Source: Thuidium tamariscinum (lineage: Eukaryota; Streptophyta; Bryopsida; Hypnales; Thuidiaceae). From it: a stretch of 64,000 nucleotides of DNA. The stretch spans positions 40,472,821-40,536,820 of the forward strand of contig OX344750.2 in the NCBI GenBank assembly GCA_947034885.2, written 5' to 3'. A program made the position numbers and the translations under genes. This document shows positions 1 to 64,000 of the stretch, in pieces (position 1 is the stretch's first letter; the number at the start of each line of letters is the position of its first letter). The notes below the pieces were generated by a model. That model saw nothing but the letters and a program-made list of their open reading frames with translations, ran no database searches and was not told where the DNA came from.

Positions 1-4
1 AAAT

Positions 5-290
5 GGGCGTGAGTTAAATCAGTCCCACGAAGTCCCTGAGTTTACCACAGGGTAAACACTGAAATTCTTTACACCATATTTTTTTTTCATAAATTTTTTT
101 TTTCAAATTCTGAGTTCATATTTGGCATCAGAGACCCTGAATTAGTCCAGGGATATCTAAACACAACCAAAAAACCAAACCAAAACTTAAACCCCAAACC
201 TCAATCAACCCCTAGTAAAATGAGTTTTATCCTACTGGAGCTGCATTCTACCCCTCTGTTGCCCCTTTGTGGGACTGATTTAGCGTCTTG
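5..290. repeat. Inverted-repeat (MITE-like) element, cut by window start
   Basis: Sequence around 12-33 (TAAATCAGTCCCAC core) returns as its reverse complement at 261-283, and the flanks remain similar for about 30 bases each side. This is the structure of a small fold-back element of roughly 280 bp whose outer end may lie outside the window. No ORF is present. The rest of 290-640 is AT-rich with an AAATA microsatellite near 475-490 and nothing else I can name. Confidence 0.45.
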
Positions 291-639
291 CTAAAAATGG
301 TACTGAGCTTTGACCAAAATTCGTACGCCAAGGCCTTGGTACTAAATTAGGCGTCTCACCTTAATACACTCTAAATTCAATTATATTCTTCACCCACTCC
401 GCTCTTCCAGGGCAAACTTCCCTAAAGTACGTTAGGGTTGGAATTTGTTTTATAAATGAAAGACAAAGTGTCAAAATAAATAAATAAATATACAAACAAA
501 TGAAAGACAAAAACGTACCTGTTCCAACTTCGGTGCAACAAAATGAAATACGTCACATCAAAGAAAAGATAAGGTTTTCAATCATACAGTAAGGTGAACC
601 AGAATGAATAATAACTGGGTTGCCCTATTACCATCAGGG

Positions 640-1335
640 CTTTTTTTCTTTTCATATTTAAAGAAATGCCATAGTGGCGATATAAAATGTTATAGTGGCA
701 CTCCAAATTGCAACATTCATTCACTTATTGGATGTATAGTATGATTTTCATCCATGATTAGGCGATTTTATCTAATATTTTAAATTTTTTTAAAGTTGTT
801 TGGTGATTACATCCAAATTTTTTTTCATATTTAAAAGAAATGCCATAGTGGCGATATAAAATGTTATACTGGTGCTCTAGATTGCAACATTCATCCACTT
901 ATTGGAAGTATAGTATGATTTTCATCCATGATCAGGCGATTTTATCTAATATTTTTAAAATTTTCAAAGTTGTTTGGCGATTTCATCCAAATTTTTTTTC
1001 ATATTTAAAGAAATGCCATAGTGGCGATATAAAATGTTATAGTGGTGCTCCAGATTGCAACATTCATCCACTTATTGGAAGTATAGTATGATTTTCATCC
1101 ATGATCAGGCGATTTTATCTAATATTTTTAAAATTTTCAAAGTTGTTTGGCAATTTCATCCAATTTTTTTTTCATATTTAAAGAAATGCCATAGTGGCGA
1201 TATAAAATGTTATAGTGGTGCTCCAAATTGCAACATTCATCCACTTATTGGATGTGTAGTATGGTTTTCATCCATAATCAGGTGATTTCATCTAATATTT
1301 TTAAAATTTTCAAAGTTGTTTGGCAATTTCATCTT
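640..1335. repeat. Tandem repeat, about 173 bp x 4
   Basis: Four head-to-tail copies begin at about 661, 835, 1008 and 1181 (spacing 174, 173, 173), each opening with AAGAAATGCCATAGTGGCG. The copies are about 90% alike by eye; the last ends near 1335. Two short open frames at 861-1091 and 1055-1285 are the same repeat read in the same frame and are not genes. Confidence 0.9.
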
Positions 1336-4300
1336 TTTTGGCATTTTTTTGTAGTGTTTTTTAGCTAGATTATTTTTTTTCAAGGCAATCTAGCACTAGA
1401 AAGCCAATCTGGTTACCATCAACCCTTTTTTTTACTTTTTGAAAAAGTGTTAAGATGGTGATCACTTCAAATTTGGTGAAGCATTGTATTTCTCCATTCA
1501 TCTGTATTTTGGACTCAAAAACACTTTACCATCATATTCATACACTTTTTAATCCAAATTTGGCAACTTCATCCATATTTTAAGGAGAATTAGAAAGTTT
1601 CTGGCAAAAAAAAGATTACTTTATATGGCCAAAAAACACCATTTATTTTAAAATAGTGCAATTTGGCCCCATGGTGCCAGAAAAAAAGAGTTGGTTACCA
1701 ATGTTGAATTTTATTTTATATTTCTAAAATTATACACAAAGACCGACATGAGAAATGGAGAGAGCAATTGAAAAGAGTTGGGTAGACGTAGATCACTTGT
1801 TTTGCCATGCAAGATTGGGGACTCATTTTTTTAATTTTTTTTTATAAAATAGTAAGAACAAAATTAACTTTTTGTTCCTTCGCTTTGCACATCAACCAAA
1901 ATTTAAACAGCTCTCTATATGAGCTAGATTTTTGTAATGGGTGTATCCATAATGGTCATCTTACTCACTTAATGCAATCATGATATTATACAACATGCTC
2001 ACAATATAAAGGTTTGAAAAAGTCACTTCTTAGGATGAATGTGCTCTTAAAAGGTGGAAGTTTCTCTTCATAGTTACTAATCATTTCATCATGGACCATC
2101 ATTCAAGATGCTAATTGTGATCACTAATTCAATTTAATGTAGTCCAAATCTCATTTCACTGAAATTTTTTATCATATGGTGATGCAAAACTTTAATTGGT
2201 CACCCCTTAAGTGTTTGTGATGGATCTTTTGTTTGTCATATGTTGGCTCATCCAAGGTTAAAAGAAGATTTGTCACTATTTATTTCAAAAAATTAAGCCA
2301 AAATTATTCAAAAAATATTAGTCCAGTATATAGAAACATATATTAAATATTTTTGGCATGTCATGTAAACTCTCACATATTCATTGGTACCTTCAAATAT
2401 AAGTGGATTTGGGATTTAACTTATGAGTATCACTGGGAATTAGAGTAGATGTGACCATCATATACATTCAAATTTGTAAGTCTAAGTATTTGTTTGACAA
2501 TGACAATGATAAAATGAAGAAATAATTTGAGCACATGCTGAAATAAGTTTCATTTCTTTCAAGATATAGAATCCAACTTTTAGAAATAATATTATATATT
2601 TAATGATAGGTGCAAAATGTGATACTTGTTGACTATTGTCAAATAATGCAACCATACAACATGGTTGTGTTATGTGACTATTTATACTTGGTTATGGTTA
2701 GTGTTTACAACAATTTGTTGAATCTCTAAATGAGATTTTTCTTGATATTCAAGTATTTAGTCCATCCAAATTGTTTAGCCCTTTCATTATATAAAATCAT
2801 GATAGTGGATAGTAAGAATATTGGATTGGAGAACATGATGAATGAGGAGCCTAGTGGTAGTTGACAATAATATAAACCTATATATGACAATCCAACCACC
2901 CATGATAGGTTCCTAATTAACTCTTCATTAGAGTTTTCTATCAACCAATGCCCGACTTTTTCTAAAAATTAGAATTATGACTATTATTAGGTTGATTTAT
3001 AACCATATTCAATGCCTTGGGAGATGGTCATGGAGTTATTAGTGACCGACATAGGACACTTACACCTTTCTAGTATATACTTGTCATAAAATGTTATTTC
3101 TTTAATCCTTCATGTTACGGTGATGTTAGGAAATGTTGTGAATGCTTTAGGTTGTAAGATGACCATTACAAAAGCACTTTATGTTTTGAGTAGTCTACAA
3201 ATCCATTTGAGCCAATTGGGTAGCTCACTTCAAAAATTCATAGAAAATTAATACTTTGTCGAATAAATAAATAAATTTAGTTGCTTTCATCATTCCTTAC
3301 ATTTGTTGTTGTATGGAAAAAATTTGAATATTTTTGTGAATTGCAACAAATCAAAAACTTGTTTTCCTTGTCATAGGTAAATGTACCTTAGTAATGCCTT
3401 GAGGGTATGAGTAGTAGAATCAATCTCTTATGCCTCTATTTAGAAGTTAATTCTATATCAAAGACTATTTAGTAACTATTGTTGAATAATTGGTGACTTA
3501 CAACTAATAATAAGTAGTTTGTAATCCATGGTTGTTATATTTATTTATATTTATATGTGTGTATGCAATTATGCATGATGTTGATGACAATTTAATTTGG
3601 ATGAATTTACTTTAGTACCATCCAAATGTTATAAGGTTGGTATTGCATTACTCTTTGGAATTATATTGTTGGGTAGAGACAATTTGCCTTAAAGAAATGC
3701 AAAATTTTTTGTTGCAATTTATTTCAATTTGATACTAGGGGAGAACTTGATTCAATGATCTCCAAAACTTTTTTAACAAGTAAATCATAACTCCAAATAT
3801 AAGATGTTGTATCCATCATACATATGTATATAGGGTGTCTATACATATATGCCTTTGCATATATTTTGTGTAAAAAAATGATATTTCATACATATTGTAT
3901 ATATGGTATGTATAGTACAACCATATACAAGGCCATATATCCCAATACAAATTTGCAAAATTGGATCTAACCTTTGGAAATGTATTCAATTTGTCAAATA
4001 GAAATTTCAAATTAAATGCATGATGGATTTTGAGAAAGCTAATATAATGTCCCAAACCTTCAAAATCTCAAATATGATTCACTTATACTTTGTATTTTAT
4101 AAATAGACAAAGTTTGGTCACCAAAATATGATAATAGCCATTACTTCTTTACTTCAAAACATACTTGAAGTTGCTTAAAAGCTCCAAATTATATGAGCCA
4201 CATCATTTGGAGAAGCTATTTCCATCTTCAATAGCTTTTCAAAAAATTAGCTTTACAACTCTTTTGATGCAATGTATATTGTAGCTCTCTATAAGTATGT

Positions 4301-6732
4301 GCTTTGAAAATGAATGGTGGCTCAATACATAGTTACTCCAAAACACATAAAAGATGTTTCTAAATTCCAAACTAAGATCATGCCCGCCAAGTTTGAAAAA
4401 CAAATGACTTGCTTGCAAGTGGCTTAAAAATGAAGATTGTTTTCAAGCCAATAATTTAGCTTACAAATGAAAAAAACAATATTGACTTAGAAATACTTGA
4501 TTGTTTCCAACTTTAAATTAGTTCACTTTACTAGGTTCCTTTGAGGCCTTCATCCTTTGTATGAAGTATTTGACTTTGAATACTTTTCTTATTTCTCTAG
4601 GTTCTACTCACTCTTCTAGCTCAACACTAATGTAGCATCTTTTGTTGTGGAAGATATGAAAAAACTATATTTTTTCTCAAAATATCATCAATCAAAGTAT
4701 AGCATCAAAAAGTTCAATTTTTTATTAAAAAATCTCTTTGTGGCAATGTAAAGCTTGGTGATTAAAGAAATTTATTTAGTTGTTGTAATAAAGAAAATTC
4801 AAACTTAGGCTTTGGTTGAAGCTCTTCTTTGGCTTCATCAGTGAATTTGTTGTAGACCCTTCTTTGGCCATATGTATACAAGTAGTGATTATGTTCTTTA
4901 AGCATACATTTTTTTTTCTCATTTTTATTACAAAATATACTCAAGAGTCTCAAGTAAGGTATGAAACACATAGGAATCAATCTCTTATTTCACGATTGCT
5001 TTTGTTTTAAGCTTCACCTTCTATAATCCTCACCATATGTTTTCCATATCTTTATATACAAATGACTATAAGAATGAAATATTTTCCTTAGTCATATTTA
5101 CCTTTACCATTTATGAACTTAAGATATTGTACATCTCTTTCTAATAGACACTACAACAACATTGCATAGTGAACTAATAGTGATTATAAGTAAATTTTAA
5201 TTTGATGGCAAATCTACTTAAATCCTAAAGCCTTATTGTCCCTTTGGAGGACAAAATGAATTTGGAGCAACTCAATTTTTGGTGAAACTTTTTGAAACTT
5301 TTTCATAATATAGAAAAAATAATTAGCTTTTGGAAAATATAATTTTTATTTCAATAAATTCTTGGAAGCAAAAGCTATGCCATAGTAACCTTTAAAAAGG
5401 GGAGAGCGGGTAGCAAAAGAATTTACAAAAAATTGAAATAAAAACTTTAATATTTTTTCCCTCGTAGATTATTTTTTGTCTAAATAGAAAGCTTTGATTC
5501 TATCCATTTGGATTAGTGATGTCAAGGTTATGAAACTTTTTATTTTATGGCAACTAGAGCATTTTCTTAAAAGAAAACTATTCTTCCAATTTGAATTCTA
5601 ATATCTTTTAATTAGTAAAGGGTTGGGGCCTTTTTTGGAAAAAACACTCAAAACTACCATTTCTATAGCAAAGAGTAAAAAAAAAATGAAATTAAAAAAA
5701 TCTAACTATAATATCTTACACCTAACTAGTACAAAAATGTGTAGAAAAAATTTCAAAATTTTGACTACAAAGTTGAAAGATATCTATGTTTGAAGTGAAA
5801 AAATCAAGTTTTTCAACGCATTGCAAGACTAGAATATTTGACTTTGAATCTTCTTAACTTAAATTTTTTTTCATTGTAGAGTTTTGAGCTTTAATTCTAT
5901 ATAGTAGGAAATTTAGTTGAGAATCTAGGAAAAAAATGAAATAAAAAAACATAAATTTCATTCTTAACAAAATTGTTAAGTAGAAGTGGATATGACATAG
6001 AAGGAAAATCCAAATTATTATTATTATTTCTAAAATGGAATTGAAATGCACTCATCCCAATGGTGAGATTGCTCTAGAAAGCAAGCTAAACTATGTGAAA
6101 TTTTTTTTTGAAAAATTGTAAAAATTGCATTAAAAAATGAATCCTTCAAGTTATTTTTTCCTAAAAATGCTTTAAAATAAGATTGTCTATAACTTTCACA
6201 CAACATATTGAAATGAAATGAATAAAATATTTCCACTTAGGCAAAAATATAATGTTAGAGAGAATTTTTTTAAATTCATAGTTTAAAAAAAATTGTTGCC
6301 TCATCTCCCTTGGATTGAGCTTATTTGGACATAACTTATATTTCCAGGCACCAATTAGGAAAAAATTATATTACCATAAAGTTATTTACTTTTTCTATCT
6401 CTAAAATAAATTTTAAAAAATCTTGGCATAAATTCAAAGTGTAGGTACCTACCCAAAATCCCATTTGTCCATTAAATGGACAATGGTCCTTTAGGGTTCA
6501 ATCTACATGGTCAAACATTACAAAACTTGTACAAAATTATTTGAGACAAGATCCTATGGTTAGTAGTTTTTTTAAATTTGATTCCTTGGGTGAATGCAAT
6601 AGAAATGGCTATTTGAAGTGGTTCGTAATAAAATAAAATAGCCTTAGGACTTTAGGGGTTGAGGTACTTGAATGGTATTAATCTCAATCTTACCTACTTA
6701 ACTATGTCATTAGATATTTTTTGAGGACTTTA
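1336..6732. other. AT-rich intergenic DNA, no gene seen
   Basis: About 5.4 kb of AT-rich sequence. The open frames are all under 85 codons, have no recognisable domains and show non-coding composition. I see no RNA gene or clear mobile element here; it is probably decayed repeat. Confidence 0.6.
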
Positions 6733-7010
6733 GAAGATTGAAAGTTTTCAGACTATGGGAATGTTGTAGGAACTTTGGGAACACTATCATGTAAACAATT
6801 TGATGTAGTGGAGAGATTGCCATGTCGAATAATATTATTTCATTAATTTTTTAAAAATTATTTGAATTTTTAAAAGTAATTTTATATATTTTGAATATAT
6901 TTTGAAAATTTTGGAATTAAAAAATAAATAAAAAATTGAATATTCAAACTAATAATAGTAGTCTATAGCACGAGGAGCATTTTAGAGAATAGCCTCAAAA
7001 CACTCTGACT
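6733..7010 (+). mobile_element. MITE family M, degenerate copy 1
   Basis: This stretch matches the family defined by the intact copies at 12247-12593 and 31019-31319. It has a GGGAACnnT-rich head, then a 'GAGAGATTGCCATGTC' segment, an A/T-only middle with 'TTTTGAAAATTTTGGAATT', and a tail resembling the CTGAAACAG end. Terminal repeats are worn away. Boundaries are approximate. Confidence 0.5.
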
Positions 7011-7303
7011 CCTAGAAACTTCAAAAAACAACTAATATCATTAATTACTTCATTCATTCATTAAATAGATTTATAGTAGATGTTCTCTATAAGACTTTAA
7101 TTATTGTTTAATAGACGAAGCACTTAGTACCCAATTAGCCAATACTAAATCGTATAGCATAGTGCTATAGACAAAGTAGTATCTACATCACTAACTACTC
7201 TTAAGATAGTCAATACTTACTTTCTTTATCCTTACTTCTTACATTCATTCATGCATGATCTCATTTGTCTCTAGAATAGGCCCATTAAATGTGATTTAGC
7301 AAC

Positions 7304-7535
7304 CAAATAAGGCCACAAGTTTCTAGACAATGAGAAACATGGGAACTTTGCCACATCAAACATTTAACATAGTTGGGAACTATGACATTAGATTATATTT
7401 ATTATTTGTTTTATTAAAATTTTAAAATAGAAATATTTTAAAAATATTATTTAATATTATTTTTATTCTAATAGTAAATTAAGGCATTAGTGCCCAATGC
7501 ACAAAATAGTCTTGAAATGGCCCTTTAATGCCTTC
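7304..7535 (+). mobile_element. MITE family M, degenerate copy 2
   Basis: A second worn copy lies 300 bp after the first. It keeps 'GGGAACTTTGCCACATCA', a GGGAACTATGACAT segment and the AT-rich middle, and ends at a CTTGAAATGG tail. Boundaries are approximate. Confidence 0.4.
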
Positions 7536-7924
7536 AAATCTCTACTAATGAGTTGTTAAATAGAAATATATCATGCATCCATTATTCTTGCTATTCTATA
7601 CTTATATGTGATTTTCATTTGGCATATTTAACTTTCAATTTTCTTATGTCACCCATATAAAAAAACTTTACATTTGTACAAATTCTAATGATAACCTATA
7701 TTTGTTTATTAGTGTAGAATAAAACAATGAACAAAATAATAAATAAACAACAACCTTTATAGAGTTAGAAATTCCTCACATAATTTTGTTTTCTTGATTG
7801 CACTCAATATCCATTTTAGCCATCTACAATCTTCATGTTCATTTGAACACCACCAATTATAAATCATATGTGCAACTATAATCTATCTTCAATTCATATA
7901 TATATATAGAGAGAGAGAGAGAGT

Positions 7925-8735
7925 GAGAGAGTTTATTCCCGATGTTTGTTCTTGATGGAGAAATCCAAGGTGAATAATTCCTAGGTTCATATGCCACTTA
8001 CATTGGATGTTCTATTTCATTCCAGCTATAGACCTTGAAGGCCATATGTTTAAGAATAAAAATTCATCCCCCAACTTCACCTTAGATGAATTATAACTTG
8101 TGATAAAAAAATTGACAATGAATCATACAAGTTCGACAAATTTCTTTAGTTTTATACAATATGACCTTATGTACTATTTAATCCTCGTATTGTAACTTTA
8201 CATCAATTTTAAGTTATTATAACTACACCTTAAATTGCATGCCGTCTAAAATCTTACACTACAAATTCTTGCCTAAAATGTACTCCCACTATTCATCAGG
8301 GTCTATGATTGTTTTCAAGAACACCTATTTTGAAGACTTTGAAAATTTGTAGTTCATACACAAAGTCTCCCAAAAATGCATTCTAAAACACGCTACGGGA
8401 GAAGCACCCAATGGTGCACCTGCACCCAATGCCGTTCATTTCTAAGTCAGTCGTTTATTCTAGAACATAAATGTAGCGGGACTGTAGACTGCTTATTGTT
8501 TTAGGTCAAAAGAAATAAGCCATGTACTGCCAACCTACATTTATAGCCTGAAATGAATGTGTTGTAGAAACAGACGACATTGGGTACAGGTGCGCCATTG
8601 GGTGCCTCTCCCTTAGAACCCCTTTTTCACTACCAACAAGATTCCACAAAAAAATTTCCCAATTTTACAATGAAAACTGTGTTGAATTGCTTATTTGTGC
8701 AATTAAAAGTGTAGCTAACTTATATATGCAAAGTA
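7925..8735 (+). repeat. Dispersed repeat R1, left copy, interrupted by a fold-back element
   Basis: From about 7930 ('GATGGAGAAATCCAAGG') to 8735 the sequence matches 27040-27605 almost base for base in order. This includes 'ATAGACCTTGAAGG', 'ACTTTACATCAAT' and 'ATTGCTTATTTGTGCAATT'. The match is broken only by the fold-back element at 8394-8615. A TA/GA microsatellite (7899-7930) precedes it. The other copy carries a SINE-like head, so R1 may be the body of a retroposon. Confidence 0.7.
8394..8615. mobile_element. Fold-back element (about 220 bp) inserted in repeat R1
   Basis: The outer 39 bases (GGGAGAAGCACCCAATGG...) are inverted at the other end (...CCATTGGGTGCCTCTCCC) with about 4 mismatches. 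The inner halves also pair imperfectly, including ATAAATGTAG against CTACATTTAT. There is no ORF. The related R1 copy at 27490-27515 lacks this block, so the sequence gives an empty site. This is good evidence for a transposed unit. Confidence 0.8.
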
Positions 8736-8872
8736 TCATACTTCCAAAAGCCTTCTGTCCCTCTTTCTAAACCCATAGATCCACAAAAAATACAAATATA
8801 GACATTTATGATAAACTATTGGACTTGACATTATGTTCTAGATTGCTCTAGGGTCTCCGACTCTCAAGTAAA

Positions 8873-9252
8873 GGAGAAACACCCATTTCCGTCCATGTAC
8901 CTATTCCAGGTCCCTAGAGTGTCACTAAATTTGTCCATGAGCGTCCATTAAAGTGTCTGACAAGTGTTTAACTCTAATTTGCTGACGCAGTTTGAAGACA
9001 CATGTATAATTTTCATTCACTGACAACTAATTTCAGCAGAGTTCAGTTTAGGGTACACCTGTAGGACGGTTCCAGTGGTCTAGGGAGCCAACTCTTTGAA
9101 AATTTGTAGAAATTACATACTGATTCCGAAAATTTTAATTTTTTAAAAAATATTCATGATTTTCTCTCGCTAATACTAGAAAAATATCAGTTTTAGAAAA
9201 AGATGCCTCCAACCATGCTGTATTCCTTATTCGGACGGTTTTGGGTGTTTCC
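8873..9252. mobile_element. Probable TIR element, CCGTCC fold-back family
   Basis: The left end reads GGAGAAACACCCATTTCCGT and the right end, inverted, reads GGAAACACCCAAAACCGTCC. The interior of about 380 bp has no ORF. The same GAACACCCATTCCCGTCC terminus occurs in the long hairpin at 36234-36380, so the two may belong to one family. Confidence 0.5.
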
Positions 9253-9289
9253 ACTGTATTATCTCACTACATGTAAGCTTCCTGATGGT

Positions 9290-9815
9290 CCATAACTTAC
9301 TTGCGAGTTGGATCAACTATGAATAACACCCGCAACTCCACACAACAGTTATGGCCCCACGAAATTATTCTCCATTGCGCGTACAGCAATACGAATGGGA
9401 ATACTGAGGAGCCTTCGCAGCGAGATTCTCTTCCAACAGAAAGGTGTTGCCTCCCTGCCTCGCCCGTCGCAGTGTTTCCCTGGCTATGGCGATGTCCATC
9501 TCCGCAGCTCTCCATGGAGCCTCGTGAGTCCTTCGTCGTCGTCGCCCTTTGCCTCTTCGCTTCGTTCGTGCTGCAGGACCTCCTGCAGCCCGTCCTGTTC
9601 GTGCTCCTCCTTCTCTTCATCGCCTTCATCGCCTCTCGAGATTCCCGCTCGTGAAGAAGCTCGCCGTTCTTCCAATCAACTTCAGCACGTCGTTCCTTGT
9701 CTTGTCGCGGAGAGGGCGTGCTTTGCGTCGTTTACAGAAATTCGTTCGTTGGACCCGAGTTTGAACTGTGATCAATTCAATTCCTTGGCGAGGTCGTCAG
9801 ACTGAAAACTCCAGA
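9290..9815 (+). other. GC-richer island, possible relic gene 5' end
   Basis: In an AT-rich neighbourhood this 500-bp stretch is GC-rich with codon-like CTC/GTC/TCG composition. An ATG with G at -3 and G at +4 (9486) reads MAMSISAALHGAS before a strong donor-like GTGAGT at 9525, which would suit a first exon of a transit-peptide protein. No continuing exon is recognised downstream. It may be a truncated gene copy or a promoter/first exon remnant. Confidence 0.35.
9514..9654 (+). CDS. Possible small membrane protein, 46 aa
   Basis: This ORF starts at an ATG (MEPRESFVV) inside the GC-rich island and ends at a TGA. The product would have two closely spaced hydrophobic stretches (about residues 7-18 and 26-39, the latter LFVLLLLFIAFIA) and a charged tail. 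The frame is open further upstream to 9301, so the start is uncertain. I recognise no family. It overlaps the alternative reading in which GTGAGT at 9525 is a splice donor, so only one of the two can be right. Confidence 0.2.
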   Translation: MEPRESFVVVALCLFASFVLQDLLQPVLFVLLLLFIAFIASRDSRS

Positions 9816-10129
9816 TCGAAATTGAAGTATGTTCCCTTGAACCTCTGCAAATGGAGTGGTGTGTTTTTTAATTTCTCTCTCTTTTTTTTCCAAGATCTAA
9901 CGGAACAGAACAAAACACGAAGTTGCGGGGTCGTGGTTTGTGCTGTTGCGTTGAATGAGTTGCGAATTTTCAAACTCACAGTAGCGTACTTTCATGGGGA
10001 GATCAACTTCTGGTACAAGAGACAAACTCTGTTGAGATCAAATTTTGAGTTAGTGCCATGTATGAAATTTTTTACACAACCAGTCACAGTGGGATGTGTA
10101 AGCTTAGACCATTTCCGTTTCAAAGATAG

Positions 10130-10498
10130 TAGGGGTGTCACGGCTCCTCAGAGAAACTCAATTTCTCAGGGAAACTCAAGTTGGTGAGATTTTTCGGGAG
10201 CCAATGAAAACTGCCGTAGCATGGAGGAGCGGTGACACCCCTTTCTACTGTTTGCAACGATTCCGCAAGAATTTTTGGCTCGCACAGTTGGGTTGGGAGC
10301 TCTGATACTTGTGCCAAGTCGAGGCTTCAAGAAATTCTTCAAGAAAATTTTCAAAAACATCGTTTCTTCACCTGCAGAGGAGAAGAAACGACACTCCATT
10401 TTCTTGAGAATTTCACGTCCGCCTTTTGCTCCTGCTGCACCATGTACTCTTTCTCACAGAATTGTGAGGACTTCGGAAGTGCCGTGACAACCCCCTAG
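10130..10498. mobile_element. Small TIR element with internal inverted copy
   Basis: The left end GTAGGGGTGTCACGGC is inverted at the right end as GCCGTGACAACCCCCTAG. A second inverted copy of the same end lies inside at 10226-10248 (GGAGCGGTGACACCCC), so 10130-10248 also folds on itself. No transposase is present. Short open frames here are not convincing. Confidence 0.55.
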
Positions 10499-12246
10499 TG
10501 GTTATAAACATTTAGCTAAGTTATGTTTACACTACTTGTTGATTGTAGGCTAATCTTGCAATTTTAGATGAAGAGTAGAGTTAATTATAAACGAAACTAC
10601 AGTTTAAAACAAGGGTGGTATAATTGAGAATGGTAGAAAAGAAACATGGCACCAAACTCTTTTGGACCTTAGTTTTGGTGCTCCTAGGAGTTCCATCCTC
10701 GGTTTTTTCCAAACTCTGGCTCCAGTCCCCCATTGTACATACTTTACGATTAATTCAAGTGTAAGCACAACTTCTTTGAATCCTAACCAAAAAATAGGTT
10801 ACAAGGGTTACCATGCAAAGTTGATTGTACACTTGCCTCATTAAAACATCTAAAGACTCAACCTAGTTTATAGCTTGGTCATTTTTGTGTCTAAAAAGCA
10901 CGCAACTCTCTAATTTATTTGTCTGAATATGTTTATCTCTACTCAATACTATAGGTTAATTAGCAAATTCTACACTCAATAATCAAATTAAATAATTTTG
11001 TAGAAATGATCAAGTAAATGTTAAATTTTTGTGAATATTCTTTAAGGGTTGTTGTATTCTTTGGACCTAGGCAATAATCTAAAATGTTTTGAGCACTTGT
11101 TGTATTCATGGTGGTGAAGCAACATTTTTGAGTTCTTTATTGCATGTGCTTTGATATTATTATTATTGTCTTGACTTGGTCTTTTGTGAGGTTTTCTTAT
11201 TTACTAAATATTTTACTCTACATCTACTTCCAAATTGCAATTGGTATTCTTTGACATAATGTTCTTTTGTTATCACTAAACTTTGTATCTATGTGTTTTG
11301 ATGTTGTGTACAGTAAATATTTTTGGATGGACTAGGTGAATCTTTATTTCTACTTCAATTCCCTTCCGTTGAATTTGGAGCTTTTGACTTTGAAAACAAC
11401 CACGGTGTAGTGCACTAATTTGTGAAGGAATGACTATGCCATTATTATGGAATGATTCAAGTTAGAGTAGGATTTTTAGCATAAATGTTGATAGATGTTT
11501 TCTTGAACTTAGTGTATTTGTAAAAGAAAAGGTATGACTTATTCAATCTATTTTGATTTTAATGTGATGTTACATTATCCATGTTAAGAAAAGAAACAAT
11601 TATAGTTTAATTGTATGACTCTACTATTTTCAAGTTTGTTGTTGGTCTTCCTTCTTATGTTTTCTAATTTTTTCAATGCTTGTTCTTCCTTTTGAATTGA
11701 ATTGATGATCAAGGGTTGTTTTATTTTGATTTACATTGTTGGGGCTCCAATATTTATGCTTTGGATGGAATAACTTCAACTTTTTGACATTGATTGGAAA
11801 ATATTAGTGTTTCTAGTATTCTAATTTGTTCACTCACTATAAAAAGATGTTAAGAAAATTAAACAAATATTGAGATCATAGATACTTGTCCAATCATCAA
11901 TTATCTTTCAAAGGATACAAATAGTGACACGGGTAAAAGTGGTCTAAGTTGTGCTATGGCTTGACAAATTTGGGGAGTTTTGTTTTGATTTTATGTCAAT
12001 TATCTATAAAATTATTGATTCCATTTTATGATAGTTTTGAATATAGGATTGAATGTTTAACATATAATGCGTGAATGACCTTTCTACTACTTAAAGGTTC
12101 AATCTCTAATACATATTAAGTTACTTTGTAATAAAATAGATTCAATTAATTTTTTTTAATAATAAAGATACATGTGTTATACTAATTTATCCTTCACTGT
12201 AAAGAACAAAATTAGAGTCACAACCTTGAGTATTGTATTCTTTACA
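10499..12246. other. AT-rich intergenic DNA, no gene seen
   Basis: About 1.7 kb of AT-rich sequence with no ORF above 60 codons that looks coding, no recognised RNA gene and no clear inverted repeat. Confidence 0.6.
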
Positions 12247-12593
12247 CATAAGAGGATTTTCAGCTGCTATACAAGACTGCGAGTTCCCAAATGCTGGGAA
12301 CGCATTGGGAACTATGGGAACGCGATGCTGATGTGGTCGAGTGACTGCCACGTCAAAAATAATATTTTTTTATTAAGTTTCATTAAATATTAATTTTTTT
12401 TTCTTTTAATTTTTAATTTTTTTTTAAATCATTTTTTTTCTCTTTAATACATTCTGAAATTTTTTGAAAAAAAAAATTTAATTTTTTTTTCAAAATTCAA
12501 ATATAGACCAGCAGGGTGTTGGTCTGTAGTAGTGGGAACAATTTTGGGGAGCACCCCTGAAACAGTCTCCTGGGGGCCAGAAATCCTCTTATG
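12247..12593 (+). mobile_element. MITE family M, intact copy (347 bp)
   Basis: The element begins CATAAGAGGATTTTC and ends GAAATCCTCTTATG, a terminal inverted repeat of about 14 bp. The interior has a GGGAACGC-rich head, a TGATGTGGTCGAG...CTGCCACGTCA segment, an AT-only middle, and a tail with the hairpin ACCAGCAGGGTGTTGGT and CTGAAACAGTCTCC. No ORF of its own. Copies related by the interior also lie at 6733, 7304, 24690, 26303, 29719 and 31019. Confidence 0.8.
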
Positions 12594-13764
12594 TAAATAA
12601 AATAGTTGAAAGCTAATATAATATTGTATTTTAGCTTGTGTAAATATAGTGTGATTCCTATGAATTAGTATCGCACATACTAATAACATAAATTATTGTA
12701 GTTGTAAATTGAAAAAGTCTATTGGCAAAATTAGAGGTAAATAAGGAAATGAAGCCTCAAATTCAATGAAAAGGTGTTTTGGTGGTCTCATTCAACAAAT
12801 ATACAAAACACATCAATACCTAGGTGTAGTATACATATCATAAGTGGCCTTATCTAGAGTTCTTCATTTCGAATACTTTAATATGTTTTTGGTGCACAAA
12901 AGTAGAATTGTATTACATTGTAAACAAAAAGAAAAAGGTGGTTTTGTTTGTAATCCTTTTTTACTCCAATTTATGACCTTCTAAAATTAATGGCATGATT
13001 ACAAAACAACTTTAGTGTTCTTAGAACATTTTAGATGATTTGGAGAAAATTCAAAATAAAATGCTACAAGAAAATTGTTAGACAAATTTTGAATTTCTAT
13101 ACATTTAATCTATACTAGTACAAATTTAGAAGAAAACAAAAGGTATTGAATAAAAAGAGAAGAAATTCTTGAATGTTAGAAATATCAATATGGCACTACA
13201 AAAAACCAATATGGTAATGTATACAATAGCATACGTACTTCTAATTGCCACAAACAACTAAATATAAATATTACTTTGTATTGATTGACAAAAAATTTCA
13301 ATTGGGGCAAATTGGTAAATGCAAATGGGTTCTATGACTATTTACAATGCATTACTTAATCAATATAAGAATAAGTTATAGATTTTTATAGTGCTAGTGA
13401 TAAATATACCACAAATCAACACAAAATTCTAATGTTAATTCCTTGTACATCCTAAAAATTAATGTCTTCATCCTAGACAAAAATGTAGGGTGTCATTTTT
13501 TTGGTTAACCCTTCAATATTGTCAAGGATGTTTTGTGATTGATGAATGAGAAAGAATCTTTCTTTTTAAGATTCAAATGCAATCATTCATTTGTGGTATT
13601 AAAGGTGGAAAGTGAAAATCTTCTATAGAAATTTAACTTCCAATGAATACATTTGGCTCATTCAAAGTAGATGATGTCCCAAATACATGATTTCCACAGT
13701 CACCAGTCCATCCTTCAAGAATTAATAACGATGTCATACATAAGGTAGAAGGCTCTTAAATGGA
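12594..13764. other. AT-rich intergenic DNA, no gene seen
   Basis: About 1.2 kb of AT-rich sequence with no coding-like ORF, RNA gene or strong repeat recognised. Confidence 0.55.
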
Positions 13765-13885
13765 GCGGGTTCTAAAATGGTGCCCTATCTTAAATGTACG
13801 GTACTTGTACATGTTGCTTTTTCATAGCCTTCAACAGTGTACTGATAGTGTACATTGTAGCTAGGGCACCATTTTACAGCCCTAT
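13765..13885. mobile_element. Fold-back element, 121 bp
   Basis: The left arm GGGTTCTAAAATGGTGCCCT is inverted at the right end as AGGGCACCATTTTACAGCCC. The centre is itself a near palindrome (TGCTTTTTCATAGCCTTCAACA pairs back across the dyad), so the whole unit folds into one long hairpin. It lies 560 bp upstream of the PWP2 start. Confidence 0.7.
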
Positions 13886-14137
13886 GCCCTTTCAACTTCA
13901 AAATTTGATAACTAATTCAAAAAAGCTCAGAAAAATATGAAATGACTTGGGTTAAATATCAATTCTACTTGTTTTTCAAGGATAATTTATTGAAAAATAT
14001 TTCTTAAGGTTTCACTTCCCTGAAATTCTGTTTCAACCCTTAGATGGTCCATTATAGGACCTCTTACCTTACGTGCAAATACAAGCAGAAAATTTTATAC
14101 CAGAGTGAAATCGGTGAAACTTTGCATTGGGAGTTTC

Positions 14138-14260
14138 AAGGTAATATTGGGCCCTTCCCAAGGGCAGGGCCTAATAACATAAAATTGGATGAATGAAATG
14201 TTCCCCGTTCCTCCACATTCATCCAGTCCAGCCCCTTAAACCCTCCATAAACCCTAGTGC
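14138..14260 (+). promoter_or_regulatory. PWP2 promoter: site II-like and telo-box motifs
   Basis: A site II-type TGGGCCC stands at 14148-14154 and GGGCCT at 14167-14172, followed by telo-box motifs AAACCCT (14238-14244) and AAACCCTAG (14249-14257). The pairing of site II and telo-box elements is established for plant ribosomal-protein and ribosome-biogenesis genes. Here it lies 190-300 bp before the ATG of a ribosome-biogenesis gene, which supports both the promoter and the gene call. The start of transcription is not visible but is probably just downstream. Confidence 0.6.
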
Positions 14261-14442
14261 AGGGCTCTCCTCCGACGTTGCGAGAAGGCTTGCATCCCCG
14301 CCCGTCTGAGCACCCAATCGCGCAGCGCAATGGCGATTTTGTTATAGAATTGGAGCTCGAACAATTTGTCTCGTATCACTGATGTCGCAGTAGTTCGAAT
14401 TGGACTGTCAATGTTGCATTAGGTTAAGTTTGCGCACTCGCC

Positions 14443-17400
14443 ATGAATTTTAAGTTCAGTAATCTGCTCGGGGCTCCCTACCGGGGCGGCAATCTTACAT
14501 TCAAGAAGGATGCCCTCCTCCTCTCCCCCGTCGGCAACCGCGTCTCCGTCACGGACTTGCAGAAGTCGGAGTCCACTACACTCCGCTGCGAGAACGGGAA
14601 GAGCGTGAGCCGAATCGAGGTCTCCCCCGACGGGACGCTCCTGTTGAGCGTGGACGAGGACGGGCGGAGCATCCTTGTGAACTTGCACACGCAGCAGGTA
14701 CTCCACCACTTCTCCTTCAAGGGCCCCGTGGGAGCTTTGAGGTTCAGCCCCGACGGGAAGCTGATTGCAGCCGGCGTGGGAAAGCACGTGCAGTTGTGGA
14801 GGACGCCAGGGTTTCGCAAGGTCTTTGCGCCTTTTGAGCTCTTGAAGACGCTCACCGGATGCCATGATACCGTCACTTGTATTGGGTGGAGCTCCGATAG
14901 CTGCTGGTTAGTGGCCGGGTCGAAGGACTTGACGGCGAAAGTGTTCTCCGCGAATAAATTGCAAGAGCAGCGGACGGTGACTCTCAGCGGACACCGGGAT
15001 GTTCTTGTTGGAGTATATTTTTCCAAGCCTCTTGTAAGGGAAGATGACATCGGGTTGTATACAGTATCTCGTGATGGAGCTCTGTTTGAGTGGCGGTATG
15101 TGCCAAGTGAGAATGTGGTTATGGAAGTAGAGGACGAGGTTGGAAAGAAAAAGATGAAGAGTAGTGTGAATCTCACGACTGGGAAATGGTCGTACGTTGA
15201 GAAGCGGTTCTTTAAGCAAACCGCAAAGCTAACTTCATGTGATTATCATCCAGGGCTTAGTATTATTGTTGTAGGATTCTCGACTGGAATTTTTGGCATA
15301 TACCAGCTTCCGGAGTTTACGTGCTATCATCTCTTGTCGATTTCGACGAAGAAGATTTCTACTGTGGCGTTCAATGCTGCAGGGAACTGGATTGCGTTAG
15401 GGTGTGCAAGTTTGGGCCAGCTTCTGGTTTGGGAGTGGCGGACGGAGTCGCAAATTCTGAAGCAGCAAGGACATTATTTTGATGTGAACTGTCTGGCATT
15501 CTCTCCCGATTCTCAGTATCTTGCCAGTGGAGCAGATGACAATAAACTCAAGGTTTGTTAACCCAAGATTCTTATATATTTAATTGTTTGAATGTCTTTG
15601 ATTTTAAGAAGTTGACACAGGCTCTGAGGTTTTCTTAGTCTTTACATGCTGTAGAAGAGCTTAGGGTTTACCGTGTCTTTGAAAGACGATATCTTGAAGA
15701 ATTATGACACCCTCTTTACTTGTGTTTAGCTCTGGAACGTGGCGTCTGGGTCCTGCTTCGTGACCTTCACTGAGCATACAAATTCCATTACGGCAGTGCT
15801 ATTTTTACCAGCAAATCACGTGGTGGTGAGTGCGTCTCTAGATGGAACTGTCCGAGCGTTCGACATGGTTCGGTACCGAAATTTTAGGACGTTTACAACA
15901 CCTACACCAACACAATTTGTTTCACTTGCAGCAGATCCGAGTGGCGAAATTCTTTGCGCAGGGACCCTCGATGGTTTCCAGGTACTGCATCTCTTTGTGA
16001 TACTGCTGTCTCCAGAATTAGTGAGGCCTGGGTCCGGCCATACTGTACTGTACAGTGTGCGCATTCTTCCAGGATTTTGTGTTCCTCTCACGGCATTGTT
16101 TGGTCTATAGAAGGAATTCGTCTTTCTATTGTTGTATTTTCAAAACTTTTTTGATTGATTGATTCCAAGTCCTAAAGATATGGAAGCTGCCACTTTGGGC
16201 TAGGCGGCTGGTAGGGGTTGATATCCTGTTCTCTGTTGCGATTGTGCCCACTATATTCCATTTGGTGCTAGTATACACGAGCTTTAATTATGAAGCTTCT
16301 TCGGTGCAGATATACGTTTGGTCAGTGAAAACAGGACGGCTGCTGGATGTGCTAAGCGGACATGAAGGCCCAGTACACGGTTTATCCTTCTCTCCCACTT
16401 CTGTAAGTAAATTAACCTTCGAAAGTTATCATTTACTATTGTTTGCAAGAGGTACCGTACGTCAATTGTGACTTTGTCAAGCTGCGTGATGGTGCGAAAT
16501 TTTCTCTCCAGGATAGCTTCTGAAACATTTAAAGCAGTTTTGGGGGGCGATCGTGTGGTCGGTGTTGTTCATCTGACTGTGCACTGTGCCTGCTGCTGCT
16601 GCTGCGAGTGCTCTGCATGTAGTGTTGACAATTTCACCGAAGATTTTACGGAAGTTCAGACTATGTGGTCTAGTTTTTTATTTGTCTTTGCTCGTGAATA
16701 AACGAAACATTCCACACTATTTACCAGCTTTATCATGATGCCTGCATATCTGGTCGCCCTTCTCTCACTACCTGTTAAAAGTCGATTTGCTGAAGTGGGC
16801 CTAGTCTTCGCTACTGCTGCCAGGAAATGTTAGCTTCGTCATCCTGGGACAAGACTGTGAAGCTTTGGGATGTTTTTGAAGGAAAGGGTAACGTCGAGAC
16901 TTTTACTCACACCCACGACGTGCTAACGGTTGTTTACCGTCCAGATAGTAAGCAGATTGCTTGCAGTACACTTGATGGTCATATTCACTTCTGGGATCCT
17001 GTAGAAGGTATTGAATCTGCTAGTATTGACGGCAGAAGAGACATCAAGGGTGGTCGACTCATGGGTGACCGTAGAACAGCGGAAAATTCTAGCGCAGGAA
17101 AGTCTTTCACTAGTTTGAGTTACTCTGCCGATGGCAGCTTTATCTTGGCCGGTGGCTCTAGTAAATACATCTGCATGTATGATGTAGCTGAACAGGTGCG
17201 TCTTATCTCCTCTACTTCCTTTTCCTTGTATCTGTCATCTTTACAATTTCGAAGAGTACCATTTCTTGAACTGGAGCGCTGAATTACCATGTCATTTGCA
17301 CTTTGTCGTATTTTCTCGAATTATTCTTAACTTCGTCATTGGGATGTTTACTCAGGTGCTACTGCGAAGGATACAAATCACAAATAATCAAGCCCTCGAT

Positions 17401-18581
17401 GGAGTTTTAGACATGTTGAATTCAAAGAGAATGACAAGTGACGGACCGCTGGACCTGATAGATGATCACGATAGTGATGACGATATGAGTCTTAAGCAGT
17501 CATATAAACAGTTGGGACCTAGTCTTCCAGGGACAAAGTCAAACTTTGGAAGGCCTATCGCTCGTTCAAAAGCACTACAGCTTGCCCCGACAGGGAGAAC
17601 TTTTGCGGCTGCAACAACTGAAGGCTTACTTATATATTCTATTGACGACAATCTCATTTATGATCCAGTTGATATTGCCATTGATGTTACACCTGAGGTA
17701 GGCTCTTCTTACTTGCATTTTCCACTTATGCCTGGTGTGCAATTAATTTTAACAAGCTGGTTGGAGCATGGAAATTTTGTGTCATACCTGTTGGTGGCAG
17801 TAAGTTGAACAGGTTGAGCATTTGACTTGTGCATGTACTAAAGCTAACGTAATCGGTTCCTTGATTAGTGTTCTGCTGATTGCCGTTATGATATTTCAAG
17901 GTTTCAGGACGAAACTGCAAGTTTATCAGTTTTTGCAGGTGCTAAAACCGATGTGACTTACCAACCCTCTTATTGTTTGCAGACAATATACCGTGCTCTA
18001 GAAGAGAAACTCAGTGCTCGCGCTTTGGTGCTTGCTCTTCGTCTCAATGAACCTAAATTGATCAGGAAATGTATAGAGTCTGTGCCTCCAGAAGAGATCA
18101 CGACAGTTGTTTCTTCGATTCCAGTCAACTATCTGGTGACCCTCTGCACAGCTTTGGGCGAATACATAGTAGATTCCGTGCACTTGGAGTTCTTGCTCCT
18201 ATGGGGTCAGGTTGGTTATTTTATTTCTCATCATCCTGTTTCTAAGACCAATTTGCGGGAATCATGAAGTTCCAATGTGCAGCCTTGTTCTATGCACCTG
18301 TCTTTATTAGCTTTTCCAAGATTTTCCTCAGGGCCAGTAGTTTTTTGAACCATATAACTGAGATTGAATAACTGGGAGTGTGGGTGCAGGAGGTTGTTGT
18401 AATACATGGAAAGACTTTAGAAGCACGTCAAGCACAGATGCTTCCCGCACTGAGGGGTCTCCAGAAAAGCCTCATATCAGTGCATGAGGATTTATCTGAC
18501 CTCTGCTCATCCAATTTGTACATGTTACAATACTTGTCTTCTGCTCCCTCGCCTTTACCCTTGGCCCCTGTAACACCTTAG
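14443..18581 (+). CDS. PWP2: Periodic tryptophan protein 2 / UTP1, WD40 subunit of the SSU processome
   Basis: Spliced CDS of 862 aa from seven exons: 14443-15552, 15730-15981, 16310-16402, 16824-17195, 17356-17697, 17983-18210 and 18390-18581. All introns are short, GT-AG and phase 0. Known PWP2/UTP1 is a UTPB-complex subunit needed in the nucleolus for early pre-rRNA processing at the 5' end and for 18S rRNA. The N-terminal two thirds is a string of WD40 repeats (for example SGHEGPVHGLSFSP and LASSSWDKTVKLWDV). The diagnostic block RYRNFRTFTTPTPTQFVSLA lies near residues 417-436. An acidic linker LIDDHDSDDD follows, then RPIARSKALQLAPTGRTFAA. The C-terminal Utp12-like helical domain covers about residues 723-840, ending CSSNLYMLQYL. 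Length fits plant orthologues. The ATG begins MNFKFSNLLGAPYRGGN, the conserved family N-terminus. Intact and probably functional. The exon joins were inferred by eye from splice sites and family similarity. Confidence 0.96.
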
Positions 18582-19065
18582 TTTTGAACAGTAATATCTG
18601 AGCAGGTATTCACGGCTTATTATAAAAGTTGGAAATTTCCACCGAGTTTTTTTCTTGAGATCTTTGAGCAGGCCATCATGAGCTGGTACTTCAGTACAAA
18701 TGGTCGCATTTCAAGCTGGACAAGTGAAACGATGTACCCGCAGATTGCCCGACATGCGAGGAGGAAATGGAGTCATCAACTGTCGTCCTTCATAGATGGG
18801 CCGCAAGAGGTCCTCAAACACAGATGGGGCAGGCATGACCAAAGAAGTTCACCTGAACTGCTAGAATTTAATTTACAGGAGAATGGCTTAGTTTGGCACT
18901 TGGTCTCAAAGTGGCGGACCACTGCTCAATTTGTTGTTACCTAAGTCACAGCATGTACCTTTATGCACTGAAAGAGGTAGGCTTCGGAACATGGTGCCCT
19001 CTACCCCAAGGTAAACCAGCCAATCACAGGCAAAAAAACACCTAGTGTAGGTCTCAATAAAAGTC
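18582..19065 (+). other. Probable PWP2 3' UTR
   Basis: An AATAAA occurs at 19056-19061, about 475 bases after the stop codon, and may be the polyadenylation signal. An open frame of 88 codons at 18678-18944 has no recognisable domain and is more likely untranslated sequence. Confidence 0.4.
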
Positions 19066-21110
19066 TTGCATCAATCTATGATACAATTTTTACAGAATGA
19101 GATTGGGGTTACAATCCATGTCTTGGATGATGGTGATGGAGTGATCATTGATTGTAACTCCCATCAATTGAATGTAAATTCATCACAAGAAGTGACTTTA
19201 AATTGCAGCTATGATAGGAAGTATTGTGATTGTTTTAAGTGGAAAGATTATCATTATATGTATCCTTTTAGGGTTCTTGCCACATGAGATTGGTGTGTGA
19301 AGTTCCTTTAAAGAGCTGTAGGGGGAAGTGAGAAATTGTAGAGACATGTGAACTTGGTGGGAGGGGAGAGCTCAAGAAAAAATTACACATGAAGAGATTT
19401 TCTTCAAGTTGACCAATCTCCACCAATAGCCTTGTCTTCGAATTTTAGTAAATCTTCAAATTGTCCTTCTTTGTTCATCGAGGTTGATAAGATAATTGAT
19501 GGAATCTTGTCTTCTAGTGCTTCTTTTATCTACTAGTCTTATATGGCAAGAGGCCCCTAGTTGGTTTTTAGATATTCTATTTTTTCCATTGGTCATCACA
19601 CTTCAAAAATTCATTCTTCAAAATGTGTTGCATTTTTTTTGAGATTTTTGCCTTCTCATTCCAAACACCATCTTCCAAAAATTCATTCTTTATAATGTGT
19701 TGCATTTTTTCTAATATTTTAGCCCTTTAATCCCAATTACCATCTTCTAAAGAAGTTTGATAGGAAAGTAGAGAGATTCAATTTTGCCACTATCTATCTT
19801 AAGCCATCTATTAAGTCTCTTGGAAGGAATAAAGAAGGATGGCTAAAAATACATTACATTCTTCAAATACATCACAAGTTCTTTAGAACAACCAATGGAA
19901 GTTGAAACATCTTTTTCTTTCAAGGTTGTTGGTTAATTCCTAAGTGCTTAAGCCTTGGCAATGTATTTTTCTTATGAAAAAGGACATTGGCTTCCAGTAA
20001 TTTCCAATGAAGGAATTTTTCTTTTTTCAAAATCCAATTGCATAGATGTTTTAAGAGCTTGCATATTAGTCTACAAACCAATTTTGAGTGCAATATTGCA
20101 AAGGAATTGTGAAATTATAACAAGAGAAATGTATATTTTCTATTTTTAGTATACTACTTTTCTCCACAATGTTTTAGAAATTTGTATATTAAAGTTTTTT
20201 AGGATTAATGGTGACATGAAGAAATACAAATAGTATAAGCACACTAAAATGTACTTTCAAAAAACGTAATTTCAGTTGAAAAGCTATCAAATTCATTAGG
20301 CAATCCACCTTGCAATTATCAGAATACAAATTTATTCTATGACTAAAAATTGCAAAAATCTTCAAAAATCAGCATTTGCATGTTGAAATTTCAATGGTGA
20401 AAATCATGAAAATACTTTATCCTTTCTATTAGAACCATTTTCAAAACATTTGAATAAATACAATTTCTTGGATCTCAAATCAAGTGAAATTGGCAAGTTG
20501 TGCACTAAATCAAAAAATGAAATAAAATTGGCAAGCTTTATTCTCCACTAATGTTACATATATGCCTTTGAAGACCCTTGAATAATCAAATGTTTACTTC
20601 TTCTTTTTCTATGAAAAATGAAAGTTTTCAATAGTTAATACTAAAAACTGCCCCCCCCAAATTTCAAAATGGTCAAAGGAATTTAACTACCCATTCAGAT
20701 TTGAGCCTGAAATTTATGTGCGACCATATATAGTTGCCCAAGTAGTTAGGGGTTAAGGGGAGTTTAGTAGCATAAGTAGGTTTCCTATGCTTCAACTTTT
20801 AAAATTCACAAAATACTGTATAAATTAGTCTTGAAAAATACAAAATGATTTGAATTGCATTTCTTTATTTGGGGCAGAAAAGTGGTGATTTTAGATGTGC
20901 ATACCATGGGAGTCTGCCTTCCATGAATTTTACTATCATGGGAATCGACCTCCCCTAATTGGAGCCAATTCCCAAGGATTCCAATTTCTCCACCTTACCT
21001 TGAAGGCATCTTTAATTCCTAAACATCTCGATCCTTTTTTGAATTTTTACACATTTTTTATTATAGCTTTGTATACATATATCATTTACCAGAATTTAAT
21101 GAATTTGGTC
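19066..21110. repeat. Intergenic DNA with dispersed repeat R2 (left copy)
   Basis: Parts of 19790-20870 recur in the same order at 33740-34130. Examples are the 'CTTTAGA.CAA.C.AATGGAAGTTGAA' block (19880 and 33835) and the 'TTAAGGGGAGTT.GGT/TAGTAGCATAA' block (20753 and 34030). No domain is recognisable, so I treat it as an old repeat. Inside, 19600-19740 has two copies of a short 'AATGTGTTGCATTTTTT' segment. No host gene is seen. Confidence 0.45.
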
Positions 21111-21114
21111 ATTA

Positions 21115-21245
21115 AAGAAGGTTGTCTTTTCTAGATTCAAGTGTTACAATTGATAAATGAGAAGTTAGTTGGATGAAACAGTGCCTTAAAGCCCTCTGTT
21201 CATCGTCCAGAATATGGACGTCGGAGCGCTTCAGGAATCCTAGAT
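21115..21245 (+). repeat. Dispersed repeat R3, copy upstream of ITPK
   Basis: About 120 bp ending CATCGTCCAGAATATGGACGTCGGAGCG matches, with roughly 75% identity, the block 22895-23025 inside the ITPK intron (CATCATCCAGAATATGAACTGCGGAGCT). Two related insertions therefore lie within 2 kb of each other on the same strand. Confidence 0.55.
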
Positions 21246-21488
21246 ATTGAATGTGTTAGATAGCTTTGTCGGGAGGGCTCATGCACGGGGAGCACTGTTG
21301 CCCACGCGTAACAAATTCGGGATCTGGTGCAGCGGATTGCGCCATAGCCGGATAGCCCACTAAGTTTAGTCCCGCGTGGGCACATGCTATTCTCCATGTG
21401 ACTGGCGGCGACGTCTTGGCCTGTAGAAACGGAGAAGAAAACAGAGCAACTGAATACGGAGATTCTAAGCTACTGTATCCATTGTGCA

Positions 21489-22169
21489 ATGGCGAAGATG
21501 AAGTTGAAGAACAAACGGCGAAGAAGAAGAAGTCGCAGCAACGACGACGATGACGACTATACTCTGACCTAGATTTATTCCTCACAACAAGCGCAAGCTC
21601 GATATGGTGACCGGGTCGAGATTTTCGTGATTCTCGTTAAGCTTTAAATAAGTTTTAGTGCAACGGAGGGAGGGACGGTGAACGTCATTGTCAATTGAAT
21701 ATTGCTTTGACTCCTTTTTTTCCGGTAATGGTGTTGACGGTTTGGTGTGTGTTCTGATGTTTGTTGTTGTGTGAATTGTGCGTGGAAGGTTTACGTGGGA
21801 GTCGATTTCGGGGTGGGGTTGGTTAGGGTTAGAGGAGGTTTAATTTCTGTGTTTGGGGGATTTGGGGGCGCGGTGGATCGGTGTCGAGAACTCGTTTGTT
21901 GTTTGTTAGATCGAGTTTGAGGCGACCGGCATTTGGATTTTAGCTGTAGCTGCGTGGAATCTTGGCGTCGGCAGAGTGACGGGGGTGCTGAGTGTCGGTA
22001 GTTCGTGGTATCGTTTATTTTGAAGTTCTTGGTGTCTTGCTGGCGCAGTTCTGTATCGCGTTTCGAGGTCCGATTTTCGGAATGGCGTGTTTGCAATTCT
22101 TTTGAACGGCAGTGGCGGAGTGGAATTAAGATTCGTTGTGGATAATTTTTTAGGGTTTGGGCGGAAGCT
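21489..22169 (+). promoter_or_regulatory. ITPK upstream region / likely 5' leader with short ORFs
   Basis: This moderately GC-rich stretch carries telomere-like GGTTAGGGTTAG (21831-21842) and TTTTAGGGTTT (22149-22159, a reversed telo-box) just before the start. Short upstream ORFs are visible. One at 21489-21572 would encode 27 residues, a basic run (KRRRRRSRS) followed by an acidic DDDDD, and another starts at 21606 (MVTGSRFS). If the transcript begins upstream of these they would act as uORFs. Whether they are transcribed with ITPK cannot be seen from sequence. Confidence 0.4.
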
Positions 22170-23846
22170 ATGACGTCTACGGGAGAGGATTTCACGGTCG
22201 GGTATGCTTTGGCGGAGAAGAAGCAGAAGAGCTTCGTGCAACCCTCCCTCGTCGCTCACGCGAAGAGCAAGGGCGTCAACTTGGTGCCCGTGGACATGAC
22301 CAAGCTCTTAGAAAACCAGGGCCCTTTCGACGCCATCATCCACAAGCACGGAGGCGATCTCTGGAACCAGCAGCTGCTGGAGTACAAGGACCGTCATCCG
22401 CACGTCATCCTAGTCGACCCTCCAGCCGCCATCGAGAAGCTGCAGAACCGGATCTCCATGCTGGAAGCCGTGGCCCATCTCCGAATCTCCGAAGGACTCG
22501 GCACTTGCGGCATTCCCAAGCAGCTCATCGTGGACAGCAAGGAGCTTTTCAATGATGAAAACGCCATCTCGGAGCTGACATTTCCGGTGATTGCCAAGCC
22601 GATGGTGGCAGACGGGAGCGCGACTTCGCATGCCATGTTCCTGTTGTTCAATACGCGCGGGTTGCATAAGCTGAACCCGCCGATGGTGCTCCAGGAGTTT
22701 GTGAACCATGGGGGAGTCATCTTTAAAGTGTATGTGGCTGGGAAGTACATCAAGTGCGTGAGACGGAAATCGCTTCCTGATGTTCACGAGGACCAGGTGA
22801 GATAGCTTTTCCCTTTTAACCCTAAACCGTCTGATTCCTTTTTTGCCCATATATATCTTTGTACAAATTTATTTTTAACCTCATTTCCATCGAATAGGTC
22901 ATGAAGGAAGGCTATCTTTCAAAGATTCCAATAGTACTTGGATGCATTATTTGGACAAAAAGTTGCCTAAAACCACTCTCTTCATCATCCAGAATATGAA
23001 CTGCGGAGCTCTAAGGGGTTAAGGACCAAGATTTCATGGTTTTGAATTGACCAGTTTGATTGGCCATATTGAAAAAAGTTTAATTCAGATGGGAATAAAT
23101 TTTCTATCACCAGAATCAGTACGAATGTATTGCATGTGTCGGTCAAAGCATAAATAAAATTGAACAAACGAAAGTCCCTAGATGACCTTCTCAATAGTGC
23201 ACAACAATCACGAGTCCCAATTTCGGCCTCTTGTTCTTGTAGGAGTTTTTGGAGTGCAGAATATTCTCTTGTATTCGGATATTTTAGTGACGTGCTCATG
23301 CTGTACTTGCGACGGTTTCTCAATTACTTTCCATTTGACCATGTCCTGAGTTCTTAAATCGCAGAATGCTACCATACTTGTTCGGATTACAGTTGATCAG
23401 ATTTGAGTTTAGATCATGTTAGATTCTGTAGCTGAATACAGAGTATTCTCTGGTACTCGACAACCTTGCAGGTGAGCAGCACAGAAGAGCCTCTACCATT
23501 CGCCCAGATTTCCAATTTGATTTCAGGAGCGACCTTGGACGAGAACGTTGCCAAGGCTGAGCTTCCACCGGAAGAGTTCATTGCAGATGTGGCGAATGGC
23601 TTGAGGGAGGGGCTTGGACTCCGGCTTTTCAACTTCGATGTGATCAAAGACTCCAAAGCTGGCAACCATTACCATGTGATTGACATCAACTACTTCCCCG
23701 GGTATGCCAAAATGCCAGGCTTTGAGAGTGTTCTTACAAATTTCCTGCTCGACCTTCGGCATGAGAAAGTGTCGGAGAGCGACTCGGACACCAAGCCCTT
23801 CACCTCCATCGCCAGCAAGCTTGGTGTTTCTGTGGAAGAGGTGTAG
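22170..23846 (+). CDS. ITPK: Inositol-tetrakisphosphate 1-kinase (inositol 1,3,4-trisphosphate 5/6-kinase)
   Basis: Spliced CDS of 333 aa from two exons, 22170-22796 and 23472-23846, with one 675-bp GTGAGA...TTGCAG intron. Family enzymes are ATP-grasp kinases that phosphorylate inositol tris/tetrakisphosphates on the route to InsP6. Some plant members also make InsP7 and so feed into phosphate sensing. Visible marks: VGYALAEKKQKSFVQPSLV (residues 10-28), IIHKHGGDLW (56-65), VDPPAAIEKLQNRISML (82-98), the nucleotide-binding FPVIAKPMVADGSATSH (138-154), VLQEFVNHGGVIFKVYV (173-189), and the metal-binding C-terminal segment with D265 and D280-I-N282 in DINYFPGY. The length matches plant ITPK1-type proteins, without a long N- or C-terminal extension. 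All key residues I can check are present, so the gene looks intact. It lies 3.6 kb after PWP2, on the same strand, with no functional link apparent. Confidence 0.96.
22895..23025 (+). repeat. Dispersed repeat R3, copy inside the ITPK intron
   Basis: The second copy of the block described at 21115-21245. It lies wholly within the intron and does not disturb either splice site. Confidence 0.5.
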
Positions 23847-24530
23847 GTTCAAAGTCGAAAGTGGGCCGTAGGGTGACAGGAACTCGTCCTTTCCTTGTAT
23901 TCCAGCAATTCGTTTATTGTTTTATCGATTGGTGGATGTTGATTTGTGAAACTTATCCTTTCCTGTATTTGGTTTATGTTTTTGGATCCGTGCTGACAAT
24001 ATCGATCGCGTGAGTTCCATGTACATGCCTTGTGTCATGTTAGGATGTTCTTTAGTGTTTGATTGATCTGTCCATAGTTTTTTGCATAGTTATTAGCGAC
24101 AACAATTCGCTGTGTCATTTATCTGGGTTAGCAATTTACTTGTTTAATTTCATTTCCTTCGTGTTGAAGGTAACTCATGATGTTCGCATTTAGAAATCAA
24201 TGCGGCTTGTCTCCATAAGCTCAGCGTCTTTCATTCGAGCAACTTGTTTAGTGCATCAGATTGCTGATAGGGACCTACTTATCTCGACAATCATGCCATC
24301 CATATTTTTCCCGACGGCTCGCCATGTGAGTGCGGTTACCGGTTCGTCGCAACTAGCCCTTTGACTTTGCCTTCACGTGGAAGATAGAACTCTTTGAAAA
24401 CCAAACCCTTTGCCTCTGCGGATGGAACTCCTTGACCCTTGACCCATAAATGTCCAGGCGGACGTTTACTTAGCTTCCGATGAATGACAAGGAATTTTCT
24501 TGTGTAGACAAAAGCGTCACTACACTAAAT
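23847..24530 (+). other. ITPK 3' flank
   Basis: Moderate GC content near the gene, falling toward 24.5 kb. No canonical AATAAA is obvious in the first 300 bases; GTTTATTG and TTGTAT stretches near 23890-23925 could serve as near-upstream elements. No ORF or RNA gene is seen. Confidence 0.4.
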
Positions 24531-24534
24531 AGTA

Positions 24535-25070
24535 TATTTAGTGTTAGCAACACTACTTATGAACCATTTATAAACCATGACACTAAATATCATTAAGCCT
24601 ACTATAGTAAGTAACATTAAATCTCATTCTAACACTAAAAGTACTCTAAGGTAAATTTGAAATCTAAAGAGGTTTATATTTAGTGTTAGAACAAAAGTTT
24701 CCAAATTTTGGGAATGTTGGGAATGCTATGTTGATGGGGTCGAGCGATTACCATGTCAGAAAATACTAATTATTTAAATTTTTAATATTTGAAAATATAT
24801 ATTTTTTAAAGTAATTTTCTTGATTTTTAATACATTCTGAAGTTTTTCGGAAAAAGAATTTTAATTTTTTTTTTCAAAATTAAAAAATCCAGACCGGCAG
24901 GGGGCTGGTCTGCAGCAGTGGGAACAGTTTCAGGGGTCTGTCTAAAATTGGCCTAGAAATCCTCTCATGTTTAACACTACACTAATTCCTCCAAAGTTGA
25001 GATTTAATGTTGTGTGGAGTAGGGGGGTAATTACACTAAATGTAATCCAACACTAAATATACTATTTAGT
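24535..25070. mobile_element. MITE with perfect 22-bp TIR, carrying a nested MITE M copy
   Basis: ACTAAATAGTATATTTAGTG at 24535 onward is repeated exactly inverted at 25049-25070; the perfect arm is 22 bp. Further sub-terminal pieces such as TTAGTGTTAG are also repeated inward. A MITE M copy (24690-24969) lies inside it, so this element is the older of the two. No ORF is present. Confidence 0.75.
24690..24969 (+). mobile_element. MITE family M, nested copy
   Basis: It keeps the family head (GGGAATGCTATGTTGATGGG), the CGATTACCATGTCA segment, the AT-rich middle, ACCGGCAGGGGGCTGGTCTG and the right end GAAATCCTCTCATG. The left TIR is lost or diverged. Confidence 0.65.
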
Positions 25071-26302
25071 ATATTCATCTTTGGAATTAGGAGTGGGAAG
25101 GAGAGATCTTCTACATGGTAGTATTTTGACTTCTTATGAATGCTTTTGGATTTTCTTTTGTACCAATGATTCCTATGGTATGAAAATAGATGACTTTCAT
25201 AGTTACAAGTCTATTTCTAAAGGGTTAATTCTTAAAATTTTCATTGACCATAATATGGTTGATTTGTTTTTAGAATGACCATTTCTAGACTTAGGATTGT
25301 GAAAAGTCACTTACTCTTGGATTCATTTTCAAGAGAATAAAGTTAGCTATGAAGTGATGTATTTAGATTTAGGAGAAGATTGACTATTATATTTATAAAA
25401 AAATTCAAAACATAGGTGGTCTAGTACTCTAGTGGTAAAGGAATAAAAAAAAGTCATCAAATAGAGAACTTTGTTCAATGAGGTTGAGGCATGTGATTTT
25501 TTTTACCTCTTCTTGGTTTATATCTAGTGACAATCCTTGAAGTACACATTTTGCACTTGGATTTGAGTTATTTTTATAAAAAATTCTTACAATATGTCTT
25601 TTCTTGTATTCTCTCATTCTACCATGTTCAATTTTGCATTTTGGCTTCAAATTTGGCACAAATCTTTTATTTATCTCTTTTATTTTAAAAATTTGCAATG
25701 AAGTGATTACTATTGCAAGACCATTTTCTCACTCATTTTTTATCCTAAAAATTTAAGACTTATTTTAATGCATGTAGAACTTAGTTACTTTAAGAATGAG
25801 CATAGGATGCAATTTTTAAAAATGCAAAAGAGCTAGTCAAAGCACAATTCTAGTTATTAAAAAATATAGATTTTGTTGAAGTAATCTTCACTTTAATGTT
25901 ATAATCTTGTAATTTATGAGTTGTATAGAAACCAAATTTTATAGAGATAATTAGGACTTGGCTTTGTACAAGATTTTACGGTTAAATTTGCCCTAAAAAT
26001 AACTCATTACCCTTTGAGCTTTAATTCTTTCTAACTTACAAAATCAAGATCCTAAACACCTTTAAAGTCATTGAAAATTTTAAGGATTAAAAAAATGTAT
26101 CCCTCTTTGATCAAGGTAATTGCTAGAATTATTTCAATTATTGTACCACTTGGAGTATTGTTTGCTTCTATTGTGAATAATAAAATCATCAGTCAACCAC
26201 TTTTTTTCCATAAGCATCATCTAACAGTTGAATGTGACATCCCAAAGTAGACAAACTATAGATTGATTTGTACTCAACCATAAGATGTTTTTTGGAGTAA
26301 AG
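25071..26302. other. AT-rich intergenic DNA, no gene seen
   Basis: About 1.2 kb with no coding-like ORF above 90 codons. A stretch at 25418-25440 (GGTGGTCTAGTACTCTAGTGG) faintly recalls a tRNA A-box region, but no cloverleaf follows. Confidence 0.5.
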
Positions 26303-26580
26303 AGAAGATTGTAAGTTCTTGGATTGTAGAAATTTTGTGGGAACTTTGTGAACTCTACCACAAAAGCAATCTAGCCAAGTTAGGAGACTGCCACAGTAGA
26401 TGGTATAAATTTAAATTTAAATTAATTATAAAATATCATGAAAATATTTTTAAAATAAATTAATCAATTTTTAATTTTTAATAGTTTCTATTTTTTTTTT
26501 AAATTGAATATTTAGATTGATAGTGGTTGGATCATACTAGAGAAAACAAATTTGGAAAACAATCCCAAAATTGCCTGAAA
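26303..26580 (+). mobile_element. MITE family M, degenerate copy
   Basis: GAAGATTGTAAGTTC, GTGGGAACTTTGTG, GGAGACTGCCACAGTAGA and the A/T-only middle follow the family order. TIRs are not recognisable. Confidence 0.45.
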
Positions 26581-26924
26581 TTACATGTAATGCATTATTT
26601 GAATGTTCATTTTTAACGTGAAGTAAATTAAAGTCAAAATGATTTGATTTAGGCAGGATCATATGGCACATCCTTCATCCAAACTTCAACCAAAAAAAGT
26701 ACAAGTAAACATCATCTAGTCTATATTGTAAAGTCATCTGAATTTAAAAGATTTTGTCATCAACATGCTAGAAATTAGCACCTATAGTGCTCCAAGATTA
26801 ACAATTTTAGGGTTAATTATTTCAAGCTATTACCAAAATCTCTTAATTCAACTTTGCCTTCTTATAATTTATGCACAATATATCCAAATGTCATTGCTTT
26901 GGTCTGCAATGACCTAAAACTATG

Positions 26925-27605
26925 ACGGATGATGGCTAGGTGATAGGAACTTGTGATGGAACCCATGAGGTTCCAAGTTCAGCTCTCCATGATGACATTG
27001 TTTGCATGAGTTTTTTTGTGTTGGTGTATGAAGAAGAGGTTTGTTCCTCTACTTGTTCCTAATGGAGAAATCCAAGGCATGTAATTCCCATGATCATATG
27101 CCAGTTGCATTGGATGTTGTGTCTTAGTCCAATGATAGACCTTGAAGGTCATATGTTTAAAAAAAATTCATTTTCCAACTTCATCTTAGATGAATAATAA
27201 CTTGTAATTAAAAATTTGACAATCAATTATACTAGTTGGGCAAATTCATTTAGTTTTAGACAATGTGATCTTATGTATTGTACAATGCTCCTATTGTAAC
27301 TTTACATCAATCTTAAGTTAACGTAACTACATTTGAAATCGCATGCTTTCTAAAGTCGCATACTACAAATTCTTGTCTAAGATATACTCTCACTATTCAT
27401 GAAAGTCCATAATTGCTTTCAAGAATACCTATTTTCAAGACTCATTTCGAAAATTTGTAGTTTATTCATAGTGTTCCAAAAATGTATTCTAAGAGACTTT
27501 TCACTACTAATTGGATCCCAATTTTCTTTTATCAATTTGATAATGAAAACCATGCTCAATTGCTTATTTGTGCAATTAAAGGCATACTTAACTTACATAT
27601 GCTTT
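26925..27605 (+). mobile_element. SINE-like retroposon, with repeat R1 body (right copy)
   Basis: The head has a tRNA-like arrangement: an A-box-like TGGCTAGGTGATAGG near 26933 and, about 30 bp later, a B-box-like GAGGTTCCAAGTTCAGCTC (26967-26985). The following body (27040-27605) is repeat R1, also present at 7925-8735. Internal pol III boxes followed by a body shared between dispersed copies is what a SINE looks like. I cannot see a poly(A) tail or target-site duplication, so the class is an inference. Confidence 0.45.
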
Positions 27606-28557
27606 ATGCCCCCATGGTGGCAACAACCACTTTGGACACAAGTCTTGCATTGAATAAGTGATTCCGGTGAAGTAGTTTGAGATGGCATGTTTCCATCATT
27701 CTAACAAGTTCACCTTGATTGTTAAACATCAAATTCCTTAACCTAGTAATGCCATTGGTGCCATTTTTTGGCGTTTAGCTGACTTTGAAGGGTTTGAAGA
27801 AGACTTTAACAATAGTTTTTTCATTCACTTTTTTTAAATGACCTTTCATGTTGACTTGTAAAGAGTCTCCAATTGAGTTTTTAGTCTAACTAATGTTTAT
27901 TTTCATATAGTTGAGAAGTAATTAGAGAAAACGAATGGCAAAATTTGCCATCCTAGTGTATTTTGAGTAATTAAGTAAATCTGAAATTGCTCCTTGAAAA
28001 TGACATTTTTTGAATTTGAGTTCAACTAACAAAATGAATCTCCTCTGGTCTAGTTTCTACTCCAATTGGAATTTTGAAAAATTTCGTAAAATTAAATATT
28101 TTATTGCATTTTGAACTTTGGCTACATTTTTAATGTCCGTTGCATCCTAATTATAGAGGTACACAAAAAATGAGGTTCCACCATGATATTTGTCACTAAA
28201 ATGCACACAAAGGTGAAATTTTCAGATTTTTTTAGATAGTTTTCTATTTGATATGATTTTTTCTTCACTTTTTCTTTCTTCCAAAGTTTTCATAAAAATC
28301 AATTTTCTTCAAAAATTGGTACATTTTTTGTGAAGTATAGAAAACATGTACTTTCATCTCTAAAAAATAAAAATAAAAATTTTCATACATGTATGTTTCC
28401 AAAATGGTAACAAATTGAGTGCTTGGCAAGGAGGCTTCAAACTAGTGGTTATAGGTCCATCCTTTAAGGATTAAAATCCAGAATTTTTTTGGGGACTTAA
28501 TTTACAAATGGCCTTTGGTGGGCCAGAAATGCCTAGACATCGATAAGCGGTATGGTT
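27606..28557. other. AT-rich intergenic DNA, no gene seen
   Basis: About 950 bp with no coding-like ORF, RNA gene or strong repeat recognised. Confidence 0.5.
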
Positions 28558-28790
28558 GGGGTGAACTAGCCCCTCACTCACCCCTTTGAAGTCATTGGGT
28601 GTAGTTAAAAAGAAGATCCCCTATTTTGTGCTTCATTAATTTATCTCTTGTATCTTCTTGAATTAATTTGGGGCCTCTGATTACATATTAAGATGAATTC
28701 AAAATTAGAAAAAACTTTCATGCGTGGAAAACAAAAAACTTTAGCATTTTTCTTTGGAGGTAAGTGAGGGTCAATTCACCCATTAGGGGG
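28558..28790. mobile_element. Small TIR element (about 230 bp)
   Basis: GGGGTGAACTAGCCCCTCAC near 28558 returns inverted near 28760-28790 (GTGAGGGTCAATTCACCC). There is no ORF. It lies directly before the family F element at 28824. Confidence 0.5.
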
Positions 28791-28823
28791 GATTTAAGGG
28801 CATTAGAAGACCGTGAGTTCTTT

Positions 28824-29718
28824 TAACCCCTAAAGGACCAAAGTACCTTGTTTGGCAACATAGCTATTTTGGGCAAGTACGCGTGACTAGAAATTTTCAT
28901 GTTTTGGAACCAAATTTTAATAGAAGGTGTGGATGAGGAGTATCTTTAAAGCCCAACAATTTTCATGACTTTTAACTACATGGACGAAAACTATTATTGC
29001 ATGATATGTTGTTTGTTTCTCAACTCGGGCAGTTCGGGCAAATTAGAAAAAATCACTTTTTTTGAAAAAAAGTTAAATTTTTTTTTTTAGATTTATATAT
29101 ACATGGAAAACTTTAAATCATTCCATTTGGATTAATGAGTCAAAAGCTATGAAGAATTTTCGTTTGCGGGTAGTTATAGATTCTCTGCTCTAAAATAAAC
29201 TTTGAAGTCCTTTATTTTATTCAATTTTCAATATTTTTGAAAAAAAATAAGGACATTGGGTGTAGATTGTTTATTACAACATTTAAACCATTGGGATTGG
29301 CATTTTTCAATTCAATAAATAAATTGTTAACAATTTAGTGTTTTGAATCATTCTCTACTTCTTTCTATTTACTACTTTTTTTGTACATGTTGTACAATTT
29401 CAAATGATTTGAAAATTTTCAAGCATGTAGACAACTTGAATTGAAGAATGAATCCAAAAAACAACAACCATTATGAACATTTTTTTATACAAATGTGGCC
29501 TTTTGAAGTGCAACTACTTGGATTTTTGCGGTGGCAAAAAATCCTACATGGCGAAACTTTATGAAAAAATTTCGATGTCTTTTCAAGCTATTGCACTTAA
29601 AGATCTAACGGTTTTATTATTCCAAAAATATTTCTTCTCTGAAATTTGGTAGTTGTCCTAGAAATGATAGTTTTGGAGCAATTTTAGTGAAAACATAGTC
29701 AAAAACCTTTAGGGGTTA
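28824..29718 (+). mobile_element. Family F TIR element, complete copy (895 bp)
   Basis: The ends are perfect 13-bp inverted repeats, TAACCCCTAAAGG...CCTTTAGGGGTTA. The interior has no ORF and is shared with copies at 46760-47590 and 47598-48549 and, more distantly, with 55730-56340 and 61500-62110. Shared landmarks are 'CCCAACAATTTTCATGACTTTT', 'AATCATTCCATTTGGATTAATGAGTCAAAAG' (given here in part) and 'ACATGTTGTACAATTTCAAATGATT'. It is a non-autonomous DNA element of unknown superfamily. Confidence 0.75.
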
Positions 29719-30015
29719 AGTTCCCAAACTATGGAAACATGCCACATCAGCAATCTAATATGGTCAAGAGATTGCCATGTCAAAAATAGTAGTTTTTTTA
29801 TTTTAAAAATTTTCGTGATGAAAAGTAATTTTTTTAAATCACTTTTAGGTTTCTTGATACTTTTTGGAATTTTAGAATTACAAAAATTTGATTTTTCTTT
29901 CAAAAATTCAAAAATTCAGCCATTATAGGCTGCTTTCCTGTTTCTAGACAACATAGGGAATGGGCACATGAATGACCCTGAAACAGCCCTCCCTTGCCCT
30001 TAAATCTCCTCTAGG
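29719..30015 (+). mobile_element. MITE family M copy abutting family F
   Basis: AGTTCCCAAACTATGG, GGTCAAGAGATTGCCATGTC, the AT-rich middle and CCTGAAACAGCCCTCC tail follow the family order. It starts immediately after the family F right end. Confidence 0.55.
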
Positions 30016-31018
30016 CTAGCCTTCTAAAAGTGACCACTAATCTAGAAGTACATTTTACTTTCTCCAATGTAATAGTAGTGTACATTCCATTAGATGGTTG
30101 TTTTAAGCAACTACTATTCTTCAACTTCAAAATTCAAAACTAATTTTATAATGGTCCAAAAAATATGAAACAACTTGGATAAGATGCAAATTTTATTTTT
30201 CCACCTAAAAGAATTTGTTCAAAATTTTCTTAAGGAATTCAACTACCTCCAAAATGCAATCAATTCTTTAATAGTCACTTTGAAAGTAAACTACTTTATT
30301 AGGAGAGCCAAATTCCAATAGTGTCCTAATTTTGATGCCAATAGTTGTAATGTAATATAATAGGCTTTGATTGTTGTATTGACTTCTTTTTTTGAGAAAT
30401 CTTTAAAGAAACTTCTTCACATTCATCATAAATGTAGATTTTGTCAATGCATACAAAATCTCCTTGATTTGGTCGATAACCTTTTTTGAACTATGTAAGA
30501 TTTTTGTTTCTAACTTACAAGTAATTGTATCTACCTTATGACATGCATAGTATGTTCAATTGGTGATAAAAGTGGTGTTAGCCAAAGTCTCTCAAATAAA
30601 TTTTGATGTAACTTTGGAAAAATTTCTTAAACAACAACCATACATAAATTATTCATCTTTTAAGTGTAGAATCACATAGAAATTGATAAGAGTCCTAAGT
30701 GATAAAATCAATAAGCTTGACAAGTCCATTTTTGTCAATTATCTATTTCTATCAACTTATTTTTAATGCCAATTCCACAACAAAATTCATCCAAGTCCAT
30801 TCATTTTTCAACAAAATCAATTCATTAAGGCCAACAAGGATAACATGTCAATTCTTTAATGGTGAATACTTAAGTACCATTGGATACATAGAAAGGTAAT
30901 TATAAGTTGTTTAAAGGATGTTTATGACTCTACTCTATAGATTGTTTTGTAATGTCAAAGCAAACTACTTCAAAAATTCATAGAAATTACAATTTTTATT
31001 GAAAAATTATAATTCTCT
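30016..31018. other. AT-rich intergenic DNA with an old repeat
   Basis: 30130-30290 is similar to 13890-14060 and 39590-39720 ('ATGAAACAACTTGGATAAGATGC' against 'ATGAAATGACTTGGGTTAAATATC'; same order of following blocks). This marks a third dispersed repeat of unknown class. No gene is seen. Confidence 0.4.
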
Positions 31019-31319
31019 CATAAGAGGATTTTAGGCCGGTTTAGAAGATTGCAAGTTCCCAAATGTTCGAAATGCAGTGGGAACACTGGGAACGCTATGT
31101 TGATCTGGTTGAGCAATTGCCACGTCAAAAAATGCTAATTAATTAATTAAATTTTAAAAAAATCTTTTTAATACATTTTGAAGTTTTTTGGGAAAAAAAT
31201 TAAATTTTTTTTTTCAAAATTCAAAAATTCAGACCAACAGGGAGTTGGTCTGCAGTAGTGGGAACATTTCACGGAAAAGCCTTGAAACAGTCTTCCTGGG
31301 GCCCAAAAATCCTCTTATG
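31019..31319 (+). mobile_element. MITE family M, intact copy (301 bp)
   Basis: The ends CATAAGAGGATTTT...AAAATCCTCTTATG... form the family TIR. The interior has GGGAACGCTATGTTGATCTGG, CAATTGCCACGTCA, ACCAACAGGGAGTTGGT and CTTGAAACAGTCTTCC. No ORF. Confidence 0.8.
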
Positions 31320-34300
31320 TTGGGTTTGATTTGTCAAGTAAGCACACTCCTTTGAAAAATATGTACCCCTCTTGGACTTAGTCCAAAGAAATTCAATTGC
31401 AAATCAAGGTGCTAAGCAACTTCTCTAACTTAACAATCAAATGAATGTGATTTATGAAGATATGTCACTTTTTGGGTTTAATTGGCTGAATTGAGAATTT
31501 TAAAAATCAAATATAGGTGGCCAATGTGTAGGGTTTAAAAAGCATCTTATTATCAAGAAAATTAAATGCCACATTCAAGTAAAGAATGTAAACATTGTTA
31601 ACCTTGAAGAGATGGGTGTTAAACCTCTTAAGTCTAACAATTAAGTCCTTCAAGCTCACCTCTAAGTGCACTTCACCTCTTAATGACACCAAAGGACACA
31701 ATCTCCTAACTTACACTACATATACCACACATATACAAAGTTAGGTTCTACATTCCTCTGTGACTCCCAACACTTCCATTCTAATCCTTAACTCTTACAA
31801 GATATTGGGCCACATATCATTTGATGACATGGGGTGGAACTTCCATTAATGTCCAATCACTTGATCAATACACTACTTCCCATTGGTGCTAACGTCACTT
31901 AAATAGGACCAACTTCTTATTAGACCATTCCATCACATTTTGGAATTCACATTGGGAATTATTCACTCAAATACATCTGAATTGGATTTACCAATTAAAA
32001 CATACACATGGCCTAATGTAGAGCAAGACACCATCCAATTTATATTAAGGAATGCACAAGTACTATCTCCATGGTAATACACAAGTAGTGGTGAGACTCC
32101 AATACCAACCTCACCACCTATAGCCACTTTGGCTTACCATGACACCATTCAGAAAGGAGGAAGGAAACCACTCCTCTTTATAGTACTCTTTATAGGATTT
32201 AGCACACACACTCTCCTAGACTTCCTCCAAAACACCCAAGACACACTCAGCTTGGAAGACCACTTATTTCCATATCTTCATAAAATCGGGCCCCAAAATC
32301 CTTCCAAACTTCCCATTGAGATAACTTTTTGCTCTAATTTACAAATTTGGCTTGCAAGCCCATTTTCTTAATCTACACTTTTTGAAAATCACTGTGGACT
32401 ATTTAATTTCTCCAATCCTATAATGATCAAGGAAATTATGGCCCTTTAAAGATCTAAGTCCCTTGCGAGAGGCAGTTCTCTAGGACTTCTTCTACTTTTG
32501 ATGCCAATAATTTTGAATTTTTACAACTTATCTTAACACAAGCCTTAGAATTTTAGAAAGCTTGTCTTTTAAACTTTTTAACAATATGTAGCATGACCTA
32601 TTTGGCTTAAATGAATCCTTCCAAACCTTATCTCCCATGCCCCACATCTTGAGATGCAGCTAGAACAACTCACACCTCAGATCCTCATGTTTTTTTGGAC
32701 CTATGGATGTGCTTTCTAACAAGCTTTCTAGACATATGTATCACTCTTGCCAAATCTTCCCTATTAGAGCACCTACAACATTCTTATTACTCAAGATTGC
32801 AAGTCCTTCTCACTTTATTTCTTGGAAGGCTTGGGGAGTCCACACAACATCTTCCTTGCTCACTATGAACAAGCAAACCTCTTTATGAGGGTCACGACAA
32901 TAGGCATGACAAAAAGTTTCAAACTTCAAGTTCTTCTATCAATCTATTTGTATGCTCCCATTTTGCAACTATCTACAAATGAAATGTTTTGTAAGTATTT
33001 TTGAGATGTAATTATGTACCTTCTATAAGCTACAAAAATTCTAAAAAAATTTAGAAGATTTAGAATTACTATGGCTTTTTAAATAAAAACTACAAAGCAT
33101 TCACATCAAATTCACAATACATTTTAAGAAAAAATAAAAATCTCTCTATAGGTCTATACATTATTGAATTAAACACCATGATTCAAAAAATTTGATCATA
33201 TCATTTAAAAATTAGAAAATCAACACTATGTGGAAATAGGTCCAAAGTTCAAATATCAATAAAAAATATATATATATATATATATGATTTTTTATTCAAA
33301 CTTATAAATTTTTGAAAACTTCAAATTAGAATAGAAACTAGGTTTGATAAGCTTCATTTCAATAGGTTGTCTCAAATACAAATAGATCATTTTTATTGCT
33401 TAAATTTAGATCTAGAAAAAAGAACACACAATCCCAAAATACATTGCATGGTGATTAATATTTTGGGATTCAACATTTCCTTAAAATTATTGCTATAATT
33501 ATTCACCAAATTTTTGGCATCCACACCTATATATGACTCCTAGCTCCCAATGAGTACCAAAATATTTAGATGAAATTCAATTGTTCTTTGTTCCCTACAA
33601 AGCTTTTTATTTGTTGAAAGGACTTTTTTTTGGTCCCTTTAAAAAATACTCAGTTATTGGACCCTACTTCAAATGCAAACCTATAGTTTAAAATGTGAAT
33701 TTTTGTCTAGAATAAGGTAGATACTAAATTCCACTTCTATATAAATTTCAAGTCATCTACTAAATCTCTTGGTTTGAACAAAGGAAGGTAGAAAAAAAGC
33801 CACTACTAACATTTTTGAAAACCACTATAAATTCTTTAGAGTAATCAAATGGAAGTTGAAGCATCTTTATTTCAAAAATGGTTGATTATCCTTAAAGGAT
33901 GTTTGAAGACATGAAAAGTTTGATGCATTATTTCATTGCTAATTATAGGAACAAAGAGTATATCTATTGATTTAATAATCAAACTATTTTGGTGACTACT
34001 ATAGTCATGGGGGTCAAATATTTCCAAGATTAAGGGGAGTTCGGTGGCATAACTAGGTACTATGTGCTTTCAACTTGAATAAAGTCATGATAAATTGTGT
34101 ATTGAGGAAAAATAAAAAATAACTTAGGTTGGATTTCTCTTAGGAAGGCTAATGCTTTCCCATGAAAAATTCATTGATAGGACCAACAAAGTATTTGGGG
34201 AAAGAAAAAGTGGTATTTTCAAATATAGATATACAAATAAATGAGTATGTCACACCTCCACTTTTACTATTTTCATGTATTCCAATACAAAGAATGTGCT

Positions 34301-36233
34301 TATTACATACTATAATTAATGACTTACTAGAAAAATATCGGGCTCTCTAAAGGGCCTCCAATGTTTGACAAGCTAATATATTTTTGGAGTCTATTGAGCA
34401 CTCAAAAGTAGGAATCTTTGACAAAATTAGAGATTCACTCTATATAAATATAGGGAGTTTCAAGAAATACATTTCAGTTTTTTATTCTATAATTGTTTGA
34501 AGAAGATGCTTCATGAGTGCTTTCAAATATAAAACAACACTTGTCACAACTTCCTCCTTTCAACTACTAATGCTTAAGAATGAATGCTCTAAAATTTGAA
34601 AGTCTATAGAAGTGTAGAAATAGGGGGAAAATCCTCCTTAGGCAAAATAAATGTGATGCAAGGGGCCCTCTTAGCACTTTCTAGTAGCCTTGGTGAGAAT
34701 CTACAATTTTTCTAATGTATCAATTGATAGAATTTGTAGTAAAATCCAAAAATATTTTGATCTTCACACAAAGTAGTAATATCAAGAGCTTTTGATTTAC
34801 TCTAATAGCTAGTAATTTGACCTTGAAAACAATGTTCCGTACCTTAGAATATTTTGTTACCACCAAGTTGGAGCAATGCTTTTATAATGGAATCACAAGG
34901 AATAGTTTTAGTATTCTCAATAACTATTTGGAGAGAATGTAGATTTTTTGTGTTAGTTTGTGCCAATTTCTATCTTTTCTGGTATTCTAATGTCATTGTG
35001 AAGGGATCTTCAAAGAATTCATGTACACAAGGAAGTTGTGGGGTTTTTTTTGCAAGGATTTTTGTAGTTTCTCCCCAAATCTCCTACATGCAATCTAAAT
35101 TAGTAGACTCTACAACACATTAGCACAACTTACATTTCAATGTTGTTTCCATCTAATATTTGGTAGATTTAACAAGTTGCAATTGTCCCATATCAATTGT
35201 CAACGACACCATGAGGTAGGACACATAAGAATTGTAAGTTGGCAATCTATGAGTCATAGTTTTCTACTTACAAAAATCTATCAATTTTAGTAAGTCTATA
35301 TTGTAGAAATAAAATAAAATAGATTTATGATGAATGATATTTTGAAATGTTTGTAAAATTAATATCTATGTACTACCTATTATTTGAGCTCTTAAAATCT
35401 AAAAAGAGTTTACATTGAAATTCTAAAATGTACAAATCAATAAGATTGGAAATTCCAAATCTACATAAAAGATGGATTTGAGCCTCAAAAATCTACAAGT
35501 CATACTAATTGTGTGCACTAAAATCTACACCTAGGTTGGATTTGAGAGGCATAAATCTACACTTGAGAAGATTGAATCTTGTAAAAATTGAGTTGATTTT
35601 GAGGTGGGGGTATTTTCACAAATTCCTTGAATCACTTTTCCTTGTGATGGCTACATTCTCTATGTGCAATAAAACAAGCTAAAAAAAGGTAGTTCTTGCA
35701 GGGGATTACCGTTACTTTGCATGTAGGGAATACTCAAATCACTCCCTGTGAATGTAAGCTAATTGTCATTTGAAGCAATAATTTTACCCTCCAAAAATAG
35801 TTGAATCTAGTTCTGCATCAGGGTCCAGGAAATATTTTGGGTTCTACTTGCTATCTTCTATTCCCAAAATGAACCAGTTTTTCAAGTATGGAGTTCCAAT
35901 AGTTTACTTTATTTTTAACTCAAAAAAGAAAATTTTGCAGATTTTTCACTGGTTTTTTTCCATTTCTTTCAATTTGCAAGTGGTTTTTTCTGAAATTCAT
36001 CCGGCTGATCTTGAACTAGCTGCCGGTTCTTGCCGGACCCTGTTCTGCATGCATCAAACTTACAGGACTGAAACCACACTATGTTATTAACACTGATTAT
36101 GAAGCTCTGATCTGAAGGTCTCCACGTTCTAATTCAACCAGTCTAGCTCGTAATAGATTTCACAGCTCTGCTCAGTGCTGCTGGTCTCAATCCTCGCCTC
36201 AACATGCCCAATCATCACGATGAAATTGCAGCA
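31320..36233. other. AT-rich intergenic DNA, no gene seen
   Basis: About 4.9 kb. 33740-34130 is the right copy of repeat R2. A TA microsatellite lies at 33268-33285. 36000-36230 is less AT-rich and could be a decayed unique sequence. The open frames (longest about 89 codons, at 34854-35123) have no recognisable domains. Confidence 0.55.
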
Positions 36234-36380
36234 AATAAGGGCAAAACACCCATTCCCGTCCATGTATCCATTCCCGTCCATATGTAGCAGGGGTGCACAT
36301 TTTTCTTTGAAAAATGTGCATCCCTGCTACACATGGACGGGAATGGATACATGGACGGGAATGGGTGTTCCCACCTTATT
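36234..36380. mobile_element. Near-perfect long hairpin (147 bp)
   Basis: Arms 36245-36304 and 36310-36369 are 60 nt each, match at 58 of 60 positions, and are separated by a 5-nt loop (CTTTG). Outer bases AATAAGG/CCTTATT extend the pairing. Each arm holds two copies of ATTCCCGTCCATGTA-type sequence. It has the structure of a fold-back MITE and, if transcribed, of a small-RNA precursor. Confidence 0.8.
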
Positions 36381-36476
36381 ACCAAGATGCATCAAGCGAT
36401 CGATCATGTGCACGACAAGGTGTAATTGAGAATTGTTAATTCAGTAAGCAAACCAAACCAGTAATTAGTGTATGCA

Positions 36477-36833
36477 CAAGGAGATTATTTGGGTTTATCA
36501 CGTGGTGAACTCACTATCATTATCACCTCTAAAGTGGTAAGATCAGTACTATTATCACTTATGGTCAATTTCGTTAAAATGGCGGTATTCCGAGTGCCAT
36601 TTTGACATATTTCGTGTACCATTTTGACATAGAGGCCTAGAAGTAAAGGAAGAAAATGTGCCATAGTTTAATGAAATGTTGTGCCATTTTAATGGAATAT
36701 CATGCTATTTTAATGGAATTTCATGCTATTTTATTGGAATACCGCCATTTTAACGAAATTGACCATACTTCAATTCTTCAAAGGTGATAATGGTAGTGAC
36801 TTTACCACCTAGTAAATCCAAATAATCTCCTTG
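36477..36833. mobile_element. MITE with about 110-bp terminal inverted repeats
   Basis: CAAGGAGATTATTTGGGTTT at the left is inverted at the right as AAATCCAAATAATCTCCTTG. The similarity runs inward to TTTCGTTAAAATGGCGGTAT. The centre holds degenerate direct repeats of TGCCATTTTAATGGAAT. No ORF. Confidence 0.8.
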
Positions 36834-36996
36834 TCATAAGAAGTACTATAGTTGGCTTCATGGTATTTTTTTAAGGCATTTTCAACCTTGCAAGTAGCCT
36901 CTATCATCTTCACTTCTAGAAGTTGATTGCGAGTGGGACTATCCAACACCTTTTAGTAGCCTTCAAAGTGGATGCCAAAAACCCAACAAATATTTT

Positions 36997-37167
36997 GTTA
37001 AAATGGTAGTATTTCTATGTCATTTTTTCATTCTTTTTCTTGGATATGTATAGAATTTAGACCTTAGGGTCTTCAATTCTAAGAGGGATTTATATTTTAG
37101 AATACACGTTCTAAACCTTGGAAAATGCCAAATTGTGGAATACTGCCATTTTAATGAAATATCCATT
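36997..37167. mobile_element. Small TIR element related to the 36477 MITE core
   Basis: GTTAAAATGGTAGTATT at the left is inverted at the right as AATACTGCCATTTTAAT. These are the same inner-end motifs as the 36477-36833 MITE, so it may be a deletion derivative. Confidence 0.45.
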
Positions 37168-38440
<1,273 letters not shown>

Positions 38441-38881
38441 TATTACCTTTATTGTACAAGTACAATATACACACTACCCTAGTTTTTCAAGAATTATACA
38501 GTGGTAATGCTCTTTTTTCCTAGCTACATTTCAAAATTGGGTGCACAATACCATTTCATACAGCCTCTATCCTAGAAAGATTGTTTTTTTTCAATGTCAT
38601 GTTTTTTTGAGGGTTTTTTGAGTAGGCCAAAAAAATACCTTCTTGTAGCTAATTGTATCTAGGTTGACATAAACCCATGCATCCTTTTTTAACCTTGTAA
38701 CAGTGCTATAGACACTAAGTGCTCAATGGATGACAAAGAATTCTTGCCTATAGGACAAAATTGCAATTGTTCATTCTTGAAATTTTGTACAGAAAGAGGG
38801 AGGTCACAATTCATGAATAGTAGTGTGGTCTCCAATGAAAAATTTTGAATTTCTTAAAGTAGATGATTAGCATGGTTTCAA
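38441..38881. other. Intergenic DNA, no gene seen
   Basis: About 440 bp of AT-rich sequence without recognisable features. Confidence 0.5.
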
Positions 38882-39013
38882 CACTAGTAGAAAATCTCCC
38901 CAGTTCTGTTGATTTGGTCGCGTTGATGATCAATAGATTTCTGTTAATCAACAAAAATCTATTGATCATCAACGCGACCAAATCAACAGAACCGGGGAGA
39001 TTTTCTACTAGTG
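38882..39013. mobile_element. Near-perfect hairpin (132 bp)
   Basis: Arms 38882-38940 and 38955-39013 are 59 nt each and match at 58 positions, with a 14-nt loop. The single mismatch is an A against C, as expected from one transition. The ends read CACTAGTAG...CTACTAGTG. It is young or under selection, since random drift would already have broken the pairing. Confidence 0.85.
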
Positions 39014-39051
39014 CAAGAAGCATGATTTCCACGGAGACCAGCCCATTCTTA

Positions 39052-40500
39052 GGGGTGTTTGTATTGGGCCTAGGGCTGGATGGAAGGTTGGCCGGATTGG
39101 CCTTCAATCCGGCCTTCAATCTGGCCCCAATTTTTCTATCCAACCCCAATTAATATAAATCTCTTGGGCCGGATTCTAGGGTCCAATTTCTAATTCATGT
39201 GCTCTAATATTTTCTCAATGCTCAATCAAATCAATCAACAAATTTTAAAAAAAACTTTAAAAATGCATGTTTATCTTTTTACATCCTCTACTCTTTATTG
39301 AAAAATAAACAAAAAAAATTTGTTTTTTGTTTTTCTATTTTCTTCCTGTTTATTTTATTTCAAAAATAAAAATATCATTTCTCTACAAAATTTTTACATT
39401 GCAAATTAGTTGGAGGTAGTACAAATCTAATGAGTCCATTCAAAGATATATAAGATGGACTACTAAGGAAAAAATTCATTGAAATTTTATACAATCTAGC
39501 ACTAAAATGGCCATAGAAAGAGCTTTCAGATGTTTAAAAAGGAGATGGAGGATTCGATGTGCTACTAATTTACATAATTGATTTACGCCAAAATATATAA
39601 TGACTTGGGTTAAATGCCAAATTCAATTCTATTCTTTCTACAATTTTTTGAAAATTGTTTGAAAGAGTTCAACTTCTTTGAGAAGTCAATAAGATCTTAA
39701 ATGGTAGCTTGAAAAAGAGACTACCATATTTTGCTTAAAATATTTTGGAATGTAGAAATATAATATAGTATCCAAATGTCATATTCTTTGGTCCATAGGA
39801 ACTTCTTTTCACATCCAAACAATGAAATAGAGAAATATGAACTATTTTTAATGGTATCTTTTAGCAAGTAAACAATTAAATTTATTCAAATAGTTAAACA
39901 AAATGATTTTCTTAAAAGTTTAACCATTTGAGGTTAATTTAATTCTTAAAATTTTATATTTTATTATTTTATTATTATTAAAATTAAAATTATTAAAATT
40001 ATTATTTGAACTAAAATTCATATTCCTTGCATTAGTAACCCACCAAACAAACCAATGATTAGTTAATCATGACAACCGGCATGTATACACAAGCACCAAT
40101 CAAAACATACATGTAAGCTTATTACACCTAATATTAACTACAAAAACAAAGAGCCGCTTCAAGAAAAACAAGCAAGAAAAACAATAGAGATTTTAAGAAA
40201 ACAAAAATGAAGTTTAAAAAATTGAAGATAGAGATTTCTTTGATCCAACGGAGGAGCCCAATCTGGCCCTAGATGGGAGTTCCGGCCACCCCAAACCTCG
40301 TCCCAATTACTCCTTCGGGGCCAAATGGTTTGTTGCCAAAACCATGCAACCTAAGACAACACGTAGGATGAGTTATAGTTCTGGCTGGCCCCAAGTATAA
40401 ACCTCTTGGGCCGGATTTGGAGAAATTGAGTGATCCTATTGGTTCAAACTTGAAGAATTCCAGTAGGCCTTCAATCCGGCCCCAAGTATAAACCACCCCT
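39052..40500 (+). mobile_element. Decayed PIF/Harbinger-type element
   Basis: The left end GGGGTGTTTGTATTGGGCC and the right end, inverted, GGGGTGGTTTATACTTGGGG match imperfectly, followed on both sides by GGCCGGATTG-type repeats. Left flank TTA and right flank TAC would fit the 3-bp TWA target duplication of this superfamily with one change. A fragment of DDE transposase lies inside (39483-39581). The rest is AT-rich and non-coding. Confidence 0.6.
39483..39581 (+). pseudogene. PIF/Harbinger (DDE_Tnp_4) transposase C-terminal fragment
   Basis: The frame reads NFIQSSTKMAIERAF then RCLKRRWRI. This is the signature just after the third catalytic acidic residue in plant PIF/Harbinger transposases (family form SSTRMxIERAFGxLKxRWRI). 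A TGA precedes it and a TGA ends it 33 codons later, and no further domain is legible. It is a relic of a once-coding transposase. Confidence 0.7.
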
Positions 40501-40757
40501 ACTTTACAAGGTTAAGTTAACTAGACCCCCATCACGTACACCCAATTATCTTACATCCAAACTGAACGTGATTCCTGCCAAGCTCCCTCTATGCTTTAAA
40601 ACTTGCAGTGAGTGAATGATGGTACAGTATGAGACTACAAGTGGAACGAAAGTAGGTACATCTAAAAGCACCACTTTTTGATACTGTGCCTAGTTACTAT
40701 TAAGGTAGGAACACCGAAAAGCGCCCTGTTCCTAAAAGCACCATCTACACTGCACAC

Positions 40758-41051
40758 TAGAGGACACTTCTCGTTTTTTAATAACCTATGTGCGGCGGAA
40801 TATAGGGTACATTTAAATAATCTTAGGTAAAATTTATAAGAAATTTACATATAAAATAGGGGACATTAAAAAGGCAAAGTGTTTTAAAAATAAAATAGGG
40901 ATGATAATATGGCTGATTTTTCTGCTTTATGGTAAAATAGGGGCTCTTTTAATGTTGCCAAGTAATGATTACAAGTAATTGATAGCCCCCCTAAAAATAC
41001 CCCACCGCCGCACGTGGGTCCCCCAAATATACAAGAAGTGTCCTCCCCAGG
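40758..41051. mobile_element. MITE flanked by a 9-bp direct repeat
   Basis: AGGACACTTCTCG at the left is inverted at the right (AAGAAGTGTCCT), with CACGTGCGGCGG/GTGCGGCGGAATA pieces further in. Exactly ACTGCACAC stands at both 40749-40757 and 41052-41060. A 9-bp duplication is typical of Mutator-like elements, so this is probably a MULE-derived MITE. Confidence 0.7.
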
Positions 41052-41387
41052 ACTGCACACACATTTCCAAAATCAATCATGTTCACAAATTGTAGATGGC
41101 GCTTTCAGAAACACACTTTGATTGTTAATAACTTTTGCATACGGTATTCAAATCCTATGGTCTTTGGTGCGTTGGAACATGCTTTCACTTGCCAATAAGA
41201 CTACATAAAAATTTGAACTAATTAATAGTAGGAACTAGGCTCAATATGAATAAGTGACGCTTTTGGGTGTACCTACCTTACTGGTCTCTTGATTCTCTTC
41301 AAATTTTCATATGGTCATCTTGGCAAGTGAAAGCACGTTCCAATGCACCAAAGATACAATATGCAAAAGTAATTAAGGTTCAAAGTC

Positions 41388-41575
41388 TGCATAACATTCA
41401 GTAGCACATTGTAACTCTGCCTTTTCTCTACAGTGAAGGGTGTGGCATATTCCACACCCCACAACCAATCGTGTCTTCTTACATCAGTAGTTACTGATGA
41501 AACACTGTTGGGTGTGAAATATTCCACATCCTTCAGAAGGCAGAGTCATCCAATGCTACTGAATGTTATGTGTTT
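41388..41575. repeat. Imperfect hairpin within the nested fold-back
   Basis: CATAACATTCAGTAGCA and ACTCTGCC at the left are inverted at the right as GGCAGAGT and TGCTACTGAATGTTATG. Inside, GGGTGTGGCATATTCCACACCC is a small palindrome that recurs in part as GGGTGTGAAATATTCCACATCC. Confidence 0.65.
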
Positions 41576-41683
41576 CTAAAAACGCTGCAGACAAATAGGT
41601 ACATAACAGAATTAAGAAATGTACATCAGCTATAGATGGCACTAATAGGTCAGGTGCGCTTTTCGGTGTACCCACCTGAAGTT

Positions 41684-42634
41684 AGCCACGCGGGCTCAAC
41701 TCCAGATTTCCAGCGGAGAATCAAACGTGCTCTCCTGAAAAACGTGAAACATTCATTCCACCGTGTCTCGAGTCCTGCGTTGAGCCAGTCCGTGTTGCAC
41801 CTGGCGGGATGGTAGCCGCTCATCCTAATAAGTTGCCGGCTAATAAGAAATGGGCTTTCTTGCTCCTGACTTGGGAAGAGACTCACCGTACTAAGGTAAA
41901 ACGGCCCATTACGGACTAAATGGGGTTTTTTTTGCTCTTGACATCATTGCTGAATTTTTTTTAATTTTCTTCCTAATAGAAATGGCAAGAGCAGTTGAAA
42001 CTATATCTTTTGGATAAAGTGTGAATTTGTTATGAATTTTTGAAGTGTTCAACTTGTCATGGCCTAAAAGAGTTTGTAGACTACCCCCAAACCAACCAAA
42101 ATTGTATCCTTAATGCTCATCTCACTCACCTACTGCAATCACAATCGTTTTTAATTCTAATTATCTAAGACATTGATTGTGGTCCAAATCTCATTCACTA
42201 AAAGAAAACTAGAATGGGATCATTCTCAGGAGTTTAAGTTACAATGGGTAAAAAGTCCATAATGGGTTGTTTTACCTTAGGAGGGCAATGAATATGTACC
42301 CCACCATTGCTAACAAGGTTGCCTTCTTTGCACTTTGGAGAGGGAGTTGTTTCTTCAATATCATGCGATATACAATTGGGTCATGCTTGGTGATATCTGT
42401 ATCAAACCAAGGTGAAATTCACCTTAAAATATAGGAAAAATATAACTATTTTGACCTCCCAAATGAGAATTTCCTTTACCAAAAATAGCCAACATTTTTT
42501 GGCTATAACCAATAGGGAATTTTTTTTAATTGTGCATATGAAAACATTGATTGCTCACTTTTGGATGAAAAGTGTGTGATTAATCAAGGATGGATCCACC
42601 ACCACCATTGGCTTCAAGCCCCATTGTCCACTAA
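41684..42634. other. Intergenic DNA, no gene seen
   Basis: 41690-41900 has higher GC content and could be unique sequence displaced by the neighbouring insertions. No convincing ORF. The rest is AT-rich. Confidence 0.45.
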
Positions 42635-43495
42635 GGTGATTGCAAGAAACAATTGTACTATAGTTGCATTTTTTATTTTCAACATTTTGATACTTTTAAA
42701 CTATAAGTTACCTTTAGTGCTATTGAAGGCATCAAACATGAAATCTACATGGTCAATTGGATTTCAAATCTACTACTTTCACAACTTGTAATGTTCATCA
42801 TTAGAAGCTAAGATGGATGGTATAATTTCATTTGTCATAGAAAAATATTTTACATTGATAGGTTGGAGGCTCTATAGGGCCCCCAAAAGTAGTATTGTAT
42901 CTTTTTGTGTGCCTTGAAAAAATATTTTGAGCCATAGGCTCTAATGTATGCTAGAAAGTGAGACTTTTACGTTTTTATTTTGAAAATTAAAAAATAATTT
43001 TGAAAAAATGTATATCAAAAGTAGCCATTGTTGCCAATGTACTAAAAGGAAAAAAAGGAAAATCTAAGCTAAAACTAAAAAAACTTTTTTAATTCAACAT
43101 AAATCCAACCTGAATGTAGTATACTTTAGGCCATTGCAAATACACTTGGAACATGTTTTTGAAAATCCCTCTTGTATGAAGGTGTATTTCTATTAGAAGA
43201 GTTAGTATACCAAATTTGACAATGTAATTTTTCATAAAAGGTACTTGATAGTACTAAAAACCATCGAAGCTATATTTTTGATACATACTCAAAATTCAAT
43301 TTGTCCTATTGAATTAATTTTGAAAATTTTGAAATAATTCAAATTCCTTTTCTATTGGTATAGGAATCTTAATTTTGAATTTCATGTTCATTTAATCAAT
43401 TTTGCAATGCTTATGGCACAAAACAACTTTTATAGTGAAGGTGTGATGGAAAATTAAACATGTGTTTCTTGTAATCTTGCAATCTACATGTTGAT
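42635..43495. mobile_element. Possible TIR element sharing the GGTGATTGCAAGAAACA end
   Basis: The left end GGTGATTGCAAGAAACAATT matches the terminus of the 37168-38440 element. Near 43468-43490 the inverse CATGTGTTTCTTGTAATC TTGCAATC is an imperfect partner. The interior has no ORF. Confidence 0.4.
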
Positions 43496-43793
43496 AAATT
43501 CCCAATATTTTTTTTGGAAACTTTCTTTTGAACTTGAAACTTAGCACATATGTTATTAATATAGAGATGATCTTGTTAAAAAATTTCATGTTAAAAAAAA
43601 AAAATTTCAGCCCTTGGAAGGACAACGACGCTAGTTAGTGAGCCTAAAAGCGCGAGCTCTAGAGCTGTGAGCGTACTTTTTGTGAGCCCAAATATGTACT
43701 ATAAAAAAGTTGCAAATTTGCCAATGTTAGGAGAAAAAATCTACAATTTTTTAATTTTTTGCTAAATTTTTTTAATACAAGAATTGATAATTT

Positions 43794-43837
43794 GGACCTA
43801 TCACCGTGGACCTATTACCATGGACCTAAAACCGTGG
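43794..43837. repeat. Short tandem repeat, 14 bp x 3
   Basis: GGACCTATCACCGT, GGACCTATTACCAT and GGACCTAAAACCGT follow each other directly. Confidence 0.75.
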
Positions 43838-44701
43838 AAAACTTGCCATTGCTGTATTTATAGAGGGTGAATGAATGTGTTAGAATATGGTAGAATATGG
43901 CTATCTTATTCCGCAAAATGTATGGCTTTCAAGAAATTATCATTGTCATTTGCAGTTTATGAAATTTTGAGTTTCTACAACTAATATTAGTGATAAGATC
44001 TACAATATTTAGAAGACTCATTCTATATAAGGGAATCCAATTTTGTATCAGAACATGACGTGTAATATTTTGGGTGCTGTAACATTAGGTTTTAGATTCT
44101 AAACCCCTTGCCTATTAATGTTGAAAATTATTTTTGTCATTGAAAGAATTTACATTTTCATAATGAAGAAACCCAATTTCTATCATTGGTTAGTTACTTG
44201 GAAAAAAAATGTATTCCTTCAATACAGTCTTGATAAGTCAGAAAATATGTAGGTTTTCAAAAAAAAAAATAACAACCTCAAATGTTCTCTCGGTACCGAA
44301 AGAACATAAATATGAGGGTGTACAACTATGGTGCCTATCTCAAAAATAGATAATATATTATATAAAATACCTTTGGCAGAGAAAGAATTGAGCTGTTCTA
44401 TACCTATAAATTCATTAAAGCAATCAAGCTGCAGTCTTGGAACAAAAATCCCTTTCTAAATCACTCAACAAGAAGAGTTAGGGATATACAATTGGACACA
44501 AATGGAGTATTTACCACACTTTGTATTAACGTTGGTCAAAATAAAATAAAATATCCTAAAATTAATTACACATGTACAACATCCCAAAAATATATAGGAA
44601 AATCACAGTGTAGAATATATAATATGTATTAATTTGAAACTCAATACACAAAAAAATAGCATATTGGAGTAGTTCATGTACTCCCTATTTATATTGCTAT
44701 A
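43838..44701. other. AT-rich intergenic DNA, no gene seen
   Basis: About 860 bp before the end of the SWIM ORF, without a recognisable feature. Confidence 0.5.
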
Positions 44702-45571
44702 CTAGCCTTTAATCCTTATCATCCCTGCCTTTTCAAGAAGGATCATCACCTCATCCATGCTGAGGCTTGGGGCATGAATGAATTTGTCCTTGTTGGCGTC
44801 TACTTTGCATAAATAACGGAAGATGTAGTATAGGTGTTTGCAGTTCACATATTTTCCTCGCTTTCCAATGGATGCTGACACCATACCACTAAAGTATAAG
44901 CAAGTGCAAGCTGGGAAATTTGAGAGAGTCACCCGATTAACCATGTGGTGAGGTTCTATACCAGATTATAGGGTAATGACACATCCAAGTCCTAGGTATG
45001 GCAAGATGTTAACTCCTAGAATAGTCCCTGTAACATTTCGAGCACTCTCCCATTGGTTCCGATGATCATCAGTAGGTGCCTTCTCATTCCTTCGAATGTT
45101 CTTCCCATTGCGAATGCATGGAGGCTTGTCAGAATGAGGTGGTCTCCCGTAAGTCCATTCAATAACTTCAAATAGTTTTGAAGATGTAAATAGGCGTCGC
45201 GGAGATAATGTTGGCTGCTCCTGAAGGTGGAACCCCGCGTCTTCAAAAAGGATAATTTCAGCAGTAGTGAGGTTTGTACCAATCATTACCGGCCAAATCT
45301 TGGGAATTTGTGGTCGACTAAGAACATGAGACCTTCTTGGACCCATCACGCATCGCTTGATATCATCCGGGCAAAACCAGAACTCATCTGTTTCCACTCT
45401 TGTTCCTTTGAACTCCCATTTTTGACCAACATACATAGGAGCAGCAGTGGCTTTGGAGCCCCTAACAATGATCATCTTGCACTTATCCTCTGTCTCTGAC
45501 TGAATGGCATGGCACTTCCTCTTGGACTTCACAGAAATGCGGGCTACGTGCAGGGTTGTTCTGTTAGACAT
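44702..45571 (-). pseudogene. SWIM zinc-finger protein ORF interrupted by one in-frame stop
   Basis: On the minus strand an ATG at 45571 opens 201 codons ending in TAA at 44966-44968. The same frame continues for 88 more codons to a stop at 44702, so one nonsense codon splits a 289-residue reading frame. The second part has the SWIM pattern C-x-C ... C-x-H (ACTC ... YVNCKHLYYIF), followed by a helix-like FIHAPSLSMDEVMILLEKAG. The first part has no domain I recognise (WEFKG, FWFCPDDIKRC). SWIM fingers occur in Mutator/FAR1-type transposases and in some plant proteins; no transposase core is seen here. The stop could have arisen from CAA by a C-to-T change. A GC-rich dodecamer array lies 170 bp upstream of the ATG. 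Confidence 0.6.
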
Positions 45572-45740
45572 ATTTTTGGGTTTGGGCGTCGTGTTAGACG
45601 TCCGATGTCGCGTGTCGTATAAGACAACATGTCGCTACCCCGTCCCGTCCCGTCGCGCAAGGGTAAATTTTTTTACCGCGAAGTAAGAAGTTTTTGCCTA
45701 CGTGGCAGGCTGTCCACGCTGACGTGGAAAGCGAGGCAGG

Positions 45741-46000
45741 GCGACTACGGGTGGGGCGACCGTGTCTCTGGTAAGAGCGACCGCGCATCCGATTTTCAAG
45801 GCGACCGCGGGTGCAGAGGCGACCGTGGGTACGGGGATCAGGCGCGACCGCGGGTTTAAAATCCAGGGCGACTGCGGCTCTTTCGCGACCGCGGGTGAAA
45901 GGGAAGGGCGACTTCGGGTATAGGGTGACCTCGGGTACAAGAGAAGGGCAACCTCGGGTGCAGGGCGACCGCGCCTCTGTCTTTGATGGCGACCGCGGGT
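45741..46000 (-). promoter_or_regulatory. GC-rich dodecamer array A, upstream of the SWIM ORF
   Basis: About 13 units of GCGACCGCGGGT and variants (for example GCGACTACGGGT, GCGACCGTGGGT, GCGACTTCGGGT, GCGACCGCGCCT) at irregular spacing. All read in the plus direction, so they are antisense to the ORF that follows at 45571. The GC content jumps from about 30% to well over 60%. The stretch between array and ATG (45572-45740) is also GC-rich with GTCGCG/GTCCCG repeats. Function as a promoter or leader is inferred from position only. Confidence 0.55.
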
Positions 46001-46759
46001 GTTTTTTACCCCTAAATGCTCAAGGCCTTTGGGGGAGTTTCTAGGAATTTATTCTAAAGTGAAGAAAAAAATAACTTTATGATGAGCTTTAAGAAAGAAA
46101 ATTTAAAATGTAACCATTCTAATTCAAACTAGACATGTCAGAGATCATTTAGGAAAACAAAACATGACTATATCACTTATGGATTGAAAGATTATAATGT
46201 TTAATCACTATAGTGTTCAAATTGCCAAAGAGATTTGAAGTCATTCAACCCTCCGTTTACAAGTCTAATCTAAAAAGTTTATGATTAAAAAAAATGGGAT
46301 GAAAGGGCTTTACAAGCATAACCCCGGTCAATTTATGGCTTCTCAAAATGTACTCTACAATCTTTTTCCTATATAACATACAATTCCAATAGACTTTAAT
46401 TTTGTTTGAAGCGTATACCGAGTTTGCCTTATATAATGGTTTTAAAATATAACTACCATTTTCAAAGTTTATTTATAGCATTGTGACCTTTTAAACTGCA
46501 ATCCCTTGATTATTACTACAGGTCTACACTTCATTGTAGTTTTCATTTTAAATAACAACAATATATTATACATTTTGAATTTTTTCTTGTAGGGGTGAGA
46601 GGGTGTGCCTCTAAAGGACCTTTGTGTTTGTGGTGCATTTCATTGAATTGACACAATCATTAACCCGTAAAGCCCTGAATTGCATTTCTAGGGATCTCAC
46701 TACCTATTGAATTTGATTTTCTTTCCTTTGAAATTTTGACACAACATGTGCTCGCAATT
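46001..46759. other. AT-rich intergenic DNA, no gene seen
   Basis: About 760 bp; no coding-like ORF or repeat recognised. Confidence 0.5.
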
Positions 46760-47590
46760 TAGGGGAAAAGGACCAACAATATAATCCCTTTTGACTACAC
46801 GATCAAAAAGTTAGGACATGACGTGTTGTTTCCTTTAAAATTGTGCGTAGCCCGGGCAACAAAAAAAAACTTCTTTAGAAATTGCGACATTAAGAAATAA
46901 AAATTTGAAATATCTTTATTAGATTTTTATCTATGTGTAAACCTTTGAATCATTCCATTTCAATAAATGAGTCAAAAGTTATGAGGAATTTTAGTTTGGG
47001 GTAGTCAATGGGTACTTATAGAATCTCTACTCTACCAAAAAAGTTTGAAATTCTTTATTTCATTCAATTTTTTATATTTTTGAAAAAATAGTGAAACATT
47101 GGATGAAGATTGTTTTTTACAATACTTTAACCAAAGTAATTGGCATTTGTCATTTTTATAAATAATTTGTTAACAACTTAGTATTTTCAAGCATTTTCTA
47201 TTTTTTTGTTGGTTTCTAACTTAATGTTTTTTCTCCCATATGTTGAACAATTCCAAATGATTAGAAATTTGTAGAATGTAGAGCATACATACCACTATGA
47301 TTCTAATATGAGTTTAAAGAATAACCATCAATTTTGAGTGTTTTTTATACTAATGTCACCTTGTGAAGGGCAATTGGCCAATTGCCGGAAAAAAAAGGGG
47401 TTTTGCTAGTACAAATGTTAATATCTTGCAATGTACACGGTGAAGATTTTCTCCACATCTTCTGAAACCATCCCACAAGAATATCTCACCATTTCATATG
47501 TCACAACAAAAATTTCAAAAACATTGCACTTGTATTACAAAACGCAATTTTGGAGCAATTTGGATAGAAATATACTTAGTTAAAAATCTT
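46760..47590 (+). mobile_element. Family F copy, head-to-head with the next
   Basis: It matches the family F copy at 28824-29718 in the same orientation ('AGCCCGGGCAAC', 'GAATCATTCCATTTCAATAAATGAG' in part, 'TTGTTAACAACTTAGTATTTT'). The left end is worn. It runs straight into the inverted copy at 47598, so the pair forms one large inverted repeat of about 1.8 kb. Confidence 0.6.
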
Positions 47591-47597
47591 GTGAGGT

Positions 47598-48549
47598 TAA
47601 CCCCTAAATGTTTTGGACCATGTTTTCCCCAAAACCGCTTCAAAACTGTCATTTCTTAGATAACTACCAAATTTTAAGAAAAAAACATTTTTAGACAAAA
47701 ATAACCGTAGGATCTTTTAGAATACAAGTTTGGAAAGATGTGAAAAAAATTTCAGCAACTTCCGCCATGTAGATTGCAAGATACTAGTGTTTGAAGTGAC
47801 AAAAATCATTTTTTTACCACTGCGGAAATCCGGGCAGCTGCACTACAAAAGACCATATCTGTATGGAAAAATGTCTGAAATGATTTTAACTCTTTGGAAT
47901 TATTCTTCAAGTGAAGTTGGCTACATGCTTGAAAAATTTCAGATCATTTGGAATTGTACAACATATAGGAAAAAAATATTAAGTAGAAAGAAGTAGAAAA
48001 TGAGCCAAAATACTAAATTATTAACAATTTATTTATAGAAATAAAAGAAGACAATCCCAATGGTTGTAATGTTGTGTTAAATAGTATACATCCAATGTTA
48101 TTATTTTTTTTCAAAAATATTAAAAATTGAATTAAATAAAGAATTTCAAACTTTTTATGTAGTGTAGAGATTCTATAACTAGCCGCAAACTACCTCAAAC
48201 TAAAAATCCTCATAACTTTTGACTCATTAATCAAAATGGAATGATTCAAAGCTTTACACTTAGATAAAAATCAAATAAACCAATTTCAAATTTAAACTTC
48301 TTAAAAAAGTAATTTTTACAAAAGTTTTTTTTGCTGCCCGGGCTGCCCGCCGAACGCATGAAACAACATATCATGTCATAACTTTTTAATTATGTAGTCA
48401 AAAGTCATGAAAATTGTTGGGCCCTAAAGCTACTCCTCGGGCACATGTTGTGTGAAAATTTCAAAGAAAAAAAATTAAAACTCCATCCGTAGTGAGCTGC
48501 CCAAAATCGCTATGTTGCCAAAAAACGCCGTTTGGTCCTTTAGGGGTTA
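47598..48549 (-). mobile_element. Family F copy, complete, inverted (952 bp)
   Basis: The ends are TAACCCCTAAA...TTTAGGGGTTA. Read on the minus strand the interior follows the 28824-29718 copy throughout. No ORF. Confidence 0.7.
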
Positions 48550-48763
48550 ACCAACTAAACCAAAGGCTAGAAAATAATAAAATAACCCCAAAGTTAATAT
48601 GTCGAAATACGATGAAAATGCCTAGTAAGGTGCTACAACATATCAATATGTAAGGTACTAAACTACTAGGCTATAAACTTCTGCTAGAAATCTTTTCAAA
48701 AAAACATTTTTGGAAGATATAGTGGGACTAATTTACCTTCCAAACAATTGGACTAATATCTAG

Positions 48764-51700
48764 TTACAAACAAACATCTGAATCGTTTTGCACTTCGTCA
48801 GCATCAGGGTCCGTATCTTCGCGCGATGCGTAACCAGCATCTGTGTCGCTATCGTGGCTTGAGCTATCATTCTCGTCCTCTTCTCTTGCTATTGGTTCTG
48901 GTCGTATTTCTCTTTCCACCTCCGAGGTCAAATTCCGCACAACTATGTCTTAACCACCAGGAATCGCAGTCTGGACTAGTCGTTTTGTAGGACGCGTTGC
49001 ATCAATAATTCCATCAACTACAGATTCAGGACCTGCTTGAACCGCTCTTGATTGGCTTGATTGCTGGACCGCTTGCGTAGAGCACCCTGCCCCAAGCCTA
49101 TAAGGTTCCACAACTTGATTTGCACGCTTTGGATGTCTGAGTGTCCTTTCATCTACTCTTCTAATGCGCCTTTTTTTACTTTTGTTTCTATTGTTGCTGT
49201 TGCGTAGTCGTTCTTCCAACGATATTTCTCTTGGCTCAGACACTAGGGTTGGTTGGGTGGCTTGTGGAGCGGACTCGGGGACTTCTTCATTGATGCTGGA
49301 TAGTGGACCTCCATCCAAAGGCGCCTTGTCGATGAACTAGGGGCCGATCTTCTGACTCTACCTTGGCTTGTATCTTCACCTCTGGGCGCACGGCCCCTTA
49401 TAGAAGGAGTTGTGACTGACCTTCTGACTGTAGTCTGCCCTATATGTCCACCTCGAGTCAAGGAAACATTCCGACTACGGTTGAGGATGGTATTCAGTGG
49501 CGCATCTGAATCATACTCAGCTGCCTCCGTTGTTTGTATGGTCGGTGAATTCATTGCTACCGAAATAGGAGTTACTTCTTCTACAACCTCTTCAATGTGA
49601 TCCACCTCTTCTTCTGCTTCAATTCCCGCATTGATTGGTGCAATGTTTCCAATATTCATTGCTCTGCTTGAAGGAATACGTGTTGGTACTGGAGATGTTA
49701 GTACTGGAGATGTTTCTTGAACATCTGAGGCAGGCATTTGATTATCTGCTTGTTCGTTGTTGTCAGAAGGTGTTCTTGCCGCAGTTCGTGGTGAAACTGT
49801 GCCCCAATTTCCGACCCACGCATCATCAGGGTTCCGCTCTGGAGAACGAAAAAGTTCTTCCTGAGCAACACCTTCCGCATCATTGCCACTTGCAAATGTA
49901 TTTCCATATCGATATGGCGGTGGACTTGGTGGAGGTGGGACCATATCTGCCCATTCATTGTGATCGCGCTAGAGATCTTCTTCTTCTCTTCGGACTAAAT
50001 TATCTTCGATAAAATCAAAATAACCCTCGTCCTCCGATCTTGAAGGCATAGGCTCGTCCCTCTCTTCGTCAGTGTCTCCATCCACGAGGACCCTTTCATA
50101 AAATTGAGCAGCATTGTACCCACGCTTTTGACGTTCCAAGTGGCAGTTAGCATAAATGTACACCAAATCTTGAGCCTTCTTTGTGGTCAAACGATTTCGC
50201 GTTTTACTGTGCACGAATGAATACATGCTCCAGTTTCGTTCACATGAAGATGCTGAACAAGTCAACCCTAGAATTCTCTTTGCAATCTTCGGAAGAGCAT
50301 CGCCGCCTACATGATTCCACCATTGATGGGGTTCTAAATTGGTCTCTGTGATGTCGAGATCCTCTTCTTGGGGATCAAATGGCCCTGTCTTCTCTTCAAA
50401 TTGGACAAGCTCTTGCATTGCCACGACCACTGAAACTCCTAATGATGGAGCTAGTTTTCGTATAACTCGATTCAAAGCTGCTTTGGCCGCCCCATCGTTT
50501 TGAATTTCTTCTACTCCTGCCAAAAACAGATTCAAGAGTGCTCCTGCATAGTGGAGGTCCGTTCGCATTAACTTCCAACGAGCTTCAAATTTCTTCTCGT
50601 AACGCATTGCAACCACAGGGTCTAAAAGAAATGGAGGATCCCTGAGAGCATACACGTGTTTCTTCAACTCGAACATTATCAACCAAGCTTTTGGCATTGC
50701 TGGTTTTTTGCCATCAAAGTGTCGTAGAGCAATGAGTACTGGCTCTATCATAAACACGAAATTCTTGCATTTTGACCAAAACCTTTCAGAATGAATGTTT
50801 AGCCGAACATCAATTGCTTTGCGCCTAATGGTACCTCCATTAGTTCGATTCTGCAAACTGAACTCGAACATCATGTAAGCGTCATCTGCAACCACGGTTT
50901 GCAAAGCTTGTTTGCAATCGAGTAGACGGTCTACCATAAGGAAATTGGTGGCAAACCGTGTCAAAGTAGGCAGCCTAAGCATTTTGTTTGGAGAATGTTT
51001 CCGAAACAAAGCCATAGTGAAATGGTATTTCCTGATATGCTTCACCATTGTCCTACACTCGCTTACCAAATCCTTCATCGTTTGAGACTTTCCCCAATCT
51101 TCCAAAAGCAAATCCAAGATGTGAGCCGCACACCCTTGTTTGTACATGTGGGGATATTTGAGTAACAAACATGACATAGTTCCAATCATTACTGAAGCAT
51201 TGTCTGTACATAATTGCACAATATTTGAAGGACCGGCCTTGTCTATGTACTTTGACATTAAAGCTGTCGTGTAGGCAATGTCCTTTGCTCCCGTACTGTC
51301 CTCTGATCCCAAAAACACATCCCCTGCTGGACAAACGAGCATCACGTTCATCAACGGTGGCCTATTGGTATCTGACCACCCATCTGAACAAATAGTTGCT
51401 CCATATTGCGCAATAGAGTTCTTTGTCCGGTCATTGACCATTTTTTGGACAACTTCTTTCTTCACATCAATCATTCTGGTTCGCAACGCGTTGAATGCTG
51501 GTGGACGATATAAAATTCCAGGTGCTGCAGTTTCCTTCATTGCATTTATAAATGCAGGGTGTCGCGTGACGTTGAATGCAATATTGGCTTCATAAAAAAA
51601 TGAAGCCCACGTCGCATCCAACTTCTGTCTCAAGCCTATTTGTAATGCTTCATCCATACTTCTTTGACGAGAAACCACAGGGCGGCTTCCTGTTCTGTCA

Positions 51701-52143
51701 ACCGTACTTGGAGTAGAATCCACTGAATCTAGGGTAGGGTTTGTCGGGCCGGTTGGACCCGTTGGATTTGAAGAACCACCCACCTCACCACCCTCTACCT
51801 CTTGAATGAGGGATTCTGTCGCACCAATGGCCTGATTGCCCACAAATGGTGTTTCAAACATTTCTTCAAAGCTCATGGCTTTTGGAACGTTTCCGTCGCA
51901 AGTCCTAAACTTTTCGAGTGCACTTCTAGGGATTTTTGGACAACGTTCTGTTGTTGCCGAGCCACCATATCCAAAGTGACTAAATGCTCTTTTCCGCACA
52001 AAGACTTTGCTCCACCCGCAAAACAAGCATTTCCGAGGATAGGGTGAATGATCATTTGGAACACATGGTATAAGCCAAGGGTCCCAATCTTTTGTAGCCC
52101 TACGCGTATCGGGCCGACCTTGACCACCACCTGGGACAACCAT
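48764..52143 (-). pseudogene. BED/DUF659/hAT-type transposase with long acidic tail, disrupted
   Basis: The first ORF (ATG 52143 to TAG 49969-49971) encodes 724 aa. Order of domains: a BED-like finger C39-x2-C42 ... H56 ... C68; a proline/threonine-rich linker; DUF659 core with SDGWSD (D254) and CTDN (D314); a hAT C-terminal domain with CERNWS (E635) and LVYIYANCHL. hAT enzymes cut and paste DNA using a D, D, E active site, and all three are present. Immediately after the TAG the same frame runs on for 242 codons (RDHNEWADMVPPP...). A one-base shift near 49310-49330 leads to a further frame (APLDGGPLSSINEE) that reaches TAA at 48950-48952, and the same frame again continues as DIVVRNLTSEVERE to a stop at 48764. 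The tail is disordered, Pro/Ser-rich then Asp/Glu-rich. I read this as a decaying copy, although the first 724 aa alone could be active. Terminal inverted repeats and an 8-bp target duplication were not found. Confidence 0.8.
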
Positions 52144-52392
52144 GGTGTAAATCCACAATGAGTTTCACCCCCAAAAAATTGATCCAAGAATCCAGTAACG
52201 AGGAAAAAGTTATGACAATGCTACCTACTATGAGAGGGTTTTTAAACCCCCTCAAAGCAAGGCTCTTGCCCTCCAATGAACCAAAACATCCGCAAGAAGC
52301 CTCTTTCGAAGGTTCAAGGCTAGAGTCTAATCAATGAAGCAAGGTAATCCCTCAGTGTTTCAGCTACAGTTTTATACTCTGTCGCCACAGGG

Positions 52393-52837
52393 GCGACTGC
52401 GGGTACAGGGCGACCGCGGGTAATGGGGGCGACAGCGCCTGCAAGGACGACCGCACGTACGAGGGCGACCGCGGGTAGTGGGGCGACCGCGGGACAAGGT
52501 GAGGAACTGCAAAAAGTGACCTGCGGTCGCACTCCCCGGACAGGCGACCGCGCATGGACGGGCGACCGCGTATGGAGGTGGCGGGCGGCAGTTCTGGCAC
52601 CGGAGGTCGCCCCTGACCCGCGGTCGCACTCCCCGGACGAGCGACCGCACTTGGAGGTGTCGGGCGGCAGTTTTGGCACCCGAGGTCGCCCCTGACCCGC
52701 GGTCGCACTCCCCGTACAGGCGACCGCGCATGGAAGTGGCGGGCAGTAGTTCTGGCACCCGAGGTCCCCTGACCCGCGGTCGCACCTTTGTAGGTTTTCA
52801 ATTTTTAGTAAGCGCAGTTGCTGTACACGCGGTCGCC
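52393..52837 (-). promoter_or_regulatory. GC-rich dodecamer array B, upstream of the hAT ORF
   Basis: The ATG-proximal half (52393-52500) has about six units of GCGACCGCGGGT type in plus direction, antisense to the ORF. The distal half switches to mixed orientation. It contains three tandem higher-order units starting GACCTGCGGTCGCAC or GACCCGCGGTCGCAC at 52518 (97 bp), 52615 (79 bp) and 52694 (77 bp), with a partial fourth at 52771. The array ends 250 bp upstream of the ATG at 52143. A regulatory role is inference. Confidence 0.55.
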
Positions 52838-53299
52838 TTACAGGACCAGCTGGCCTGAGCAAGGTGGACAATTATTAACCCAACTATAACAGGTATTATT
52901 TGAGAGATTCGGAGATTCCTCCTAGTTCCACATTATATCCCACTTCATTCTCATTAAAAGTAGCATCTAAATTACTATGTAGCAATAGTTACTCCAAAGT
53001 GATTTATCATTTAATGCACATAGAAGCTTTTAAAGGTATTTCCAACCCCTTCACCACCAAGCCCTATTGGCTCTTTCTCCAAGAAATCATGAACCTTCAA
53101 ACCTCAATAAAAAATATCATACTTTTACTTAGGAATGTTGAGTTCTATGAGAGCTCAATTATGGAGGAGGACAACCCTCAATTTCATGATATTTCAAATG
53201 CTTAATCCCTAAAGGACTAAGAAGATACAATGTGTCATCTTCAAAGTTTTCAATGGCAATTTCTTTTAAGGGTGAAGCAAATCTCAATATGAAACAAAG
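52838..53299. other. Intergenic DNA, no convincing gene
   Basis: A 101-codon open frame (52900-53205) has no recognised domain and AT-rich, non-codon-like composition. I do not call it a gene. Confidence 0.45.
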
Positions 53300-54520
53300 G
53301 GAATGTAATATTTTTGGGATCTCAGTATTAGACTTAGATTATTGGGAAAAAAAATGGGAAGACAAAATTTTAAAAAATGACACTTATTCAAAAATGTATA
53401 CTTGAACTTCTACCAAAACATTATGGAGATAGAGTTTCTATTAAAATTCAATGGAAACCCCCCCCCCCCCCTAGTACTTTAAAAAAAAAAGGAAATGTAA
53501 TATTTTTGAGATCTCAATATTAGACTTAGATTATTGGGAAAAAAAATGGGAAGACAAAATTTTAAAAAATGACACTTATTCAAAAATGTAAACTTGAACT
53601 TCTACCAAAACATTATGGAGATAGAGTTTCTATTAAAATTCAATGGATCCCCCCTCCCTAGTACTTTAAAAAAAAAAGGAAATGTAATATTTTTGAGATC
53701 TCAAAATTAGACTTAGGTTATTGGGAAAAAAAATGGGAAGACAAAATTTTAAAAAATGACACTTATTCAAAAATGTAAACTTGAACTTCTACCAAAACAT
53801 TATGGAGATAGAGTTTCTATTAAAATTCAATGGATCCCCCCCCCTAGTACTTTAAAAAAAAAGGAAATGTAATATTTTTGAGATCTCAAAATTAGACTTC
53901 GATCAGTTGAAAAAAAAATGGGAAGACAAAATTTTTAAAAATGACACTTATCCCAAAATGTATACTTGAACTACTACCAAAACATTATGGAGATAGAGTT
54001 TCTATTAAAATTCAATGGATCCCCCCCTAGTACTTTAAAAAAAAAAAGGAAATGTAATATTTTTGAGATCTCAAAATTAGACTTCGATCAATTGAAAAAA
54101 AAATGGGAAGACAAAATTTTTAAAAATGACACTTATCCCAAAATGTATACTTGAACTACTACCAAAACATTATGGAGATAGAGTTTCTATTAAAATTCAA
54201 TGGATCCCCCCCTAGTACTTTAAAAAAAAAAGGAAATGTAATATTTTTGAGATCTCAAAATTAGACTTCGATCAATTGAAAAAAAAATGGGAAGACAAAA
54301 TTTTTAAAAATGACACTTATCCCAAAATGTATACTTGAACTACTACCAAAACATTATGGAGATAGAGTTTCTATTAAAATTCAATGGAAACCCCACCCCC
54401 CCTAGTACTTTAAAAAAAAAAGGAAATGTAATATTTCTGAGATCTCAATATTAGACTTAGATTAGTTGAAGAAAAATGGGAAGACAAAATTGAAAAAATA
54501 TGGCACTTATCCAAGAATGT
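53300..54520. repeat. Satellite-like tandem repeat, about 185-192 bp x 6.5
   Basis: The phase marker AATGTAATATTT stands at about 53302, 53494, 53681, 53866, 54051, 54235 and 54425. Each unit ends with a C run (7-14 C) then CTAGTACTTT and an A run. Copies 1-3 read TTATTGGGAAAAAAAATGGG. The others read TCAATTGAAAAAAAAATGGG (or TCAGTTG) with ACTTATCCCAAAATG. The two variants therefore occupy separate blocks. The last copy is divergent. Confidence 0.92.
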
Positions 54521-55554
54521 GGAAATAGAAGGACATTTAGAAATAAAATATTAGAAATTTAAGTTACCTTTTTAGCTCTAACATGGACCTTAATGACATT
54601 GATCTAAGCAATTAGATAGTATCCTAAAGAGGATATCTTAGCCTCCAAAATTTATGTGGATTTAGTTGCAATAATGGATTATGTTGAATGCATCTTAAGG
54701 ACAAGTATTTATTGTAAAGATGCTTGCATTGACCAAATGATAACAATGTTGTGTACAATTTGAGAAGAACTTTACTCCAAGTCAAATGAGTAGGAGGTTT
54801 CCATGAAAATGAATCCAATCTCATGTCATAGTAATTCGTGTTTAATCCTTATTTGAAGCCTTTGTGTAGGCTTCTCATGATTTAAGGGTTTAGGTAAATG
54901 GGTTTTTTTTTGCTATATAACTTCCATTCTAAAGTTGTAATTGAAATATCAATTATATTTCTAGATAAATAACATTCCAAAGTAGAGGGACAATGGAAGT
55001 TTAGGGATAATTAAGGATTTCGGTTTTATTGAATATAATACTCCGAGAACATATAATTTAAGATCTAAAAAATGTTCAACAAAAGATCTTTAGGAATAAT
55101 TAAGGGTGAAGCAAATCTCAATATGGTAATACTAAATTATCTTTAGATTCCAAATAAATTTTTCTAAGGGGTTAAGAAATCTATATTCATCTTTTTATAA
55201 ATTTGTTTCTCCCAAAACTACGTTTGTGGCCCATGATGTTGATCATCAAGAATTGCTATAATGTAAAGATCTAACCATTGAAATGTTCTACAATTAATTC
55301 CATACATGCTAGATATAATAATTTTTACTTTTGTACAGTTAAAATTTAAAAAAATTATAACACCTATGTGCCCAAAAATATGGAAGGATACAATTGATTG
55401 AAATCCTCCATTGTCAAAACAGTTTTAGTCTTGTAGGGATTAAAGGAATGCAATATTACTATTGCATAAAAAATTTGTAGTTAATAGACACTTGAGTAGA
55501 ATGCTACTTCAATGTTGCAAAATTATAAATTATAAATTGAAGTTATACATATAT
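54521..55554. other. AT-rich intergenic DNA, no gene seen
   Basis: About 1 kb between the satellite and the outer inverted repeat; no ORF above 70 codons, nothing recognised. Confidence 0.5.
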
Positions 55555-56980
55555 CTTTTAGTAAATGGCAAACACCATTGTATTAGAAATGAACATTTAG
55601 ACCAAAAACATTTGAGCCAGAAGGGGTGAACAATAAAAATAAGTTATACTATAGTGAAACTAATGCAAATATTTGAATGCAATTCAATGGACACACTCCA
55701 AAAATGAATTTTAAGCCTTTAGGTGATTTGAATCAGGTAGTTTTGACAAGTGCTATTTTTAATTCAAGTAATAAATTTTAGGAAAAAATATGAATTTAGG
55801 CACATATAATTGTAAGATCCTATATTACACTAGTTTGAGAAGATGTGGAGGAAAGTTAACCAATTTTCTACTATGAAAATTGCCAAGATATTAACATTTG
55901 AATTGATTGTAATTCTTTTGAGGGCCTTGTGATGTATGAAAACCTAGGAAGTTGCACTTCATACAATCACATTTGTATAAAATAATTGTCGTAAATGGTG
56001 TTTCTTTTCTATACCAAATTACCAATGTTCAAAGGCAATTCATAAGATGCTTGAAATTTTTTTTAGGCAAACTACAAGTGTATAACATTTTTGGAAAATA
56101 TATGTCAGTACATAGGAATATAGAATGATTTCAAATAGTAAGTTGTTAAGAGTTGAATTATATAGAATTGAAAATGCCAATTCCAATGGTAATTATTATC
56201 CTACATCTAATATTTCAATTTTTGTTATAGATTTTGAATATTGAATTAAATGAAGAACTTTACAGAATTTATTGTGCATTTGTTGATTAGAAAACTAGGA
56301 AATCCCTAACAACCCTTAATCAAAATCCCTCTTAACGATCATGACAGATGCTACTATATGAGTCTAAAAATGTGAATCCCCAAGACTATTCACCTATAGT
56401 ATAGGTGTTTAAATCATAGAAACTTTTTATAATTAGAGATTTTTAGTGTGATTATACTATACACACTTATATTATTGGTGCATATGTTATAAACACATTG
56501 AAATATTCAATAGTTGTGGGATACCTACTTATATCTATAATCAAAGCTTACATACTTGCATTTCTATCTTCTCATGCTAGCATTTTAGTAACAAAATCAA
56601 ATTAAGAAATTCACATTTTAAATTTATTTTGAAAATTTGTAGAGCACTTATTTCAAAGCCCAAAACTTATTGGGGTTATGCGTCTCCAATGTATGCATCT
56701 CCAATGTTTGTATCTCATTTTTTCGGTGACCAAATTTTTTAAATTGAACATATGAAAAGAGGATTGTAAGACCGTGCATGTGTTTTGTAAATTTAACACA
56801 CTCGTGATCAAACATTATAATCTCTCATCCATAAGTGATAATATTCTATTTTCTTTACCTTCATAACCTCTAATATGCATAGTTTAAATTTGTATGCTTA
56901 TAATTTAAAGAAAATTGATGAAGCATATGAAATATTATCCTATTCCTAAAAACTAAAAAGGAATATGAAAGTTGCATGTA
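55555..56980 (-). repeat. Left copy of a >1 kb inverted repeat
   Basis: Read as reverse complement this stretch follows 61150-62290 from end to end, at roughly 75-80% identity by eye. Landmarks are TTTTTTAGTAAATGG at the outer end, 'CAAACTAATGCAAAT', 'TGATTGTATGAAG', 'ATAAGTGATAATATT' and ACTTGTACGCTTATAATTT-type sequence at the inner end. An insertion of about 250 bp (near 56570-56820) breaks this copy. Its middle (55730-56340) is related to family F. Together the two copies flank a coiled-coil ORF and GC array C. Confidence 0.65.
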
Positions 56981-57330
56981 CAAAAATGTATTAATTGAAA
57001 GAAACATCTATTTTATGAAATTTAGATATGGACACTTTCTTCATAAAAATTTGAAATGTCTCCATATTACATATTGAGCATTTTATGGAGATGCTTTTTG
57101 AAAGATTGAATGAGCGTTTTGGATGTTTAAAAAAAACCCGTCAACATGCAAATGAAGGAATATGAATTCTTTTGCATCCATACACATCAATGATAGAAAT
57201 GAAACACCCCAAGTTTGCAAAATAATACTAAAAATTAATAGTAGCCTTTTTATATATACATGTTTACAAAAGTCATAAGTCCTCCAAAAAATGCTAGCAT
57301 TGCTAGCCCCCCCAAAGATCATACAACATT

Positions 57331-58728
57331 CTACTTGCTTTGTTCATCTGTCTTTAGCCTTTTCTTAGCTTCCAAGTCTTTCTTCGCCTCCTTGTAGGCA
57401 CTATCCAAATTGGATTGAAGAGGAAAATCCCACCATTTATTTTTCATGTACTCTTTCTTCAAATTCTGTGCATTGAGCAAATTCATCTTCTTCTTCTCCA
57501 CTTCCCCGGCCACATCACTTTCCAATGTGAGAGCATGGGCTAACTTCTTCTTCAGGTCCTCTGCTTCCAACTTCAATGTCTCATGTTGCCTCTCATGATC
57601 TTCAGAATCTTGTATATCAACAATACGATCAAGAGGGGCTTTGTCCTTCATTTTCTGAAGGTCACGTAATTTTGATTGTGCACCTTCAAGAGATCTTTTT
57701 TCATTTTCCAAGCAGTCAGCTTCGATGTGACAATCTTCCTTGAGTTTAGCCAATCGTTCTTCTACAAATTTGTTAGTTGAAGAACTAGAACCTTCACCCC
57801 CTGAAACGGAGAAGTTCAGATAGAATGCTTCCAAGTTCAAGATTTGCTCATGTTGCTTGGACAACTGAATTCGTCCCGATTCAATGAGGGCTTGAAGGGT
57901 TGGAACATCATCAGAAGTATCAGTCACTGCCCCTTCCTCCAAAGTCCTTTTCTCTTCATTTGCTCTATCCAACTCTTCAAGCACACTCTTCAATTGAACT
58001 TTATAAAAGTCGTTCAATGGAATATCTTCGTTGGCCTCCACACTTGCAGCTTCAATAGATCCTTCAATTCTTGGCATCCCTTCCAATGAAGGCAATGTCA
58101 ACGTGGGGCCCACCTCCACTTCCCCCTCTTCCGAAGGCTCCAAATTAGCCAATGTCTCACCCACATGTGGCAGTCCAACATCCATCAACTCATCTTCACT
58201 ACTTTCGTGATCCGACCACACGATCTCATTGTTCGGAACTTCATTCTTGATGAAAATCTTTTTCTCTAAACCTTCACGTGGGTTTTGGGAGGGACCCGCC
58301 CTAGGAATGTCCTTGGTTGACGGTTTTTGGACAAGCTTTGCTCCCTTAATGGTGCTCCAATCCACCCTTCGTTGAAGAATAACTTCCGCGTACACCATCT
58401 CACATAGAAACAAGGGAATTTCATTCCGAGGCACACTTCGTGTCTTGTACAAGTATCGATATACTTCGATACATCTTTGTACAAATCCATCGTGAGTGCA
58501 AGCATGAAGATTTGCCATGTTTGACTTCAAGTGGATTTTGTGTCGATGATAGGGGAAAAGCTTATCAATGTGGCACCATTGTACAAATGCCCTACAAGTG
58601 GTCGCGGTCGAAAAGCCTTCGATCCTCTCCCAACCTCCATGAGCCACGACATTAGAGTCCACAAGGACGTGTCGTTGTCTTCTTTGCATCTTGCCTTTGG
58701 CTTTACAGTTCCTCCGGGTGGCGTCCAT
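57331..58728 (-). CDS. Unknown coiled-coil protein, 465 aa
   Basis: The ORF opens at ATG 58728 (MDATRRNCKAKGKMQRRQRH); upstream codons are open but lack an ATG. Residues 1-150 are basic and Cys/His-containing (FVQWCHIDKLFPYHRHKIH, MANLHACTHDGFVQRC). An acidic stretch with SDHESSEDE follows, then a long Glu/Lys-rich coiled coil over about the last 200 residues (VLEELDRANEEKRTLEE, LKLEAEDLKKKLAHAL). I recognise no family. No enzymatic motif, signal peptide or membrane segment is seen. It lies between the two inverted copies (55.55-56.98 and 61.15-62.29 kb) and 166 bp downstream of GC array C, as other ORFs here do. It could be an accessory gene of a large mobile element or a captured host gene. 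A frame of this length free of stops in AT-rich DNA is unlikely by chance. Confidence 0.6.
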   Translation of the reverse strand: MDATRRNCKAKGKMQRRQRHVLVDSNVVAHGGWERIEGFSTATTCRAFVQWCHIDKLFPYHRHKIHLKSNMANLHACTHDGFVQRCIEVYRYLYKTRSVPRNEIPLFLCEMVYAEVILQRRVDWSTIKGAKLVQKPSTKDIPRAGPSQNPREGLEKKIFIKNEVPNNEIVWSDHESSEDELMDVGLPHVGETLANLEPSEEGEVEVGPTLTLPSLEGMPRIEGSIEAASVEANEDIPLNDFYKVQLKSVLEELDRANEEKRTLEEGAVTDTSDDVPTLQALIESGRIQLSKQHEQILNLEAFYLNFSVSGGEGSSSSTNKFVEERLAKLKEDCHIEADCLENEKRSLEGAQSKLRDLQKMKDKAPLDRIVDIQDSEDHERQHETLKLEAEDLKKKLAHALTLESDVAGEVEKKKMNLLNAQNLKKEYMKNKWWDFPLQSNLDSAYKEAKKDLEAKKRLKTDEQSK

Positions 58729-58893
58729 TGGATTGAAGTAGATGGAGGTATTAAGAAATACCAAAATGCGACAATAGCTGCCCCAATAGATGCACGAACC
58801 ATACAATCACAGTAAAAAAAACCAAGTACTAGACACGCAGTCAGCCACGAGAAGCGGGTGACAGAGCAGTGTGCAGCGCTGGAATTGCAAGTG

Positions 58894-59200
58894 GGCGAAT
58901 GCGGGTGGGGCGACCGCTTATAAACCCGATGTCGCCCTGGGGCACGTGCGTTCCGTGCGAGGGCGACTGCGGGTGGGGCGAGTGCGGGAAGGGCGATCGC
59001 GGGTCCTTTGAAGGACCTGTTTTGCGGTCAGGGCGACCGCGCCTGGGCGAGTGCGCGAAGGGCGACCACGGGAAGGGCAACCGTGGGTCCTTCACAGTAG
59101 TGGCGACCGCGGGTAGGGCGAGTGCGCGAAGGGCGACCGCGGGTCCTTTTACGAGGTCATTTATTTCTGAATTTCTCGCCTTCTGACTTGGGCGACCACA
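58894..59200 (-). promoter_or_regulatory. GC-rich dodecamer array C, upstream of the coiled-coil ORF
   Basis: About 14 units such as GCGACCGCGGGT, GCGAGTGCGGGA, GCGATCGCGGGT and GCGAGTGCGCGA. Nearly all are in plus orientation, antisense to the ORF. A block of roughly 70 bp (GCGAGTGCGCGAAGGGCGAC... GGGTCCTT) is duplicated within it. The near edge is 166 bp from the ATG at 58728. Confidence 0.55.
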
Positions 59201-60039
59201 GGTTGTTCACCAAGGAAATCTGAATTTTGGATTTTGCCCTCTGAAAAATAGTTGTAGGAATGAAAAGGAAGCCGATGTGAACTAAAAAAAGGATTCATGG
59301 GAAGAAATGGTGTGTAAAAGAACAAGGAAATGCCCATTTTTTCAAAAAATTAAAGTTTATAAAAATAAAAAGGGAAATCATATTAACTAAAGAATGCTCA
59401 TTTGGAGAAAATTCCATGAGAAAATAAATATAAAAATAACACAATCAATGAAAGGCTTGAAAGAAAAATGCATTGTAGGAATGAAAAGAAAAATCTCAGT
59501 ATCAATAAAAAAAAATCATGAATTCAACTACACTAGTGCAGTGATGACCTGAAGTATGTCAAAGCTCAATGCTCAATAATGTAATTGAATGCCTATATAA
59601 GTTAAAATGCAATGGTATACATTTCCACCAATATTTGGTGTGTAATTTTTGAGCATAGGAAGCTGAGATTCATTTTATATAGATTAATAATGATGTCCAA
59701 AGTTGTACACCATCTAATTTGGTGGGAAAAATATCTAACTAAAGAAATTGTTGCAAAAGTATTCTATATAAAAATAACTACCAAGTGGACTACTAAGTAT
59801 TATTCAACCTTTTTTTTTGGATCCATATTGCTCACATAAAAAAATATAGAAGCATGTCTATTCTTTATTGTTTTTTTATTTAAGTTGAAGGTGACATTTG
59901 AGAGCCATTGTAAATACAAAATCACATCATTTCTTTGTTTTCCTTATGACCCCCAATCAACATCCAAGAGCATAATAAAACATGAATTTCTTTTTTGGGT
60001 TTTAGAATATGATGATTATGGTGTGAAAGACCCTAAATC
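59201..60039. other. AT-rich DNA inside the inverted-repeat unit
   Basis: No coding-like ORF; nothing recognised. Confidence 0.45.
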
Positions 60040-60560
60040 CAAAAGCACATTAGCCTTGTTTTTGTGGGAGGTTTCTATTGGGAACCTCATTTAATTCTAA
60101 GACATATTTTTTTATTTTTTTAGAAAGTTTCCCATCATAACTTCATTAAATTCAAAAGAGCATTTTCTTTTAAGAGGTTCACATCAGAAACCTCATTTAA
60201 TTATAAAACTAATATCTTAATTATTTAGTAAGGGTTTTCATTAGGAACCTTATTTAATTCAAAAACATATTTATCTTGAACCCCTTTTTTTTAAAGGGTT
60301 CCCACTGAGAACTTCATTGCACTCAAAAACACTTTTTTTTGGATGTGGTTCCCATTGGAAACCTCATTTATTTCAAAAACACAATTCCCTCTTTTTTTGG
60401 CGTGGTTTACATTGCAAACCTCATTTCATAAAAAAAAACAATTTCCCTCTTTTTCAAAAGAGGTTTGCATTGGGAACCTCATTCAATCCAATAATTTGTT
60501 TTATTTTATAAAAAATTTGGTTCTTGTTGTGCATAACCTCATATGCATTAAATTTTGTGA
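60040..60560 (+). repeat. Degenerate minisatellite, about 57 bp x 9
   Basis: The motif GGTTYCCATTGGGAACCTCA recurs at about 60081, 60136, 60187, 60244, 60307, 60357, 60414, 60472 and 60531, each time followed by TTTAATTCAAAAACA. The motif is itself a small palindrome (GGTTCC...GGAACC). Confidence 0.8.
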
Positions 60561-61149
60561 TGCCTTATTTGGAATACTCATTCAAAAGATGTTAAGTGAT
60601 ATAACCTCACCTTTGGAATTCTTGGAAAAAAATTAAATTTTTAAGCTATTAGTAGTTGAGGTTAGGGTTCAACTTTAAATCAACCTCTACTTAAATAACT
60701 ATTTAGAGAGAACAAAACATTATTTTCTTTTGGGTGAAATCATAGATCAAATATTGAAAGATTCCTTAGTTATTGGTCACAGGATTGATGATATCATCAT
60801 TTGGAACATGAAGGGGGGGGGGGGGGATTTTAGTGCTCAATTTCCTTTTCTATCTAGCCTTTCGGCCCTTTTCAAGCTTGGCCGCTTTGTATATTGGATT
60901 CATCTTAATGCAATAGTTCTTCCATTTTTTCAAATATATATTTAATTTTTTTTTTGCAAATTCATTTCAAAAATAAAGTATTACAAAATCTAAATTCAAA
61001 GTGGAAAAATTATAGGATCTAAATATTCTAAAATGTAGCTATTGTATATTGTATTATTGTCCAACAATATGTTATAATCTTATTAAAATATCAAGGATTA
61101 TTTTGAGTTTTCTTCTATTCTAATCCTTGCCTTTATCCTTTACAAATTA
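60561..61149. other. AT-rich DNA with a G14 run
   Basis: A homopolymer of 14 G stands at 60813-60826. No ORF of note otherwise. Confidence 0.5.
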
Positions 61150-62290
61150 AAATCAATCCTCTTTAGTTTTTTGAGATAGGACAAGTTCTTATACACTTTA
61201 ACAATTCCTTAAAATTATAAGCGTACAAGTTCTAACTAGGTAAATGCAAAGATTATCAAGGTAAAGAAAATACAATATTATCACTTATGGAATTATGGAT
61301 CAAGAGAGTATAAATAGGTATGCCACAACTATAGAATATTTCAACGTGTTTATAACATATACCCTATAATATAAGTGTGTATAACATAAGTGTACTAGAA
61401 ATCTCTTTTCTATAATCCAGACACGTATATTATAAGTGAATCGTCTTCTAGTCTTAGGGACTCACATTCTTAGGCTCATATAGTAGCATCCATCACGAGT
61501 TTTAAGAGGGATTTTGGATGCAATAGATCTCCCATTTGTTCAAAAAATAAAAAATAAAAAATTGTACAATGGTTTGTAAAGTTCTTCATTTAATTCAATA
61601 TTCAAAATTTATTACAATAATTAAAATATAATGTGTAGGATAATTCTTTCAAATTTGAACCATTGAAATTAGCATTTTCAATTCTAGAATTGAACTACTA
61701 ACAACTTAGTCTTTGAAATCATTCAATATTCCTATCTACTTGCCATGTTTTCCCAAAATGTTATACACTTCCAAATGGTTAAAAAGTTCTCAAGTATATT
61801 ATCAATTGCCTCTAAACATTGGTATAAATAAGCACCACCATTTACGGCAATTGTTTTATATAAATGTGATTGTATGAAGGGCAACTTCCAGATTTTCTTA
61901 CATGTCACGGCCCTCAAAAGAATTTCAACCAATTCAAATGTTAATAGCAAGGCAATTCTCATGGTAGAAAAATTTGAAATTTCCTCCACCACTTTTCAAA
62001 CTAGCATAATATAGGATCCTACAACTATATGTGCCTCAATTCATTTTTTTCCTCAAAATCTACTACTTGTATTCAAAAGAGCAATTATGGATAAAACAAA
62101 ATTCAAATCACTTAGAGGTTTAAAATTCATAGTTGGAGAATGTTCATTGAATTGCATTCAAAGATTTGCATTAGTTTGGCAAAGGTATAACCTCTTCTAA
62201 TTCTTCACTCCATTTGGCTCAAATGCTTTCTTCTATTAAATGTTAAATTTTAGTACAATGAGATTTTCCATTTACTAAAAAATTAGGATA
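61150..62290 (+). repeat. Right copy of a >1 kb inverted repeat
   Basis: The partner of 55555-56980. The middle (61500-62110) is related to family F elements in direct orientation. The outer end falls at about 62290 (CATTTACTAAAAAATTAGG), 50 bp before the next GC-rich units. Confidence 0.65.
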
Positions 62291-62339
62291 CAATACATTA
62301 AACTATTCCCTAATGACAAATTTTTAGTTGTCATGTAAA

Positions 62340-62500
62340 GCGACTGCCTTTAGAGCGACCACGCTTCACAATTTATTTATTTATTTTGAACCAAAGGGGC
62401 AAGCCCTCTGCATGAAGAAGCTTAACAAAATTTGCAAACCCTGAAAGTAAGGCGACCGCGGGTAAGGGGCGACCGCGCCTCAAGGGCGATCGCCGGTGCG
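62340..62500 (+). repeat. GC-rich dodecamer array D, distal units
   Basis: A few units (GCGACCACGC, GCGACCGCGGGT, GCGACCGCGCCT, GCGATCGCCGGT) in plus orientation, opposite to the array D units nearest the following ORF. Separated from those by about 400 bp. Confidence 0.6.
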
Positions 62501-62617
62501 AAAAGTTGCGTCAGAACACACTACCATTCCAGGCTCGGTCGCCCCTTAAGAGAATATTCTATTTACTAAATAGGTTTCATCCAGTGTCCCGCAATGCTCT
62601 ATCAGCAGGGTTGAAGT

Positions 62618-62900
62618 TCAAGTTTCAACGAGACATTTCTCGATTTTATCCATCTTCAGAAGTTTTTTGTTGTAGACATCATAAACTCGATTGAAAACAT
62701 GATGAGCACTTTTCACTTGCAGCTCCAACGACACGGGATTATCTCGACACTTAGCAGTGCACAGTACAATTGCCTTCCCGAGCAAAACTTCCACCACATT
62801 CTCATTCTCAACTCCCTTGATACTGCCTTGCGATATAAACACCTCCTTCCCGCCCTTGCGTGGAGGAAGCTCTTTCTTCAGAGTATGGGAGCTCCTCAAC
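62618..62900 (-). pseudogene. Unrecognised coding-like fragment on the minus strand
   Basis: The minus-strand frame ending at 62618 reads, before its stop, KGGKEVFISQGSIKGVENEN, then VVEVLLGKAIVLCTAKC and VYDVYNKKLLKMDKIEKCLV. Composition and codon use look coding, unlike the repeat-derived upper part of the same frame (62900-62995), which runs through the GC array. It may be a gene piece captured between the arrays, or chance. No family recognised. Confidence 0.25.
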
Positions 62901-63078
62901 CGCAGTCGCCCCCCAACCGCGGTCGCCCCCCATCCGCGGTCACCCCCCATCCGCGGTCGCCCCCATCTGCGGTCGCCCCCCAGTCGCGGTCGCACTACCC
63001 GCGGTCGCCCTACGCACCCGAGGTCGCCTCACCCGTGGTCGCGTCTGGACCCGCACGCGCCTGGGGCGACTTCGGGTA
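62898..63078 (+). promoter_or_regulatory. GC-rich dodecamer array D, proximal units
   Basis: Six units at a 16-17 bp period (AACCGCGGTCGCCCCCC, ATCCGCGGTCGCCCCC and variants), followed by irregular units (ACCCGCGGTCGC, ACCCGAGGTCGC, ACCCGTGGTCGC). They face the same way relative to the downstream ORF as in arrays A-C (GCGACCGCGGGT on the antisense strand), apart from one reversed unit near 63065. The array ends 187 bp upstream of the ATG at 63265. Confidence 0.6.
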
Positions 63079-63264
63079 CTTAAGCAGTCTCCGGGACCGC
63101 ATTCGCCATCTTGCCTTGGCCTTGCGCATTGTCTTTCACCCGCCTTGGAGTGGTTGAATGCATGCCCGTGGGCCGGGGTCCTTTATTCAATTTTGGGGGG
63201 ATTTTTTTGTCATTTTGATCTATAAAATTCCTCAAAGCTACGGTGAAGCTTTCGATTATACGCA

Positions 63265-64000
63265 ATGTCCAACCCAATAGAAGATGGCGACGTGAGGCAC
63301 AAAGGTGTTTTGGATACTCATCCAATATTCTCAGAAATGCCTAATCCCACAGAGGGTACCAGTACCTTGAGGCAAAAATCCCTTTGGGATTTGGATGATC
63401 CACAACACTTTCTAGAGCCTATATTTACAAGCGAAACAACAGGGAATGAAGCTCAATTGAAGAAAAAGAAGTCCAGGTCTGCTCATGATAAGGATCCAAT
63501 ATATCCTCCTTCAAGTTATACGAAGTATGCATACGAGGTGTGCCTTCAATGGTACGCTGGCAAAAGTGTACAATTTTTGGAGGCAAACTATTTGAGGGAT
63601 GCTGGAACAGGCACGGAGAAGCTGACGGGGGATTTGGAGGCCCGAATCTTAAGCAAGTGTTATGAATCAGAGGACTTCAAAGACGTGGACTTAACGTACA
63701 ATTCCAGATTTTGTGATTGGATGACTGATACTATTCAGGCAGTAACTTTTAATACCAAGAAATTGATGATAGAGTTCCGTGCACTAATCACAGGACGAGT
63801 GGAAGATGAAGAGGCAAAGGAATTCCGTGCGAAGATGGAGTGGTGGCATACTGCGGCCAAGAGATTGTCAAAGTTTGGATCGAGGGGTTTCAAGTGGAAA
63901 AATGACGCTGTGAAGGTTGCATTTGCAAGAGATGGTGGAGTGAGTATCATATGGATTCCACCCACGGCAAAGGTTGAGGCCCTCGGTGGTTTTTCTCGTG
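63265..64000 (+). CDS. Unknown protein, N-terminal 245 residues, runs off the window
   Basis: An ATG at 63265 (MSNPIEDGDVRHKGVLDTHP) opens a frame with no stop to the window end. Composition is typical coding. Residues 70-80 are Lys-rich (LKKKKSRS), followed by YAYEVCLQWYAGKSVQFLEAN, then an alternating acidic/basic, helix-like stretch (EAKEFRAKMEWWHTAAKRLSKFG). The frame is still open at VEALGGFSR. I recognise no domain. An array of GC-rich dodecamers lies 187 bp upstream, as for three other ORFs in this half of the window, which suggests the same type of element. The gene could be mobile-element derived; the part after 64000 would decide. Confidence 0.6.
   Translation, partial: MSNPIEDGDVRHKGVLDTHPIFSEMPNPTEGTSTLRQKSLWDLDDPQHFLEPIFTSETTGNEAQLKKKKSRSAHDKDPIYPPSSYTKYAYEVCLQWYAGKSVQFLEANYLRDAGTGTEKLTGDLEARILSKCYESEDFKDVDLTYNSRFCDWMTDTIQAVTFNTKKLMIEFRALITGRVEDEEAKEFRAKMEWWHTAAKRLSKFGSRGFKWKNDAVKVAFARDGGVSIIWIPPTAKVEALGGFSR

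Follow-up and report, generated by a model that had tools for sequence, protein, structure and literature searches.

The transposon and its genes

The window, a stretch of 64 kb of Thuidium tamariscinum DNA, contains the left part of a hAT transposon that spans 45,551-75,783 (30,233 bp) and whose right end lies outside the window. The features of this copy, in window numbering, are as follows.

45543..45550, unstranded: left TSD copy, 8 bp GCTACGTG, matched exactly across the element
45551..45562, +: left TIR, 12 bp CAGGGTTGTTCT, inverted at the right end, 75,783
45741..46000, +: array A, left subterminal, 13 units, all pointing inward
47603..48544, unstranded: nested insertion, 942 bp, GGTTAACC on either side
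48767..52143, -: hAT transposase gene, DUF659 and hATC (left edge approximate, set by alignment)
52393..52836, unstranded: array B, preceding the hAT gene
57334..58728, -: gene C, 465-aa coiled-coil protein with the common N-terminal domain
58895..59203, unstranded: array C, upstream of gene C
62355..62542, unstranded: array D', small and degenerate, upstream of array D
62898..63077, unstranded: array D, preceding the kinase gene (gene D); the leader block GTGGYTGANTGCRTG comes next
63265..64,917, +: gene D, 551 aa, protein-kinase domain, running past the window end at 64000
68,931-69,027, outside the window: array E, preceding gene E
69,372-70,865, +, outside the window: gene E, with the N-terminal domain common to C, E and F
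72,756-75,227, -, outside the window: gene F, RING finger, one stop
75,433-75,613, outside the window: array F, right subterminal, upstream of gene F
75784-75791, unstranded, outside the window: right TSD copy, 8 bp, same as the left copy GCTACGTG

The boundaries are those of a hAT element. A CAGGG-type short TIR is a hallmark of hATs, and CAGGGTTGTTCT stands at both ends of the window copy; the same left boundary is common to copies K18 and K21, and the terminal pattern of this family, called W here, has 338 matches genome-wide. The 8-bp TSD is exact in the window copy, in K18 and in 23 of 25 further W-type end pairs, giving 25/27 in total. For the second and third families, K5 and X, a single end pair and a single copy, respectively, were checked, and each carries it as well. 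End pairing covered C1-C4 for W-type and C1-C6 for K5-type elements, which corresponds to the first 100 end matches listed for each, with 46 and 24 of them, respectively, left unpaired. The layout of the window copy was found again in four other W-type copies, K18 alone being read end to end; these four are without the 942-bp nested insertion, and their sequence is continuous there with a short overlap.

The element carries five apparently intronless genes, encoding the hAT transposase, a protein kinase and the products of genes C, E and F. The transposase gene is broken in the window copy into a 724-aa ORF (49972-52143) plus remnants, and the intact W-type protein, from a copy on C1, has 1127 aa. 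It matches the hAT C-terminal dimerisation domain (PF05699, 1.9e-7) and PF04937 (7.1e-32), as does the X transposase (1.2e-9 and 3.5e-36). At its N-terminus lies a CxxC..H..C finger whose residues C39, C42, H56 and C68 are invariant in four sequences; no Pfam zf-BED match was found at this end in the scanned proteins, and the predicted finger structure is of low confidence (pLDDT 55.6). Genes C, E and F have an N-terminal domain in common (WCHIxKLFP...VDWSTIK in C), to which F adds the RING finger. Neither C nor E has a Pfam match at E<=0.05, F has weak matches to a RING-type and one other model, and the common domain has no recognised relative in Pfam or PDB and none in viral contigs. Capsid, packaging ATPase and polymerase genes are likewise missing among the five W-type products and the X proteins scanned. 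A virus-like element, such as a Polinton or an endogenous giant virus, was rejected on these grounds, and the replication or packaging signal once proposed for the arrays finds no support, the scanned proteins showing no capsid or polymerase match.

The original prediction had placed the arrays before four unrelated ORFs. Three of these are genes of this single transposon, and the fourth, a supposed SWIM-finger ORF (44966-45571), lies in the flank. The latter has no Pfam match of any kind at E<=0.1, its ATG (45569-45571) falls within the first 21 bases of the transposon, and the insertion has split the gene to which it belongs, leaving this ORF as one half; it was therefore dropped as an array-associated gene. 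The further idea that several ORFs of one element type are concerned proved right, as one element has arrays before all five of its genes.

Dodecamer arrays at gene starts and ends

The window was scanned at <=2 mismatches to GCGACCGCGGGT, which yielded 50 matches, 13 of them exact, every one inside arrays A, B, C, D or D', against a chance mean of 0.2 in first-order Markov sequences. Outside the arrays there are 0 window matches at this threshold and 4 at 3 mismatches. The four arrays first described are thus real, and positions 1-45 kb are free of them as reported, but the list lacked the small array D', which covers 62452-62497 at <=2 mismatches and 62355-62542 when 3-mismatch units are counted. 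All arrays are genuine and lie within one element.

Arrays precede all five genes of the window copy at 167-315 bp from the ATG, as well as 3/3 K5 genes looked at and 3/3 X genes. For the hAT ORF, gene C and the ORF at 63265, the distances are 250, 167 and 188 bp, roughly as first given. The units, set at variable spacing and not head-to-tail, are oriented non-randomly: 44/59 at the five window genes and 36/39 at three K5 genes lie opposite to the gene strand, and such units form the majority at 8/8 of these genes. The opposite-strand bias originally noted near the ATG holds, but its extension to all four ORFs goes slightly too far, for the single unit closest to the ATG at 63265 is on the gene's own strand. 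At the hAT gene of the window copy, only 10/18 units are opposite; in array B, the gene-side units oppose the hAT gene and the far-side units are mostly inverted. The X kinase gene departs from the bias, with 8/10 units on its own strand.

Additionally, arrays lie inside both element ends, where the units point inward. Array F has a '+' block toward gene F and a '-' block toward the element end, while array A has no element ORF of >=100 aa close downstream. Since arrays A and F form the subterminal repeats of the transposon, the arrays are more than promoter features.

On the promoter side, the TATA box of the window hAT gene sits at -233, 17 bp past the nearest array unit. As a raw count, 6/11 promoters (W hAT, W F, K5 hAT, X hAT, X D and X F) have a TATA box <=~60 bp from the near edge of the array, with a weak array unit lying after the TATA box in X D, and the remaining five (W C, D and E; K5 C and D) share the leader GTGGYTGANTGCRTG. 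The placement of the arrays upstream of a TATA box or shared leader would fit a promoter-side signal; of the common promoter or leader proposed earlier, it is this fit that stands, short of proof.

Genome-wide, the exact 14-mer has 1,468 matches, of which the first 100 listed reach C1 to 24.03 Mb. All 100 were assigned to giant elements, and the motif was thus found nowhere away from them among the matches listed: 68 are inside paired elements, which make up 0.9% of C1:1-24.03 Mb, 23 lie on the inner side of an unpaired end and <=40 kb from it, and 9 fall at two loci identified as elements on separate evidence. Protein searches scored the best candidates (hAT 41 of 868, kinase 79 of 688, X hAT 44 of 790, RING 55 of 1298), so that copy numbers are lower bounds.

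Three families and two motifs

The K5 family, of ~37 kb, has the same motif as W, and the X family, of 17 kb and neighbouring W, repeats the W layout around a different motif. X is apparently young; the best 44 of 790 X hAT candidates are copies 99-100% identical. X arrays score 25 for the X motif and 3 for the W motif, while W arrays score 0 and 62; the X motif was derived from the X arrays themselves, and their own count is therefore not independent. The X dodecamer has 668 genome-wide matches versus 8 for the reversed dodecamer.

Finger identity is 51/57 (89%) between W and K5, which share the motif, and 13/50 (26%) between W and X, which do not. The transposase core is 0.71-0.73 identical between W and K5 and 0.48-0.50 between W and X, hATC is 46/70 (0.66) between W and X, and the linker after the finger is 0.48 for W-K5 and 15/56 (0.27) for W-X. 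Since the linker is about as diverged as the finger between W and X, the low W-X finger identity is no proof by itself.

Between W and K5, dN/dS is 0.18 for the first 607 aa of the hAT protein, 0.35 for C and 0.14-0.15 for the kinase, whose gene is under purifying selection; among W-type copies, values range over 0.41-1.20. Decay per CpG, in K12 versus four copies pooled, is 0.106 in arrays versus 0.110 and 0.093 in the rest of the element. Array CpGs thus decay about as fast as other element CpGs, which argues against array-specific protection from methylation in these copies, the test being weak because array alignments are gappy and the non-CpG transition rate is 0.047 in arrays versus 0.017-0.019 elsewhere.

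Reading of the arrays and known systems

As read from sequence, the arrays would somewhat more probably than otherwise serve a giant multi-gene hAT in both cis-regulation and end recognition, read by a protein that the element itself encodes. In each array a GC-rich dodecamer particular to the family is repeated, from several times to many, and an element-encoded DNA-binding protein would most likely bind it, the transposase N-terminal CxxC..H..C finger and the C/E/F N-terminal domain being candidates. Binding at the end arrays may assemble the transposition complex, and binding at the internal arrays may activate the whole set of element genes at once or lift their silencing. The layout, which recurs in X with a different repeat, suggests a built-in switchboard for the element's own proteins. 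The reader, its activating or de-silencing effect and a link between end recognition and gene control are all putative.

In favour of this explanation are the ends with their TSDs, the layout repeated across copies and families, the inward-pointing units, the TATA boxes or shared leader, the assignment of the listed 14-mer matches to elements, the separate X motif, the low W-K5 dN/dS (0.14-0.35) and a finger identity that tracks motif sharing. On the other side stand the diverged linker, the CpG decay, the families seen, three in number with just one of a different motif, the X kinase strand exception, the low-confidence finger model with no zf-BED match and the W-type dN/dS of 0.41-1.20.

Alternatively, the arrays could be enhancer or promoter sites of a host transcription factor, captured once, copied with the element and unread by its proteins, an account that appears unlikely. 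The TATA boxes or shared leader downstream would suit it, and so would the identity of the W and K5 motifs despite transposases ~71% identical, but 0 of the 100 listed 14-mer matches lie at host promoters, arrays occupy both ends as well, including array A with no closely following ORF, and the related family X uses a different motif. Even less probable are purely subterminal transposase sites whose internal arrays were carried along as gene modules duplicated and play no part as promoters: the inward-pointing units at both ends agree with it, and the domain common to C, E and F, together with the homologous C, D and E leaders, would allow array and leader to have been duplicated as a block, but the hAT and kinase genes, mutually unrelated, carry arrays in all three families. 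An unselected minisatellite growing by slippage in GC-rich DNA is very improbable, for although unit number differs between copies and matches ~162 bp apart in some derivatives suggest enlarged arrays, one variably spaced motif at 5/5 genes and both ends, consistently oriented and kept in a second family, speaks against it.

Extending the element-encoded-reader explanation, it is tentatively proposed that giant hATs may run a self-contained regulon, in which one element-encoded reader and a family-private dodecamer at gene starts and both ends would turn on transposase, kinase, RING and accessory genes together. Families would then split by a change of dodecamer and reader, leaving neighbours without cross-activation, and the kinase and RING protein might have host silencing or the cell cycle as their target.

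These hATs have reached 17-37 kb and acquired a RING protein, a kinase whose gene is under purifying selection and a domain with no recognised Pfam or PDB relative, and each bears one private repeat at its genes and ends; no comparable giant hAT was found in the literature searched. With two motif types in many copies in one genome, the joint change of motif and reader is directly testable, as is the coupling of promoter and end recognition.

Among known systems, the hAT superfamily (Ac/Tam3/hobo; DUF659-class plant hATs) shares the 8-bp TSD, the short CAGGG-type TIR, and DUF659 plus hATC. Ac has short motifs near its ends, and typical hATs measure a few kb with mostly one gene, whereas the elements here have 17-37 kb, five genes with a kinase and a RING protein among their products, and arrays at internal gene starts. 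Starships, the giant fungal transposons, use a tyrosine recombinase, unlike the hAT transposase here. They resemble these elements as multi-gene units, being described as tens of kb long with several genes besides the mobilising gene (PMC11623301).

On the best explanation, the arrays would couple promoter control to end recognition, as in CACTA/TnpA and VANDAL/VANC. In CACTA elements (En/Spm, Tgmt*, Jozin), according to two reports, a short motif, whose length is 12 bp in both En-1 and Jozin, occurs many times inside both ends, direct and inverted, and varies between subfamilies, and large elements are known, such as Tgmt* with 20.5 kb (PMC2613891, PMC8978399). Their TnpA-type subterminal repeats resemble arrays A and F in design only; CACTA ends and a 3-bp TSD stand against CAGGG ends and an 8-bp TSD, and the arrays here lie upstream of every gene as well. 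VANDAL elements are MULE-type, whereas the transposase here fits hAT models only and none of the five gene products has a MULE match. In the VANDAL papers, a short motif, differing in related families, is repeated in introns and upstream regions, the noncoding DNA of several element genes, and VANC proteins are sequence-specific anti-silencing proteins (PMC5735166, PMC10398659). The present elements differ in that no VANC homologue was recognised by Pfam scan of the gene products and that CpGs in the arrays, by a weak and indirect test, decay like those elsewhere in the element, which lends no support to removal of methylation. The joint change of motif and reader is a question that CACTA and VANDAL elements raise too.

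Dodecamer arrays and the elements that carry them

A scan of the window (C2:40,472,821-40,536,820) for GCGACCGCGGGT, allowing two mismatches, returned 50 matches against a chance mean of 0.2 in 10 first-order Markov sequences, all of them falling within the four arrays of the original prediction, whose coordinates proved right, and one further small array:

62,452-62,497, further small array, found by the GCGACCGCGGGT scan (at most two mismatches)

Across the genome (363 Mb, 19 contigs), the 14-mer GGGCGACCGCGGGT has 1,468 exact copies and its reversal none; the copies are clustered, the larger clusters among the matches listed being 16-36 kb wide. DNA reaching 40 kb past the window and five GGGCGACCGCGGGT clusters on contig C1 were compared with the window copy. 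Array positions are equivalent in K7, K12, K18 and K21, copies of the same giant hAT family (W) whose long aligned pieces match the window copy to about 94-99%; the K5 locus, with a match of about 68-76%, represents a second family. The block common to W copies runs from 45,551 to 75,783 (window numbering continued past 64,000), with CAGGGTTGTTCT at both ends, and is flanked on either side by GCTACGTG in the window copy and by ATGTTTAG in K18.

The W end pattern, with one mismatch, has 338 genome matches (177+161; reversed control 0), and 54 of the first 100 listed form 27 opposite left-right pairs less than 80 kb apart: 7 of 10.4-12.5 kb, 15 of 26.9-33.2 kb, 3 of 51.3-51.6 kb, and single pairs of 58.9 and 63.8 kb. 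Of the 25 W pairs fetched, 23 have identical 8-bp duplications (25/27 including the window copy and K18); the two imperfect ones, at C2:13,392,366 and C3:35,535,004, have 2 mismatches each. The K5 end pattern has 301 matches (139+162; reversed control 1), with 38 pairs among the first 100 listed, comprising 23 of 8.3-12.3 kb, 13 of 32.5-39.6 kb and pairs of 46.8 and 60.1 kb; one pair of 36.7 kb carries ATGAAGGT on either flank. Among 100 listed GGGCGACCGCGGGT matches (all on C1, up to 24.03 Mb), 68 lie inside paired elements, which make up 0.9% of that stretch, 23 lie inward of an unpaired end at a distance of at most 40 kb, and the other 9 fall at two loci identified as elements in other ways: 2.84 Mb, by a 94% match to a K5-type left end, and 13.97-14.00 Mb, by RING, kinase and hAT matches. 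Sequence comparison of seven more C1 loci matched every one of them to the W or K5 family.

Two of the three 51.3-51.6 kb pairs have exact target duplications, and a kinase match occurs in two of the three, its position differing between them. Exact unit matches recur about every 162 bp in some short derivatives of 8.9-12.4 kb, which looks like an array expanded in the manner of a young satellite.

C2:8496968-8548247, end pair of 51.3-51.6 kb
C2:13392366-13443958, end pair of 51.3-51.6 kb
C3:20984598-21036221, end pair of 51.3-51.6 kb
C1:16496874-16497498, unit spacing of about 162 bp
C1:22254209-22254917, unit spacing of about 162 bp
C1:22661753-22662556, unit spacing of about 162 bp
C1:22746583-22747224, unit spacing of about 162 bp

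The element just past the window copy represents a third family, X; it spans 17,064 bp (82,056-99,119, continued coordinates) with CTTAAACT on either side. An array, here with the unit TGGACGGCCTGG, lies upstream of each of its three genes (hAT, RING and a kinase with one internal stop), and arrays of this unit also lie inside both ends. At up to two mismatches, 25 X units and 3 W units were counted in the X arrays (2,044 bp), against no X unit and 62 W units in the W arrays (1,854 bp). Not one of 200 shuffled motifs scored as high as a family's own unit, and 16/200 scored at least 3 in X, the count of the W unit there. Because the X motif was read off the very arrays in which it was counted, the genome count is the better control: 668 exact matches to TGGACGGCCTGG versus 8 for its reversal. 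Identity among the X transposases scored, the best 44 of 790 candidates, is 99-100%, which points to a recent spread of the family.

Element genes and the interrupted site

The element has five genes, each a single open frame in at least one copy and therefore apparently intronless: the hAT transposase (1127 aa in K7; PF04937, PF05699), the coiled-coil gene C (465 aa), the kinase gene D (551 aa; PF00069 at E 9.1e-10 in the window copy and 1.5e-11 in K12), gene E (498 aa) and the RING gene F (824 aa in K12; RING match 5.5e-4, below the Pfam cut-off). HND and DFG stand at their usual positions in the K12 kinase, where the window copy has YND and DFR. Family X keeps all RING cysteines and histidines, its match of 5.8e-6 lying just below the cut-off. 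An N-terminal domain common to genes C, E and F (aligned to that of E at 30-42% identity) has a fair AlphaFold model (pLDDT 74, core about 80-95), and PDB searches by fold and by sequence gave no match to it.

Genes C, D and E are open in the window copy, where the transposase gene is disrupted and a single stop interrupts F. Stop-free matches amount to 19/41 scored for hAT, 39/79 for the kinase and 35/44 for the family-X hAT (best 44 of 790 candidates). Between W and K5, dN/dS is 0.18 (hAT, first 607 aa), 0.35 (C) and 0.14-0.15 (kinase), so the kinase has been retained as part of the element; among W-type copies the values are 0.41-1.20.

Array A, inside the left end, had been listed as lying before the ATG of a SWIM-finger ORF (44966-45571) with a promoter as one suggested role; it is no promoter of this ORF, because the ORF lies in the left flank, its ATG (45,569-45,571) falls within the first 21 bases of the element, and its frame continues across the empty site: flanks joined with one target copy give a stop-to-stop frame of 376 aa (182 upstream, 194 downstream). 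Pfam found no domain in the ORF. Minus-strand ORFs lie right of the element (75786-78818, continued coordinates), the nearest joining the SWIM ORF in frame across the empty site; they resemble fragments of a single decayed MULE-like gene, and the pieces tested had no Pfam match.

Other features were recorded in or near the window copy:

47603-48544, nested 942-bp insertion in the element that none of the four other W-type copies has, with the palindromic 8-mer GGTTAACC on either side and CCTAAA at the start of both ends; possibly a small non-autonomous hAT-like element
53292-54520, tandem repeat (185-bp unit, 6.6 copies) between array B and gene C, with fewer units in other aligned copies
37482-38051, long TTTA microsatellite (about 143 copies, 98% matches)

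Gene starts, candidate readers and known parallels

In the window copy, the nearest unit (at most three mismatches) ends 167-315 bp before the ATG of all five genes; the distance is 147-348 bp over 13 gene starts (window copy, K7, K12), 148-263 bp for three K5 genes and 178-263 bp for three X genes. A putative TATA box lies within about 60 bp of the array's near edge in W hAT, W F, K5 hAT and the three X genes, with a weak unit after it in X D; genes C, D and E have none at that edge, and the leader GTGGYTGANTGCRTG is common to all five sequences aligned (W C, D and E; K5 C and D). Units run opposite to the gene in 44/59 cases in W and 36/39 in K5, and in X in 17/24 (hAT), 2/10 (kinase) and 10/14 (F). 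End units point inward, array A being '+' and the outer part of array F '-', as in X (left mostly '+', outer right mostly '-').

CpG observed/expected is 1.16 in arrays versus 0.49, 0.68 and, in the host part, 0.51. Decay per CpG is 0.106 in arrays, 0.110 in non-coding and 0.093 in coding DNA (one copy against four, pooled, with weak array alignment), and on this comparison it gives no support to array-specific methylation protection in resident copies.

Between W and K5, the two families with a common motif, the transposase finger region (residues 16-72) is identical at 51/57 positions; between W and X, whose motifs differ, it is identical at 13/50. The corresponding W-K5 and W-X identities are 0.71-0.73 and 0.48-0.50 in the core (215-593), 0.48 and 0.27 in the linker behind the finger, and 0.65 and 0.39 in residues 73-95; hATC is identical at 46/70 between W and X, K5 being cut there. 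What sets the finger apart is therefore its W-K5 conservation; the low W-X value is common to the linker. Its C39, C42, H56 and C68 are invariant in 4 sequences, and its structure model is poor (pLDDT 55.6). The N-terminal domain of F, with identities of 0.82 (W-K5) and 0.36 (W-X), stays a candidate array reader.

No giant multi-gene hAT was found in the literature searched. In CACTA elements, a protein of the transposon binds subterminal repeats, with a motif that differs between soybean CACTA subfamilies (PMC2613891), and the ends of Jozin hold a 12-bp motif in 19-23 copies (PMC8978399). VANC21 is described as binding a short motif that, in the noncoding DNA of VANDAL21, is often found within tandem repeats, and the targets of VANC6 carry another motif (PMC5735166; PMC10398659). 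The giant hATs described here combine features of both the CACTA and VANDAL designs in a hAT frame.
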